A stretch of DNA of 64,000 bases. Origin: Monarcha castaneiventris obscurior. Its lineage: Eukaryota; Chordata; Aves; Passeriformes; Monarchidae. The position numbers and the translations under genes were made by a program. Position 1 is the stretch's first letter, and each line of letters starts with the position of its first letter. The notes beneath the pieces are model-generated. The model ran no database searches and was not told the origin of the DNA. It was given only the letters and a program-made list of their open reading frames with translations. Location of the stretch: the NCBI GenBank assembly GCA_026261815.1, contig JAMPIT010000493.1, positions 9,999,501 to 10,063,500 on the forward strand. Reading direction: 5' to 3'. Positions 1-64,000 of this stretch are shown here, one piece after another.

Positions 1-712
1 AGGCTCCTGCTGGGGCTACAGATCTGTCCATTCCTCCCCTGGAATTCTGCTCCCAGGCCTAACCAGCTCAGGACTAACCAGCTCAGGCCTAACCAGCCCA
101 GGCCTAACCAGCGCCACGTGGGCGGCCCAGGCAAAGCTTTGCCACGCAGGGAATTCCCACAATCCAGGAAAAAGGGTCTGGATCAGGAGATTCCTTGGGC
201 TGCTGCTTCTCCCAGAGGAGCTGGGAGTGCCAGAGGTGGCTGCAAAGCAGGAGAGGAACCCCCTCAGCCCCAGATAATGACCCAGGATGGGGGCTGGGGG
301 CTCTTGGCAGCACCAGGAGGAGTTTGAATTCTTTTAGGGACATTTCCACACATTCCCACTCTGGAATCCTGGAATCTGGAATCCCATCACCCGTTTCCCA
401 CTGTTCCCACTCATCCCCAGAGCTGGAGAGGACGTTGTTGACCAGCTCTGAAGTTTTTTGTGTTTGCATCATGAACTGCCACCAAAAAAAAATTGGGAAT
501 AATAAAAATTCTGCTCAGCCACCCTACAGCTCTGCCAGTAGGATTTGGGTCATGCCCTGGGGGCATTTTTGGGACGGCCTGGTGCACGAAAACACAGAGA
601 AATTCATTTTTCAGCCAAGCCCAGTGCGGGGCAGAGACCTCGAGCTTGGCCGTGGTGCCAGGGAAGGGCAGAGCAACGAGCTCCAGCACTCTGGGAATGG
701 CTCAGGGACCCC
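1..712. other. Non-coding sequence, no gene seen
   Basis: Open frames here overlap on both strands and show no recognisable domain or splice structure. A small imperfect tandem repeat of about 15 bp (unit near aaccagctcaggcct) occupies 56-112. Nothing else stands out. Confidence 0.6.
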
Positions 713-776
713 AATTAATGGGATCTCTGCAGGAGTTAATGGGATCTCTGCAGGAGTTAATGGGATCTCTGCTAAT
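713..776. repeat. 21-bp tandem repeat, 3 copies
   Basis: The unit ttaatgggatctctgcagga plus one g occurs three times almost perfectly. Because 21 is a multiple of three, open frames run through it, but this is not evidence of coding. Confidence 0.85.
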
Positions 777-3700
777 GAGCAGCCCGGGATCCAGGGGCAC
801 CCACGGGAAGCCACAAACAGCTCAGAACTCGGAGATTTCCCAGTCTAAATAAGGAAAACAGGGAAAAGGTGAGGGGGAAATCAGGCAGGGAGGGAGAGCG
901 GGCTTTGGGAGCTTCAGGGATTTTCCCAGGAGGATTTCCTGATCCCAGTTTGATCCCAAATCCCTTCATCACCCTGAGACTGCTCCTCCAGGAAGGCAAA
1001 TCCAGCTGCAATTCCAGCGGATCCCTTTGCAAGCACCAACCCAAACACCAGCACAAACAGGAGGACCAGGGAGCAGGAGATCCTGCAGGAAATGCTCCTG
1101 GGACACTCAATATCCCAACGTTTGGAGCTCGGCCCCACCCGTGGGGCTCCTGCATTTATCCCCCTGGTTTTTGGGGTGTTACTGTCCCCAAAAAGCAAAA
1201 GCTGTTTGCAAACGCTGCAATCCAGCAGTTCTCACCTCTGGAAAACACTTCAGAAAGTGCTTTTATCACCAATTTTATCTTCCTCCCACAGATCTGCAAA
1301 GCCGGGGAGAAAATCTCCTTCATCCCCTGGGCTGCAGGAGCAGGGTGGGCTCGAAATGACAGCAGAGACCCAGCCCAGCCTCACTCCATCCCCCAGGCTG
1401 AAAAACTGCCAGGAAATAACAACAATCCTGGGAATAATCAGGCGAGAAGGGCTGAGGACATTTGCACAGCCATGAGGAGCACAGTGATCCTGGGAAAGGC
1501 TTCCCAGCCCAGCCCAGATGTCAGGTGCTGCCCCCAGGATCCCGTCCAGAGCCAGGCTCGGTTTTCCGGGAGGGGACCAGCAGCAGGGTTGTGGTTTCAT
1601 GGCTCAATAATATCGAATTTCGGGATCGTTTTCACCTGGGAAGCATTTTGGGGGAGCTGGGAGCTGTGCCCGGGCAGGTGAGGAGGAGCAGGAGGTGACA
1701 CACGGAGGGGTTTGGGATGCAGAGCTGTCACCTCCCTCTCCCAGCCCAAACCCCAGGGAACAAAAATCAGCCTCCACTTCTGGGACAAACCCCTCAGTCT
1801 TGAATATTAAAGAATATTGGGGCTAAACCCAACATCTTTATCCTCAAACATCATCCTGGGAGATTCCAGCCTGCTCCATCAGAGTCCCCTGTCCCCGATG
1901 GCTCCCAGGAGGAAGAGGAGGATGTGGAAGTGCAGCTGCTCTGCTCAGCAGCCCCACAGCACCCCAGCCCTGAGCTGACACTCGTTCCAAGGAGCCTGCA
2001 ACATTTGGCCACCAGAGCTGCTCCCTGTTTGTTTTGGGAGGACCAGGGATTGCTCAACAGCTGCCGGGGAGGCCTGGTTAGCCAAAAAAGAAATAATAAT
2101 GCCCTGCCCTGAGCACATCTCCAGGGAAACCGAGTGGTTTTTCCACTTCTTTCTGTGTCACCAGGAGCACCAGGGGACTCTGCCCACGAGCAGCCCCACA
2201 CGGAGCCAGAGGAGCCGCCCGGTCCGGCAGGAATGGGGCGAGGAGGAGGAGGAGGAACAGAGGAGAGGTGACACAATGGGTGGCCAGGGCTGAATTTCCG
2301 AGGTCTGAGTGGCCAGAGGAGGAGGAGGGAGCCCTTCCCTAAAGGTCTGTTTCCAATAAAAAGGAGCATCCCAGAGGAGGGGCTGCCTGGGCCTCCCCGG
2401 CTGCGCTTCCCAGACACTTCCAGCCATGTGGGAAGGGCCAGACCGAGGGAGGAGGTGAGGAGCCAGCGGCCTGGGAAGGGCAGGACAGGCCCTGGGACCA
2501 CACGTGGGGCCAGCACGAGACCCCAGCAAATCCTGGAGGCCTGGAGGGTGCCAGGAATTCCACACAAGCGGCAGGAAGGGACGGGCAAAGCTTGTCACAA
2601 ACCCTGGAAACATTCTCTGCTTCCAATATTTGGGGGGAAGATCTGAATTATAACAACTTTTTTTAATATTTGAAGCAGTGGACGGGCCCATCCTGAGAAT
2701 GAAGGACAGAGAAGATTCAGTTTGCTGGAAAATGAGTTAATTAAGCTGGAAAACACAGCTGCCTAAATCCCTGTCCTCCAAGGATCTTCACGCCCCACTA
2801 CCGCTGGTCCCAGGAGCTGCTTGACCCCACAGAGTGACACCTTTTCAAACAGGGAAAGAACCAGAAATGGTCTCTGGATGTGCAGTTTCCCATCATGGCA
2901 AGAGAGGACGGCACAAAAACTCCTCCTCTCTTGTGCCAGAGCGATGTCGGCGCTGTCACCTCAAACCAAACCGTGGACTGGAGATCTCCAGAGCCACCAA
3001 AGGTTTCTGTCCTGGCTTTGGGGAGAGCCCCAAACCTTCTGTGGATCGGGGTCACCCCAAAGATATTCCCAGAGCTGCTTCCCTGAGGGTCACACCTGAC
3101 TCTGCTCCTCCTCTGCTCCTCCTGCCATGCCAAGCCCTGGAGCTGCCTCACCTGGGACAGCCGAGTGCCCCCAGCCCCTGCTCGTCCTTCGGGGTGGGAT
3201 CGGGATCAGGATGGGGTCAGGATCACCCACCTGGCCCCGTTGCACCCCAGCTGCACAGACCCCACACAGGGAACCCACCCCACGCCCTGGGCACAGCCTT
3301 GTATCCACCCAAACTCCCCCAGAACCAGGCCCCAAACACGTCCGAGGTTTTATGCAGGAAATAACGACCCTTTTCTGCTAAATTAAAATCCTCCTCTTCC
3401 CCTCTCCAGCACTGCAGGGCCTCCACTATCCCTGAGTTTGATAAATAAAAGGAGCCCTCACATCCAACAGGCCCTGGATTCCCATAAGTATCCCAAACAT
3501 CCCTTAAAACGTCCTTTTAGCAAGCACAACTTCTCAAAGGCCGGAGTTCCACCCAAACCTCCTCCACGGAGGTGCAGTGGTGCCCAAACCAGAGCTGAAT
3601 TTTCACACTCAAAGCCTCTGAGGGCTCCCAGCAGGACGGAACAGGGCCCGTGGCTCCCAGGGCCGAGGAGAAGCCGGCCCATATTGGAGCAATCTTGGCG

Positions 3701-5830
3701 GTCATTAAGGGCACCCCGCTGGCCCGGCCCTCCCCAGGCCTGCCCCAAAGCCCCACAGAGCCTTCCCTCCTCCCAGCCCTCATCAAACAGCCTTTAACCT
3801 CTTCCCTCCCGAGCGCGGGGAGCCGCAGGAAAAGGGGATGGAGGAGAATTCCAGGGGAGCAGCGCTCAGAGGTCACCAACCCCAAGCGCTGAACTTCCTT
3901 CTTTTCCCAAAAAAACAGAGCGGGAAGGGGGGGAGAGGCCTTTGCTGGGATGAAGGGTGGTGGGAACCCACTCGTCCCGCTCAGCTTTGGGAGGATGTGG
4001 GCCCAGCTGGGGGGCGGCCAGGATGAAAGAGCCTTTGACATTTTCAGACCAAAGGGTCTTATTTTTATTTTATTTCTGAGGGCCACATGCAGGCAGAGGC
4101 CTTTAATGGTGCTGGAAACAGATGGGCCAACGGTTCCTCTGCTCGTCCAGGGGCGCCAGGCAGAAAAATACCACGGAAAAATGAGCAATAAACCTTTTCC
4201 CTTCTCCATTTACCATCCCTGCTCCTTTCTGGCTCCTAGAATGTGGCCCTGGACAAGGCTGGAGCGGCCACCACCTCATCCCAAGGTATCTCCAACAGGT
4301 CAAGGGTGTTCTGGGTGGGAATCAAACCCTGCCAGCCCTTCCAACACCGGAGTTGTTCTCATTCTCAGTAAGGACCCAAATGAAAATGTTCAGACTTTTC
4401 CAGGTTCTTGATTCCTGCTTGGAATTCTTTTTGCCCTTTTTTTGCTTCGCTCGGACAAGAGAAGGAAAATAAAAAAGGAACGAAGAAGCAAAAGGGAAAA
4501 TAGAAGGAAGGGGGGAAAGGATGCAGGAGAACCCATTTTAGAGGCAGAAAAATCCTAAAATTCGAAGTCAAACTTTTTTTCAGGAAGATGAATTAGCTAA
4601 GATTTTGGGAGAGAAAAGGTCAAGCTTTGTTTGGAATATTCCCAAGCAGATAAATTGAAAATCATTGCCTCCCTCAGCCCCTGGAGCCCCCCATGGAATT
4701 ATTGGTCCTTGGAATTTCAGCACAATCTGCTGTGAGCTCCCCAAACTCAAAGATTGTTCTTCCCCTTGGCTCTGCCGTGGGCAAAAACCATCCCAAATAT
4801 CAACAAAACTCAGGATAAGGCATTTGTAGAATAAAAATCACCCCAGACCTCTGGCCAGGACGTTGCCCATCGTTTCTCCAGGGAGCTCCATGAGCAGCTC
4901 TCCCAAAGGAACATTCCAGCCCCCATGCCACGATGTCAGAGAGCTGGGAATTCCACCATGGAGCTTCAACTCGCCCTGGATCGGTCCCTGCTGAGAGCCC
5001 GCCATGGATGCACAGCAAAATTCCCAGGTGGGGTGAAAAAGAGGGAAAAGCAGCGCTCGTGTGCAGCTGGGAATGGGAAACCTGGGATGCAGACAGCACT
5101 TTTGGAATTTGCCTGGACCTCGGCATGGATGGGTGTGGGTGGCCTCCAAGGGTGGTCACGGAGGTGGACATGCAGGAGCCAGGAATGCTCCTGACATCCC
5201 TCAGGGACAATACCCCAGTGCCTGTCCCAGGAAAACACAACCGACAGAATATCGGGAAAACCCAATGGAAAACAGCTAAAAATTCCCCACCAAAATTCGT
5301 TTTATCAACAGCTCCAGGGCTTCTCCGAGGAGCCCCCCTCAGGCTCCAGGCTGGAGCACAGGAAGGGCAGACTCAGCCCCGGGGCTGGGATATCCTGGAT
5401 GCCCACATTCCCCCGCCATCTGTGGGATCAGCCCTGTTAGGATGGATGTGATCCCATTATCTGGGATTGGAACAGGAGCCAGGCTGAGTTTTCCACGCTG
5501 GGATGGAGGAATGAGGCTGGGCAGAAGCACCCAGGAGAGCGGGGAGATGCCAACCTCATCTTCCATTGTGGGAAACCACCGGGTTCCCATCCAAACCCAA
5601 GGCGAACCCAGCCCTTCCCTGCTCCGGCAGCACCTGGAGCAAACAGCCCAAACCAGCCCTGTCCTTCCCAGGAACAGAAATAGATTTGGCTCCCAGAGCT
5701 ATTTTTATTCCCTCCAAAAATATTTGGACAAAACCCATTTGCATCATCCTCGGCGCTTCCTCTCTTCTGGCGGGCGAGGAGTGGCACGGACGGATCCGCC
5801 CAGGGAGGGATCGGAGAGGCTTCGGCAAAA
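777..5830. other. Unique non-coding sequence, no gene seen
   Basis: About 5 kb without tandem repeats, recognisable transposon ends or protein domains. Composition shifts from GC-rich to locally A/G-rich (4430-4620). No CpG island, tRNA or small RNA fold was recognised by eye. Old degraded repeats cannot be excluded without a library search. Confidence 0.5.
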
Positions 5831-6512
5831 ACAGGGAGCCCAGAGGGATGGAGCGGGACAGGGATCACCCAGGGAGCCCAAAGGAGTCAGGGCAGTGGGA
5901 CAGGGATCACCCAGGGAGCCCAAAGAGGTGGGGGCAGTGGGACAGGGATCACCCAGGGAGCCGAGAGGGATGGAGCAGGACAAGGATCAGCCAGGGAGCC
6001 CAAAGAGGTGGAGTGGGACAGGGATCACCCAAAGGAATCGGGGCAGCAGGACAGGGATCACCCAGGGAACCGAAAGGGATGGAGCAGGACAGGGATCACC
6101 CAGGGAGCCCAAAGGAATTGGGGCAGCAGGACAGGGATCACCCAGGGAACCGAAAGGGATGGAGCAGGACAGGGATCACCCAGGGAGCCCAAAGGAATTG
6201 GGGCAGCAGGACAGGGATCACCCAGGGAGCCGAGAGGGATGGAGCAGGACAGGGATCACCCAGGGAGCCCAAAGGGATGGGGCGGGACAGGGATCACCCA
6301 GGGAGCCCAAAGAGGTGGAGCAGGACAGGGATCACCCAGGGAGCCCAGAGGGATCGAGTGGGATAGGCATCACCCAAAGGGATGGGGCCAGCGGGACAGG
6401 GATCACAAAGGGAACCCAAAGGAATGGGGGCAGCAGGACAGGGATGGGGCGGGACAGGGATCACCCAGAGAACCCAGAGGGACAGGGGCAGAGGGACAGG
6501 GATCACCCAGGG
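5831..6512. repeat. GC-rich minisatellite, ~30-42 bp units
   Basis: Roughly 18 variant units built on gggacagggatcacccaggg followed by agcccaaaggg and a variable spacer (gatggagca or aattggggcagca). Units alternate in spacer type, which suggests block duplications. The array keeps several long open frames (up to 415 codons on the plus strand) purely because of its composition; they encode a repetitive polypeptide with no known domain. Confidence 0.9.
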
Positions 6513-7919
6513 CTTTTTGGGATCCTGAAAAGCAGCGAGGAGCCTGGGCAGCCACAGCGGGGCTGGCAGCAGCTTGGCTCAGGGAGAAAGCACCTGGTGG
6601 AAAACAGGGATGAGGAGGGAGAGCTGCCTGGTGACATTTGGGCTGCTCAGCCCTGCCCATACAAACCCTATTTCCTCTCTTTGGATTAATTAATCACGGT
6701 TCAAATTCCATTTTCTCTTCTCCCGCTGCTGCAATGACCACCTTCCACACTGAGACCCCAAAACCAGCCCCAAGCACCCCAAAACCAGCCCTGGGCACAG
6801 AAAGAACCCCTGAGGACCCAAATACACGCAGTGGATGCATCTCCAACCCAAAACTTCCCAAAGAAAAGACCCCCAAGCTCCACATGCAGTGCCAGGAGCA
6901 GGCAGTGGGGAGGAGATGCTCCCTCCGTGCTGGGCAAGCAGGGGACACCCCAAAACCAGGGAATTAATGCAGACACGGGGTGAACGGGGTGATCTGGTTT
7001 CCTTTCAGGCTCCCCGGAGCTCTTTCTGGCAGGTGACACCTTCCAGGCCGATTTTCTGCTCTCGGAGCTGCTCCCAGCCAGCGATGGCTGCGATAGGAGC
7101 GGTGCTGGAGCCTGGCTTTGTCCTGCCCCACACCTCTCTGAAAAGGGAGATAAAACCCGCCCCAGGCCAGGGTTACTCCCACCCAGGCCAGGTTTACGTG
7201 CTCCTTCTCCTTCTCCTCCCATCACATCCCGGAGGATGGAGGGAGCAGCTCCCTGTGGGAAATAAATGCTGAGATGCTGTTCCCAGCGTGGCTGGGGAGC
7301 GATTTCACCCCTGATCCTTTGGGGAAAAACCCAAAACTGAAGGAATATGGCTTTGTTTGGGATCCCCCTTGCCTGCTCCCAGTCCTTCCCTTATTCACTC
7401 TGCTGTGCTGAGCAGTTACAGCGTGAAAAGGAAAATTCTCATTCTCTGGAGAGGCTCCTGGAGCTCTGCGGCCTTGCTGGGATCCCACCAGGGATCTCTG
7501 GGAATGAGGGGATCCGTGGGGATCTCCCAAATCGCTGCCTGCTGCTGGTGGCTGCTGAGGTGGGAGGCATCACTGAAAAGCTCCCAAAGCTCCCCCAATC
7601 CTTCCCCTCGCCCTCCCACTCTTCCCTGCTTCATCTGCTCCCTCACCACCAATTCCCCAGGCCAGAACCTGCTCTCCTGGCCCCGTTTCAGCTGGATCCA
7701 GCCCCCCTTCAGCAGCACTTCCCTGCCAGGCTCAGAGATGGCAAAACCCGGGTGGGAAAGGGGCAAAACACCCAAAAAAACCCCCAAAACCCAGCCCCAG
7801 GGTGGGACCACGGCCCATCCCACAGAGCTGAGGGAGCGGGATCGTGTTTGGAGACGGGGACTGATGGCCAAGAGGGGGTAAGGAAAGGAACCTGCCAAAT
7901 CCCACGTGCTGGAAAAGCT
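6513..7919. other. Unique non-coding sequence, no gene seen
   Basis: No repeat unit, transposon end or conserved domain is recognisable. Short purine- and pyrimidine-rich stretches occur, but nothing points to an exon or an RNA gene. Confidence 0.5.
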
Positions 7920-8256
7920 CCGTGGGTGCTGTTCCCGTGCCAGGGGCGCCCTCTTTTCCCTGCCCTCCATGGGTGCTGTTCCCATGCCAGGGGCACCCTC
8001 TTTTCCCTGCCCTCCATGGGTGCTGTTCCCATGCCAGGGGCGCCCTCTTTTCCCTGCCCTCCATGGGTGCTGTTCCCATGCCAGGGGCACCCTCTTTTCC
8101 CTGCCCTCCATGGGTGCTGTTCCCATGCCAGGGGCGCCCTCTTTTCCCTGCCCTCCATGGGTGCTGTTCCCATGCCAGGGGCACCCTCTTTTCCCTGCCC
8201 TCCATGGGTGCTGTTCCCATGCCAGGGGCGCCCTGTTTTCCCTGCCCTCCGTGGGG
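7920..8256. repeat. 47-bp minisatellite with 94-bp higher-order period
   Basis: Seven near-identical 47-bp units (start ccatgggtgctgttcccatg). One site alternates strictly: ggcgccc in units 1, 3, 5 and 7, ggcaccc in units 2, 4 and 6. The array therefore grew by duplication of a 94-bp dimer. The first and last units carry edge variants (cccgtgcc at the start; ccctgtttt and ccgtgggg at the end). Confidence 0.95.
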
Positions 8257-8550
8257 TTTCAGCTCTGGGAGCCAAACTGGAACAGCCTCAGCTTGCCGGG
8301 TTTGGGGCCGAGTGCTCCAGATTTCCCCACTCCCTTCCCTGCATTCCCGTAAATGTCCTGGCCAGGCTGGGCTGAATTCAGGGATTGCAGCAAAACCGGA
8401 GTGTGGGGGCTGAGGCTTGGGCTGGGCTGGGGTCGGGTTTGGTCCTGGTGGCTCTTGGAGTTGGAAAAGTAAAGTTAAAAACGGGGCTGGTGGAGCCAAG
8501 CAGGGAGATGGGAATGATGGCACTGGGGGTGGCAAGGCAGAGGGGCAGAA

Positions 8551-8980
8551 AATAAATCTGTAAATCTATATATCTGTAAATCTATAAATCTGTAAATCTA
8601 TAGATCTGTAAATCTATAAATCTATAAATCTATGAATATGTAATCTATAAATCTATAAATGTATAAATCTATAAATATATAGATCTATATATCTGTAAAT
8701 CTATAAATCTATAAATCTATAAATATAATAATATACTAATATATTAATATACTAATACATTAATATATTAATATATTAATATATTAATATATTAATATAT
8801 TAATATATTAGTATATTAAATATATAAATATATATAAATTTGTAATATATAACTATATAAATCTATTAATACATTAATATATTAATATTTAATTATATTT
8901 GTATATAGCTATATTAATATATTGATATATTAATATATAGTATATAAATACATAAATTTTAAAATTATATAAATATATAG
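8551..8980. repeat. AT-rich satellite (TAAATCTA / ATTAATAT)n
   Basis: The left half is built of taaatctataaatctg-type 8-10 bp units. The right half is built of attaatat units, which are self-complementary. This is a sharply AT-rich island in GC-rich surroundings and could extrude as a cruciform. Confidence 0.95.
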
Positions 8981-9179
8981 AGAGCTTAGTGTGGGGTTCC
9001 AAAACCCGACAGATCTCCAGCCAAAACCTGACAGACGCTGACAGAGTTGTCCCAAAATCCACAATGCACCAAATCCCTTCCAGCAGCGCCCGGGGGGATC
9101 GGGGCTGCTCGGGAGCTGCCCGGGAAGGAGGTGTAGATCCAGCCCCGGGGTCGGGATCCCCTGGATGAGCCCGTCCTGC

Positions 9180-9767
9180 TGTGCCGGTTTTGGCCAAAAT
9201 CCAGCAATTCATCCTCTGGGAGAAAGGCAGGTCACCACCACCCTTCCCCCCACCAGGTTCGGGAAAGAATTCCTCAAACGAAAGTGAAGGAGATAAAACT
9301 TATTTATTAACAAACACACAGGAAAGGGATAATAATGCTGAATAGTAAAACCCATCACTGTAACGAGAAAACCTGGGAAGAAATTGGAGTCCTCTCGTAG
9401 GTGTGGTCCCTCCTCAGAGCTGCTGTGAGGGGGGGCCTTAGGCCCCCTCCGGGTCTGAAGAGAAGTTCTCCTGATGGGTTCTGATGTTGTTGAAACAGTC
9501 CAGAAGAGAAAAAAAGGAAGGAAAAAACCCACCAAAGTCCTAGGAAACACGCTGGAGGAAAAAAGGGAAGGAAGAAAAACCCCAAAAAAACCAGGCTGCA
9601 GAGACAGGCAGGGAGCTCCCTCAGTGCTCCTGCAGCCGGAGAACGCAGAGGGGTCTCCATCTCTGTGTCCTTGGGAACTGCTTTCAAAAGTTCATTTGGT
9701 TTTTTCCCTCCCCTCTCAAGCTCAGTTTAAAGGCACAAAATGAATTTTTTGGCATAGGGGATCCACA
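9180..9767 (-). mobile_element. Probable solo LTR of an avian ERV
   Basis: Read on the minus strand the block starts TGTGGATCCC and ends CCGGCACA, the TG...CA ends of an LTR. It carries an AATAAA polyadenylation signal at 9303-9308 (complement), about 125 bp before the 3' end, as expected for an R/U5 region. The start followed by a motif reading GCCTTTAAACTGAGC resembles songbird ERV LTRs as I remember them. No second copy, primer-binding site or gag/pol sequence lies beside it. A clear target duplication was not found (flanks cctgc and ccatg), so boundaries may be off by several bases. Confidence 0.5.
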
Positions 9768-10078
9768 CCATGGAGTGACCCCAAGGCACCTGCGGGAAAC
9801 ACATCCCCCTTAGGGTGAGGGGGAGCAAACTCCAGCCCAGAGCCGTGGCAGGGGGTGAATCCCTATGGAAGAGGATGGGGGATGCTGCACGCTCCCAGGA
9901 GTGGCACTGCTGGCACCCCCTTCCCTCCCCCTTTCCCGGGATGCAGCCGCCCTGCAGAGCCGAACTGAGCGGAATTCCTGATCCGGGCAGGGGCCTTTGC
10001 CTGCCCCGTGCGGGTCCTGCAGCCTTCAGGATGCATCCCTACGCTGGGATGCTCTGGCAGGAACAGCTCCAGAGCCTG
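9768..10078. other. Non-coding spacer
   Basis: Unique GC-rich sequence between the LTR and the CCCATT array. No gene or repeat is recognised. Confidence 0.5.
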
Positions 10079-10889
10079 CCTTTCCCTTTCCCATTCCCAA
10101 TCCCGTTCCCATTCCCTTTCCCATCCCCTTTCCCATTCCCATCCCCCTTCCCATTCCCTTTCCGATCCCCTTTCCCATCCCCTTTCCCATCCCCATCCCC
10201 ATTCCCATTCCCATTCCCATTCCCATTCCCATCCCCATTCCCATTCCCTTTCCCCTTCCCATTCCGTTTCCGATCCCCTTTCCCATTCCCATTCCCATCC
10301 CCATTCCCTTTTCCATTCCCATTCCCATTTCCGCTCCCATCTCTATTCCCTTCCCCTTCCCCATTCCCATCCCATTCCCATCCCCATCCCCATCCCCATC
10401 CCCATCCCCATCCCCATCCCCATCCCCATTCCCTTTCCCATTCCCTTTCCCATCCCCATTCCCATCCCCATCCCCATCCCCATCCCCATTCCCTTTCCCA
10501 TCCCCATTCCCTTTCCCATCCCCATCCCCATCCCCATCCCCGTTCCCATTCCCTTTCCCATTCCCTTTCCCTTTCCCATTCCCTTTCCCTTTCCCATTCC
10601 CTTTCCCCTTCCCATTCCGTTTCCGATCCCCTTTCCCTTTCCCATTCCCATCCCCATTCCCTTTTCCATTCCCATTCCCATTTCCGCTCCCGCTCCCATC
10701 TCTATTCCCTTCCCCTTCCCCATTCCCATCCCATCCCATCCCATTCCCATCCCATCCCATCCCCATCCCCATCCCCTTTCCCATCCCCATCCCCTTTCCC
10801 ATCCCATCCCCACCCCCATCCCATTCCCATCCCCATTCCCATTCCCATCCCCATCCCCTTTCCCATCCCCATCCCCATCCCCGTTCCCT
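10079..10889. repeat. Long (CCCATT)n/(CCCCAT)n/(CCCTTT)n array
   Basis: About 810 bp of pyrimidine-rich hexanucleotide variants. Pure (ccccat)n runs lie around 10376-10430, 10450-10490 and 10515-10540, mixed with cccattccc and cccttt units. A long segment recurs: the block near 10240-10375 (ccgatccc... ccgctcccatctctattccc) is repeated near 10600-10735, so part of the array was duplicated as a unit of about 360 bp. The minus strand is rich in GGGGAT runs that could form G-quadruplexes. Confidence 0.95.
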
Positions 10890-11630
10890 CGCCGTTTCCC
10901 CGCAGCAGGAGCCCGCGGCCCATTAGGCAGCGCCTGATTGCTGCTCCTCGCCTCCCCCGTGCCGCGGCCGAGCGCGCACAGGGCAGAACAAAGCGGCGAC
11001 AATCGGTGACAAATGGACTGCGCAGCATCCCGCGGCCGCGTCGCCACGGAGACCCTGCCCGAGCATGGGCGGCCGCGATCCGGGATGATCCGGGATGGCG
11101 GAGGGGACCCGGGTGCGGGAAAAGCGGCCCGGACCCTTCTGCCCGCGGGGGTGGCGGGGCAGAGCTGCCCCAGCGCCGGGCGACCACACCCCCCACCCCC
11201 CCGGGACCGAGCACCGCGGCCCGGAGCCTTCTGCCCTCCGGGACCGAGCCCCGCGGCCCGGCAGGCCCGGCCAGCTCAGCCTCGCCCCTGCCGTCCCCCC
11301 CTTTAATTGGGGTAATTTTCCCGAGGTATTTTCCCAGGTCACGACAGCAGCGGTTTGACAGCGAACAGAAAGGGGGAAGAAAAGGGTTAACTGTTGCCAG
11401 CCCCATCCCCAGCGCGGCCGCGGGCTCCGGGCCGGACACGGAGCGCAAGCCCGGCTTTGCCAGGGGAGGAACGGAGGCCAAGGGAGCGAGAATGACGCTG
11501 GCTGCCGAGCTCGGTGCTGGCAGGGCCGGGAGGCTCTTCCGGGAACATCTTGGAATGACTCAAAGCCTTTTACTTTCAATGCGAGTGATGTCAGTGCCCC
11601 GCGGCCGCCGTGCGAGCCCTTCTCGCTGAG
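10890..11630. promoter_or_regulatory. CpG-rich block, possible promoter or enhancer island
   Basis: Dense CpG with four GCGGCCGC sites (11032, 11069, 11414, 11601). The left part carries ggcccattaggcagcgcctgattgctg-like non-repetitive sequence and an aacaaag SOX-type motif at 10987. The right part has tgactca (AP-1 type) near 11556 and gtgatgtca (CRE type) near 11587. No initiator, first exon or downstream gene could be tied to it, so function is inferred from composition only. Confidence 0.4.
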
Positions 11631-11797
11631 CCGGGGCTGCGGGCGTCCTGCAGCGCTCAGGGCACGGCAAAACCGCACGGGCAGAGCCCAGAACTCGGCC
11701 TCCCTCCCCCACGGCAGCCACAAACATCGCCAAAGGTCGGGACAATCCGAGCCGCTTCCCGAGGGATACCTGCAGCACACTTCACTTCACTGGGCAC

Positions 11798-11864
11798 GGT
11801 GGGATTCGGTCAAAGGTTGGGTTTGATGATCTCGGAGGTTTTTTTCCAACCTTAACGAGTCTAA
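11798..11864 (+). mobile_element. CR1 LINE 3' end fragment
   Basis: Contains the typical CR1 3' phrase: ggattcggtcaaaggttgg, a 'tgatgatct..gaggt' segment, then 'ttttccaacctta'. Only the last ~65 bp is present, as is usual for 5'-truncated CR1 copies in birds. Confidence 0.65.
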
Positions 11865-12029
11865 AAACGGCCACAGAGCAGCGAGAAGCTTTGCTGCGAG
11901 CAGCCAGAGCTGCACCCTACAACTTTCTGTCCTCCGCGCCCTCAGGAGCGCTGCCGGAGGTGAAGCCGAGCATCCCTGCCCGGGCTCCCGGCGCTCCCGG
12001 CAGGGCCCCGCTGTCCCCGTCCCGCTGCG

Positions 12030-12265
12030 CCGTGCAGGTGGGCAAGAAGGAGTTAATTCTGCAGCTGCCAGCCCGGCGGTGCGGAGTTATGCTCAAACTG
12101 TTCCCACTGCTGCATGAAGTCAGCTGTCATTAGGGAACAAAGGCGCCCCGGAGCAGCTCAAGTTGTGTCACACTCGGGAGGCGCGGAGACTGCTCCCTGA
12201 TTAGGATTTCTAAATCAGTCCCATCGAGGCCACCGAATAAAGGCGCGGAACAATGAGCGGGGGCA
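12030..12265. promoter_or_regulatory. Candidate conserved non-coding element
   Basis: Non-repetitive, AT/GC-balanced block between a CR1 tail and a satellite. It holds the homeodomain-type core tcattaggg (12127), SOX-like aacaaagg (12136) and gaacaatgag (12248), and ctgattaggatttctaaatcag, an imperfect palindrome (12196). No coding signal. Regulatory role is inferred from motif density alone. Confidence 0.25.
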
Positions 12266-12389
12266 CATTCACACAAGCGGCAGCCCCTCCGGCCCCCCCG
12301 CCGCCCTCCCCACCCCCTCGCACGCTTCTGCTCCCGCCCGAGCCTGCGGCACTTCAGCTCCACATCCCGCTGGAGAGCACGGCCGGTGG

Positions 12390-12866
12390 CACGGCCCCTG
12401 CTGCTCCAGAGCCCGGCTCCCATCCCCATCTTCATCCTCATCTTCATCCCCATCCTCATCCTCATCTTCATCCTCATCCTCATCCTCATCCTCATCCCCA
12501 TCCCCTCCACATCCCTCTGGGCACGGCCCCTGCTGCTCCAGAACGGCCCCTGCTGCTCCAGAGCCCAGCTCCCATCCACATCCTCATCCTCATCCTCATC
12601 CTCATCCTCATCCCTATCCTCATCCCCATCCCCTCCACATCCCACAGGGCACAGCCCCTGCTGCTCCAAAGCCTGGCTCCCATCCCCATCCTCATCCTCA
12701 TCCTCATCCTCATCCTCATCCCCTCCGCATTCCAAAGGGCACCACTCCTGTTGCTCCAGAGCCTGGCTCCCCATCCCATCCCATCCCATCCCATCCCATC
12801 CCATCCCATCCCATCCCATCCCATCCCATCCCATCCCATCCCATCCCATCCCCATCCCACAGGGCT
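12390..12866. repeat. Compound satellite: ~110-130 bp units of (CATCCT)n plus a GC-rich cap, ending in (CCCAT)n
   Basis: A cap near 'gcccctgctgctccagagcc' followed by catcct/catccc runs recurs about four times (from about 12390, 12530-12545, 12655, 12740). This shows higher-order duplication of cap plus microsatellite. The last unit is capped by about 85 bp of pure cccat repeats (12772-12856). Confidence 0.9.
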
Positions 12867-13980
12867 CAGCCCCTGCTGCCCAGGCCTGGCTCCCCAGCCT
12901 TGCTCCCCCTTCCTTTGGGACATTTTTAAGCCACCAGAACGGGGCCTCTCCTCAGTGGGGACCTCTCCTGCCCCAGGAGGCTCCAGCCCTTTCCAGGTGC
13001 CCCCTTTGGGGGTGGAGGAGGCAATGCCAGGCCCTGCAGCTTCCCTGGAGGGGGCTGGGGCACCTTCCCCAGGGGCTGATGGCCAGAACAGCCTCCCACT
13101 GCCCTCTCCTTGGCCACTGACCACGGCAGAGGTGGCCACTGCAGCCTTTTGCCTGCTCACCCCTGTCCCGAGCCCATCCCAGGGATGAGCAGCCACTGCT
13201 CCCACCAACATCCTCGGGGACAGGCAGCCCCTGGGCCTGAGTGCCTGCTGCAGAGGTGGATTTTCCTTGGAAATGAGGGGCTTTCCACGCCTCAGGCTCA
13301 TCCACACCGAGAGCAAACCTGAGCTGCAGCAAGGATGGGTCACTCCCTCAGCTGCACATCTGCCCCTTCTTTTTGGGGGTGCTGCACTCCCCCACACTGG
13401 GCCCGAGCATCTCCCACGCCCTCATCCCTGCCCTTGCCCCACAGAAGGGGTTTTTCCTGCCACGCAACACTCTGTGCACCCAGAACCAGATCCCGGGGGC
13501 TAAACTCATCTCAGTTCCCTCCCTGAACCCTGAGCTTCCCAAGCTCTGAGCAGGAGGGAGGTGTTGCTGTGGCTGCTGGGATCTGTAAAAACCCTTTTCT
13601 TGGAAAAAGCAGCAATTCCAGCAGAAGATGAGGCGGCACGAGTCAGAAAACCTTCGGGGAAACCCAGCCGGTAGCGAATTTGGGACATTAAAACCCCCGG
13701 AGGCAGGAATTAAGTGCTGATGGCTGCTATTCCCGGCTCCCATCGGGACTTGGCTCCCGGCTGCGGCTGTGCCGATGAAGAGCTCCCATCCTCGGCTCTT
13801 CCCGAGCGGAGAGGAGGAGGAGGTGACCCTCAGCGAGCATCACTTCTCACCAGCACAATTCCTCACAATTCCTCAGCATCAGGGCTCCCACAAATCGTGA
13901 CGGGATTGGGATTGTCCTCCCTGAGCTGCCACCGACTGGGGGTCCTGGGGGGCTGCACTGAGGCTGGGCTGGGGCTGTGG
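12867..13980. other. Unique non-coding sequence, no gene seen
   Basis: GC-rich and non-repetitive. No domain, RNA or transposon end recognised. Confidence 0.5.
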
Positions 13981-14656
13981 AGCATCCCAAAATCCCACAC
14001 CTGTGCCACCATCCCAAATCCACACCTGTGCCATCATCCCAAATCCACACCTGTGCCATCATCCCAAATCCCACACCTGTGCCACCATCCCAAAATCCCA
14101 CACCTGTGCCATCATCCCAAACCCCACACCTTTGCCACCATCCCAAATCCACACCTGTGCCATCATCCCAAATCCACACCTGTGCCATCATCCCAAATCC
14201 CACACCTGTGCCACCATCCCAAAATCCCACACCTGTGCCATCATCCCAAATCCACACCTTTGCCACCATCCCAAATCCACACCTGTGCCATCATCCCAAA
14301 TCCACACCTGTGCCATCATCCCAAATCCCACACCTGTGCCACCATCCCAAAATCCCACACCTGTGCCATCATCCCAAACCCCACACCTTTGCCACCATCC
14401 CACACCTGTCCTATCATCCCAAATCCACACCTGTGCCATCATCCCAAAATCTACCCCTGTGCCATATCCCAAAATTTACACCTGTGCCACCATCCCAAAT
14501 CCACACTTGTGCCACCATCCCAAATCCACACCTGTGCCATCATCCCAAATCCCACACCTGTGCCGTCATCCCAAGCCCCACACCTGTGCCACCATCCCAA
14601 ATCCCACACCTGTGCCATCATCCCAAATCCACACCTGTGCCACCATCCCAAACTCC
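13981..14656. repeat. 24-27 bp minisatellite, ~27 units
   Basis: Units follow cacacctgtgccaccatccc plus aaatc, with regular single-site variation (ccacc/ccatc, aaatc/aaaatc/aaacc). Internal blocks of several units are repeated (for example 14003-14150 resembles 14140-14290 and 14280-14400), which indicates block-wise expansion. Open frames through it are artefacts. Confidence 0.95.
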
Positions 14657-15127
14657 GGCCAACACCTTTCCTCGCAGACTCCCATCTCCCTCACGCCGAG
14701 ATCCCTCCAGAGGGATCTCAAAACGACGGCGCCTTTCTCCCACCCCGCTTCGGATTTGGGAAAACACAGACGAGACCGAGGAGGGGGGAAAAAAGTCGGG
14801 AATTTACTGCTCTGCCCTTGCCCCAAGGTTGCATCTCGGAGCCGGCAGCGGGAGGCCGGCAGCCAGCAGGTGCAATGAATAAATATCCCGGGAGAAATCC
14901 CTCTGGAGAGGGGGGGAAGGGCAGGAATATAGATATCGGGATCCCCCCGGCCGCTCCCCCGCGGGACACGCAGCAGACACACACACACAAATCCCGGGGA
15001 TTTGGCCGTCATATGACATGGCCCGGCCCGGCCGAGGGAGGGGATTGAAGGCACGCCTCTCCTTTCACGCCAGGAAAGGATTTTCATCTCTCAAGAGCAC
15101 AATGAGAGGGGGAAGGAAGGAGGAAAG
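14657..15127. other. Non-coding spacer
   Basis: Unique sequence with a short (CA)n run near 14980. No gene or mobile element seen. Confidence 0.5.
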
Positions 15128-15204
15128 AAAAAAAAAAAAAAAAAAAAGAGAGAGAGAGAGGGAGAGAGAGAGAGGGAAAAAAAAAAAAAAAAAAAAAAAA
15201 AAAA
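15128..15204. repeat. (A)n(AG)n(A)n low-complexity tract
   Basis: Two A-runs of about 20 and 28 bp flank a 28-bp AG/GAG purine tract. This could be a decayed poly(A) tail, but no retrocopy body is recognisable upstream. Confidence 0.9.
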
Positions 15205-15349
15205 GCCAATCAAGCCGGGATCAGCTGTGGGCTGGGCTGCTGCAGGTCTGCCTGTCCCAGAGGGGGGTGTGGGGACACATATTGGGCCGTGTGGGAAACC
15301 CACAGGCTCAGCTTCTCACACATTGTTCTCCTGGCCGGCTCCCCCCAGC

Positions 15350-15790
15350 CCCCAGCCAAAGCCGTTAATGCCACAAAAGATACTTTGCCCATTGTGCCGG
15401 GGACAGCTGAGAGGATAGAGTTAGCCTTCCCCAGCTTTCCTGCCTCCCTCTCCCGCTGGAGAGGGGAACAGGGGACAGGGCAATCAAAATGGAGAGTTTG
15501 ATGCTCACCATACAAAAGAATTAAATCCACTTAGGCCCCCTTTCTCGCTAATCTCGGACTGTGGGGGGTTAAATATGGTTACATTTTCATTAGGTACTAA
15601 TAGCAAAAGGGCAGCTAATGGTAGCACAGCTCGCCGCATTGTCATGCAGATGGTCCCCGAAGGGCTCCCGGCCCGGCCGCGGGGCGATGGCATGCTCGGA
15701 GGGGGAAATTGTGTCACTCGCCATTGTCGCCGCTGAATTCCATCAATGGGAAAAGTCATGTTTCCTCGCGGCGGAGGAAACAAGTTAAAG
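15350..15790. promoter_or_regulatory. Candidate conserved non-coding element with SOX-like sites
   Basis: A 440-bp block without any tandem structure, embedded among minisatellites, with an AT-rich core (15540-15640). It holds three cattgt SOX-type cores (15390, 15637, 15722), TAAT-containing segments (taatgg 15617, tcattagg 15587, ctaatc 15548), an E-box cagctg (15405) and an octamer-like atgcagat (15645). It has stops in all frames. The composition resembles developmental enhancers; no conservation test was possible. Confidence 0.35.
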
Positions 15791-15918
15791 CGCCCGCCGA
15801 GGGGTGGAGGTGGCGGGGAGGCACCTGGGCTCCGCGGGGACACTCGGGGCCGCACCGGGCCGTGCCCGGGCCGAGGGGCTGCTGGCCCGGCCGGTCACTG
15901 ACAGCCGGCGAGCCGGGG

Positions 15919-16223
15919 GGATGCCAGGGATGTCCTTCCTTTTGGGGCCGGGGGGATGCCAGGGATGTCCTTCCTTTTGGGGCCGGGAGGATCCAGGGAT
16001 GTCCTTCCTTTCGGGGCCGGGAGGATCCAGGGATGTCCTTCCTTTTGGGGCCGGGAGGATCCAGGAATGTCCTTCCTTTTGGGGCCGGGAGGATCCAGGA
16101 GTGTTCTTCTTTTTGGGGCCGGGAGGATCCAGGAGTGTTCTTCTTTTTGGGGCCGGGAGGATCCAGGAGTGTCCTTTTTGGGGCCGGGAGGATCCAGGAG
16201 TGTCCTTCTTTTTGGGGCCGGGA
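15919..16223. repeat. ~33-bp minisatellite, ~9 units
   Basis: Units read ggatgtccttccttttgggg followed by ccgggaggatcca. They drift along the array from cagggatgtcc through caggaatgtcc to caggagtgttc, a gradient that suggests directional growth. Confidence 0.95.
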
Positions 16224-16423
16224 TGTCCCCGCTCCAGGGACGCCCACCCGCCACGCTCCCCGTGAGTTCGGCCAACGTGACACGAGACCAAAAAGGCGTT
16301 TTCATCTTTTAATTGTTTTTGTTCGCGGCCAGCTCAGCCTCGCCGGGGCTCGCTCTAGCCCCGCTCCCCCCGAGCTGGAAGCCGCAGGTTCCGGAGGGGC
16401 TGGAGCAGGGAGCGGCGCCCCGT

Positions 16424-16765
16424 GGGGCTGTGTCCGTGCCCGGTGACCCCGCTGCCCACACGGGCTGTGTCCGTGCCCAGTGACCCTGGTCTGTGTCCGT
16501 GCCCAGTGACCCCGCTGCCCACGAGGGGCTGTGTCCGTGCCCGCTGACCCCGCTGCCCACACGGGGCTGTGTCCATGCCCAGTGACCCCGCTGCCCACAC
16601 GGGCTGTGTCCGTGCCCGGTGACCCCGCTGCCCACACGGGGCTGTGTCCATGCCCAGTGACCCCGCTGCCCACGAGGGGCTGTGTCCGTGCCCGGTGACC
16701 CCGCTGCCCACACGAGGGGCTGTGTCCGTGCCCGCTGACCCCGCTGCCCACGCAGGCTGTGACCC
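16424..16765. repeat. ~36-39 bp minisatellite, ~9 units
   Basis: Units read gtgtccgtgcccggtgaccc followed by cgctgcccacacggggct, with variants at cgtgcc/catgcc, cggtg/cagtg/cgctg and cacacggg/cacgagggg. A mixed order of variants suggests recombination between units. Confidence 0.95.
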
Positions 16766-19224
16766 CGCCGGGATGGCAGCGCTGCCCTTGCAGTCTCTCC
16801 ACGGCATCCCTGCAGATCCGGCCGCTGCTTTCCCCTCATCCCCCCGCTCCTGGCACCAAAGGATCGAGCTCAGGGAGCTGGATCCAGGGGTCGCTCCTGC
16901 TGGGATGTCTCTGGAGCAATCGGCATTCCCAGGGTGTCACCCCCTCGGGATCCCCACGCCAGCAGCAGCATCCCTGGGGTCAGGGCCTTCCAAACATTCT
17001 CCATGCTGGAAAACCAACCCCAACCATGCCTCACAGCTTCAGCAATGAAGGAATCATCCCTCAGGGACCAGCAGCTCCAAAGGGATCCCAGACCACTCAG
17101 GACTTCGATGCTTTGGAAGCACCACCAGTAAAAAGGAAAATCACTCCTTTGGGTGCCTTGGCTGCACGCTGCCATTGAGAAAGAGCAGACACAAAGTCTC
17201 TGCCAGGGTGGGTTTTATAAGGTGAGAGCACTCTGGGATGTTTTTTCTCGGGGTGTTAGGAGACCCACAACCCAAACAAGTCAGGGAAGTTCTGTCCTTT
17301 CCCCCAGAGCAGCTGGCACGAAGGTAAAAAGTCCATCTCTGGGAAGAGGCAGCAGCCCTGGCCAAAGCCAAGTTAAACAAGAGCGAGGTCAGAGCGCAGA
17401 GGGAGCAGCCAAGAACTGCGAGGAGGAGGAAATCGGTGCCACAGCCAGAGCTCAGGCACCTACAGCCCCAAGCCCTCGGAGGGCTGGATCCTCCTCCCCG
17501 CTCTGCCCCGGAGCAGCAGCGTGATGGAAAACGCGTCCCTTCACCTCCACCCTGCCCTCTGCCCCCTCCCTGGGCTCCTTGCGGCGGCACCATCAACTCT
17601 CCATTTGTTTGTTTGTTGGGGAAGGGGCTGGAGGAGCCTCAGCCTCTCTGCCACGAGCTCCAAACCTCCCCTAGGAAAGGCCATTTCCATCACCAGAGTG
17701 ATTCCACCTTCCCTGTACACCCCCAGCCGAGCCCCGGGCCTGATGCCGCTCATTTCTCACAGCGCCCGTCCTGTCCCTGGCTCCTCTGGGCCCAGGACAC
17801 CGAACCTCTCCCTGTGCTCAGCGCTCAGGAGCTGATTCCTGGCAGACTCCGCTCCACACCAGCCCTGCCCGACTGCCAGAGCCCAGCCCGAGCCAAAGCC
17901 CCTGCAAGCCTCGCTGAGTTTTGCAAGCGTCGAGTCCTCGGCGTTTTTCTGCTTCCCTCTGCGACCTCCAGAGTCACAGCTGGGCTTGGGATGAAAGCTG
18001 AGATTCCCGAAGCTCTGGAGCCAGAGCGTGCAGGGAGAAAGGGAGAGAAGGGGGACGCAGGCTGAGTGTGGTGCTTCACACTCGGATCCTCTGCTGTCCG
18101 GGAGGCCTGAGCTGAAACGGGAGCTTAAAACAGGAGCTGCTCCTCTCCCTCCGTCCCTCCACACGCACCCGGCTGGGACTGGACGGGTTTGGCACCTCTG
18201 GCACACACGGGTGCGTTCCCTCGGCACTGCCCAGAGAGATTTCAATGATTCCTGATGGAGACGCAGCTGGAGGGACGGACGGACGGACAGACGGACGGAC
18301 AGCCCGTCCCAAACGCCGCTTTCCCCAGGAAAACCCCCCTGGAATAACTCGTTGTGCAACATCGCAGCCCGCACCGAGCTCTCCCCGGGTTTGGGGGGAG
18401 CTGCGGTGTTGCAATCCGGGCTCAGGGTTAAGAGCTGGAGTTTTGGAAAAGCTCGTCCCTAGGAGGAGAGCTCCGTGTCCTGCCGGCACCCAGGAGGGGC
18501 AGGAGCGCCCTGGAGCTGCTCCAGCGGCTGACGCGGCTGCTGCTCTGCTCCGGCCCCAAACGGCGACGGTTTCCCAGCAAAGTCGGGCTGAAAACACAAC
18601 AACAAAATCAAACACAACCCCTCAAAGGTTTAACACGTGTTATTTTTCACCCCTGCGCCTCAGGAGTTTCCGGCACAAACCTGAGCCAGGGCGGCTCCTT
18701 TGCTTCCTTCAACCTGAGACACTAAAAAAAAAAAATAAATCAAAAAAAAAAAGGAGAGGGCAGAAATCAGAAATCGCGAATCTCCCCGGCAATGGGAAGC
18801 ACTTTCAAGGGGAAGCTGTTTTCGGCAAGCCAGCCACGTCCCGAAATTACACCCGGTCTCGGCAATTACGAGAAGTAAAACATTAAAAAGCAGGAGGCAA
18901 AGTGCATTTGCATCTAAAAGCTGCCTTCGGTGGGGCCGGGAGGCTCAAGCCGGCAACAAAGCGGAAAAATTCCCTCTCCAAGATTACGTTCACCCTGCTG
19001 GCACATCCCCGGCACCATTTGCGCCCCAAAAGCCGTGGGGTGCCGGGATGCAGATCCCCGGGCACGGCTGGATCCCTACACCTGGGAGGGTGGAAGGGTT
19101 AATCCCTGCTCAGCCATCCCCATCCCAGCACAGCCCCGGGGCTCGGCGGGAGGGGGCACCGGCAGGTTTCCATGAAGGATTTGCTGGAAAGTGATTCCGG
19201 CAAACCCAGCCCGGTTCCGCACAA
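16766..19224. other. Unique non-coding sequence, no gene seen
   Basis: No recognisable coding exon or transposon. It includes a (GGAC)n stretch annotated separately. An AT-richer patch at 18595-18915 has a TTTAACACGTGTTA palindrome with E-box cacgtg (near 18635) and an inverted octamer atttgcat (18906), which might be regulatory. Confidence 0.45.
18272..18302. repeat. (GGAC)n microsatellite
   Basis: Short ggac tetranucleotide run with two interruptions (gacag). Confidence 0.85.
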
Positions 19225-19297
19225 GTTTTTGTTTTGTTTTGTTTTGTTTTTTTGTTTGGTTTTTTTTTTGGTTTGGGTTTTTTTTTTTTTTTTTTTT
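19225..19297. repeat. (GTTTT)n and poly(T) tract
   Basis: gttttgttttgttttg units pass into runs of 9 and about 21 T. It could be the antisense poly(A) of an old retrocopy, but no body is recognisable on the left. Confidence 0.85.
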
Positions 19298-19561
19298 GCT
19301 GCTGCAAAAACAGGTTTGGGTTTAACTCCGCAGGTGGGTGAGTTACCTGAAGGCCGGGAGGAGGAAACTCCCACATCCGCTCCCCAAGCGCCAGCTCTGG
19401 GCTGGCCAAGGAAGGAGGGGGAGCAGGGGAGGCTCCCGGGGTAGAGTTTCACCTGCAAACACAGCTTTGTGCTCAAAAACAGGAGCTGCGGGAGGCTCCG
19501 AGCCAAAACCGGGGAGAGGCAAACTGAAAATCCCAGGTAGGGATTTCTGAAGCTCTCAGGA
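19298..19561. other. Non-coding spacer
   Basis: Unique sequence; no feature recognised. Confidence 0.5.
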
Positions 19562-19624
19562 GGAGCAGGGACACAGCAGGGACACAGCAGGGACACAGCA
19601 GGGACACAGCAGGGACACAGCAGG
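19562..19624. repeat. 11-bp tandem repeat (gggacacagca), ~5 copies
   Basis: Perfect repeats of gggacacagca with exact 11-bp period. Confidence 0.95.
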
Positions 19625-20086
19625 GCTCTCCCCGGGCACTCTGAGCTCCTCCTCCTCTCCTTTTCTCTCCCCACGAGCAGCAGGGTCACCCCCAGGTTTA
19701 ACTGAAGCCCCCCAGTCCCAGCAGCGCTGCAGGGATGAGGCACCTCGCTGGAAAACCCTTTGCTTGCACAGGGATGGAGTTCAGGGGGCAAAAGAGCCCC
19801 TTGGAAACCTCCCAGAGCACCCTGAGCACTCAGGGAGTGCCTGAGAGCAAGGAGGGGGTGGAAAAACAAGCGGGGATATAAAAATAAGGAGCACATCCAG
19901 CTCAAATCCCCCCCAGTTTCTGTGGAAGTCGGTTGGAAAGGCTTTCAGAGGACAGGGGGGAGGAGAAAGGGAGCTCCTTGTGCTGGAGAAGGTCACCAGG
20001 TACAGGCCACTGCCCCTGGACCTCCAGCCCCTGGCTCTGGGCTACTGTGGAGCAGCCAAGGTGAAGTTCATGGAATCCCCTGACAG
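19625..20086. other. Non-coding spacer
   Basis: Unique sequence; no gene or transposon recognised. Confidence 0.5.
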
Positions 20087-20140
20087 CCCAAAGGGATCAA
20101 AGGTTTCCCAAAGGGATCAAAGGTTTCCCAAAGGGATCCA
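20087..20140. repeat. 20-bp tandem repeat, ~2.7 copies
   Basis: Unit cccaaagggatcaaaggttt. The sequence atcaaagg in each unit resembles a TCF/LEF site, probably by chance. Confidence 0.9.
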
Positions 20141-20421
20141 ATCTCAGCTTTCATGGCAGAAGCAGCACAGGATTCATCTTTAAGTCACTGGTGGTGCCAC
20201 CAATCCTCCCTCCAGGACACTGCTCCCCTGCCCAGGCCCAGGAACAGCATCACACACAGCCCAAAGCATCCCCAAAATGGGAAAACTCTTCAAATGCCCC
20301 ATTCAGGAACTCCCAGCACAGAGATTCCCTCTTATTTCTAAGTTCAGAACCTCAATTTCAGGTCTAAAATCGTTTTCTGGCGGAGAAGGGGTGGACAGGA
20401 GCAGGTTGGGAATGAAGAGGG

Positions 20422-20504
20422 CAGACAGCCCTCAAAAAATCGAGCTGGAAAATGAGGACCATCCCTACACAGACAGCCCTCAAAAAATCGAGCTGGAAAA
20501 TGAG
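20422..20504. repeat. 48-bp period tandem duplication
   Basis: Two 35-bp copies beginning cagacagccctcaaaaaatc start at 20422 and 20470 without mismatch; only the linker between them differs. A recent local duplication. Confidence 0.95.
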
Positions 20505-21399
20505 CCCCATCCCTCCAAGCAGTGCTGGAAGGGGCAGCAATGCCAGAGCAGTGTCTGACACGGCACAAACACCAACAGATTTTTATCAACCAAGGCCTTT
20601 TCTGCTCTCGGTGCCAGAGGAGGGATTTCCTAGAGCAAAGCTCATTAGGAATCCTCACCAGCCCCACACCTTTCCCCTCGATAACAACAATAAAACCCCC
20701 CCAAAAAAAAGCAGGGCACGTCCTTCTGACGGTTGTTTCCTTTCATCCCCTGGGCCCCCCGTGGCTCTCCCTTCAGCACTGGGCTGTTCCCTGCGGCTCA
20801 GGGAGAAGGCTGGCAGCCAGCAGCGCTCCTGCCAGGGCCCCCGGATCATCCCAGCCCTGCTGGGGCACCTCGGGCACTTCTGCAGCCCCCGCCGAGCCAC
20901 GGGGCCTGGGAAATCAAGGCCACCCCAATTAGAGCTCCGAGTGCCCTGCACGGCAGCGGCGGGGCCGGGCTGGATTCCCCCGGGAAGGGACGGAGGTTTC
21001 TGCCCAGGGAGCACAAAGGAGAAGGGCTGGGGGGGTTTAGGTGGTTCTTTTGTGCCATTGAGGGGGTTTCTGGTGGATTTTTCCTTTTTGCCCTGCCCCA
21101 GGCAGCAGTTGTTGGTGCCCCACCAGCCCCATCCCAGCCCAAAGTGCCTCTGAGCCGTGGGGATGGGAAAGAATCGGGCTGGGCTGGATGCTGAGCGTGG
21201 CCATGGCTGGGTTCTGCTGGTGTCGGGGCACAGGGAGCTCTCCCTGCTTGCTGGGCTCGGGTCTGGGAGCAGATCCCAGCACGGAGCCTCATCCCAGAGC
21301 TGGGCATCCCCAGAGATTGTCGGGGGTGGAATCACCAGGGGGGTGAGGGGGTCACAAAGCCTCGTCCAGCCCAGGTAACCCTGCCTTGAGCAGTTCACT
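20505..21399. other. Unique non-coding sequence, no gene seen
   Basis: GC-rich, non-repetitive. No exon, RNA gene or mobile element recognised. Confidence 0.5.
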
Positions 21400-21590
21400 T
21401 CCAGCCCCAGGTGACCACATCCAGCCATTCCCAGCTCCTGGTGACCACATCCAACCTTTCCTCAGCTCCAGGTGACCACATCCAGCCATTCCCAAACCCA
21501 GGTGACCACATCCAGCCATTCCCAGCTCCAGGTGACCACATCCAACCTTTCCTCAGCTCCTGGTGACCACAGCCAGCCCTCCCCAGCCCC
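21400..21590. repeat. ~30-bp minisatellite, ~6 units
   Basis: Units read caggtgaccacatccagcca followed by ttcccagctc, with ccaacctttcctcag variants in units 2 and 5. Confidence 0.95.
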
Positions 21591-22441
21591 GGGAATCAGA
21601 GGCCAGCAGTGATGAGTTAATTAAGGCCTTATTCTCACAAAGAGCTCATCACGTGCCAGGCCCAGCCAGGGAATCCCTCATTTGGATCCCAAAGCCAGGC
21701 TGGGGATCCCAAAGGAGGTTCTGGAAAATGCACAGGGACCAATCCTGCTCTGCTCCCATCTCCTGCTCCAAACCCTTCGCGTTCCTGGTGTGTTTTACTG
21801 CTCTGGGTGCTGGGGCAGGGCGGAAATCAGCCCAGGACAAGAGAGAACGGCAATCCCTGCCCCCCGAGCGCTTCCAAAGGCAGCAGACAAGATGTAACAT
21901 GAGGAGGAAACGGGCTGCGGGCCAGAGGGGATGCCATAAAAACGGGATGTTTTGGAGCCTCTCTGCCGTGGGCATAAATCACCGCCCACCCCTGCACCTC
22001 GCCCAAACCAAACCTCCCCACGGCCCCAGCCGGGGCCAAAGGGACCAAAAATGGGTCTCTGGGTGCTGGGTGCCCAGCAGGGCTGCAGGGATTTATTTGG
22101 CTGTGCGTGGCTCGGTGGCAGAGCTGGGAATGGGCTCCTGCCCTCCCAAAGCTTTGGTGGGAAAGACTTCTCCTCTCCTCTGCCCTCCTGCCAAAAATCC
22201 TCAAGGTTTAAATAAACCCAGCTGCTCCCCACAACGCTTTTGTCACCTCTTCTTCCTCCCTCTCCATCCCACCTTCCTCGCCGCCCTCACAAACCAGCGA
22301 TGGCAAAGACGGGAATTTCTTTTCCTCTCAAGAACGAGAAGCTGGGTTGGGGCAGGGAAAAGCCAACTTACTCCCAACAAACACCCCAAACTTCCTGGCG
22401 GCCACATCCCAAACCCTCTGCCGGCCTGGCAAACGCAGCGG
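21591..22441. other. Unique non-coding sequence, no gene seen
   Basis: No recognisable gene. gttaattaaggc at 21615 is the only AT-rich motif of note. Confidence 0.5.
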
Positions 22442-22586
22442 GGATGTGAGGAGCCCAGGGATGAAGTGAGGAGCCCAGGAATGAAGTGAGGAGCCCAGGG
22501 ATGAAGTGAGGAGCCCAGGGATGAAGTGAGGAGCCCAGGGATGCAGTGAGGAGCCCAGGAATGAAGTGAGGAGCCCAGGAATAGAG
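22442..22586. repeat. 20-bp minisatellite, 7 units
   Basis: Unit gtgaggagcccagggatgaa with ggg/gga and gaa/gca variants; exact 20-bp spacing. Confidence 0.95.
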
Positions 22587-23309
22587 TTGGCAGCCCCCGG
22601 GCTGACCCGGCGGTGCCCCGAGGGGCAGGAGCAGCAGCTCGGCATTAGTATGCACAGCACATCCCCGCGCTGTCTGCGCGTTTGTTCCCAGCCCACTCGG
22701 CTCTATAAATCTCCACAAAAGGCCAGGCCAGGCTGGGGGGGAGCGGGGCCAGGGGGATGGGAATGGGAATCTGGGAATCTGGGAATCCCGGCCAGCCGGA
22801 GCAGCGAGGGCCCGGCAGGAATTTCGCTTCCCTGCCCCGCGGCCTGAGGGATGGAGGGGAAGGATGGGAGGCTGGGAACGGCCGGGCTTGCCCGCCCGAG
22901 GGAATGGGATGTGGGATGGGACAGAACCTGGGATGTGGGATGGGACAGAACCAGGGCATCAGCACAGGTCCAGGAACCTCCCTGGCTGCTCCAGGCTCGG
23001 CTGGGACGGACACAAACAGCTCGGAAAAGGAATTCAGTCGCGTTTCCCTTCTGTTAGGCGTCGCTGTAAATCACTGCTCGCCCTTTCTGACCCTCTCACA
23101 GGCCACAGGGAACCCCATTCCCAAAATTCCTCTGGCACCGCTCATCCATGGGTTGTGGTTTTACCAAAGCGCTGCCCAGGCTCTGGCTGGCACCGGAGCT
23201 GCCCTGGGTACAAATCTGGGGAAAATTCCTGCCTGGAAAGAGCATCTCCTTTTCCTTCAGCATCCCAGTCCAAAGGGAGAGGAGATCTCCCTCCCACGCT
23301 GCAGCAAGA
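22587..23309. other. Unique non-coding sequence, possible TATA-like box
   Basis: Contains ctctataaatctcc near 22702 downstream of a CpG-richer stretch, and two direct copies of a 22-bp phrase starting gggatgtgggatgggacaga (22906-22950). No transcript can be assigned. Confidence 0.35.
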
Positions 23310-23472
23310 GGATCACGGAATGCTTTGGGTTGGAAGGGAGCTCACAGCTCATCCCATTCCAACCCCATCCCAACCCCATCCCGCTCCAACCCCATCCCGC
23401 TCCAACCCCATCCCATTCCAACACCATCCCATTCCAACCCCATCCCATTCCAACCTCATCCCGTTCCAGCCT
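23310..23472 (-). mobile_element. CR1 LINE 3' tail with expanded 'ccaaccccatccc' repeat
   Basis: Begins gatcacggaatgctttgggt then tggaagggagctcacagctcatcccattccaac, the reverse complement of a CR1 3' end. The final catcccattccaacccc segment is expanded about nine-fold into a minisatellite of 10-17 bp units. It shows how CR1 tails seed local arrays. Confidence 0.75.
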
Positions 23473-24000
23473 TCACACTATGACAGTAACTAATAAATGC
23501 GTTGTGAAGAATGGTTGGATGATGGAAAGGGCACAGAAAGGCCGGGACAGCCCAGGGCTGGGCAGTGCCCGCTCGGACTCGGCTGCATCAGATGTGCGGC
23601 CGGAGCTGAGAGCTGGCAGAGAGAAGGAGAAATCAACAGCCTGAAACAACATCTGCAGCCGTTTCTCATCTGCTGGGGCTCGAGGTAAAACTCCCCAGAG
23701 GTGAAGATAAAGAACCTGCATTTGTGCAGAGTTCCCAGCTCCCACAGGTGACCTCTCTCCCCTCGGTGGGAGCGCGGCACATCCGGCTGCTGATGCATCC
23801 CTCAGATATCCCCTGGGAGATCGGTGACAGCAATAAAGCCGGGCTTAACTCTCTTAATTACCAGCCTTGTGCCCGTGAGTAATCCCGGAGCGTTGAAGGT
23901 GGGGCACATTTTCCATCACGGAGCCCGGGCTGCAGGAGTTCCATGAGAAGCGTTTGCTGCTGGATGGGGCTGGCACGGGGCAGAGCTCCAGAGGGAACTT
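23473..24000. other. Unique non-coding sequence
   Basis: Non-repetitive, with an AT-richer segment tcttaattaccagc near 23853. No gene recognised. Confidence 0.45.
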
Positions 24001-24300
24001 CCTAACCCCAGAGCACCTCAGAACCCCAGGGCACCCTCAGAAACCAGAGCACCCTCAGAACCCCAGAACAGCCTCAGAACCCCAGAACAGCCTCCTAACC
24101 CCAAACCACCCTCCTAACCCCGAACAGCCTTCAGATCCCAAAGCACCCTCCTAACCCCGAACAGCCTCCGAACCCCAAACAGTCCCCAAACCACAAACAG
24201 CCCCCAAACCCCAAACCAACTCCTAACCCCAAACCACCCCACCAAACCCCAAACAGCCTTAGAACCCCAAAGCACCCTCCAAACCCCAAACAGCCTCCAG
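24001..24300. repeat. Degenerate 15-20 bp C/A-rich minisatellite
   Basis: Variants of cctcctaaccccaaaccacc and cagcctcagaaccccagaa recur about 17 times. Units containing cctaacccc resemble telomeric repeats, but the period and context do not fit a telomere. Confidence 0.85.
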
Positions 24301-24994
24301 CACAGGGGCCGCTCCTCCAGGGAACACCCCGAGTCACCTCTGCCAGCACAGCGGAATCGACCTTGGATAAATTCCATATTTCCCCAAGCCTTCCCTTCCT
24401 GCAGCCCTGTGCCACTTGCATCAACAGGATTGGCAATATCACATGGACTGGAGGGTGCTGTGCCTGGAAAAATAAGGAAGGGAATTACAGGACGCAGCCA
24501 AAAGGCTGCAGAGGGATTTGGTTCGAGGAGTGGAGCTGGGAATGGCTCGGCAGGTTTGGTTCAATTCCATGGAGCAGCAAAGCTGGAAGTTCTGGGACAG
24601 GGAAAAGCAGAGCCCCACAGCAGGGAAGTGTCCAGGAGTGAGGATAACAGAGTTTGTGGGATGCATCTCCCCCTCCCATCCAGAGCTCGCACAAGCTGCT
24701 GTAATTCCAGCAGAGCAGAACCCCTGGAATCCAAGCTGGTTCCCATTCCAGAGGCTGCTGCTTTTCCAAATTCTCCTTCATGCTTTTCCAAAATATCCCG
24801 TTGCTGGGGGGTTTGGTGGGAGTGGCATCAGGGAGGTTTTTCCTCAACACCAACCTAGAGGAAAAGTCTCCTACAATGGCCAAAAACAGCCACAGAGGAT
24901 TTTGCGCACGGATTTGTGCACAGCACAAGGAACAGCAGGAAAATCCCACAGCCATAGCCCTGGATTACGGACATGGAAACTTGGAATGCCCTGA
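24301..24994. other. Non-coding sequence, possibly old repeat
   Basis: Unique by eye. The downstream CR1 tail may extend further left as a divergent body, but I cannot confirm it. Confidence 0.4.
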
Positions 24995-25055
24995 GGTGGA
25001 AGGGACAGGGATCATCTCCTTGGGATGATCTTTAAGGTCCCTTCGAACCCAAAGC
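24995..25055 (+). mobile_element. CR1 LINE 3' end fragment
   Basis: Contains ggtggaagggacaggg, then gggatgatctttaaggtccc ttcgaaccc, the CR1 3' signature in sense orientation. Confidence 0.65.
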
Positions 25056-25487
25056 TTTCCCTCACCCAGCTCCTGGCCCTGCACAGACAATCCCAAGCAG
25101 CTCCCAGATCCAACACCAGGTCCAGGGAGGGGAAGGAAGGAGCAGTCCTGGCTTTCTGGAAAGGCAGCAGCAGCCTGGGAGCTCCAGGGGTGACCCCGGC
25201 CGGGGCAGAGCTGCTGCTGTCCCAGAGGAGCCTGCAAAGCTCAGCCTGGCCCAGCACAGCCCAAAATACCAAAAGCTCCTTTCCAGCCCGACCTGGAAAT
25301 ATCTGGGAGCTGCCCAGGTAGAAACCCACCAGGACCAGCAGGTTTGGTGAAGTGTTTCACTCCTCACACCGGAGCCCTTCACCTCCAGCACTGCCTAAAA
25401 CCATTCCCAACTCTCCCACCGAGAAGGATCCAACCCCAAAAACTCCTCCTCGCCTCCCCTGCCTTCCAGCTGGCAGCGCTCAGCCCC

Positions 25488-25488
<1 letters not shown>

Positions 25489-25519
<31 letters not shown>
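25489..25519. repeat. Poly(A) run, 31 bp
   Basis: Uninterrupted A-run after cagccccc, followed 19 bp later by a second shorter A-run. It may mark an old retrocopy tail; no parent gene recognised upstream. Confidence 0.9.
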
Positions 25520-25521
<2 letters not shown>

Positions 25522-26539
25522 CAGGAGATGGAGCGGAAACAAAAAAAAAAAAAACAAATAAATCCCTGCAGATTCTCATCTTCCTCCTGTCGTCTCCTCG
25601 AGTCATTGTTTGGCAGGACGAGAATTTCAGCTCTGGCTGTGCCGGGGAGCAGGATTAGACAGGTCACGGGGGATCGGGTTTCGGATTTTACCTTTTTAAC
25701 TCCGCGGCTCCGCACGTAGGCTGGGAACCGGCGGCGCAGGGAGCAGGGAGCAGGCAGGGGACAGCGGGGCCGGGGTGGCACCGAACCTCGAGGATCCACG
25801 GGGACTTCTCCCGGCTCCGGGGATCAAAGGAGGGACCGGCTGGGGCAGAATTAAGGGGGCAGGAGGGGAGGGGTTTGCCCCCACAAAGAGGAAAATTAAC
25901 AAAAAGGGTCCCGCTGGAATTTTGTCCTAAAGGGTTTCAGGGATTTTCCCTGAAGTTCAGGATTCCAGCAGAGCCAGAAGGCCCCGGTGCCCTGAGCACC
26001 AGGATTTGGGAGGATGCGGAGTCCTGGGATTTGGAAAGAGCTGGCAGCTTCCAGGGCACTTTTGTGGTCAGGGACTCTGGGTCATTCTCGAGCCCTGTGG
26101 TTTCAGCAGTAAAAATCCCCTTTTCACGTGGTTTTGCCTCAGGCAGGGAATGTTTTTGTCCTGCCTTTAGCATCTCCTTTCGTTTCTTCAAGGCCACCAT
26201 CCCTCAATGAGCCCAACACAAAGATGGTCCCAGGCTGGACTGGGAGGCATCAAAACACAGAGAAGACAAAGATTCCACTCCTCAGGGGAATAATCCTGAT
26301 AAAAACGTGTTGAGCTTGGGAGTGTTTATAATTCCAGGCTGTTCGTGCTCGTTAGGATCTTCTGGGACAGCCCAGGAGGGTTTGTGCTCCCAGCCTGGCC
26401 CTCTCCACCTGCACGGGAGCATCTCAAATCCCTTCACCTGCACAGGAGCATTTCAGATCCCTTCATTCAGGCTGGAGGTGTCTGAAACACCCCTTTAAAC
26501 CGAGCCTTCCATGTCCCTTCCAGTGCAGGATATTCTCTA

Positions 26540-26935
26540 ATCCCACGATTCTCCCAGCATTATTCCAGCTCCACATTGACTCTTAATATGATCAATATTC
26601 ATGCTGGAGTATAACAAGGTGTTTCCTTCCCCACGAGACACTGATGGGGAAGAATTTATTGTAATTACACAATTATAATTTATTCTAATCAGCCTCAAAG
26701 CAGCAGGAGTGTAAAGAGGTGAAACGACTTTACTCCAAGACTTTTCTCCAAGCCAGGGAACAACCCAACCTCCTTTTCCAGAGCTGGGCCCTAATCAATG
26801 ACCCCATTCTTCCTCCCTTAACGCCTCAAACGACCGGGGAAAAAATAATTAATTACCAGATAAATTATTTAACCAGCCTGGCTTTTATTTCCTCGCTCAC
26901 CAATTCCCTTTACATTTATTAACCTGGGCACCACC
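26540..26935. promoter_or_regulatory. AT-rich candidate regulatory element
   Basis: A non-repetitive AT-rich island in GC-rich DNA. It is dense in homeodomain-type cores: ttaatatgatcaatattcatg (26583), tgtaattacacaattataattt (26660), cctaatcaatgacc (26790), aataattaattaccag (26846), and aatta/attta cores to 26920. No coding capacity. Typical of developmental enhancers, but conservation could not be tested. Confidence 0.35.
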
Positions 26936-27026
26936 TCCTTGTTCCGAGGTTTCGGATGCCCAGGAGCTCACGGGACACCTGAAGTCACCCATGGGTGGCA
27001 CCTGGGGCATCAGATGGACCTGGAGG

Positions 27027-27320
27027 GAATTCCCACCTCATTTACAGCCGAATCCTGCATCCAACCCGAATTCCCACCTCATCCTGCACCCGAATCCTGC
27101 ATCCAGCCTGAATTCCCACCTCATCCTGCCCCTGAATCCTGCATCCAGCCTGAATTCCCACTGAATCTTGCACCTGAATCCTGCATCCAGCCTGAATTCC
27201 CACCTCATCCTGCACCTGAATCCTGCATCCAGCCTGAATTCCCACTGAATCCTGCACCTGAATCCTGCATCCAGCCTGAATTCCCACTGAATCCTGCACC
27301 TGAATCCTGCATCCAGCCTG
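27027..27320. repeat. 42-bp minisatellite, ~7 units
   Basis: Units read gaattcccacctcatcctgc followed by acctgaatcctgcatccagcct. Two alternating forms (cctcatcc / ctgaatcc) occur. Being 14 codons long, the unit keeps an open frame of 246 codons (26939-27679) whose flanks have no domain, so coding is not supported. Confidence 0.95.
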
Positions 27321-28370
27321 CCCAGGAGCCCCTTTGCAGCTCCTGCTGCAGCACAACTCTCCAAAAAGTCCTGGACTGCAAGGCAGGCACAAAACTCAAC
27401 ATCCAAATGTCCAAGATTTCCGAGTTCAAACCACCAGGACAATTCCAAATGATCCCCAAGACCCACCTCAAGCAAGAGGCAGAGGAATTAACCCTGTTTT
27501 CCAAGGTGCACCTCATCTCCCAGCTCAAGGTGCCTCTGGCAGGAGCTGCAATTCCAAGGGGAAACGCTGAGAGCAAAATTAGGGCAGGAATCCCTGAAAT
27601 AACATCAGCCTCTGGCATCCATCCCGGGTCTAACCCCCAAGGGCACCTTGCAGGGTTTTATTTGTCTCAAAACATCTGAAAAAGGCTCTGAGTCACCTCC
27701 ATTTAACCGATTTGTGTTTCCCAGCCAGAGGAACAACAAAAACAAACTGGTGGGAGCTGAACACCAAAAATCCCAGAGCCTCCAGGTTCATTCCCCCACG
27801 AGCCAAACCCCTAATTTCTTTAATTTTCTCACAGAATGCCCAAGGCACCTCCCGAGTTTGGGATGGCTCCACCTCATCCAGGAGAAGCCTCAGTGATCAA
27901 TTCCCAGGGCTGAGCAGTCGCTCCCCATCGTGGGGTTGCTTTAGGAGCCTCTTTCCTCCACGCCACAGCCACCACAAGCCAAGTTCAGATTTCCTCCTTC
28001 CCACCCCTCCAATGCCACCTAAACCCACACAGAAACAGGAGAATCCCAGAGTTTTCAGGAAGGATGAGAAGGGTGGATTTGTCCCTGGGCCCGGGGCTGA
28101 TCCGGACATTTCAACACGTCCCAAAATGGTCCAGAAGCTCCTGGTTAATAAAGTTCCCGAGATGAAGATAAGCCCAATCCTTCTCCCAGGGTAATTAGCA
28201 GCCTATCACTCCCGAGTTAATTACACACAGCTAAAGATGTTATTAGGTGTAGATGGAAAAATCTGTGGCACTGGGAACGAATCTTGTCTGCCCTTAGCTG
28301 GCTGAGAGCTGAATATTCCCAGGGAAAAGGTGGGAATTCTCCATTGAAGCACTGAATGTGTTGGGAAAGG
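27321..28370. other. Unique non-coding sequence
   Basis: No gene seen. The segment 28190-28310 (gtaattagc, gagttaattacac, ttattaggtg) is AT-rich with several TAAT cores and may be a small conserved element. Confidence 0.4.
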
Positions 28371-28580
28371 CTCCCAGGATCATCGATTCCAGCCTTTGAG
28401 CCATCCCAGCCTAGAGCCAGGTGATAAATCCAGTCCTTCCTTGGACACCTCCAGGGATGGGGACTCCAAACCCCCCTGGGCAGCCCCTTCCAGTGCTAGA
28501 AAATCCTTTCCATGAGGAAATCCCTCCTGATTTCCAACCCGAACCTGCCCTGGGGCAGTTTGGGGCTCATTTTCAGCTGA
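28371..28580 (-). mobile_element. CR1 LINE 3' region fragment
   Basis: The plus strand reads ccagggatggggactccaaa, then 'ctgggcagccccttccagtgct', 'gaaatccctcctgatttccaacc' and 'cctgccctggggcagttt', a complete antisense run of the CR1 3' untranslated region. About 200 bp is preserved. Confidence 0.85.
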
Positions 28581-31027
28581 TAAATAACGACAAAAACCCA
28601 GCACCACACAAACCCCACAAACCCTGCAGGCAGAGATCCCAAACAGAGGTTTTTAGGGTTTGCACCCACGAATTCCCCACCAGGGCAGGAGGAACATCAT
28701 TCCCCCGGTCATTGCTCTGCTGTTTGGAGCGGGTAATTTTGGGAAAGAAGGCGGGAGGGGCAGGGGGAAGCTCTGTGGGGCTGCAGGGATCCCTGGATCC
28801 CAAAGAGATGCACGCAGCACGCTGGGCTGTGGGACAGGCCGGGGCAAACCCCAGCGAATGCATTTCCGAGCTCGCTGCCTCAGGGCTGGAACAGGTAACA
28901 ACAGCCAGGGAGGGAGGGGAAAAAAAAAAAAAATCCCAATTATAACAAGCAACTGTCGGAGAAAACACTTGGAAAGGAGCGGGGGAGAGAAGTGACAGCG
29001 GTCGGAGCACGGGGGTGGGGAAAGGAGCTGTTCCTGGAGTGCCAGCCCCAGGGAACGGCCCAGAACATGAGGATTTGACCTCGGGATGGACCCCCAGCCT
29101 CCCTGGGAGCTGCTTTTCCAGGAATTCCTGTGGCCAGGAGCGTTGGGAGGTGCCGTTTGTGGATCAGCTCTGCCAGCAGCGACAGCAGGGCTCTCCAAAA
29201 GCTGCCTGCCCTCATTGAAGGCTCCAAGGGAGGGAGAATTGGCTCTCTCCGTCTTTCCACAGCGTTTAAACTCCAAATTAAACCCCCGCGCTTCCCTTCC
29301 CGGTGGGGATTTGGCTGCTGCCAGCCCTGGGTGTCTCTGGGAGCGCTCCCGTATCCAACACCTTCTGGGAAAGGGGCATCACCTCACCCCTGGGCTCTCC
29401 CCGCTCAGCTGCTGCCTCTGCTCCGAGCCAACCCTTCACACCTCTGCCAGCGCCGTGCCAGGGCTGGGAGCTGGGGTTTAACCCCTGGAGCCTTGTGCCC
29501 AATTCGAGGCTCAATCTCCAGCCGGGACGGCGCTGCCAGGGAGGAGCCGCTCCCAGGCTGGCTCGGGGTCGGTGCCTGCTGCAGAGAAATTCCCCCTGGT
29601 CGGAGATTTCCTGCAGGAAACCGGAGCCATTCCCCGGGAGCAGCCAGAGGAGAAGCCCAGCTGCGTTTCCAGGTGGCCCTGAAGGACGGGAGCCTCCGTG
29701 GGGGTCTGGCCATCACTGGAGGTGTGGAAGGAGACAGGAATTCAGAGCTCCTGGAGCAACTCGGGGGCGTTTTCACCTTTGGGAACCCCCCCCAGCCCGA
29801 GGAATGTGGCAGGGGCAGTGCTGGCTGCCCATGGAAACCTCTGGCTCTGCAGCGAACTCAGAACTGAAACCATTCCCTGGCCACCTCCTGCCCCTCCACG
29901 CCCACTCCGCGCCATGGGAGGCCAATAATTATTTACCCAGAGTTCCATTAAATAAAGAGAGCGGGGGGAAAAAAAAGCAGGGTTTTAGGACAAGCAGAGC
30001 TGCTTATCATTTCCTCCAATCTAGGGCTGGGTTTTGGAGAGTCATTCGCCTACAGGTGACTGACAGCAGCGCTGGTGACGAAATCCCGGGTGCAAAAACA
30101 TCTCGCCTCAAAAAAAAGGCTCCGGCAGAGCCAACAAATTCCAGCCGCTGAGCTGGCACTGCCTCACCGAGCTGCTTAGGGATGCAGCCGGACAAACCCG
30201 TGGCGGGGAGCTGCTTCAAGGGCTGTCCTCCAAAACCCTGCCTCTTTGCAAGGAGGAAAATCTGATTTTCATGCTGCTCTGAGCACGGCCTGTCCCTGGA
30301 GGGGCGGGAATGTCGCCGGGAATGTCGCCAGGAATGGCAAGGCGCGGCAAGCCCCGGTCCATCCCTGCGTGCCCAGGCCGGAGCCCCGCGGTGCCCGGTG
30401 GCCCCTGGGCAAGCTGCTGCCTCCAGGAGCGCGGCAGGGAGCGAGCAGCGCGCAGGGACAAGACTGGACACGCTGTTCCCTCTTTGTGGCAGCTCCGGAT
30501 GCCGCCAGGCAGCTCCTTGGAAAAATCCCTGTTCCAAAAGGGGCCCGGCCAGCGGCAGGGCAAAGGCACGGGGGGATTTATTTATCCGCTCCTTTCCCAA
30601 ATCCGCGCCTTTCCCAGCGGGAAAAGTGACACCAAACACACTTTGCAATGTGCTGGCGGTGGGGAGGCAAAATTCCAGTTCTGCACAGGGAAAATGGGGA
30701 TAAAGAGAGGGAAAGGGGGAGCCCAGGGGTTCTGGAGAGCACCAGGAGCTAAAGTCGGGAGTCTCTGCATTCCAGGGCACAGCGTTTGTTTTTTACACAT
30801 TTTTAAGGGCAGAAGCCCCAGAATGTTCCAAAAGTGAGATTCACCTCAGACAGCACCACAGGACATCCCCGAAGTTCCTCGTTCCATCACCACACTTAGA
30901 TTCGAGCTTAAGGAAATGATTTGAGAATTCCCAAATGAGAGCAGGTCGGTAAAAATGACCCTTTTTAGCCCAAGCGAGTGACCCACAAGCTCAGCCTTGC
31001 TGCACCCACCCTCTGCCAGGTCTGAGC
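28581..31027. other. Unique non-coding sequence, no gene seen
   Basis: GC-rich, with an A-run at 28920-28933 and a stretch of higher CpG at 30290-30480. No exon or mobile element recognised. Confidence 0.45.
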
Positions 31028-31727
31028 TCACAGAATCCCAGACCGGGTTAGGTTTGAAAGGACCTTAAATCCCATCCCATCCCATCCCATCCCATCCCAT
31101 CCCATCCCATCCCATCCCATCCCATCCCATCCCATCCCATCCCATCCCATCCCATCCCATCCCATCCCATCCCATCCCCCATCCCACCCATCCCTCCCAT
31201 CCCATTCCTCCATCCCCATCCCATCCCATCCCACCCATCCCACCCATCCCATCCCATCCCCACCCATCCCATCCCATCCATCCCACCCATCCACCCATCC
31301 CATCCCATCCATCCCACCCTCCCCATCCCATCCCATCCCATCCCATCCCACCCATCCCATCCCTCCCATCCCATCCCATCCCATCCCATCCCACCCATCC
31401 CATCCCATCCCATCCCAATCCCCCATCCCTCCCATCCCATCCATCCCATCCCATCCCATCCCATCCCATCCCATCCCATCCCATCCCATCCCATCCCATC
31501 CCATCCCATCCCATCCATCCCATCCCATCCCATCCCATCCATCCCATCCATCCCATCCCATCCCATCCCATCCCATCCCATCCCATCCCATCCCATCCCA
31601 TCCCATCCCATCCCATCCCATCCCATCCCATCCCATCCCATCCCATCCCATCCCATCCCATCCCATCACCACCTCCCACCATTCCAGGATGCTCCAAGTC
31701 TCCTCCAACCCGGCCTCAAAAAGCCCC
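31028..31727 (-). mobile_element. CR1 LINE tail split by a 600-bp (CCCAT)n expansion
   Basis: The left edge, tcacagaatcccagaccggg to gaaaggaccttaaat (31028-31069), is an antisense CR1 3' end. The right edge, cattccaggatgctccaagt to ccaacccggcct (31680-31718), is the adjoining CR1 segment. The array between replaces the short catcccatccc-type stretch normally found there, so the satellite grew inside the LINE copy. Confidence 0.75.
31068..31669. repeat. (CCCAT)n satellite, ~600 bp
   Basis: About 120 pentanucleotide units. The flanks are pure and the middle (31190-31440) is broken by ccatccatccc, cccacc and ctccc variants. Minus-strand GGGAT runs may form G-quadruplexes. Confidence 0.98.
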
Positions 31728-33721
31728 TTTTAAAAAGGGGTCTTTAAAACGGGCTTTGAAACCCAATCCTTAATGGGGCTTTGCTCTTTCAGAGCCTCCC
31801 GAATATCCAGAAAACCTCATCAAAAATGGGGATATGAGCAGAGAGATCGATGCCACCGCAGTCCCGGGGTGCCAAGGACTGTCAGGGCTGCTCGGAGAGG
31901 AAAATGTCCCCGGGCAGGGGCGTCACCTCCTCCAGCCCCTGGGAGCCCAAGGAGAGCCGGCATCCACCCTAAAATAAAGGTCCGGGCTGCTGGCCTGACT
32001 TATCCACTCAGCTCAGCTCCCTCAGCGCTCCCGGGCTAAATCAGTTGTGACAGGTTTGGCCCCGGCCGCGCTCAGGCAGCCTCACGCAGCAGCTCCCGGT
32101 GCCTCCGGATTAACCCCGCTGAGAAATCGCTAAATCCCAGGGCCACCCATCCCGGCCCCGCAGCCCCGGGGCGCTTTGAGTCAGCCCAAGCCAGGTCCAC
32201 CCTGCTCACACCCCTGCGAGACCTCAGAGAGCCGCAGCGGGGTTTGGAACGGAAAGAACTTTAAAAAAAAAAAAGCAATTATTGAAAAGGAAACCCGCTC
32301 GAGGTGGAGGTTTTGAGGTGATTAACCCAGCGCGGGGGTTCCCCGCACCTGGGGCTGACGTGGGGGCACACGGGGAGGAGAGGGAACAGCCCATAATATG
32401 CAGCCGGTGCTTCTCAAATGGTTTTTACCTAAATGTTGCCTGGGCGTTGTGTACACAAGGCTGGCTCTGAGCCCCACCCCCGGCCCGGCAGCAGCGCCCG
32501 GCTGGGAATGGGAATGGGAATGGGAATGGGAATGGGAATGGGAATGGGAATGGCCAGGGAAACACAGCAAGGGTTTGGGGGTCGGGTCCTGGGGGGTCCC
32601 GGGGGGCTGAGGGGCTCTAGGAGCACCCCGTGAGTGCTGCTCCCCCTCATCCCACCGGGAATGCTGAAAACACGGGGAAAACGAGCTCGGGACACAGCCC
32701 GAGGCCAAACCCGCCCAGTCCCGGAGGAGCTGGGAACTGGGAGCGCTCGGGAAGGGGCAGGGAGGGAATTTTGGGGGGGTTAAAGGTTTTCCTAAAAGGT
32801 GATTGAGGACATCCAGCGAGAAACCCTTGGGGTGTCCCTGGGAGTGACCAGCAGGGAGAGAACTTTGAGGGGGAGTCACTCCTGGAGCCCCCCAGCTCCG
32901 GTGGGATGAGTTTGGGACAACATTCCAAGGAATCCTGAGGACCAAATCTGGCAGGTGCTCAAATATAACCCAGCCGAGCTCCCTGGTCCTGCCCCAGCCT
33001 CCCCAGAGCTCAGAGCCCGAGCAAGGACAAACCCCCGGGACCAGGCAGGGAAAAGCACCAGGAGAGAACCAGGCCTGAACCATCCCTGATGCCAAAAACT
33101 CCTTAAGAGCTCCCTTGCAGAAAACTTCCAGGACTCGGCCCCGATGGATAACCTCCCTCTCAGGATTTTCCTGCAGGGAAACCTCTAAACAGCCAGCAAA
33201 TCACCAAAGCCACTGGAAAATATTCCTCCTTTTCCTACAATTCCCAGGAGCTGTGAGCATTTGGGTCCTGCTGCTGGCAGAGGGGAGGATGCTCCACGAG
33301 GCAGGGAAGGACAGGGCAAGGAACGGGTCCCTTTGGAGGAGGATTTCCATCAGCCTGGGATCCATGGATCTGAAGCAGTTTTGTTCAAACTGGCAATTTA
33401 ATTAGCGGGGGGGGGGGGCGGGGAATCTCCAGTATAATTCAGGAAGAAACATCATTTCCAAGTTAATGAGAGAAATATTTTAATTACGGCGCTTAACAAG
33501 TTACGACTTTGCCAAGATTTTCTCTCGGGGAGGCTGCACAATTTTCCCTGAATTTCAAGCAAGGGAGAGCAGGAGAGGAGAGGGGAGAAAGCAGAGGAGG
33601 AAAACCACGGAGAGGAAGACGAGCAGCAGGAAAGGGTTTGGTAAAAGCAACAGGAGACTTCTCAAAATGAAGAGAGACCAGCGAACATCAGCTATGGGGC
33701 TCTCCGGGGATACAGGATAAG
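31728..33721. other. Unique non-coding sequence
   Basis: No gene seen. It includes a (GGGAAT)n microsatellite and a 12-bp G-run (33407-33418). The AT-rich patch 33420-33560 (atttcatt-like, ttttaattacggcgc) is non-repetitive and could be regulatory. Confidence 0.4.
32504..32552. repeat. (GGGAAT)n microsatellite, 8 units
   Basis: Perfect gggaat hexanucleotides, the same motif family (opposite strand) as the 10-kb array. Confidence 0.98.
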
Positions 33722-33922
33722 GATTTAGATGGGATATTGGGAAGGAATTCCTCCCTGTGAGGGTGAGGAGGCCCTGAATAGAATTCCCAGAGGAGCTGTG
33801 GCTGCTCCTGGATCCCTGGAAGTGTCCAAGGCCAGGCTTGGAGCAGCCTGGGACAGTGGGAGGTGGAAGTGGATGAGCTTTAAGGTCCCTCCCAACCCCA
33901 ATCATTCCCTGATTCCCTGCAG
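33722..33922 (+). mobile_element. CR1 LINE 3' end fragment
   Basis: Sense-strand CR1: gatgggatattgggaaggaa, 'ttcctccctgtgagggtgaggaggccctg', 'gaggagctgtggctgctcctgg', 'gaagtgtccaaggccaggcttggagca', ending 'ctttaaggtccctcccaacccc'. About 200 bp retained. Confidence 0.9.
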
Positions 33923-34760
33923 GCTCTCCCCAGGCCCGTGGGTGCCACGTTAACGCTGAGCTGAGCCCTTGGCAGCTCCCAGGGCAGGAAGTTTTTCCCT
34001 TTGAAGGCGGCTCCTGGGGGTGAGATTTGTTTTCTCTGCACGGCTCAACAGAAATATCAATTTCCTCCTCCAGGCTGCGGCCCTGGCTCCTGGCAGCTCA
34101 GGTTTCCTTCCCGGTGAAGTCCCTCCACGGCAGCCAGGTCTCTGCTCCTCCTGGGGACACTCTGGACTCTCTTGGTGTCCACCAAACACCACCACAAAAC
34201 CAGCACCGGTTTCAGTGTGAGATGAGCTCGGCTTGATAAATCCACGGTATCTGGCAGATGATTCATGGATCCCTGTGACCTCCTGACAGCTCCTCAGGTC
34301 TTTATTAGTCCTGAATCACATCTGCTCATAAATACCAGAGGGGTTTTTCACACCTTGGATTATTATTAAAGGAGGACTCGTTTTCGGCTGCCTCAGAAAA
34401 ATATTTCCTGCTCTTTCGGGCTTCTGTGGGATTCCAGGAAGGGCCCGGCAGCGGAGCCTCCCCCAAGCACATCCTTGCATCTGCTGGCACTCCTGGCTTC
34501 AGCCACAGCTGGAGGAACCGAAAAGTTCAATCAGAGGAGAAAGAGAAAGGACTGAACCCAAGCAGAGTCAGTGTTTGCCTCCCGTGTTGGTTTTGAGATG
34601 ACATCAAGCTCCAGAGCAGGAACTCAAACAGCGGGGACTCACTTGGATAAAACACATCCTGCATTTGGGGAGGAGCTCCCGCAGCCCGGGATCCCCTGGA
34701 GGGAGGGAGAGCGGCATTCCCAGCCCTGCAGGGGCGCCGAGCATCTCCCTGTGCCCGGGC
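33923..34760. other. Unique non-coding sequence
   Basis: No gene. The block 34230-34400 (gcttgataaatccacgg, ggattattattaaagg) is AT-rich and non-repetitive and could be a small conserved element. Confidence 0.4.
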
Positions 34761-34901
34761 TGCCTCATCCCAGGGGCTGCCAAATCCCAGGGACTGCCTC
34801 ATCCCAGGGGCTGCCTCATCCCAGGGGCTGCCAAATCCCAGGGGCTGCCTCATCCCAGGGGCTGCCTCATCCCAGGGGCTGCCAAATCCCAGGGACTGCC
34901 A
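34761..34901. repeat. 17-bp minisatellite with 51-bp higher-order unit
   Basis: Unit tgcctcatcccaggggc, with every third copy reading tgccaaatcccaggg. This makes a 51-bp trimer repeated about 2.7 times. Confidence 0.9.
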
Positions 34902-37589
34902 GCAGGGCTCGGACAATTCCCTGCCCTCCTTGGGAGCCCAAACCCACCGGAGCTGGAATGAGCTGGGATCAGAGTGAAGGGGGGTGGATCCAGAGGGGCA
35001 TCCAGAGCCTGGAGTTTTCCAGGAAAACATGAAAGTAAAAATTCCAGCCCATGAAGTGTTCCCCCAGCCCTCCCCTAAAGGAACAGGACTGGGAACAGCC
35101 CAGCAAAACTTCTCCCCCCGTTCCTTTTTCGGGAAGCAATGCAGTGATTTCCCCTCTGCCCGGGGGAATGACCGAGCCGTGAAGGAAACGGAATTCCCTG
35201 GAGCCAGAGGGGGAAGTTCACCCAGGAGCAGGGCTGGCTGCAAGGCCAGGAGCCCAAAAAGCCCCCGAGCCCTGAGCTGGCAGAACTGGGGCTGCCTGAA
35301 CCCACCCAGAGCTGCCCCAGGGCTCAGGTGAGTGACGCTGCCACCCAGAGCTGCCCCTGGCCGTGTCACCTGTCCTGTGACAGCTCCCAGCTTCCTGAAA
35401 CTGGAGAGGGTTGTTGGCTTTGTCCTGGCTCTGGAACATGCCAGAGGCTCCTGGGGAATGTGGGATTTCACAGGAGACCCAAAAAGCCTGACTCCAGCCC
35501 TACTCCAGCAGCCTTTTCCAAGCTGTGTTTTGCTTTGGAATCCTGCTGCCTCCTGCCCCAAGGCAGCAGCCAAAGCTCCAGGCAGGAACTGGGAGCTGGG
35601 ACAAAGCCACTGGTGCTGCTGGTGCAGTCCCACACCTCTGTGTGTGCAGCCCTGCCCGGCTCTCCCCCAGCCCAGAAAAACCCCGAGTTTTAGAAACCAA
35701 AGGGAAAACCTTGGGAATACATCCAGGATCCAGCTTCACCAGAGCATTTGGGAAAACCTCCCTGTAAAACCTCCCAGACAGAACCCAGGGGCCTCAAGGA
35801 CGGGCACTGGGCTGCTCAGATTTGGGGTTTTTTCCCCTCCACGTGGATATGGAGCAAGTTTTCCTTATTTTAGAAGCCACAAAGCTCCAGCAGCGGCGTG
35901 GGCAGCTCCAAGCTGGATGTACACGAGGATTAAAGGAGGAGCTTCCCAAAACTGCACCAGAAAGCAGCTCCAAGCTGGAGCCAGGCCTGGCCAGGAGGGC
36001 TCAAAGCACAGCCTGGTTATTGATTTCTGTGTTTGGCATTTCCCAGGGAACATTCTGCAGGCTGGGCAGGCCCAGCTCCCCGGGAAGCTGGACAGGGATG
36101 GGCTGGGCTGGAGTGAGGAGAAAGGGATGATTTCCTTTGCCCAGAGCTTTCCCCACGGGACACTGCTCCACTCCCTCCCTCCTCAGCAAAGCAGCGACCT
36201 CAATCCTCCTCCTTCAGTGCAGCCACAGCCTGGGAATGTTCCTCCTTTTGTCCCACATCCCAAGGAAATGCTGGGATGGCCAGGAGGGTGTGCAGGACAC
36301 CTCCAGCCATCCCTGCCACCTTTTGGGCTCCTCCAGCCAGGACCTGGCTCCGGGAGCTCCCTGAAAAACGCCCTGGAGCTGGAAGGAGTTAAAACCCCCT
36401 CATTGCTGAGGGATTTCTCCCTAATCTGTGCACATGTCCCGGGGATCAGGGCTGTGGGTGGTAGTGCAAGCCTGTGGCAGTCGTTCAGGCCCATGGCCCA
36501 GCACCTGACTGGCTCAGCAAACCCTCTTAGCCCAGCACTTTTCAAATTTAATTAAGAGGCTCCTCTGATGGGCTTAAGGCCGCCGCTGTGCCAGCTCCAA
36601 AGCGCTCCCAGCAGCCCAGCAAAGGCAGGGGGGGAGCAGGGACACTGCAAACCCTTCCTGTGGTGGCCCAGAGTTTCACTCAAACCACAAAGCAACAGCA
36701 GGGAGAAGGGGGCGGGGGGGGGGGGGAAGAAATTTGAAAAAAAAAAATTCCCTGAAGGTGATGCTGAGAGCTCGGGGTCAGATTCTTTGCTGCAGAGGTA
36801 ATGGGGGAAGCAGGAGGAAATGCAGGTTAATAAAAAACGGGCGCCGGTGGTTAAAGTTTGCCAGCCCAGAGGATCTGCTCCCGCTGGGATGTGGCCAGAG
36901 CTCCTGATCCGTGGGGCTGGCGGGGCAGAGCTGCTGCTGGCACTGCCAGGGGGCACGGGGAGCCCTGCGGGTGGGAGAGCTCCCGTTTGCCCCAGCTCAG
37001 GGGCAGCAATCCTCAGGGACCCGGCTCATCCCTCCTCAGCCATCCTGGTGAACCCCCAGCACTATTTCAGTGTCTCTCCAGAAGAATTTATCCCAGGAAA
37101 ATCAGCTCCATGCAGGCAGGGACCCCCAGTTCGGCAGTGCAAAGGTGAGAACCTCAGAGCACCATCCCAGCTCCCCCAAACAGCCCAAAGACACTCAGTT
37201 CCCAAAATTAGTCCAAGGCCAAGCTCCCACCTGGAAGTTATGCCAGGAGCTGCAAATTCAATTACCTGGATGGCAGCAGCTCCATGCCCTGACTTGAAAT
37301 TTAAACTTTTGGGTTGAGGAGTTTGGGTTCCCTCCGCCCAAACCCCATTTTTGGCTACTTGGCAAAGTCCCCCCAGCAGGAAATTCGGAAGAGAAACAGT
37401 CTCAGTGTCAATAGAGCCCCGAGTCTGTTTACCCAGGGCTATTTGCTCGAGATAATCGCTCACAAGTGTCTCACCTCCTCCACTCTGCCACAGCCAAGTG
37501 ATGTCATGGAAGTGGCATCCAGAGCAGGAGCCAAAGTGAACCAACATAACCCAGGCCCAGCAGGAAATTGCTCAGGAGCCTCTCCACGT
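34902..37589. other. Unique non-coding sequence, no gene seen
   Basis: Includes a 13-bp G-run at 36714-36726. The 407-codon open frame across 35332-36555 has no domain, no splice-flanked structure and is opposed by frames on the other strand. Confidence 0.45.
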
Positions 37590-37953
37590 GCAGGGAATGG
37601 AGCTCCCCTTCTCCCCAGGGCTGTCCAGGACATGGAATCAACTCCCCTGCACCTGGAATGGACCTTCCTTTCCCCCAGAGCTCCCCCCCACATGGAATCA
37701 GCTCCCCTTTTCCTCTGGGACTGTCCATGATTTGGAATCAGCTCCCCTTCTCCCCAGGACTGTCCAGGACATGGAATCAGCTCCCCTTCTCCCCAGGGCT
37801 GTCCAGGACATGGAACCAGTTCCCCTTTTCCCTGGGATTGTCCAGGACATGGAACCAGCTCCCTTTTTACTTTGGGACTGACCAGGACATGGAATCAGCT
37901 CCCTTTTTCCTTTGGGACTGACCAGGACATGGAATCAGCTCCCCTTTTCCTCT
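37590..37953. repeat. 39-bp minisatellite, ~9 units
   Basis: Units read catggaatcagctccccttc followed by tccccaggactgtccagga. Right-hand units gain ttttcc/tttgggactgacc variants. The 13-codon length keeps frames open. Confidence 0.95.
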
Positions 37954-38371
37954 GGAGTGCCCATTTCCATCACAGAAGGAAAATCTGTCCCCTCACCCAC
38001 CCCAAACAGCCTGGGAAGCGTCCCTGGGGATGAAATGCCGCCATGAAAGTGTCTGAGCAAGCCCACAGACCCAGCTGGGCACAGGTAATTCCATGAGTTT
38101 CGTCCTTTGCCTTCCAACCAGCCAAATTAGGGTCATTAATCAGGAATTCTGCCAGATCTGCAAACCAGTCTGAGCTCTGCTCCCTTTTAATTCTCCCTGG
38201 TCAGCGCCAGCCCTGGCAGCAGCAGTGCTGATCCACCCCCACACGTCCCAACTTTCCCTCAGGGAGCTGCTGCCCGGCTGGGGCACTCGGATCGGGATCA
38301 TTCCTGGGGAGAGTTCCCAAATCCCACCCCAGCCCTCCCACGGAGCTGCAGGGACAGGGCAGTGTGGAGCA
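37954..38371. other. Non-coding spacer
   Basis: Unique sequence; the last bases (38368-38371 or -38372, agca/agcac) form the left copy of the direct repeat bounding the next element. Confidence 0.45.
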
Positions 38372-38789
38372 CGTTGGAAATCATACAGAGTTTAATTTCT
38401 TTATGTCACTTCAGTCCTAAAAACTAGTTTTTAATGACTTTTACTCGCCTTTGCCCCGGGAGAAGGGAATTGAAGTTCCTTTTCAGGGCATTGTTCCACC
38501 AGGCTGGGCCTGAGGAGCCGAACACCTCAACAGACCGGGAGCAGGGCAGAAGAGACACGAGAGATAACGACCATCAACGACAATTAACAAACATCAGCTC
38601 CAAACATCACCCCTGGCATGGTCAGAGATGCCTGGTCTGATAAGAGATAAGAGAACTGATAAAAGAACCAAGAACGAGAACCTGATTGACACTGAAGGGA
38701 TCAATACCCAATAGGAAACCAAATGGTGACAACTGCACAACGTGGGACCAATGAACATTGAGCCAATGAATTTCTGTGGGTTTTGGCTG

Positions 38790-38796
38790 TATAAAT
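38790..38796 (+). promoter_or_regulatory. LTR TATA box
   Basis: tataaat preceded by two CCAAT boxes 27 and 42 bp upstream and followed ~135 bp later by AATAAA, the order expected of a retroviral U3/R promoter. Confidence 0.6.
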
Positions 38797-38923
38797 ATGA
38801 GAAAAATCTGGTAAAATCCACGTGTGATGGAAGGATTTCCTCTGCGCACCCGGGCAATGTGTGGGTGAAAAGGTTTCTGTGTCACAACTGGGCCACAACC
38901 ACATCCTGGCCAGAGTAAAGTAA

Positions 38924-38938
38924 AAATAAATAAAGTAA

Positions 38939-38969
<31 letters not shown>

Positions 38970-38982
38970 ATACATAAATACA

Positions 38983-39029
<47 letters not shown>

Positions 39030-39030
39030 A
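38924..39030. repeat. (AATA)n microsatellite in the LTR
   Basis: About 25 tetranucleotides with two 'aatac' variants. It sits where the LTR polyadenylation signal is expected and ends at gcctcggttg, so it most likely expanded from AATAAA. Confidence 0.95.
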
Positions 39031-39101
39031 GCCTCGGTTGTCCAACACTAAAAACACTGTCAGAGAGTTTTTTGGTTTTCCCGCTGTTTTGGCGACAATT
39101 T

Positions 39102-39119
39102 TGGCGACCCAGATGGGAC
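39102..39119 (+). promoter_or_regulatory. Primer-binding site, tRNA-Arg(CCG)
   Basis: TGGCGACCCAGATGGGAC is the exact complement of the 3' end of vertebrate tRNA-Arg(CCG), including the added CCA, as I recall that tRNA. It starts 4 bp after the LTR end. This is strong evidence that the region upstream is a true LTR and that it is read on the plus strand. Confidence 0.75.
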
Positions 39120-39263
39120 GAGGCTCTCAACGCTCTGCAGGTTCTGGGATTGTGAGGGGCTCCAAATGCACATGGAAAATATCATCCAGGGAGGCTTCGC
39201 ATTCCCTGAGCCAGGGGAGTTCAAAGCAAGATCGAACCCTAACCCCAACCCTAACCAAGAGGT

Positions 39264-40231
39264 GTTGAAACCTGTTGGCCCCGAAGACATGGGAGCCATG
39301 GCAGGGTATGAACAGGAGGAAGAGAAGGAGGAAGGAGAAGGAGAAGGAGGAAGGAGAAGGAGAAGGAGAAGGAGAAGGGGAAGGGGAAGGAGAAAGAAGG
39401 AGAAGGAGAAGGAGAAGGAGAAGGAGAAGGAGAAGGAGAAGGAGAAGGAGAAGGAGAAGGAGAAGGAGAAGGAGAAGGAGAAGAGAAGGAGAAGGAGAAG
39501 GAGAAGGAGAAGGAGAAGGAGAAGGAGAAGGAGAAGGAGAAGGAGAAGGAGAAGGAGAAGGAGAAGGAGAAGGAGAAGGAGAAGGAGAAGGAGAAGGAGA
39601 AGGAGGACACTCAGGCCATCTTTGAGTGCAGCCAGAAAATCCAGGAGGAAAGGAAGATGATAAATTTCCCGCGGCAGTAAGAGCTTCCTGCAGCGTGTGG
39701 AGCCCAAGGACACGGCTGGGAAACGCCTCTGCAGGAGGGCTCAGGACAGGGCCCACCCGAGCTCCGGAGCGCTCGTGGCTGTGCTGGGACACTCGGCTCG
39801 GCCACAGGGACCACAGAGAGACCGGGTTCTGTGGCTTTGGGGCCAGCTGCAAATCCCTGCACGAGCCCTGGGGCGGCAAACAGGGCTGGCAAATCCCATG
39901 GGAGCTGCACGGGGGCCACAGTGATGGAAACAACGAGGTGAGCAGCCATGAGGGGGACCTGCCCCTAAATGCTTCATCTGCAGGGGTTCCTTCAAAACCC
40001 CGTGGTCACCAAGGTGCAGCTTCTGTGAGAGCTGAGCCTTCCAGTGCCATTACAAATCCCAGCGCTGCCACGTCCGTGACGAGCAACCAAGGGGGCCTTC
40101 AGCCCCGCCAAAGAGCTCACAGCAAAGCTGGAAAAACACAAAGGGGAGGAAGATGAGGAGCAGCAGCCAGACCATGGAGAGGATGCGCTGGTTTTTACGA
40201 AACCCAACACAGCTTTTGTGAGAGGAAAAAA
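39264..40231 (+). pseudogene. RNF113A: Processed pseudogene of RNF113A (RING/CCCH spliceosomal factor)
   Basis: RNF113A is the animal counterpart of yeast Cwc24, a nuclear spliceosome component with a CCCH zinc finger and a RING domain. This copy starts within the middle of the protein (KPVGPEDMGAMA, 39273 on), continues with DTQAIFECSQKIQEE (39606), GKEDDK (39647), GNASAGGLRTGPTRAPE (39719), the CCCH finger TGFCGFGASCKSLH (39821-39862), GKQGWQIPWEL, the RING start KCFICRGSFKTP (39967) and the tail GAFSPAKELTAKLEKHK (40092). No introns interrupt it. It is dead: at least four frame changes, a TGA at 40033-40035 in place of a RING cysteine, another RING cysteine changed to arginine, and a 290-bp GA-rich expansion. 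The first ~150 residues are missing and replaced by the LTR leader. An A-rich stretch follows. Confidence 0.85.
39314..39605. repeat. (GGAGAA)n purine tract inside the pseudogene
   Basis: About 290 bp of pure purine on the plus strand (ggagaa/gaggaa units). It lies exactly between the RNF113A pieces ending ...GYEQ and beginning DTQAIFE, where the parent gene encodes an acidic E/K-rich stretch. It therefore grew from glutamate/lysine codons. Such mirror-symmetric tracts can form triplex DNA. Confidence 0.95.
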
Positions 40232-40288
40232 AAAGAAATTGAAAAAAAAGAAATTAAAAAAAGTTAAACTCTGTATCATTTCCAACAA

Positions 40289-43200
40289 GCACAGCCAGGA
40301 GGGTCCTGCTTGGAGGGCGCCCCTGCACCTGGATGGATTTCCAGGCCTCCTTAAAGCAAGGACAAGTGGGAAGCTGACGTTCCCTCCAGCTCCTTTCAGC
40401 TCTCCGCGTTCCCAAAAGCTCAGGGACCACAGGGACAGCCCAGCTTGGCAGCCCTCAAAAAGAAACCTCTTGCCATTTTTCTCCCATTCTTTAAAAAACT
40501 AAAAGCCAAGAGGGAGGTGGAGACTGGGGGGTATCAGACGATTAAATATCCCCAGCAGCCCGGAGAAAGAGGAGCACAGGAACAAAGAGGGGAGGGGGAA
40601 AAAGTCTGCTTTTTATTATTAAACTATTCTCTCAAATTTCTAATAAGCAGGTTGAAGTTTAAATTACCAGATCTCTGACAAAGTCAGGATCCAAACAGTT
40701 CAGGAGCTGCAGATAACAATCGCCTTCCCCCAGATCACTTTCAAGGCCTTTTCTGCCGAGACAAAGCTCCCATTCAGAGGGGCACAGGGACCTCGGGGCT
40801 TTGGTTTCCCTCAGCTCTGGAGCCCTAAAGGCCCCGGCAGGGAGAGAAGCAGGTCCTGCACCTGCAGCAGGATGGCCCAGCAAGGACCAGGAATGCTGGA
40901 AAACCAAGGATCCGCGGCAGCCCAACCCCTGGAAGTGCAACCTGAGCCCCTGCTCAACGCAGCCTTACAAATCTCCCAGATTTGGGGGGGAAAAAGAGGG
41001 AATGAGGAGCCCTGAGTGTGCACAGACCTGGCTGGGCCAGGTGGGAGCTGCTGGAGAAAGCAGCTGGGATCCCACAGCCTGGGTGCTGTGGAGGACGAAG
41101 CCAGAGCCAAAGGATGTGCCACAGCTTGTCCGAGCTGGGATTAAAGCTGGAAGCATTCCTGCCCCGGGAATCTGGCAGGAAGGATGTACCAAATCCCCGA
41201 TAATAAAAGTTCTGATGAAATTTAAGGGGAAGAGACATTTGACAGTGGGTTGGGAAGGCGTGACCGGGCTGGGAGAAATCAGCAGGTGAGAAACACAGAG
41301 AACCTGGGGTAAACAGCAGTGAAATCTCCGTTTCCAGCACCACAAAAGGATCCAGATCCCAAATGAACGGAAGGATCTGCAGATCCCAGGCTGGTTCCTT
41401 CTAATTCCTGTGTCACAGCTCATCTGGGATCTGTCCCCAGCTGACACAGACACCCGACCCCACCTCCAGCTGTAGGATTGGATGTTCCAACCCCATTTTC
41501 AGCTCAAACCCATGGATTGTGTCACCTCAAGCAGCTCCTGGTGCCACCAGCTGCCAGGGAGAGCTGAACCCCAACTCCCCTCAACCTGTGCCCCTGGGGG
41601 CACCAGCACAGGGGTAATTGGGGTTAATTGAGCAGGTGCAGTAGTGCATTGCAGTGCTGCAGCCAGAGCTCACCAGGAGCCAGCTGGGGGACCCTGACTC
41701 CAAGGCACAGGCTCGGCTCTTCCCTCGGGATCAGCTGGCCAGCAGGAGACATCAAACACAGCCCCCCCTTCACCCCCAGCACGGGAATTGAGGATCCACC
41801 TGGAATTGTCATCCCTTCCACCCCACCCCTCGCCCCCAGCCTGCTCCCTTTCCGTGGCGAGGGAGGAGGAGGAATCTGCTTTCCCCCTGGGTTTTCCCCT
41901 GGCTCCCAGCTCCCCCCGCTCCCCCCGCTCGGCATTGAGGCCGATAATTCCGGCTGAAAAGCCTCCACATTCCCATGCTGCCAGCCTGCCCTCCCTTCCC
42001 ACCGCCCCCAGAGCGGCAGGAAGGAGCAGGACTGGGCCTGGGGCAGGCAGAGCCCTCGGCCCGGCTCACCCTGAGCAGGTGAGCTCCAGAGGGACGCTGC
42101 CAAAAGCAGCAGGAATTCTCCTCAACCTTCCCAGGAATGTGGTGTCCCACCTGCCCGGCAGCTCATGGAGATGCCAGCGAGGTAAAGGACAAGAACAACC
42201 CGACATCCCCTAAATCCTCTTCTTTCTGGAGGCTGGAATTGAGGCTGGATTTCCTCCCCACTCCCGGAGGTGCCAGAGCCCAGCACTGCTCAGCCTCAGG
42301 GTTGTGTGTCCCACCTGCTCCACTTCAGTGCCACACACACCAAAAAAAACCCAAAAAAAGAGGGGAAATGGCCTGAAGCAGCATTTGGGATTTGGGACAG
42401 TTTCCCCCAAGGACACGCTGTGCCCAGGACCCTCAGCCCTGCCCACCCCGGTCGTGGCTGAGAGCGGCTCCAGCAAACAGCCTGGGAAGGCAGAGGAAGG
42501 AGATTTAATTCCTGCTCTGCCAACAACCCATAGATCACCCTGGAAAACTTCCCCCACACCTTCCCGGCTCAGCCTGCCTTCACAATTCCTCTAATTAATT
42601 CAGGAGAAAATTAATTACAGCAGGATTTGCGGCAGCACAGCATCTAATGACCGACTCCTCCGCTCCAAAGCAGATCATCCCAGGCTCCCGCCTGCGCTGC
42701 CAAACCTGGCCCTGCCGCCTCCCCCTTCCCAGCCCAGCACAAAGCCCTGCTCTAAATTAGGCAGGGAAAGAGTGGCTTGGCAAAAGCGAAGCAGAGCACC
42801 GAGGTCAGGCCCTGAAAAACAACAGCGGTGCCTAAAGAAACCCCAGTGTTAATCCCGTCATGCTTCCGCCAAAGATTCCCCTTTTCAAGGGTTTTCTTCC
42901 TGGTAAACAAAGTTCTCTCCATTGGGCTGTGAATTTTAGGGCATGGTTGCTGGGTGATGCCAGGCTGCAAGGCAGGAGGTTTGTGCTCCCCAGCCTGCAG
43001 AGGATGGCGCAGGGTTCAGTGAGGAAACTCAAAAGGAGCTGGAATCTCGGGGCAGGCAGAGCCGATTTACACTGCAATTACTCCAACCTGGAGTCGAGTT
43101 TTGCCCCTGATAATTTGGATTTATGGGAAGATGCTCCCCCCATCTCTCCCCCCAGAGCCGGCTCTGCCCAGCTCCCCTTGCTCCTGAGGATGTTCCCAAA

Positions 43201-45829
43201 AGTTTGTGATGCTGAGTGCCCACACCCCAGGATTTGCATCTCCCGTAGTGCCCCGGCTGCTCCAGGGCCCCGCTCCAGCCCTGCCCTGCCTCTGCTCCCC
43301 TCACCCGGGGGCTGGGGCAGCTTCTCCCCGGTGCCACCTCCCTGCCCAGCTGCAGAGCGATGCCTCCCTCGTGGCTGTGCCCTCCCTGCCTCTATCTCCC
43401 CGTCCCTGGGGTCACTTGCAGCATCTCAGCTCCCTCCACACCCACGCTGGCACCCGCAGCCACCCTTGCCCTGCACGCCACCAGCTCCCACAGGGAACAA
43501 AACCCTTCCCATTCCCGTGGAGCAGCTCCTCCTGCCAGCATCCCCCACACGGCACCGGGGAGGACGAGCTGGGGCACGGGCCGGGGTGGGGGAGGCAGGA
43601 AGAGCACGAGGTGGGAATGCTGGAGCCACCCCGGTGTCCCTGAGCATCCTCCGGTGCCATCCCACGGGAGGTGAGGGGTCAGCGAGGGCACTGCACCCAC
43701 AGGAGCACAGGTTGGCACAAGCCTGGTGCAAACAGCGAGAGAAACACTCCCTGTGCCTGCCCTAATTAAACCCCAGAAGGGTTCCAGCAGCTCCGGGAGC
43801 TCAGGAGGACACGGAGACGCTCCTGGTCCCACAGCTCAGGCCCCTGCACGCTGTGGGCTCCCAGCAGCGCCCACCAGGAGAGGCCAAACGCCGGAGCCGC
43901 AGCCCAAAGGGCTCCTGGCAACCTGTGAGGAGCAAACAATCCTCCTCAGCCGGCCTGAAACGGGTCAGGAGCCTTGCAGTCCCGGCCTGGCACAGCCTCG
44001 GCTCCCAAAGCCTCGATGCCACCGATTCAAAAGCAGCTCGGCGCCGGAGTCCAGCTGGCCCCGACTTCAGAGCATCCCCCGAGTCTGAGCGGCTCCGGGG
44101 CCGCTCCTGGAGATCCCGGGGCTGCTGATCCCGGTGCCCCCGGCCCTGCAAACAGCACCCCGGGCACCCAGAGCTCACCCTCCCGAGCCCCTCCGCTGGC
44201 AGGAGCAGCCCAGCCTTGGCAAAGGGCTGCAAAGTTGTTCAGCTGCCTCAGGAAGCTCGGGGGAGCTTTTTGGGGAGGGTTTGTTCCAGCTCCTGGCTGG
44301 CCCTGCCAGTGCCACTCGGCCATTATATAATCCATGAGAAATGCCAGGGCCTGAGCGGGCACTGCCAGCGCCAGGGCCGGGGAGGGGAGCAAAGCTGAGC
44401 CCCAGGGCCACGCCAGCAGCAAAAACTCATTTTCAGCCCTATTTATCCCCTGCTCGTGGCACACATTTGGGGGGATCAGAGCAGGCTCTCCCTTAATTCA
44501 GCCTCTCAAAGCTCCATTAAATGTTTGGTTGTGTCACTGTGCCTGCGGTGAGGTGAAACCTCCCTCTCCAGAGCCAGCAGGGGCAGAGGGGCTCAGAGCA
44601 TCCCCTGATCCCACATTTCCTCCTCCCCGGGTCCGCTTTTCCCAGGTTTCTGCTGGAGGGAGCAGAAGCAGGAGCAGCACCCCCGAGCAGAGCTCTGAGC
44701 TCAGCAGGAAATTTGCATTTTATCGGTGTTCCCGCTCCTGCTCCAGGGAAATGAGCCAAGGAAACCGAACAAAGTTTCAGAAAGCACCGGCGGATGTTAC
44801 AAAGTTACCTTAAAAGTTGCTCGGAATTTTGGGAAGTGGGGGTGTTTCTCGTTGAAAACAAGGACCAAAAAAAAAGACAAAGCAAACCTAACTTGGTGCA
44901 AAACTCAGCTCTTCACCCAAACTGTTTCTAAACCCAGATTTGCATAAAAACACGGTGAGATTTTATAGGGGAAAACAGAAGAGATGACAGCAGAAAAAGC
45001 CTCTCCCTCCTGAGAAAATGAGGGCTCAGGGTGCTTCCAGAGCCTCCAGGCAGCCCTGTCCTGCTCCAAAAACAGGGAGTGAACCCCAGAGCCCGAGCGT
45101 GGAGCCCCAAACGTGGGAGGGAGCAGAGGAAGCCCCAGCTCTGCCTCCTGCCCCTCCAGGCCCCCTCCAGCACCCCCCAACTCCATTGGCTGTTTGTTTT
45201 CCCAATTTCTCCGCAGCAAACCAGGCCAGTTGGAAAGAAAAGGAGTAAAAAACAGAGGGGAGGGGGAGGGAAAGAGGGAGGGAGGGAGGGAGGCGGAATT
45301 AACTCTTTGCCACCGCCTTGTCCATCCCCAGCAGATTTTAATCCTGCCGCAGCAAGGTCAGAGTTGAAGCCGGGGGTACAGGGCTTTGTTTTGTCCTTGG
45401 GAATCGCGTGTGACCAGCGGCGGCCGGGATCAGCCCGGGGCCGTGGCCGGAGGAGGCAGAGCGCAGCCCCCGCTCCGAGAACCAGCTGCTCTCACCTCCC
45501 ACCGCCATTCCAGCACCTCACCCTTGAAACTGCGGGGTTTTCGCTAGAAAACGTTTCTTTTGTAACCTTTCAAAGTTTCTTTTCAGCTTTCTCCTCCCCG
45601 CCAGGCAGCGGTCGGGGCTTTAAGAGGAATTATTTGGGGGGTTGGGGAGAGATTAAGTCGTGCTGAAGGAGCTGAACGCCGCTCGTTTGACTCCCAGGGG
45701 ACGCCGAGCATGGGAAAGGCTCCCCCGGGGCCGCGCTGAGGCCGCTCAAGGTGCGGGGCAGCTCCAGGGGAGCCTCTCCCAGCCCTCTCCAGGTGTCAGC
45801 GCATCCCAAATCCCAGCAACACAAACTTC
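40289..45829. other. Unique non-coding sequence, no gene seen
   Basis: About 5.5 kb with no tandem array of note and no recognisable transposon or exon. AT-richer patches at 42585-42660 (ctaattaattcagg, aaattaattacagc) and 44700-44830 (atttgcatttta) could be small conserved elements. CpG density rises from about 45390. A 301-codon open frame at 42860-43765 has no domain and strong opposing frames. Confidence 0.4.
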
Positions 45830-46110
45830 AGGAGCCGTAATTGATGGCGCGCAGTGATCCCGGCCCGGGTCCCCGCCGGTCCCACGCTCCCCGCGCATCC
45901 CGTTCCCATGGCAACGCCGCATCCCGGCGGGATGGGCCGGGATGGCGTCATCGGCCGGGCAGCCAATGGGAGGCCGCCGAGGTGATGTCATGGCCGCGCC
46001 CCCGGCCCCGCCCGGCCGGAGCGACCCCCGGGCCCCGGCCCCGCACTCGGCCCGCAGCCACTCGGGGGCACAAAGCCGCCCCCTCCCGCCCCACGGGGCC
46101 TCAGCACCCC
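45830..46110. promoter_or_regulatory. CpG island with RFX X-box, CCAAT and CRE-like sites
   Basis: Very dense CpG. Motifs in order: a palindromic X-box gttcccatggcaac (45902-45915), a CRE-like ggcgtcatc (45944-45952), a CCAAT box (45963-45967) and tgatgtca (45983-45990), followed by GC boxes (ccccgcccggcc near 46003). This spacing is typical of a TATA-less promoter, possibly bidirectional. No coding first exon could be recognised on either side, so the product is unknown; a non-coding RNA is possible. Confidence 0.5.
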
Positions 46111-47514
46111 CCGAGCTGCGGGGTCACCGCCAAATTTTGGTTTGCCCGTTTCCTGAGGTTTTAGCCCCAGCTCGGACTGAGGTTGGGAGCATCCCAGGAT
46201 GTCCCCAGGATGCTGGGCCCCGGCACGAGGTGATGCCCTCGGGCAGCACGGCGAGGTCAGGAGGTGCCACTCGGAGCCGAACGTGGAACAGGGAAAGGCG
46301 CGATGGCACCGGGAGGGACACGAGGCCCGGCAGCTCGGGCACCACCGGGAAAGGCGCTGCTGGGAAAGGAGAGAACGGGAAAAACCAGCAGAGGCGTTTC
46401 CAGGCAGCGCTGGGAGCACACCGGGAAGGAGCCCGGCAGTGCCAGGAGGGCTCTGGACCACCCAGCTGGGTGCCAGCAGTGCCCCCGCTCTGCCCCCAGC
46501 CTGCCAAGGGACCCGGGGGACTCCAAGGGTGATTCGGCCATGAAGATCTCGGTTCAGTCGGGCTTTAGATTAACCCGGGCTCCTAAAAGCCTTTCCAGGG
46601 AGGGCCCCGAGCCCCGCAGCCCCGGCCGGCCCTGGGGCAGTGCCAGCGGAGTCACGGCTGCCCTCGCCGGGCTCGCCTGCCCCAACACCCCGCCAGTCCC
46701 TCCCCGCCTGGCGCTGTTGCCAAAACTGCGGCTCGGCCGCTCCCGAGAGAGACAGGAGGAAAACCTGGCCGGGCTCAGGGCACGGGTGGTGCCGCCCAGC
46801 CCCTTCCCCCACCCCGGGGGGCAGAAAGGTGGCACCTGGAGCCGTTTCCCGCTGGCATTCCCGGTGGGAATTCCACGGCCGGGAAGGCGCTCAGAGGAGA
46901 CGCTGAGGGGAGGCAGAGGCGCGGAGCCGAGCCCGGCATCACCCCGCAGAAAGCCCCGCTAATCGGGGCATCGCGGCGCAGGAATTTTATCACCCGCGGA
47001 CAGTTCCAGGCAGGTTTCTCCTCGTGTTTATCAAACACCCGGCCTGGCCGGCGCAGCGCGGGCGGGTCCCGCCCGGCTCCGGTTTAGGGGGGGTTTGGCT
47101 GCTGCATTTTGTCCACCCGGCTGAGCCTGAGCCAGAGCTGCTCCCTCAGCTCCTCCTCCCAGCAGAGCATCGCTCCGTTTTCCCGAGTTCTGCAGTTCCA
47201 GGCAGACACGGATGGATGGAAAAGCACCAGGTACCAAACACATCCCAAGTCAGGCATTTCTTTTTGGCAGCAGAGAGGAAAATCCCTCCAGACCCGGCAG
47301 TTTGGGAATCCGGCAGCCAGTGGCTCGAGCTGTGGGGTCCTCAGCATCTCTGAGGCAGCAAAACGAGCCGGGCTTTGTCCTGCTCCCAGCACAGCTCCAG
47401 GAGCTCCCTGGCACCTGAGACAAATCCCAGTTCAGCATCCCAGAGCCTCGGGAAACGCCAGGAGGTCTCCCCAAAGAAGCCCTAGGACAGCCAGGCTCTT
47501 CTAGGCCCAAAATG
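46111..47514. other. GC-rich non-coding sequence, possible transcript body
   Basis: High GC with CpG-richer patches at 46580-46740 and 46860-47080. Could be the first exon or intron of a transcript started at 45.9-46.1 kb, but no open frame has a recognisable domain. Confidence 0.35.
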
Positions 47515-47819
47515 TGTAATCCAAAGCCTCTAAGGGGGGAGCGAGCTGAGGGGAATTCCATCATTAAACTGGGGCTTTAATTGGAGAATTAACCGTGGTA
47601 TGCAAATGAACCAAACCTATAAAGGTGTGAAGAACTCGTGACCTGGGGTCCATCTTGGGGTCCATTTTTGGAGGCAGCCTCTGGCTCCCCCAGGGTGTGC
47701 CTTGAAGGCCTTCAAATAAACCCCGACCTTTATTCCCTTCCTCTTGTCTGCTCTCTGTTTCTGGGTGGCTGCAGAAGGCATCACCGGGGCACGGCCGGAA
47801 GCGATCGCGGTCGGCGACA
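47515..47819 (+). mobile_element. LTR-like segment, possible solo LTR
   Basis: Starts near tgtaatccaa and ends near ggtcggcgaca. It contains an octamer atgcaaat (47600-47607), tataaag (47618-47624) and AATAAA (47715-47720) about 95 bp downstream, followed by a T/C-rich stretch. This order fits a U3-R-U5 LTR of gammaretroviral type, and the ggcgaca end resembles the LTR end at 39097. Edges and family are uncertain; no primer site or internal sequence follows. Confidence 0.3.
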
Positions 47820-49290
47820 AAAGCAGATCAGGAGCAGCCCCAGGGCTCGCCCAGGGCAGCCCAACGCGCCCTGCCCTGGCTCTGCGGATGGGGAAAGCTC
47901 CCTAGAAAAGCCGGGATAAATCACCCGGGGCTGTGCCCTCCCCGCAGCTCCGGAATGGAGACCTCAACCCCAATTACGGAATGATTTTCTTTTCCTGCCC
48001 GGCGTGGGGGGATATCAAAGGAAGGGGCAAGGATAATGCCCGGAATTGCAAAGGTTGAGCCTTGCCCACCTCACCTGCAGGGCTCCTGAAGGGGAAAAGG
48101 CTCTGTGGCCACTCAGAGCTGCCCTGGGGTCACAGCAGCGGCGCCCGGGGGCTTTGGGAGGAGGGAGGGCAAGGACAAGGACAATCCAAGGCTGCCTCAC
48201 TCCAAGGCTTTGCATCCAAACGGGGAATCCTGGTGGCTCCAGGGGACACTCAGGGGGCTGCGACCCTGAGCTCGGAGAGCTCCAGGAGGGGCTCAGCCGA
48301 CCCTGCCCAGCCTTTCCAAGAGCTCCCCACCAGCCTCTCCTGGATCTGCCAGGACACCGGGCCGGGACTGGAATCACAGCTTTACTTCGGGAAAACCCTC
48401 AGAGCTGTCCCCTCCTCACCAGGCTCCGTGAGGAGCCACCCTAACCCCCAAAAATCCCCGATCCAAGGGGACAGGCTGCCCTCCCACCACCCCCGGGATG
48501 GGTCATCCCCGCTGCCGCTTTCCCTGGAGCTCAGCTCTGTTTTCCAAACCACGCTGGGAAAAGGAGCAGCTCCTTCCCCTCCCGTGAGTCACCTTCTCCC
48601 AGCATCGATCAGGAATTGCTAAAAATAGCCGCGGATAATGATCTCAGGCTCAGGTGTTGGCTCCTGGCAGGGCAGGGAGCGGGCAGAGAGCCGCGGGCTG
48701 TGCTCCGTAACATCACCCCACAGCCCTGACTCAGGGCTCGGCTATGGGATGACAGCCCCAGACACCCCCAGGGGGCTGCCTTTGGGGGATTTGGGGAAAA
48801 GCAGGATAATCCCAAACTGCCAACAGCATCTCGAAGCCCTGCGCCTCTGGAAGGTGGGGTGAGGAAAAGTCGTGGCACATTCCTGAGCCCTCTCTGTGTG
48901 CGAGGGTCCCCAAAAATCCCAGCTCAGCTCCCGGGCTGGGAGCACATCCCTTAGTGGGGTACCCTGGGTTTATTCTTGGGTTATTTGGGGTTGGTTTGGT
49001 TTTTTTTTTTCTTTAAAACGTTGTGGTTTGGAGCTCCTGGTTGGATTTGCACATCCCCAGGGCTCCTCCAGCCGTGCCAGGGAAACCTCTCAGGAAACCT
49101 CCAGGGCTGCCCAAAAATTCCTCTCAGTTTTCTATTCCAGGCTGGCCCCAAAGGTGACAAAGTCACAGCAGCACACGGAAAGCACAGAGGGAAACGTTCA
49201 GGGAAAAGCAGAACCGGGATGAAGGAGATGGAGATTCCCCAGGAGAGGAGGAGGAAAGAGGTTTCTCCATCGGGATCCCTACAAGAGACA
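47820..49290. other. Unique non-coding sequence
   Basis: No gene or repeat recognised apart from short T-rich runs near 49001. Confidence 0.45.
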
Positions 49291-49405
49291 CGAGATCATG
49301 GAATGGTTTGGGTGGGATGATCCTGAAGCCCAGCTGGTTCCATGGGCAGGGACACCTCCCGCTATTCCCAGGCTGCTCCAAACCCATCCAGCCTTGGGCA
49401 TTCCA
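49291..49405 (-). mobile_element. CR1 LINE 3' end fragment
   Basis: Antisense CR1: gagatcatggaatggtttgg, 'ccatgggcagggacacctcccgctattcccaggctgctccaaacccatccagcc'. Similarity fades to the right. Confidence 0.8.
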
Positions 49406-52400
49406 AGCAAACCTTCCCTGTGCCTGGATCCCAGCAGGAAAACTCCCAAAAAACTCCGTGCAGCGCAGAGCTGAGCACTCCCATCCCTCTCTCCTTTTCC
49501 CCATCCCACCGCGGGACCCCCAGGCCATTCCAGAGGCCGGGAATGCCCGTGCCTGGCACTGCCCTAAGCCCGTCATGCGCGGCCCCCGCTCGTGCCAGCG
49601 GCTCCCCCCGGGGCAGATTAAACCCCCCGGGCCCCGAGGCCGTGCGGTTGTGTCACCGCGATTAAATCAGATTTACTGCCCCGCTCCCCCGCCCCTTCCC
49701 GAAAGGAATTCCACCGGCCGCGCGCGGGGAAGGGCTGGAAAGGGGAGAAATCAGGAAATGCTTAATTTTGCACTCGGAATAATCCTGGAGCCCCCCTCGG
49801 CTGGGCCCGGGACTGCGGGCACCGCTCGCCCTCCGACGCTGGCATTGCCAGGCTGGGGGTCACCCTGGGGCTACTTTGGGGTGCAGAGTGGCCACTGAAG
49901 GAGGGGTAAATCCACGTAAATCGCCAGCTTTGCCTGGAGCACTGCTTCATTAGCGGGCACTAATTAATTCCCTAATTTAAATCCCCGCCGGGCTGGGTTT
50001 TTAGCCTAAACCGAGGGGGGACCCATTTGGGTTCCTCGTTGTTCTCTCAGCACCTGAGCCCAAACCCTGAGCTTCCTCCCCTCGCCGGGAGAACATTCCT
50101 GCAGCGCTTCCACACCCACACCCCCGGCAGCGGGCAGCCAGCTCCCAATTACAGCAATTAACATCGTGGATATTAATAAAGCCTGGGTTTCCCAACAGGA
50201 AAACCTGCAGGGGCTTGCTGGCAGAACAGGGAGCCCCGGGCGGTTTTTGGGGGGGCGGGTGTGGGAATGATCGGAATTCCGGGATGAGACCGCGGGGTCT
50301 CCAGAGGTCTTGGAAGCGCATCGTGGTGTGGGGAGAGACCACGAGTGTCCTCCCCATCCCGGGAAGCTCCTGCAGGGCCTGGGAGCAGGGACACGAAGCT
50401 CCTTTTCCAGCATTTTGGAAGCCCCTGTGCCTGCACCCCCCGGAATTCCCCGGCCACCCATTCCCAACATAACCGGGATCCTGCAGGGACCCAGCTCCAG
50501 GAGGACGGAGACAGGGAATATTTCCTCCTCGTGGAGCCAGGAGCAGCTCCTCATCCTCCCTTTCCCATCTGGGAATGTTTTATCCCCATTTTTGGGGGGA
50601 TTTTTAAGGCAGGGTGGCCGCAGGTGGGAAAGGAGCCACGCTCTCCCAGCCCTGCCCTTCCTCCCCTCTTTCCCAACACTTCACCTCCCGTTTTCCCTTT
50701 CCAAGCACGAGAGAAAACGCTCGGGAGCAAGACCAGACACAGAGGGAGAGGAAGCGGCGGCTTCCTTCCCCATCCAATTATTCCAGGTATTGTGCAAGCC
50801 GCCCGTTCCCATCGCCAAACGCCGGGATCGTTCCCACTTCCCTGGAGCACGAAGGAGCCCTCACACCTCGGGCAGCCCCTGCCCATCCAACAGCCTGGAA
50901 ATGTCCATCCCTGGAAGGGAATTAAGGCAAAAAAAATTCATCCCAAAGGATTTTTTCCTGCAGCCAAGGAGTTCCCGTGGCTCCCTGGAGCTTCCCAGGT
51001 GGGATTCGCTGTTAACCCCTCAGGCCAGGGATCCTACAGCTCCCCAGAGCCCGGGAATTTACATCCCCTTTTATATGGAAAGCACTAAAATGGGATCACA
51101 CCTTTTAAAACTGATATTTCCACCTCGCTGCGACGCCCAGGCCCTGCCTCTGCCTCCCCACCGGGCCTCGAATTTTAATTTAAAAAAATGTGATTTAGGT
51201 TAATTGGCAGCAGATGAGTTACAGGCCTCAAAAGCAGGGGAATATTTGATCCAGCAGATTTATGGCAGCAGGGACCCGACCATCCCAGATTTTGCATCCC
51301 CCTCACGGCCCTGCTGCCAGAGCAGCTCAGCTGGCCAAAAAAAAAAAAAAAAAAGAAAAAGTAATTAGTGTTTAATTTCTTAACAATTTTTTTTTTACCT
51401 TCCTTTTAATTGCTCCACATAAAACTGTCCTAGAATTTTACAGCCCTGGCCCAGTCCTCTTTGCTGGTTTTAATTAGGCTGAGGCAGGGCCGGCGCTTAA
51501 TTTGAAGAGGGGGAGGACGTTGGGCCATGCTCTGGGAAGGTTCTGCCATTCCAAGCACCCGGAAAACATCAGCAGGAGCAGCGGGGAGCAGGACTGGGGG
51601 CAACTCCTCCTGCTCAGGGCTCCGTGCTCCAAGAAATCCCTGCTGGAAGGGAGCAGAGCTCTGTCCCAGCAGGAGAATGCCCTCTCCTTGAGAGAGCCCA
51701 AGCTTTGGGGTTAATTCCCATTCCTGGGGGACAGGAGCTCCAGGCTGCCCAGCCCTTCCTTGGAGAGGGGCTTTGGCATCCCAAAAAGTGCCCAGGCTGG
51801 AGGAGGACCCAGGGAATTCCATCAGAATTCCCCAAAGGAGTCTCTGTGCACAAGGTGGGAGAGAGGAGGGACAAGCAAGAGGCGGAATGACTTGTAGGAA
51901 TGGCTGGGGAATGGCTGAAGGAGGGAAATCTGCCCCTTTCCCATCCTATTTTCTAAGCTTGGCCCTACTTAGCAAATCTTGGGATGCCTGGAAAGGATTT
52001 TTCCAGGCAAAGACAAAGCTCAGCCCCACAGTGAACAGAGAGGGCTGGGCTTTGCTCAGCTGTGTTGTCCAAAGCACAAAAACCAACAATCAGCGATTCC
52101 ATCCCCAGGTTCCACCCTCTCCGGGCACGAAATCCCGTGGCAACATCACACGGGCACGGAACCCCCCTGCCCCAGCCAAATCCAGCTTGGAAAAACCAGG
52201 AAAAGTGTTCCAGCCTCACCCAGCTGCCCCAGCACGGAGAAAACTCCTCACCCTCCCAGCACCATCCCCTGCAGGGCTGAGCTTTTAGCTGGCACCAGGT
52301 TTAGGGACACCTGGATGGGCTTGGGGAGCTCCCAAGGAATCCAGGATCAGGAATTGCCCCCGGGTGCTCAGCGTTAAAACAGGATGGAGCAGGGACAAAC

Positions 52401-52589
52401 TGTGCCAGCCCGGAGTGTGGCTGCCAGGGGGAGATCCTCGAACCCAAACCTCCCTGGGACACCCACGTGGCTTTAACAATCCAAACCAGACACTTTGGGA
52501 GAGGCTGGATGATGGAAAAGGGGCTGGGAACCCCCTCAAGGAGCTCTGGAGGCTCCAGCTGAAGGCACAACCCCGGGGTTGGGCCAGCC
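49406..52589. other. Unique non-coding sequence, no gene seen
   Basis: CpG-richer around 49560-49740. AT-rich patches at 50140-50190 (gcaattaacatcgtggatattaataaag) and 51340-51500 (A-run, agtaattagtgtttaatttc, ttttaattgctcc) may be regulatory or decayed repeats. No exon recognised. Confidence 0.4.
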
Positions 52590-52655
52590 TTGGCAGTGCT
52601 GGGTGAACCCCGTGATCCAAAAGGGTTTTTCCAATCTAAACCATTCCACGATGCA
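52590..52655 (+). mobile_element. CR1 LINE 3' end fragment
   Basis: cttggcagtgctgggtgaac, then gtgatccaaaagggtttttccaatctaaaccattccacgat, a CR1 3' end of a different subfamily from the others. Confidence 0.65.
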
Positions 52656-53447
52656 GAGAGGCCCAACCAGCCCTGCCCCAGCCCTGAGGGGGTTTTCTGG
52701 AAGCTTCCAAGTGTCCCTGTGGGTGAGGCCTTGCAGCATCCCGGGGATTCACCCCTCACACACCCGCAGCCATCCCGACCCCGCTAAGCTGGCAGAACAA
52801 ACGGGATGAGGCACAGCACCTCCAAATCCACACCAAATCCACACCAAATCCACACCCCAGCAGCTCCAGGACCCAAGCAGGGGCTGGAAGTCCCCCCCAA
52901 GCTGGCAGCAGCTCCAGCAGATTCGTTTTACCATTCCCAGAGGGAAAACAACATCCAGACCAGCATCCCTGACTGCCTGGAAATACAGCCCAGCTGGGCA
53001 GGGACAGATGGAACGGGGCAGAAATGGGATGGGGATGGAAAACTGGGAGTGGGGGGTGGCTGGGGTTGGTCTGTGCTCCCCCCTCAGCTGCTCTCTACTC
53101 TTTCTCCTCTTCCTCCTTTTCCTCCTCCTCCTTTTCCTCCTCCCTTCCATGGCTCCTGAATTTTAACTTTTAAACACGCAAAATTAATCCCTCCCTGTCC
53201 CCATCCCAGCTGGATTCTGCTCCCCCTTTCCCCCAAGCAAGGAAGGGCCCTCTGCCCGCTGAACCTCCAAGGGAACAGGATCCTCACACCAACAATCCCA
53301 GGAAAAATAAAACTTGGCTCCTCCAGGCCATCCCTCACATCCCTGCTCCCAACAGCTCCTGCACTTCCAGCCTTGCCTGGGGTGGTCGTGGGTGGCATTC
53401 CCAGGAGCTGGCTCAGGGATTGCCCCACAGGGAATTCCTGGGAAATG
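52656..53447. other. Non-coding sequence with a C/T-rich tract
   Basis: Contains three copies of ccaaatccaca (52825-52858) and a (TCCTCCTTT)n-like pyrimidine tract at 53093-53150. No gene. Confidence 0.5.
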
Positions 53448-53660
53448 GTTTTAGGATGAAGGAGGGGAGATTTAGATGGGATATTGGGAAGGAATTCCAC
53501 CTGGCACAGGGTGCCCAGAGGAGCTGTGGCTGCCCCTGGATCCCTGGCAGTGCCCAAGGCCAGGCTGGAACAACCTGGGGTAGTGGAAGGTGTCCCTGTG
53601 GAACTGGCTGGGATTTAAGGTCCCTTCCAAGCCAAGCATTCCAGGATTCTCTCCAGCAGG
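53448..53660 (+). mobile_element. CR1 LINE 3' end fragment
   Basis: Same subfamily and orientation as the 33.7-kb copy: gatgggatattgggaaggaa, 'cagaggagctgtggctgcccctgg', 'gcccaaggccaggctggaacaacctggggtagtggaaggtgtccc', 'atttaaggtcccttccaagcc'. Confidence 0.9.
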
Positions 53661-54153
53661 ATCCCGTGTCACCCTTCAGGGAGCAAAGGAGCTGCAGAAG
53701 CCCTCAGCTGCTCCAGGCTGGCCCCACAATCCCAAACCCCAGCTGGGAACTGTCCTGAGGGCACCGGGAGGATCAGGACATGCTGGAAAGAGCCGGGAGA
53801 TTCCTGGAAAAGCTGGAGCAGGGCAGATCCAGCTGCTCAGCCCCGGGTGGGATCAATCCAGAGCAAAAGGGACCCAAAAGTGGCTCCAAAGAAACTCCTG
53901 GAGCACCCCCGGCCTACCACGGAGCACCCCAGGCCGCACCAAGGCCCAGAGGCAGCCCCAGGCCTGAGCAGCGAGGGTTAATGATATTTGCACTTGGGAA
54001 AGCAAACTCATAAATCCCCCGGGTTTGTCCGTGTTTCCCGGGGGGAAGGGCTGGCTGCTTTTCCTGCTGCTCGCCAGGTAAATCCCGGCCTGGTCCCACC
54101 CAGCCCCGGCCATGTTTGCTCAGAGCAGGCCGGGGCTGGGCAACGCCAAAGGC
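53661..54153. other. Non-coding spacer
   Basis: Unique sequence; no gene recognised. Confidence 0.5.
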
Positions 54154-54363
54154 CAGCGCCCTCGGAGGGAAATATTCCTTAGGAACTGCAGAAATTCCAT
54201 ATCGGAGCACTGGGATCCCTCAGCAGTGCCCTCAGAGGGAAATATTCCTTAGGAACTGCAGAAATTCCATATCTCAGTGCTGGGATCCCCCAGCAGCGCC
54301 CTTGGAGGGAAATATTCCTTAGGAACTGCAGAAATTCCATATCTGAGCACTGGAATCCCCCAG
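54154..54363. repeat. 70-bp tandem repeat, 3 copies
   Basis: Copies start at 54154, 54224 and 54294 (cagcgccct). Each holds the AT-rich core ggaaatattccttaggaact and gaaattccatatc. Divergence is under 10 percent by eye. A unit this long with an AT-rich core differs from the GC-rich minisatellites elsewhere. Confidence 0.95.
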
Positions 54364-54532
54364 CCCATCCCTGGATCTGTCCCTGGAGCGGGGCCTGCAG
54401 CCAAAAGCAGCCCCGGTGCCAATCCATGGATCCAGGAAGGATTCCAGGATTAACCCTGCAGCTCCCAGAGAGGGAATTCTGTTGGAAAAGGATGGGAGCA
54501 GGGGCTCGGGGCTCTGATCTCATGGACAAGGT

Positions 54533-54592
54533 GTGGGGATCTTGGAGTCAGCCTTGGAGATCTTTTCCAACCTCAGTGGTTCTGGGAGAAAC
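54533..54592 (+). mobile_element. CR1-like 3' end fragment
   Basis: gagatcttttccaacctcag tggttctggga resembles the terminal CR1 phrase; only about 45 bp is convincing. Confidence 0.45.
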
Positions 54593-56599
54593 TTCCAGTC
54601 ACTCTGGCTGCTCCCAAGTAATTCCACTGAGTCCATGCTCACTGCGGTTCTTATATGTCAGGACACCTTTTTTTTGTTAAATAATGTTCTAAATCTTAAA
54701 AAAATAATGATCCTAAAAGGATATTTCCATTCCATAAATACCTCTTGTGTGTTCTATTTCCACACGCACCTCCTGTGCTCACAGGGTGGGAGGGAACAGA
54801 GTCCAGGGACAATTAACAACACATTTAAGGGGGAGTAATTTGCATTTCAGTGGCTTTTGGAGCAGGAGGGATGGCAGGGATGGTTAAAGGTTGGAAAGGG
54901 AAGAGGGAAAGGACAGGGGAGGATATTCCTGCACAAAATAAAGGTGATAAACTCCTGGCTGGCTTTGTTAGGACAGAAGTTCCCCAAGGTTCCCTGGACA
55001 ATCCAAGATATCCCCAATATCCCCTGGAAGTTCCTCAAGGGTCCCTGGACAATCTAAGCCATCCCCAAAATCCCCTGGAAGTGTGGCTGAGCCAAGGCAA
55101 AGGGAAAACGACATCCAGCACTCAGGGAGCCAGTGGGGTTTATTAAACGCAATTTAATTGTCTCTCAGGGCGACGCTCCCCCCGTTGTGACATTCCCCTC
55201 GCTGGGGTTTGGCTTCCCCCCGTTCCTGCTCCTGCTTCCCGCTCCCACCTGGGCTGGGATCCATGTGGGATGTTCCTGGTGTGGCAGAAGGACCCTCCCA
55301 GGGCCACCCAGCACAGGATGGGCCTCTGGCAGCCAGTTTGAAACCCCGGCATCACCAGCTCAGCTCCTGCTCTTCCAAAGGCTCCAGCTCCCACCACGGG
55401 ATCCGTCGCAGCTCCAGCATCCTCAGGAAACACCCAAACCCCCCAAAAGCAGCAAAAAAAAGAGCAGAGGTGTGAAAAAAAAGACCAAAAAAATCCACCA
55501 GAAAGCAGGCAAGCGCTTGGTCCTTGCAGAGAAAAGCAGCGAGCTCCTGTTTGAGCCAAGGGTTCTTCAGCATCCATCCATCCATCCATCCATCCATCAC
55601 GGCCAGGATCCAAAAGGATAATTCCCAAAGCCCCGCTGCGAGCAGCTAATTAGGTCCTGTCAGTTCCGTGCGGGAGGAGCTCAGCTCCTGGAGGAATCCC
55701 CGTCCCTGGGATGGGGCTGTGGGGCCCGGGCAGTGTCCCGGAGCTGCTGCTGGTGGCGGCGCTGAGGGAAGAGCCTCTCCCAGCCCTGGAGCTCCATCGC
55801 CGCCCAGGGCGAGCTGCAGGTCCCCGCCGTGGGCAGCCGCGGTTTCCATCCTCGGGAGCTGCTCCGGGGTGTCCTGGCTGCCCCCTCTGCCCCTCACCCC
55901 GAGCCTTGGGCACGGACCCTGCAGAGGAAAAACACGGCGTGAATGGAAGGGCCGGGCTGGGCTGGAGCAGAGGGTGATTGATTCTTCCTCAGCACCAAAT
56001 GCGATGTTTGGGATGTTTGGAGAGATGTGGGAAAGAGGAGATGGAGCAGCAGCCCCGAGGCCTCCCCTGAAAGCACCTTCGGCCCCAGAGCTCACCCCAC
56101 TGCTGAGGATCCCCTCCTGCTCCGGGGGATGGGGCTGGGCAACACCAAAACACGAGTGGAACATCTGGAAGCTCTCAAAGGGTTTTGTTTTTTACCCCTT
56201 TTACAAGAGGCTCTGCACTCTGGGAGACGCTGCAGGCAGAGGATTTGCTGGGGTGCAGGAGCATCTCCTGCCTCTGGAGCATCTGGAGCTCTGAAGGGCA
56301 CTGACCCCAAATTCCCAGGGTCTGGGGAGCACAGCACAGAAGGATCTGGGATGAGCAGGAAGCTCAAACACTGGTGGTGACACCCCAGAAATCACCCAGT
56401 GCCCCCTAAGAAGGTCCAGAGGCACCTCACAAGCTTCACTGGGGTTTGCAGGGCACCGACCCCAAATCCCCAGGCTCTGGATCCCGAGCGGGATCCGGGA
56501 CAGGCAGGGATGGTGCTGACATCCCAGATGGGAACATCCAGGGCTTCCAACCCCACCTCCGGCAGCTCACACCCCCTCGGGGGGCCACGAAGGTTTCCC
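54593..56599. other. Non-coding sequence with short repeats
   Basis: AT-rich at 54650-54760. A ~50-bp duplication (tcccctggaag, ttcctcaagg...) lies at 55010-55085 and a (CATC)n run at 55571-55599. No gene seen. Confidence 0.45.
55571..55599. repeat. (CATC)n microsatellite
   Basis: Seven catc tetranucleotides in a row. Confidence 0.95.
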
Positions 56600-57030
56600 C
56601 AAACCCTCGGGGTGGAGCTGCGAGTGTCCCCAGCCCTGCGAGGGAGCGCTGGGCGCGGCCACCCCCGGTTTGCTCAGGGCGGCTCCGCTCAGCGCCGCGT
56701 TTGAAGGCGCCGCGGCCGGGAGCGATCAGAGGCGCGAGCAGGCGATAGCGCGGCCCCCTGATCTGTTATCATCTCTTATCTCTTATCTCGGGCCGGGCAG
56801 TGCCGCGGCGCGGGTTTGAACGCGGGGTGACAGCCGCGGATCAAAGGCGCTTCCTGCTGCCCCCGGCCCGGAGCAGCCTCCGGGCAGCTCGGGATGAGGC
56901 CGGAGCTCCTCGGGCACGGCGGGGATGGAGGCAGCGGCGGCAGGAGCGATGTGTCCGGCCCCGGGGAGCGCTGCGGGATGTGCCCTGCCCGTGCTGGGGA
57001 CAGCAGCGCGTCCCGAATGCGGGAATCACA
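56600..57030. promoter_or_regulatory. CpG island with clustered GATA motifs
   Basis: Very CpG-rich. In its centre are three ttatc (GATAA) motifs on one strand within 22 bp (56766-56770, 56776-56780, 56783-56787), preceded by gcgatagc. A TCF/LEF-like gatcaaagg lies at 56838. Could be a promoter or a GATA-dependent enhancer. No first exon recognised. A GGATGTGCC... open frame runs through but has no domain. Confidence 0.45.
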
Positions 57031-58548
57031 CTCGGTGCCCCAGTTTAACCCGCAGGACAGAGCCCTTGGCGTTGTCACAGAGACGCCCCCAAAAAGGACC
57101 ACCCAGACCCCCAAAAATCCTCAAAAGCCCCACTCCTCGCCCCGCACTGCACCCCCGCAGCACTGAACAGATTTCAGGTGCGGTTGATTTTTTTTTTTCC
57201 CGTTGCCTCCCACATTCCCCATGAGGGATCAGCTGCTGCCCCGCGCCTCCAGCCCCGAGCAGCAGAGCCGGGCCACACACTGCGGGCCACCAGCGCCTGC
57301 TGGACACCAGCCCCGGTGTTTTCGTCCTCTCCACGAGCCCCCACAACATCCCGGGAGAGCAGGGATGGAACAAGGGCTCAGCGGCATCCCGGGAAGAGGA
57401 GAGGACCCATCCCGAGCCAACGGAGGAGGAGGAGCGGAGTCTGCAGCAGGAAGGATGATGATCCTCACATTTTGAAGAGGGGATCTGCCTCCTGCCCTCC
57501 CCAAACCCGTGTTCTCCAGGGACAGAGCAGGAATAAAAGGGGAATTTCGGCTGTGGAGGGTGGGAGCATCCACAGACAGCGAGAGCACGAACTGTGTGGG
57601 CAGCAAAGCCAAACAGGAAGGGATCCAAGGGGCAGGGACGGGATTCTGGCAGCTTCCACCTCCCTGCTGCTCCCTCTCCCGGGTGTCCCACCCTCGGACC
57701 CCTGGCCCTGCTCAGACATGCCCCAATTCCGCTTTTACTGTCGGAATTCTTCCCATCCAAGGGGCTGGATTTACAAAAATGCAGCCGGAGAGCCCCAGCC
57801 CCATGCAGGAACCGGTCCCAGCACAGCCTTGAGCAGTTCCAGGGCAGCCACAGCCTCTCTGGGCTGGGCCGGGGGTTCCTTCATGACCTCAGCGCTGTGC
57901 CAGGCTTGGAGGATCTAAACCAGCCGGGAAGGATCACCCCGGCTCGGGGCAGCCCCTACCACTGCCACAGCCCTGCTGAGCCTTTCCTTCAGCCCCAGCT
58001 CTGCTGCCAGAGCCAGCCCGGCTCCCAAAGCCTGGGCAGAGGTGTCACCACAGCTCCGGGGCCACAGGAGTGGTTTGTTCCCAGGCCGCCCTTCCTGGGA
58101 AGGTGTTAATGAATAACCGCGGCCCAGACAGGCGCTGGCAGCTCCTGAGTCACCGAGAGCCCCGGCACAGCCGGCCCTGACTCACGGACAGCCCGGCCCG
58201 GCCACCAAACACCGGCCCCGAGCCCCCCGCGGCACCGGGGGTCACACTGGGGGAGACCCCCCCAAACCCTGGCTCTTTAACCCCAGCATTGCCCAGGGTG
58301 GTGCAGAGCTCGCCCTGAGATGTGACACCGGGAAAGCCTCGCATTGAGGCGCAGCAGGACCTGCAGGAAGGGCCCCGGACACCTCAGGAGCACCCAGAGA
58401 TGTGGAGGGGGTGGCTGAGATGGAAAACACACCCTGGCTGCATCCCGGGGGCCGCAGGGGGCTCCTGGCAGTGGCTTCTTCCCAGAGGGATGCACTCGGA
58501 GTGCAGCATCCGCTGCTCCCAAAGCGTCGCTCCCAGCTCCGTCCGCAG
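57031..58548. other. Unique non-coding sequence, no gene seen
   Basis: GC-rich; open frames overlap on both strands without domains. One T-run at 57188-57199. Confidence 0.45.
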
Positions 58549-58804
58549 CTTCCTCCTCAAATTCCAGCCCTGAACAACCCCCTAAACCCGAGCATCCTCA
58601 GATTCCTCCTCAAATTCCAGCCCTGAACAACCCCCTAAACCGAGCATCCTCAGCTTCCTCCTCAAATTCCAGCCCTGACCAACCCCCCAAACCCGAGCAT
58701 CCTCAGATTCCTCCTCAAATTCCAGCCCTGACCAACCCCCCAAACCCGAGCATCCTCAGATTCCTCCTCAAATTCCAGCCCTGACCAACCCCCCAAACCC
58801 GAGC
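58549..58804. repeat. ~53-bp minisatellite, ~5 units
   Basis: Units read gagcatcctcagattcctcc followed by tcaaattccagccctgaccaaccccccaaaccc; units 1-2 have gaacaaccccctaaa. Confidence 0.95.
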
Positions 58805-59921
58805 ACAGGTGGAAGCCTAAAAATAGAACTTTTCACCCCCTCCCCCTGCCACACCCCGAGCACTTTCTCATTCACACACTCCAACCTGTTCTGCTCTTTC
58901 GAGCAATTTTCCCCCTCCCTCCCCGCAGGAAAAGGCCACCCGTGTGTCACCTGGGGCTGACAGGCAGGGCGAGGAATGAAGAAAGTCCCATTCTCCTTCA
59001 TTTTTGCAGCAGGGTGAGCAGCACGGGGTGACACCAGGCTGGGCCAGCCCACGCTGCCCCGGGTTTGGGGAAGGCTCTGGCACCCCCTGACAGCTCTGGG
59101 TCATTTATCAGGAGTGTCCCCACGGTGACAGAGCCCTGCCAGGCCGAGGGATGGGCCTGAGCCGTGCAGTGACATTCCCTGAGCAAGAGCTCTGCTCATT
59201 TCCCAGAGTTCCTGCTTTTCCTGCTGGAAGTGCGGAGCCCCTCGCTGTGGGCAGGAGCTGAGCAGCTCCCCTCGGTTTCTGCCAGCAGCAGGAGCTCCCA
59301 GTGATCCATGGGATCCATGGGATCCCTGGATCTTCCAGAGGAGCTGGAGGGCTCTTCCCCCTCTTCCCCCTCCTCACCTCCTCCCCCTCCTCGGAGATCT
59401 CCATCCGCTGCCTGGAGGGAAAGCAGGGATGCTCTGAGGCACCTCCTGCATCCACAGAAGTCAGCAGGGCTTGGATCCCCGGGATAAAGGGATTACAGGG
59501 AGCACCCTCCTCATTCCCACACTCTCTCCCATCCCAGTGCAGAATAAACTGCTCACAGGACGGGAAAAGCGCTGCAAACCCAAACGTTTGTCCCAAAGAG
59601 AGGATGAGACCTCGGGCATGGGTTCCCCACCTCTCACCCTGCAGGGAGGCAAGGGAAAAGCGCAAGAAAAGGGGATTTGTTTCCATTCGGATTTATCCAA
59701 AGTGGGTTCCAGCAAGTTCTCCAAAAATAATTTTCATGGATTGGAGGGAAAAAAGGAGGTTTTATTCCACACCCACTCACGCTGATCCCTCTGGAAGGGA
59801 AACTCATCCATGCGTGGCCGTGTTTGGGCTGGCAGGACGTGGGGACACCCACGGATCATCCCAACATCCACTGGGATCAGGCACCGTGGGATTCCCGGGA
59901 TCAAAATTCATCCCTGGGATG
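58805..59921. other. Unique non-coding sequence
   Basis: No gene recognised. Ends at the ERV target site. Confidence 0.45.
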
Positions 59922-59927
59922 GGGAAG
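59922..59927. repeat. ERV target-site duplication, left copy
   Basis: gggaag directly before the LTR; identical to 63644-63649. Six bases is the length made by alpha- and betaretroviral integrases. Confidence 0.9.
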
Positions 59928-60266
59928 TGTCGCAGTTTCGGACACGAACATGCGGACTCAGCAGGCTAGGCAGCAGGTCACATCACCGGGCAGAGCGAAA
60001 GGGGCCCTGCCTTCCTTTACTATCCACTTTTATACCTTTTCTAAGACAATCATGCATTGGTAGATGAGGTTAACACCTCTAGCATTTTACAGGATAGGAA
60101 TACAGTCTATCACCTTTCTCCGCCTTGGAGAAAGAATGAACACTATCAGAAAGTTCTGTAAACATTCTTGGCCGGTTAGGAAAACAAGAGCTATGTTTAT
60201 AGAAAGTGCATGAGAACTTGTACTACAATAGTAAAAACATGGAGCACTGTGAAAACCAGGGCGACA
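59928..60266 (-). repeat. 3' LTR of the ERV, 339 bp
   Basis: Ends TGTCGC...GCGACA form a 6-bp inverted terminal repeat. On the minus strand it has a TATA box (60028-60034 complement) about 110 bp from the 3' end. It differs from the 5' LTR by one extra c (ggggccctgcc) and by t for g in catgcattgg. Confidence 0.95.
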
Positions 60267-60282
60267 TCTCACCCTTTTTACC
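60267..60282 (-). promoter_or_regulatory. Polypurine tract
   Basis: On the minus strand GGTAAAAAGGGTGAGA abuts the 3' LTR, where plus-strand DNA priming takes place. Just upstream (60283-60310) is a T-rich stretch, the usual U-box. Confidence 0.8.
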
Positions 60283-60405
60283 TTTAAAAAAGAAAAAGAA
60301 AAAAGAAAAATGAACCATGTTCAATTTCTGCTTGTGGAAGGACCATTGGAGTGAACACTCACATCGTCTGCATCTGAGCTATCACTCGATGTTCCACCCA
60401 CTTGA

Positions 60406-60861
60406 TCACTTCCATTCTGGTACCTGCCACTCAGATCCATCCCTCCAAGTGACAACGGCCTTCCCGGTTCTGCCTGAACCGTCAGTAAAGACAGTGGGTC
60501 CGTGCACTGGCTCCTGACTGTGTTTGGGTCTCAGAGAAATCTCTGTGAGTTTTGCCACTTGCAGCAACTTGTGGCTAGGCAGATGATATGCAATCTGCCC
60601 TGAAAAATTCTCTAGAGTACTTTGCAGCGAAATGCTGTTTGCAAAGCTCCAGTCAAAGCCCTCCCGCTGTACCGGCAGTACAATCTGTGCGGGGTCTGCA
60701 CCCATCAATTGCAGTTGCCGTCTTCTGCGGCTGATGGGGCAAGAAGACCCATTCCAGGATGTGCAAAGGATCGGACCATTCGTCACTCCATTGGCCAATG
60801 ATACCTGTGGGATGCAAATCTGGTGTGGTAATGAAAACAGTGACATCAACGGAGGGATCAA
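60406..60861 (-). pseudogene. pol remnant: RT connection and N-terminal RNase H
   Basis: A 151-codon open frame whose C-terminal third, near residue 122-135, reads GPTVFTDGSGRTGKA, the first strand of retroviral RNase H with its first catalytic aspartate (near 60483). The part before it matches the RT connection region only loosely. The rest of RNase H, with the other catalytic acids, is absent; the frame runs into about 25 unrelated residues rich in S and D and stops. It is in a different frame from the RT piece upstream, with the shift near 60810. It cannot act as an enzyme. Integrase sequence does not follow. Confidence 0.7.
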
Positions 60862-61262
60862 TGGGATGAACCTGTCGAGCAGAAACAGCTTGCTGCACCT
60901 CCTCCAGCACCTGACGTGCCTCTGGGGTCAATGTGCGAGGTGACTTCAAATCAGGGTCCCCCTTCAACAAATCAAATAAAGGAGACAACTGTGCCGTGGT
61001 CAGTCCCAAATACGGACGTAACCAAGCAATAACACCCACCAATTTCCGGGCATCATTCAGCGTCTTCACTGATTGCACAAATTGCACCTCTTGGTGTTGA
61101 ACTGTATGTTCCAAAATTTTGACCCCCAAATAGTTCCAAGGAGGTTGTTGCCACATACATCTGGCATATGGCCGGTGAATTCCGCATCCCTTGGAGAAGC
61201 GTCCTCCATTGATATCTCTGTGCCGGTCCAGCATTGTTAATTGCTGGCACTGTGAAAACAAT
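60653..61262 (-). pseudogene. pol remnant: reverse transcriptase with palm active site deleted
   Basis: Two pieces in different frames. The first (about 61262-61148) reads [10 protein letters not shown]...QWRTLLQGM...PAICQMYV, the RT region just before the catalytic aspartates. The second (from about 61138) starts WNYLGVKIL and runs through [10 protein letters not shown] and LSPLFDLLKGDPDL, the RT thumb and connection. Only about 10 bp lie between them, so the YMDD segment that should sit there, near 80 residues, is gone. The N-terminal fingers and the first catalytic aspartate are also missing. The remaining pieces cannot copy RNA. Confidence 0.8.
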
Positions 61263-61668
61263 ATAAGAGGCGTAAGACACTGCACCTTTCACTGCAGTGG
61301 CCTCCAGTAAAATCCGTCCCAATGCGCACCCCCCATGCAGCCAGAACATCCCTCCCCCAGAGGTTTGTAACAGTCCCAGTAGCATGAGGCCTAATCACGG
61401 CCGTCTGTCCCTCTGAGTTCGTGACCATCACAGGCTTCTGGCTCACGTAGCAGCGCTTCGTCCCACAGCACTGTCGAGAAGCCCACGGAGAGATATCTGG
61501 CAACGTAGCATCAGTGATGGACAGGGTGCACCGCATCACAGGACGTGTTCTGGTCAAGACAGCAGTCCAATGAACCTGAGGGGGCCCAGTGGAACCCAAA
61601 GCAGCCATCTTCTCGTGACCTCGATTCTGTCCTGAGAGCAGAGGACTCAAAAGGAACAAGTTGAGCAA
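61237..61668 (-). pseudogene. pro remnant: aspartic protease without a recognisable active site
   Basis: A 143-codon frame starting in the link between dUTPase and protease (GSTGPPQVHW near residue 26) and ending with the protease C-terminal motif [10 protein letters not shown]. The catalytic D-T/S-G triplet expected about 15 residues after GSTGPP is not there; the local sequence reads SITDATLPDIS, which looks like the site with residues lost. The frame then runs out of homology directly into the RT region. It lies in the same frame as the dUTPase piece but is separated from it by stops and a local frameshift. Confidence 0.65.
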
Positions 61669-61677
61669 TGCGAGTCT

Positions 61678-61935
61678 TTACAGGAATTGTAACCAGGGGG
61701 TGGGGGGGGGTGGGTGTGAAAAGAGTCTCTGATGCACCATGATATCATGAACGGTGGCACCAGACCTGCCCAGGAGGAAAACATTCAGGCCACCGCCCAA
61801 GGGACCAAAAGTATCCAGGGGGACCTTGTGCACTCTGCAAGAGTCTAAGACGACCGTCTCTGCTGTGCAGACAAGGCCGACCAGTACCAGAAACTGCAGC
61901 TTTGCAGTGCCTGGCAATATGATTTGGCAACCCAC
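61678..61935 (-). pseudogene. dUTPase-like remnant (pro gene)
   Basis: An 85-codon frame overlapping the 3' end of gag in another frame, as pro does in betaretroviruses. It contains TFGPLGGG and LLGRSGAT, which match the dUTPase motif around the trimer active site, and a VHQ close to the following conserved motif. Right after that the sequence collapses into a C/G run (hppppt in translation), and the C-terminal end of the domain (IAQLVPFES) is in a different frame near 61650. Presence of a dUTPase ahead of protease is characteristic of betaretroviruses and related class II ERVs. It is inactive. Confidence 0.65.
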
Positions 61936-63235
61936 ACCGAAAGCAGAAACACGAGACAGCCGTGCCTTTCTGCACCTGTCTTCCTGGTTTCCTGCTAGCC
62001 TGCCCCCACTGCCTGCCCCGCAGAACAGGAGAATGTTTAGGCAGTGCCTCAGGTTTTGCTTTCACATCACCCCAGAACCTCGCCTTTTCACGAGGGCGAA
62101 CCGTCGCTTTACACTGGGGAATATTGCAAAGGCTGCTAGAAGCAGGCTTGCTATCAGGATCAGCAGCCTTAGCGGTTTTTGCACGTTTCCGACGTCTCAC
62201 GGACGATACCGGTGAGACTGAGCTGGCGTTATCGGAGAAATCAGAGTCCGAAATCCCCGCGGCCCCGGCCCCTGCGGCCGCAGCCGCAGCACGGACCGGG
62301 GCTCGGCGGCGCTTCCCCCTCTCCTGCGCGGGGAGGGGCCGAGCCGCTCGGAGCTGCCGCTCCCGCAGCCCCGCGGCGCTGCCCTGTTGCGCAACCAAAG
62401 ACACCGTGGGCAGCGGCCGCGCCTCCGCGATCCGCTCAGACCGGGGAGGGGACGAAACTGCGCTCAGCTGGGTCCTGCCGCCAGCGCGGAGACCGCGCGC
62501 AGGCCGCGCGGGCCCGGGGGGAAGGGCGGCAGCCCCCACGCTGCCCGGAGCCAGACTCGCCGGCCTCGCCGGAGCTTCAGCGCCCCCGGGCCAGCGCCCG
62601 GCATCGGAGCCCGCGTCCCCAGCAGGCTCGGGCCGTGCGCCCCCCGAGCCACTCAGCGCAGGGAAGGCGCGGAGAGGGGGGCGCGTCTCGCTGTCCTGCC
62701 TCTCCCGCCGCGCGGGGGGGGGCGAAGCCCCCAGCGCCTTTCCAGAACGGCGCCGGGGCGGGGAGACCGACCACGCCATCCCCCCCGAGCGGCGCCGGGG
62801 GGCCGAAACGCACTGCACCCCCCGCCCGGAGCCGTGCCGGGGTGGGCGGGGGGGCTCAGACACTGTTTGCCTGCCCTGTTCTCTGTCCCGCTCTAACTCG
62901 GGTGGCTCAGAGAGCGTCCTGACAGGGGTAATACCGCCTGGAGAATCCTTCTGGGCTTGAACCGCAGCATTCACCCGTCTCCAGGACAGTAATAACTTAA
63001 CCACATCTCTGTCATCAGCCTCTGCGAAAACGGAAAACAAGGCTCTCCCAATTGACAGCCATTTGGATTTATCAAGAATATAACAGTCTTCTGGGAAAAA
63101 TCCATTATCTTTGGCCCAAAAATATAAATTTTGTAAGTCTACCTTGCGAATAGCCATGTTCTCGCCTTCTAAACACATATCGAGAACCACTAACGCCTTA
63201 AAGTCATAAAAGGATCTCTCCCTAGAGACGCCCAT
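61745..63235 (-). CDS. gag: Truncated gag: matrix, GC-rich linker and nucleocapsid, capsid missing
   Basis: A 496-codon open frame starting 50 nt after the primer site, the first ATG of the provirus RNA. Residues 1-95 form a helical, charged domain placed like matrix (MGVSRERSFYDFK...). Residues about 95-345 are rich in P, R, A, G and S with repeats of PRRRSG, encoded by very CpG-rich DNA. A basic patch RRRKRAK lies near 350. The C-terminal part holds one CCHC zinc knuckle, CFRCGLPNHIARHC (about residues 431-444). Only some 60 residues separate the basic patch and the knuckle, and no major homology region is seen, so capsid is missing. The last 50 residues are probably read out of frame into pro. 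The reading frame is intact, so a protein could be made, but it could not build a particle alone. Confidence 0.75.
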   Translation of the reverse strand: MGVSRERSFYDFKALVVLDMCLEGENMAIRKVDLQNLYFWAKDNGFFPEDCYILDKSKWLSIGRALFSVFAEADDRDVVKLLLSWRRVNAAVQAQKDSPGGITPVRTLSEPPELERDREQGRQTVSEPPRPPRHGSGRGVQCVSAPRRRSGGMAWSVSPPRRRSGKALGASPPPARRERQDSETRPPLRAFPALSGSGGARPEPAGDAGSDAGRWPGGAEAPARPASLAPGSVGAAALPPGPARPARGLRAGGRTQLSAVSSPPRSERIAEARPLPTVSLVAQQGSAAGLRERQLRAARPLPAQERGKRRRAPVRAAAAAAGAGAAGISDSDFSDNASSVSPVSSVRRRKRAKTAKAADPDSKPASSSLCNIPQCKATVRPREKARFWGDVKAKPEALPKHSPVLRGRQWGQASRKPGRQVQKGTAVSCFCFRCGLPNHIARHCKAAVSGTGRPCLHSRDGRLRLLQSAQGPPGYFWSLGRWPECFPPGQVWCHRS

Positions 63236-63285
63236 ATTTTCTAAAAAAATTTTTTTTACCTGCTAGTTTTACCTATACCTGCAGT

Positions 63286-63303
63286 TCCCCGTACGGGCCA
63301 CCA
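63286..63303 (-). promoter_or_regulatory. Primer-binding site, tRNA-Ile
   Basis: The minus strand reads TGGTGGCCCGTACGGGGA, the exact complement of the 3' end of vertebrate tRNA-Ile(AAU) with CCA, as I recall that tRNA; the plus strand shows tccccgtacgggccacca. It starts two bases after the 5' LTR. A candidate splice donor (CAG/GTAAAA) lies in the leader near 63260. Confidence 0.85.
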
Positions 63304-63305
63304 GG

Positions 63306-63643
63306 TGTCGCAGTTTCGGACACGAACATGCGGACTCAGCAGGCTAGGCAGCAGGTCACATCACCGGGCAGAGCGAAAGGGGCCTGCCTTCCTTTACTAT
63401 CCACTTTTATACCTTTTCTAAGACAATCATGCATGGGTAGATGAGGTTAACACCTCTAGCATTTTACAGGATAGGAATACAGTCTATCACCTTTCTCCGC
63501 CTTGGAGAAAGAATGAACACTATCAGAAAGTTCTGTAAACATTCTTGGCCGGTTAGGAAAACAAGAGCTATGTTTATAGAAAGTGCATGAGAACTTGTAC
63601 TACAATAGTAAAAACATGGAGCACTGTGAAAACCAGGGCGACA
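63306..63643 (-). repeat. 5' LTR of the ERV, 338 bp
   Basis: TGTCGC...GCGACA ends. The TATA box TATAAAA is at 63405-63411 (complement), preceded by AT-rich U3. Transcription would run leftward into gag. R and U5 together span only about 75-80 bp. Confidence 0.95.
63405..63411 (-). promoter_or_regulatory. ERV promoter TATA box
   Basis: TATAAAA on the minus strand within ggtataaaagtgg; identical in both LTRs. Confidence 0.75.
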
Positions 63644-63649
63644 GGGAAG
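63644..63649. repeat. ERV target-site duplication, right copy
   Basis: gggaag, identical to 59922-59927. Confidence 0.9.
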
Positions 63650-64000
63650 GGTCACAGCGAGGGTTTGGTGACCCCCAAAAAACCCACGGGGCCATTCCCA
63701 GTGGGAGGGGAAGCTGTGCACTGACCCCACAGAGGGCACAGAGGAATGTTCTCCCAGCCGAGCGTTTCCTAGAATTTATCGGGAATTTTTTGGAGCCGCT
63801 GCTGGCTGAGAAACGCCAGCGGGTTGAAACCTAAACTGGACGCAGGAATATAAAAATGTAGGTCAGGAGAAAAAGGCCCTGGAGTGAAAAGCTCCTTGTT
63901 CCTCCCTGCGCCGCCTCCCAGGCGCTGCCATCCCGGGGGAAAAGCTTGGGAAGGGCTCACAGGGATGAGCACCTGGAAAAGGGCTGGAACCTCGGCGGTT
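63650..64000. other. Non-coding flank
   Basis: Unique sequence after the provirus; no gene or repeat recognised. Confidence 0.5.

Follow-up and report, generated by a model that had tools for sequence, protein, structure and literature searches.

The locus described here raises the question of how a cellular message came to lie directly behind a retroviral LTR and primer-binding site. Transduction by retroviruses has mostly been deduced from completed oncogenic viruses, whose beginnings are obscured by later recombination. A preliminary description of this DNA had proposed that RNF113A, a host gene, was captured in such a transduction. We analyzed the whole stretch of 64 kb, hereafter called the window (C378:9999501-10063500 of the 1.08-Gb assembly). 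The joining of an LTR to RNF113A was confirmed, and the case for it is firmer than had been stated.

Organization of the insertion

The LTR (U3-R-U5) occupies positions 38373 to 39097 on the forward strand, its 3' limit being inferred from the ...GGCGACA end that precedes the primer site. It begins with GTTGGAAATCATACAGAGTTTAATTTCTTTA (38373 to 38403, forward strand), the U3 start, which forms the left terminal arm of the insertion. It carries TATAAATA at 38790 and 11 AATAAA signals, which start between 38925 and 39025 and cluster at 38925-39030 within an AAAT array. After a spacer of 4 bases comes the Arg-like primer-binding site of 18 nt, TGGCGACCCAGATGGGAC (39102 to 39119, forward strand). 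The anatomy of the LTR reported in the preliminary description is present. A putatively viral leader of 148 nt (39120 to 39267, forward strand) then runs into the RNF113A copy, and, as had been noted, no viral gene such as gag or pol lies between the LTR and the host cDNA.

The LTR is single in the 64-kb window, where no second copy was found, and no copy was seen in 20 sampled 10-kb stretches of the genome, which is a small sample. Among viral contigs, neither a relative of RNF113A nor a match to the 24-nt U3-start pattern was found, and a search of a phage collection gave no match. Since no relative of the LTR was found, the leader is taken as viral by its position, and the donor after GAGGTGTTG is likewise a putative one.

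The pattern of the primer-site 18-mer was derived from 39102-39119 itself, so that a scan with it is informative on further copies only; no second match was found in the window with up to 3 mismatches allowed. When the site was compared with 10 tRNA sequences, the best agreement was with Arg-CCT (16/18), other Arg tRNAs reaching 13-15 and non-Arg tRNAs 10-13. The site is Arg-like, and the perfect tRNA-Arg match stated earlier was not reproduced. No tRNA gene was found in the window or in 37 fetched loci. Three matches to the 18-mer among viral contigs, in which the similarity stops at 18-19 nt, were taken as chance.

The leader showed no homology to RNF113A exons 1-3, 407 of 500 shuffles scoring at least as high as the real sequence; when the alignment was anchored at the junction, 143 of 300 shuffles did so. 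A degenerate exon 3 seemed plausible by eye, and this reading was rejected because 486/500 shuffles scored as high or higher for exon 3 alone, in a test whose exon-3 slice started one base late. Against the 5' part of an intronless RNF113A copy on contig C412, the corresponding figure was 455/500. The leader also contains a telomere-like 22-mer, AACCCTAACCCCAACCCTAACC, at 39235-39256, 11 bp before the junction, and with up to 3 mismatches allowed this is the sole such place in the window.

Elsewhere in the window, a decayed provirus lies at 60406-63235 on the reverse strand, with a reverse-transcriptase thumb domain at 60653-61285 and an open frame at 61745-63235 on the same strand, which is gag-like by eye only and had no Pfam match. 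Minisatellite or simple arrays occur at 5832-6376, 7918-8255, 10082-10888, 13983-14652, 31069-31667 and 58542-58829, with several reading frames open in some of them.

Identity of the retrocopy and its parent gene

The RNF113A retrocopy (39268 to 40225, forward strand) comprises the spliced exons 4-10 and the host 3' UTR up to the inferred poly(A) site. The segment 39626-40156 matched human RNF113A with E=6.9e-20; the KPVGPEDMGA block (39166-39339) gave E=0.011, which is weak on its own. The copy holds a CCCH zinc finger, with a score just above the cut-off, as well as RING remnants and the C-terminal PAKEL region. In its exon 4 an array of the hexamer AGGAGA is expanded (39314 to 39605, forward strand), the counterpart in the gene being GAGAAGGAGAAGGA. 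Frameshifts and stops break the reading frame, in keeping with the earlier view that the copy is dead.

A genome search with 39250-40288 gave at least 10 matches at no fewer than three loci, namely the window (1), C412 (2) and C577 (7). The C577 locus is an interrupted, intron-bearing RNF113A gene, and the C412 copy is intronless. We used a model of the C577 gene with ten exons (L013), which was inferred from splice signals and from comparison with the intronless C412 copy rather than from transcripts. Human RNF113A is described as intronless, and the intronless state of a copy was therefore uninformative until a bird gene with introns had been found. A Turdus RNF113A record has extra residues between SA and KPVG, which suggests agreement with an intron at that position. 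Compared with the spliced exons 4-10 of the C577 gene, the retrocopy was identical at 538/661 positions when aligned pairwise, with the hexamer array wrongly placed, and at 550/674 when the array was left out.

The C412 copy (L012, C412:1523500-1531000, reverse strand) is full-length, with an uninterrupted frame of 521 residues that starts at position 2709 of the reverse complement, and it may be a functional retrogene. Near its N-terminus there is a long GEQRGSA-type repeat expansion (unit 21 bp by our reading), and its C-terminus is frameshifted relative to the gene. We rejected it as the parent of the window copy, because the latter is nearer to the intron-bearing gene (0.816 vs 0.790) and because the C412 copy includes exons 1-3 and has no match to the window LTR. 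No LTR relict was found at the host locus within C577:333500-382000, except one 19-nt match (E=0.5).

The junction between the leader and exon 4

The copy had been described as beginning mid-protein. When the junction was compared with the exon boundaries of the bird gene, the homology was found to start exactly where exon 4 does, so that splicing explains this beginning. The 3' splice site of the C577 gene reads TTGCTTTTCAG/AAACCTGTTGG, and the window copy starts at AAACCTGTTGG, position 39268. That is, exon 4 is entered as TTGCTTTTCAG/AAACCTGTTGGCC in the gene and as GAGGTGTTG/AAACCTGTTGGCC in the window, with the fusion junction at 39267..39268 on the forward strand. The host sequence is thus joined at a splice junction, the donor on the viral side being a putative one. 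The last base of the leader, G, is also the last base of exon 3, and the junction is therefore ambiguous by one base; the overlap with exon 3 is at most 1 nt, and a junction at microhomology, as in a template switch, was not seen.

At all 6 joins from exon 4 to exon 10, intron sequence is absent. Two of them, 4/5 and 8/9, are each touched by a small deletion, and 12 bp are deleted immediately ahead of the join between exons 7 and 8. Set against the intron-bearing C577 gene, the copy is intronless, as had been claimed. A random start would fall on an exon boundary in about 1-3% of cases by our own estimate, which takes 9 internal joins, a message of about 1.0-1.1 kb and a tolerance of +/-1 base and is built on the inferred C577 exon table. 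A spliced LTR-RNF113A fusion mRNA, when reverse transcribed, would leave the structure observed.

The 3' end of the insertion

The retrocopy tracks the host 3' UTR up to AAAAAAAAGCTCACAG in the gene, 13 nt after the AATAAA position. Beyond the poly(A) position the gene continues as GCTCACAG, and the window has an A-rich tail (40226 to 40262, forward strand). The departure of the window from the gene at this position makes polyadenylation of the template at the host site the most likely reading, although a run of 8 A is present in the gene as well, and the untemplated part is confined to the A-rich sequence that follows. As an alternative reading of the sequence, the purine-rich stretch at the 3' end could be a viral polypurine tract.

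The tail is continued by TTAAACTCTGTATCATTTCCAACA, which repeats the start of the window LTR in inverted orientation. This right terminal arm (40256 to 40287, reverse strand) reads TGTTGGAAATGATACAGAGTTTAACTTTTTTT on the reverse strand, and the inner, A-rich portion of the arm is shared with the tail. Over about 31 columns the two terminal arms agree at 29 positions and are set apart by 2 mismatches and a gap of 1 nt. Their alignment score was 21, whereas 300 mononucleotide shuffles reached no more than 12, and an inverted-arm match arose in 0 of 100 dinucleotide shuffles. Moreover, the U3 9-mer AATTTCTTT (38394-38402) recurs inverted in the tail at 40232 and 40247. Its reverse complement, AAAGAAATT, has no other forward-strand occurrence in the window; AATTTCTTT itself is present also at 22314 and 27813. 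Since the tail shares this 9-mer with U3, the 3' end is tied to this LTR. The unit does not have two direct LTRs: no second one lies in the window, and on the right it closes with about 31 nt of inverted U3. The missing direct 3' LTR and the inverted U3 end had been overlooked in the preliminary description.

The pentamer AGCAC stands directly outside both ends of the unit, at 38368 to 38372 (context GGAGCAC/GTTGG) and at 40288 to 40292 (context CCAACA/AGCAC). It is a candidate target duplication of 5 bp, or of 4 bp (AGCA), that bounds the LTR together with the retrocopy. Taken as 5 bp, it leaves the ends GTTGG...CCAACA, which are uneven by one base; if it is 4 bp, the C at 38372 would be the mutated first T of the LTR. 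By our own estimate, a 5-bp repeat occurs by chance at given ends with a frequency of about 1/1000 per register. A duplication bounding the pseudogene alone, which had been named as evidence against a capture, was not seen. The repeat seen lies outside the LTR, unlike an L1-type duplication around the cDNA and tail only. An intronless host cDNA is continuous with LTR-element sequence, and AGCAC flanks the whole.

Decay of the retrocopy

We aligned the window copy, the C412 copy and the C577 gene over 669 columns. The private changes numbered 107 in the window copy, a count that includes any on the branch common to the gene and C412, 29 in the C412 copy and 11 in the gene; all three differ at 5 columns. 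The 98 coding private changes fell 35/37/26 at codon positions 1/2/3. This distribution gives no sign of selection, and we rejected the idea that the captured gene had been under selection. The preliminary description had placed any role of the copy in the past; the neutral change over codon positions indicates no past role.

Among the 107 private changes of the window copy, A>G and T>C together make up 49, vs 23 for C>T and G>A. The usual decay of pseudogenes shows the reverse bias. ADAR-type editing was considered for the excess of A>G (30/107) and was rejected, as T>C is high too (19/107). On rough base counts the pattern thus looks strand-symmetric, and GC-biased conversion fits better in our judgment.

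Only 2 substitutions and one gap separate the arms, vs the 107/669 private changes of the copy. The probability that 30 bases carry at most 2 changes is 0.15 at an expected divergence of 15%, 0.044 at 20% and 0.011 at 25%, and it falls to 0.003 at about 29%, the divergence that we ourselves expect. The arms are more alike than would be expected had all the divergence come after insertion, which counts against a simple history. Some of the changes may predate the insertion, the arms or the copy may have evolved unusually, or the 30 bases may mislead.

Origin of the insertion

On the sequence evidence, the capture of a cellular mRNA behind the LTR is well supported by the start at exon 4, the six intron-free joins, the apparent stop at the host poly(A) site and the one candidate duplication around the unit. 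Of the retroviral transduction proposed earlier, the mRNA capture stands, but a complete transduced retroviral genome does not, because the window holds no second copy of the LTR and the unit closes on the right with a stub of U3 in inverted orientation.

We consider it probable that the unit arose by LTR read-through, splicing to exon 4, host polyadenylation, retroviral reverse transcription, pairing of U3 with poly(A), and insertion by integrase. A retrovirus with this LTR, either endogenous or infecting, would have lain upstream of or within RNF113A. A read-through transcript driven by the LTR would have been spliced from a putative donor in the viral leader to the exon-4 acceptor, and the fusion message would have been polyadenylated at the RNF113A site. 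The left U3 and the terminal structure suggest that this RNA, which kept the primer site, was reverse transcribed by retroviral enzymes. Since such a transcript starts in R, the U3 at the left end needs either a round of reverse transcription in which the strand is transferred to another viral RNA, or else an existing provirus end. Since it would have no R and U3 at its 3' end, a normal right end could not form; the right end has no R/U5, as would be expected. Instead, the T-rich plus-strand start of U3 (TTTAATTTCTTT) may have paired with the poly(A) tail. Extension of one strand on the other, in either direction, that is, of poly(A) or of U3 DNA, would leave the right end with a stub of inverted U3. 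A cDNA with integrase-type U3 ends on both sides could then have been inserted with the AGCAC duplication, after which it would have decayed neutrally.

Other histories have to be weighed against this one. Template switching in a virus-like particle, from viral leader RNA to a normal RNF113A mRNA, yields the identical order of LTR, leader and cDNA and involves no spliced fusion. This route has been reported for animal retrocopies, those of chicken included, according to a review (PMC5408686). The one common base (G) at the junction would serve as minimal microhomology. However, the switch must hit the first base of exon 4 by chance, which by the above estimate happens rarely, and we regard this route as rather unlikely. 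Clearly less likely still is the chance meeting of an older LTR with a processed pseudogene of RNF113A, by two independent insertions or by a DNA rearrangement. An intronless RNF113A copy without this LTR does exist on C412, and telomere-like filler, such as the 22-mer just before the junction might represent, is known from break repair. Nevertheless, the inverted arms and AGCAC enclose the LTR and the copy as a single unit, the copy begins on the first base of an exon, and the U3 9-mer in the tail links the 3' end to this LTR.

The inverted ends of about 31 nt and the short flanking repeat also bring to mind a terminal-inverted-repeat DNA transposon that captured part of an LTR together with a retrocopy of RNF113A (Pack-type). 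The left arm, however, opens an LTR whose TATA, poly(A) signals and primer site follow one another in proper order, the right arm blends into the A-rich tail that is found where the host message is polyadenylated, and only one such unit was present among the matches listed in the RNF113A genome search; such an origin seems very improbable. Least of all do we favor the reading of the right arm as the start of a second, inverted LTR that was later mostly deleted, with AGCAC arising by chance. The arms are indeed U3 sequence, and a chance repeat would have the frequency estimated above, but the inverted U3 adjoins the A-rich tail directly, and R/U5 were not seen there.

Relation to known retrocopies and gene captures

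LTR-mediated retrocopies, for which a review cites Tan and coworkers, are already known, and the join at a splice site together with an inverted U3 end is a new variation. As that review describes them, such retrocopies occur in chicken among other animals, with template switching at microsimilarity as the model, and like the present unit they combine an intronless host cDNA with LTR-element sequence in a single insertion unit (PMC5408686). From the reviewed model the window unit differs in its join at a splice site, its retained host poly(A) end and its inverted U3 stub at the right. It resembles an L1-type processed pseudogene in its spliced cDNA and A-rich tail, but its flanking repeat takes in the LTR, and at the 5' end of its cDNA an LTR leader meets an exon boundary. 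RNF113A is not a known growth gene, and the unit has no direct 3' LTR; in both respects it is unlike the captures by avian alpharetroviruses. Without a direct 3' LTR, the window copy could not replicate as a normal provirus. The account of those viruses, in the part of the source relevant here, includes LTR read-through, splicing into a host gene, oncogene capture and loss of viral genes, and the read-through, splicing and loss are the points of likeness (PMC4276931).

Crocodilian ERVs that captured KIT ligand and nectin3 likewise represent the uptake of host mRNA by a retrovirus in a sauropsid, as set out in the pertinent part of the report on them (PMC4299795). There they are described as keeping all viral genes (KIT ligand) or most of them (nectin3, to which env was lost), and as present in several copies with signs of purifying selection; of the window unit one copy was seen, and its decay is neutral. 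The matches listed in our literature search included no published report of RNF113A capture. Inverted U3-poly(A) ends were not met in the nearest literature, in a search whose terms did not name them.

In this one decayed insertion, the exon-boundary junction, the poly(A) end of the host message and both outer ends are preserved together. We suggest tentatively, as a possibility about which we remain doubtful, that the first step in the capture of a gene by a retrovirus is here fossilized in the germline, with U3/poly(A) pairing completing the cDNA and giving U3 ends usable by integrase on both sides. Inverted U3-poly(A) ends beside bird retrocopies offer a target for searches. The finding bears on the entry of host mRNAs into retroviral cDNA: if the process is general, any poly(A) message with a primer site could integrate without a direct 3' LTR.
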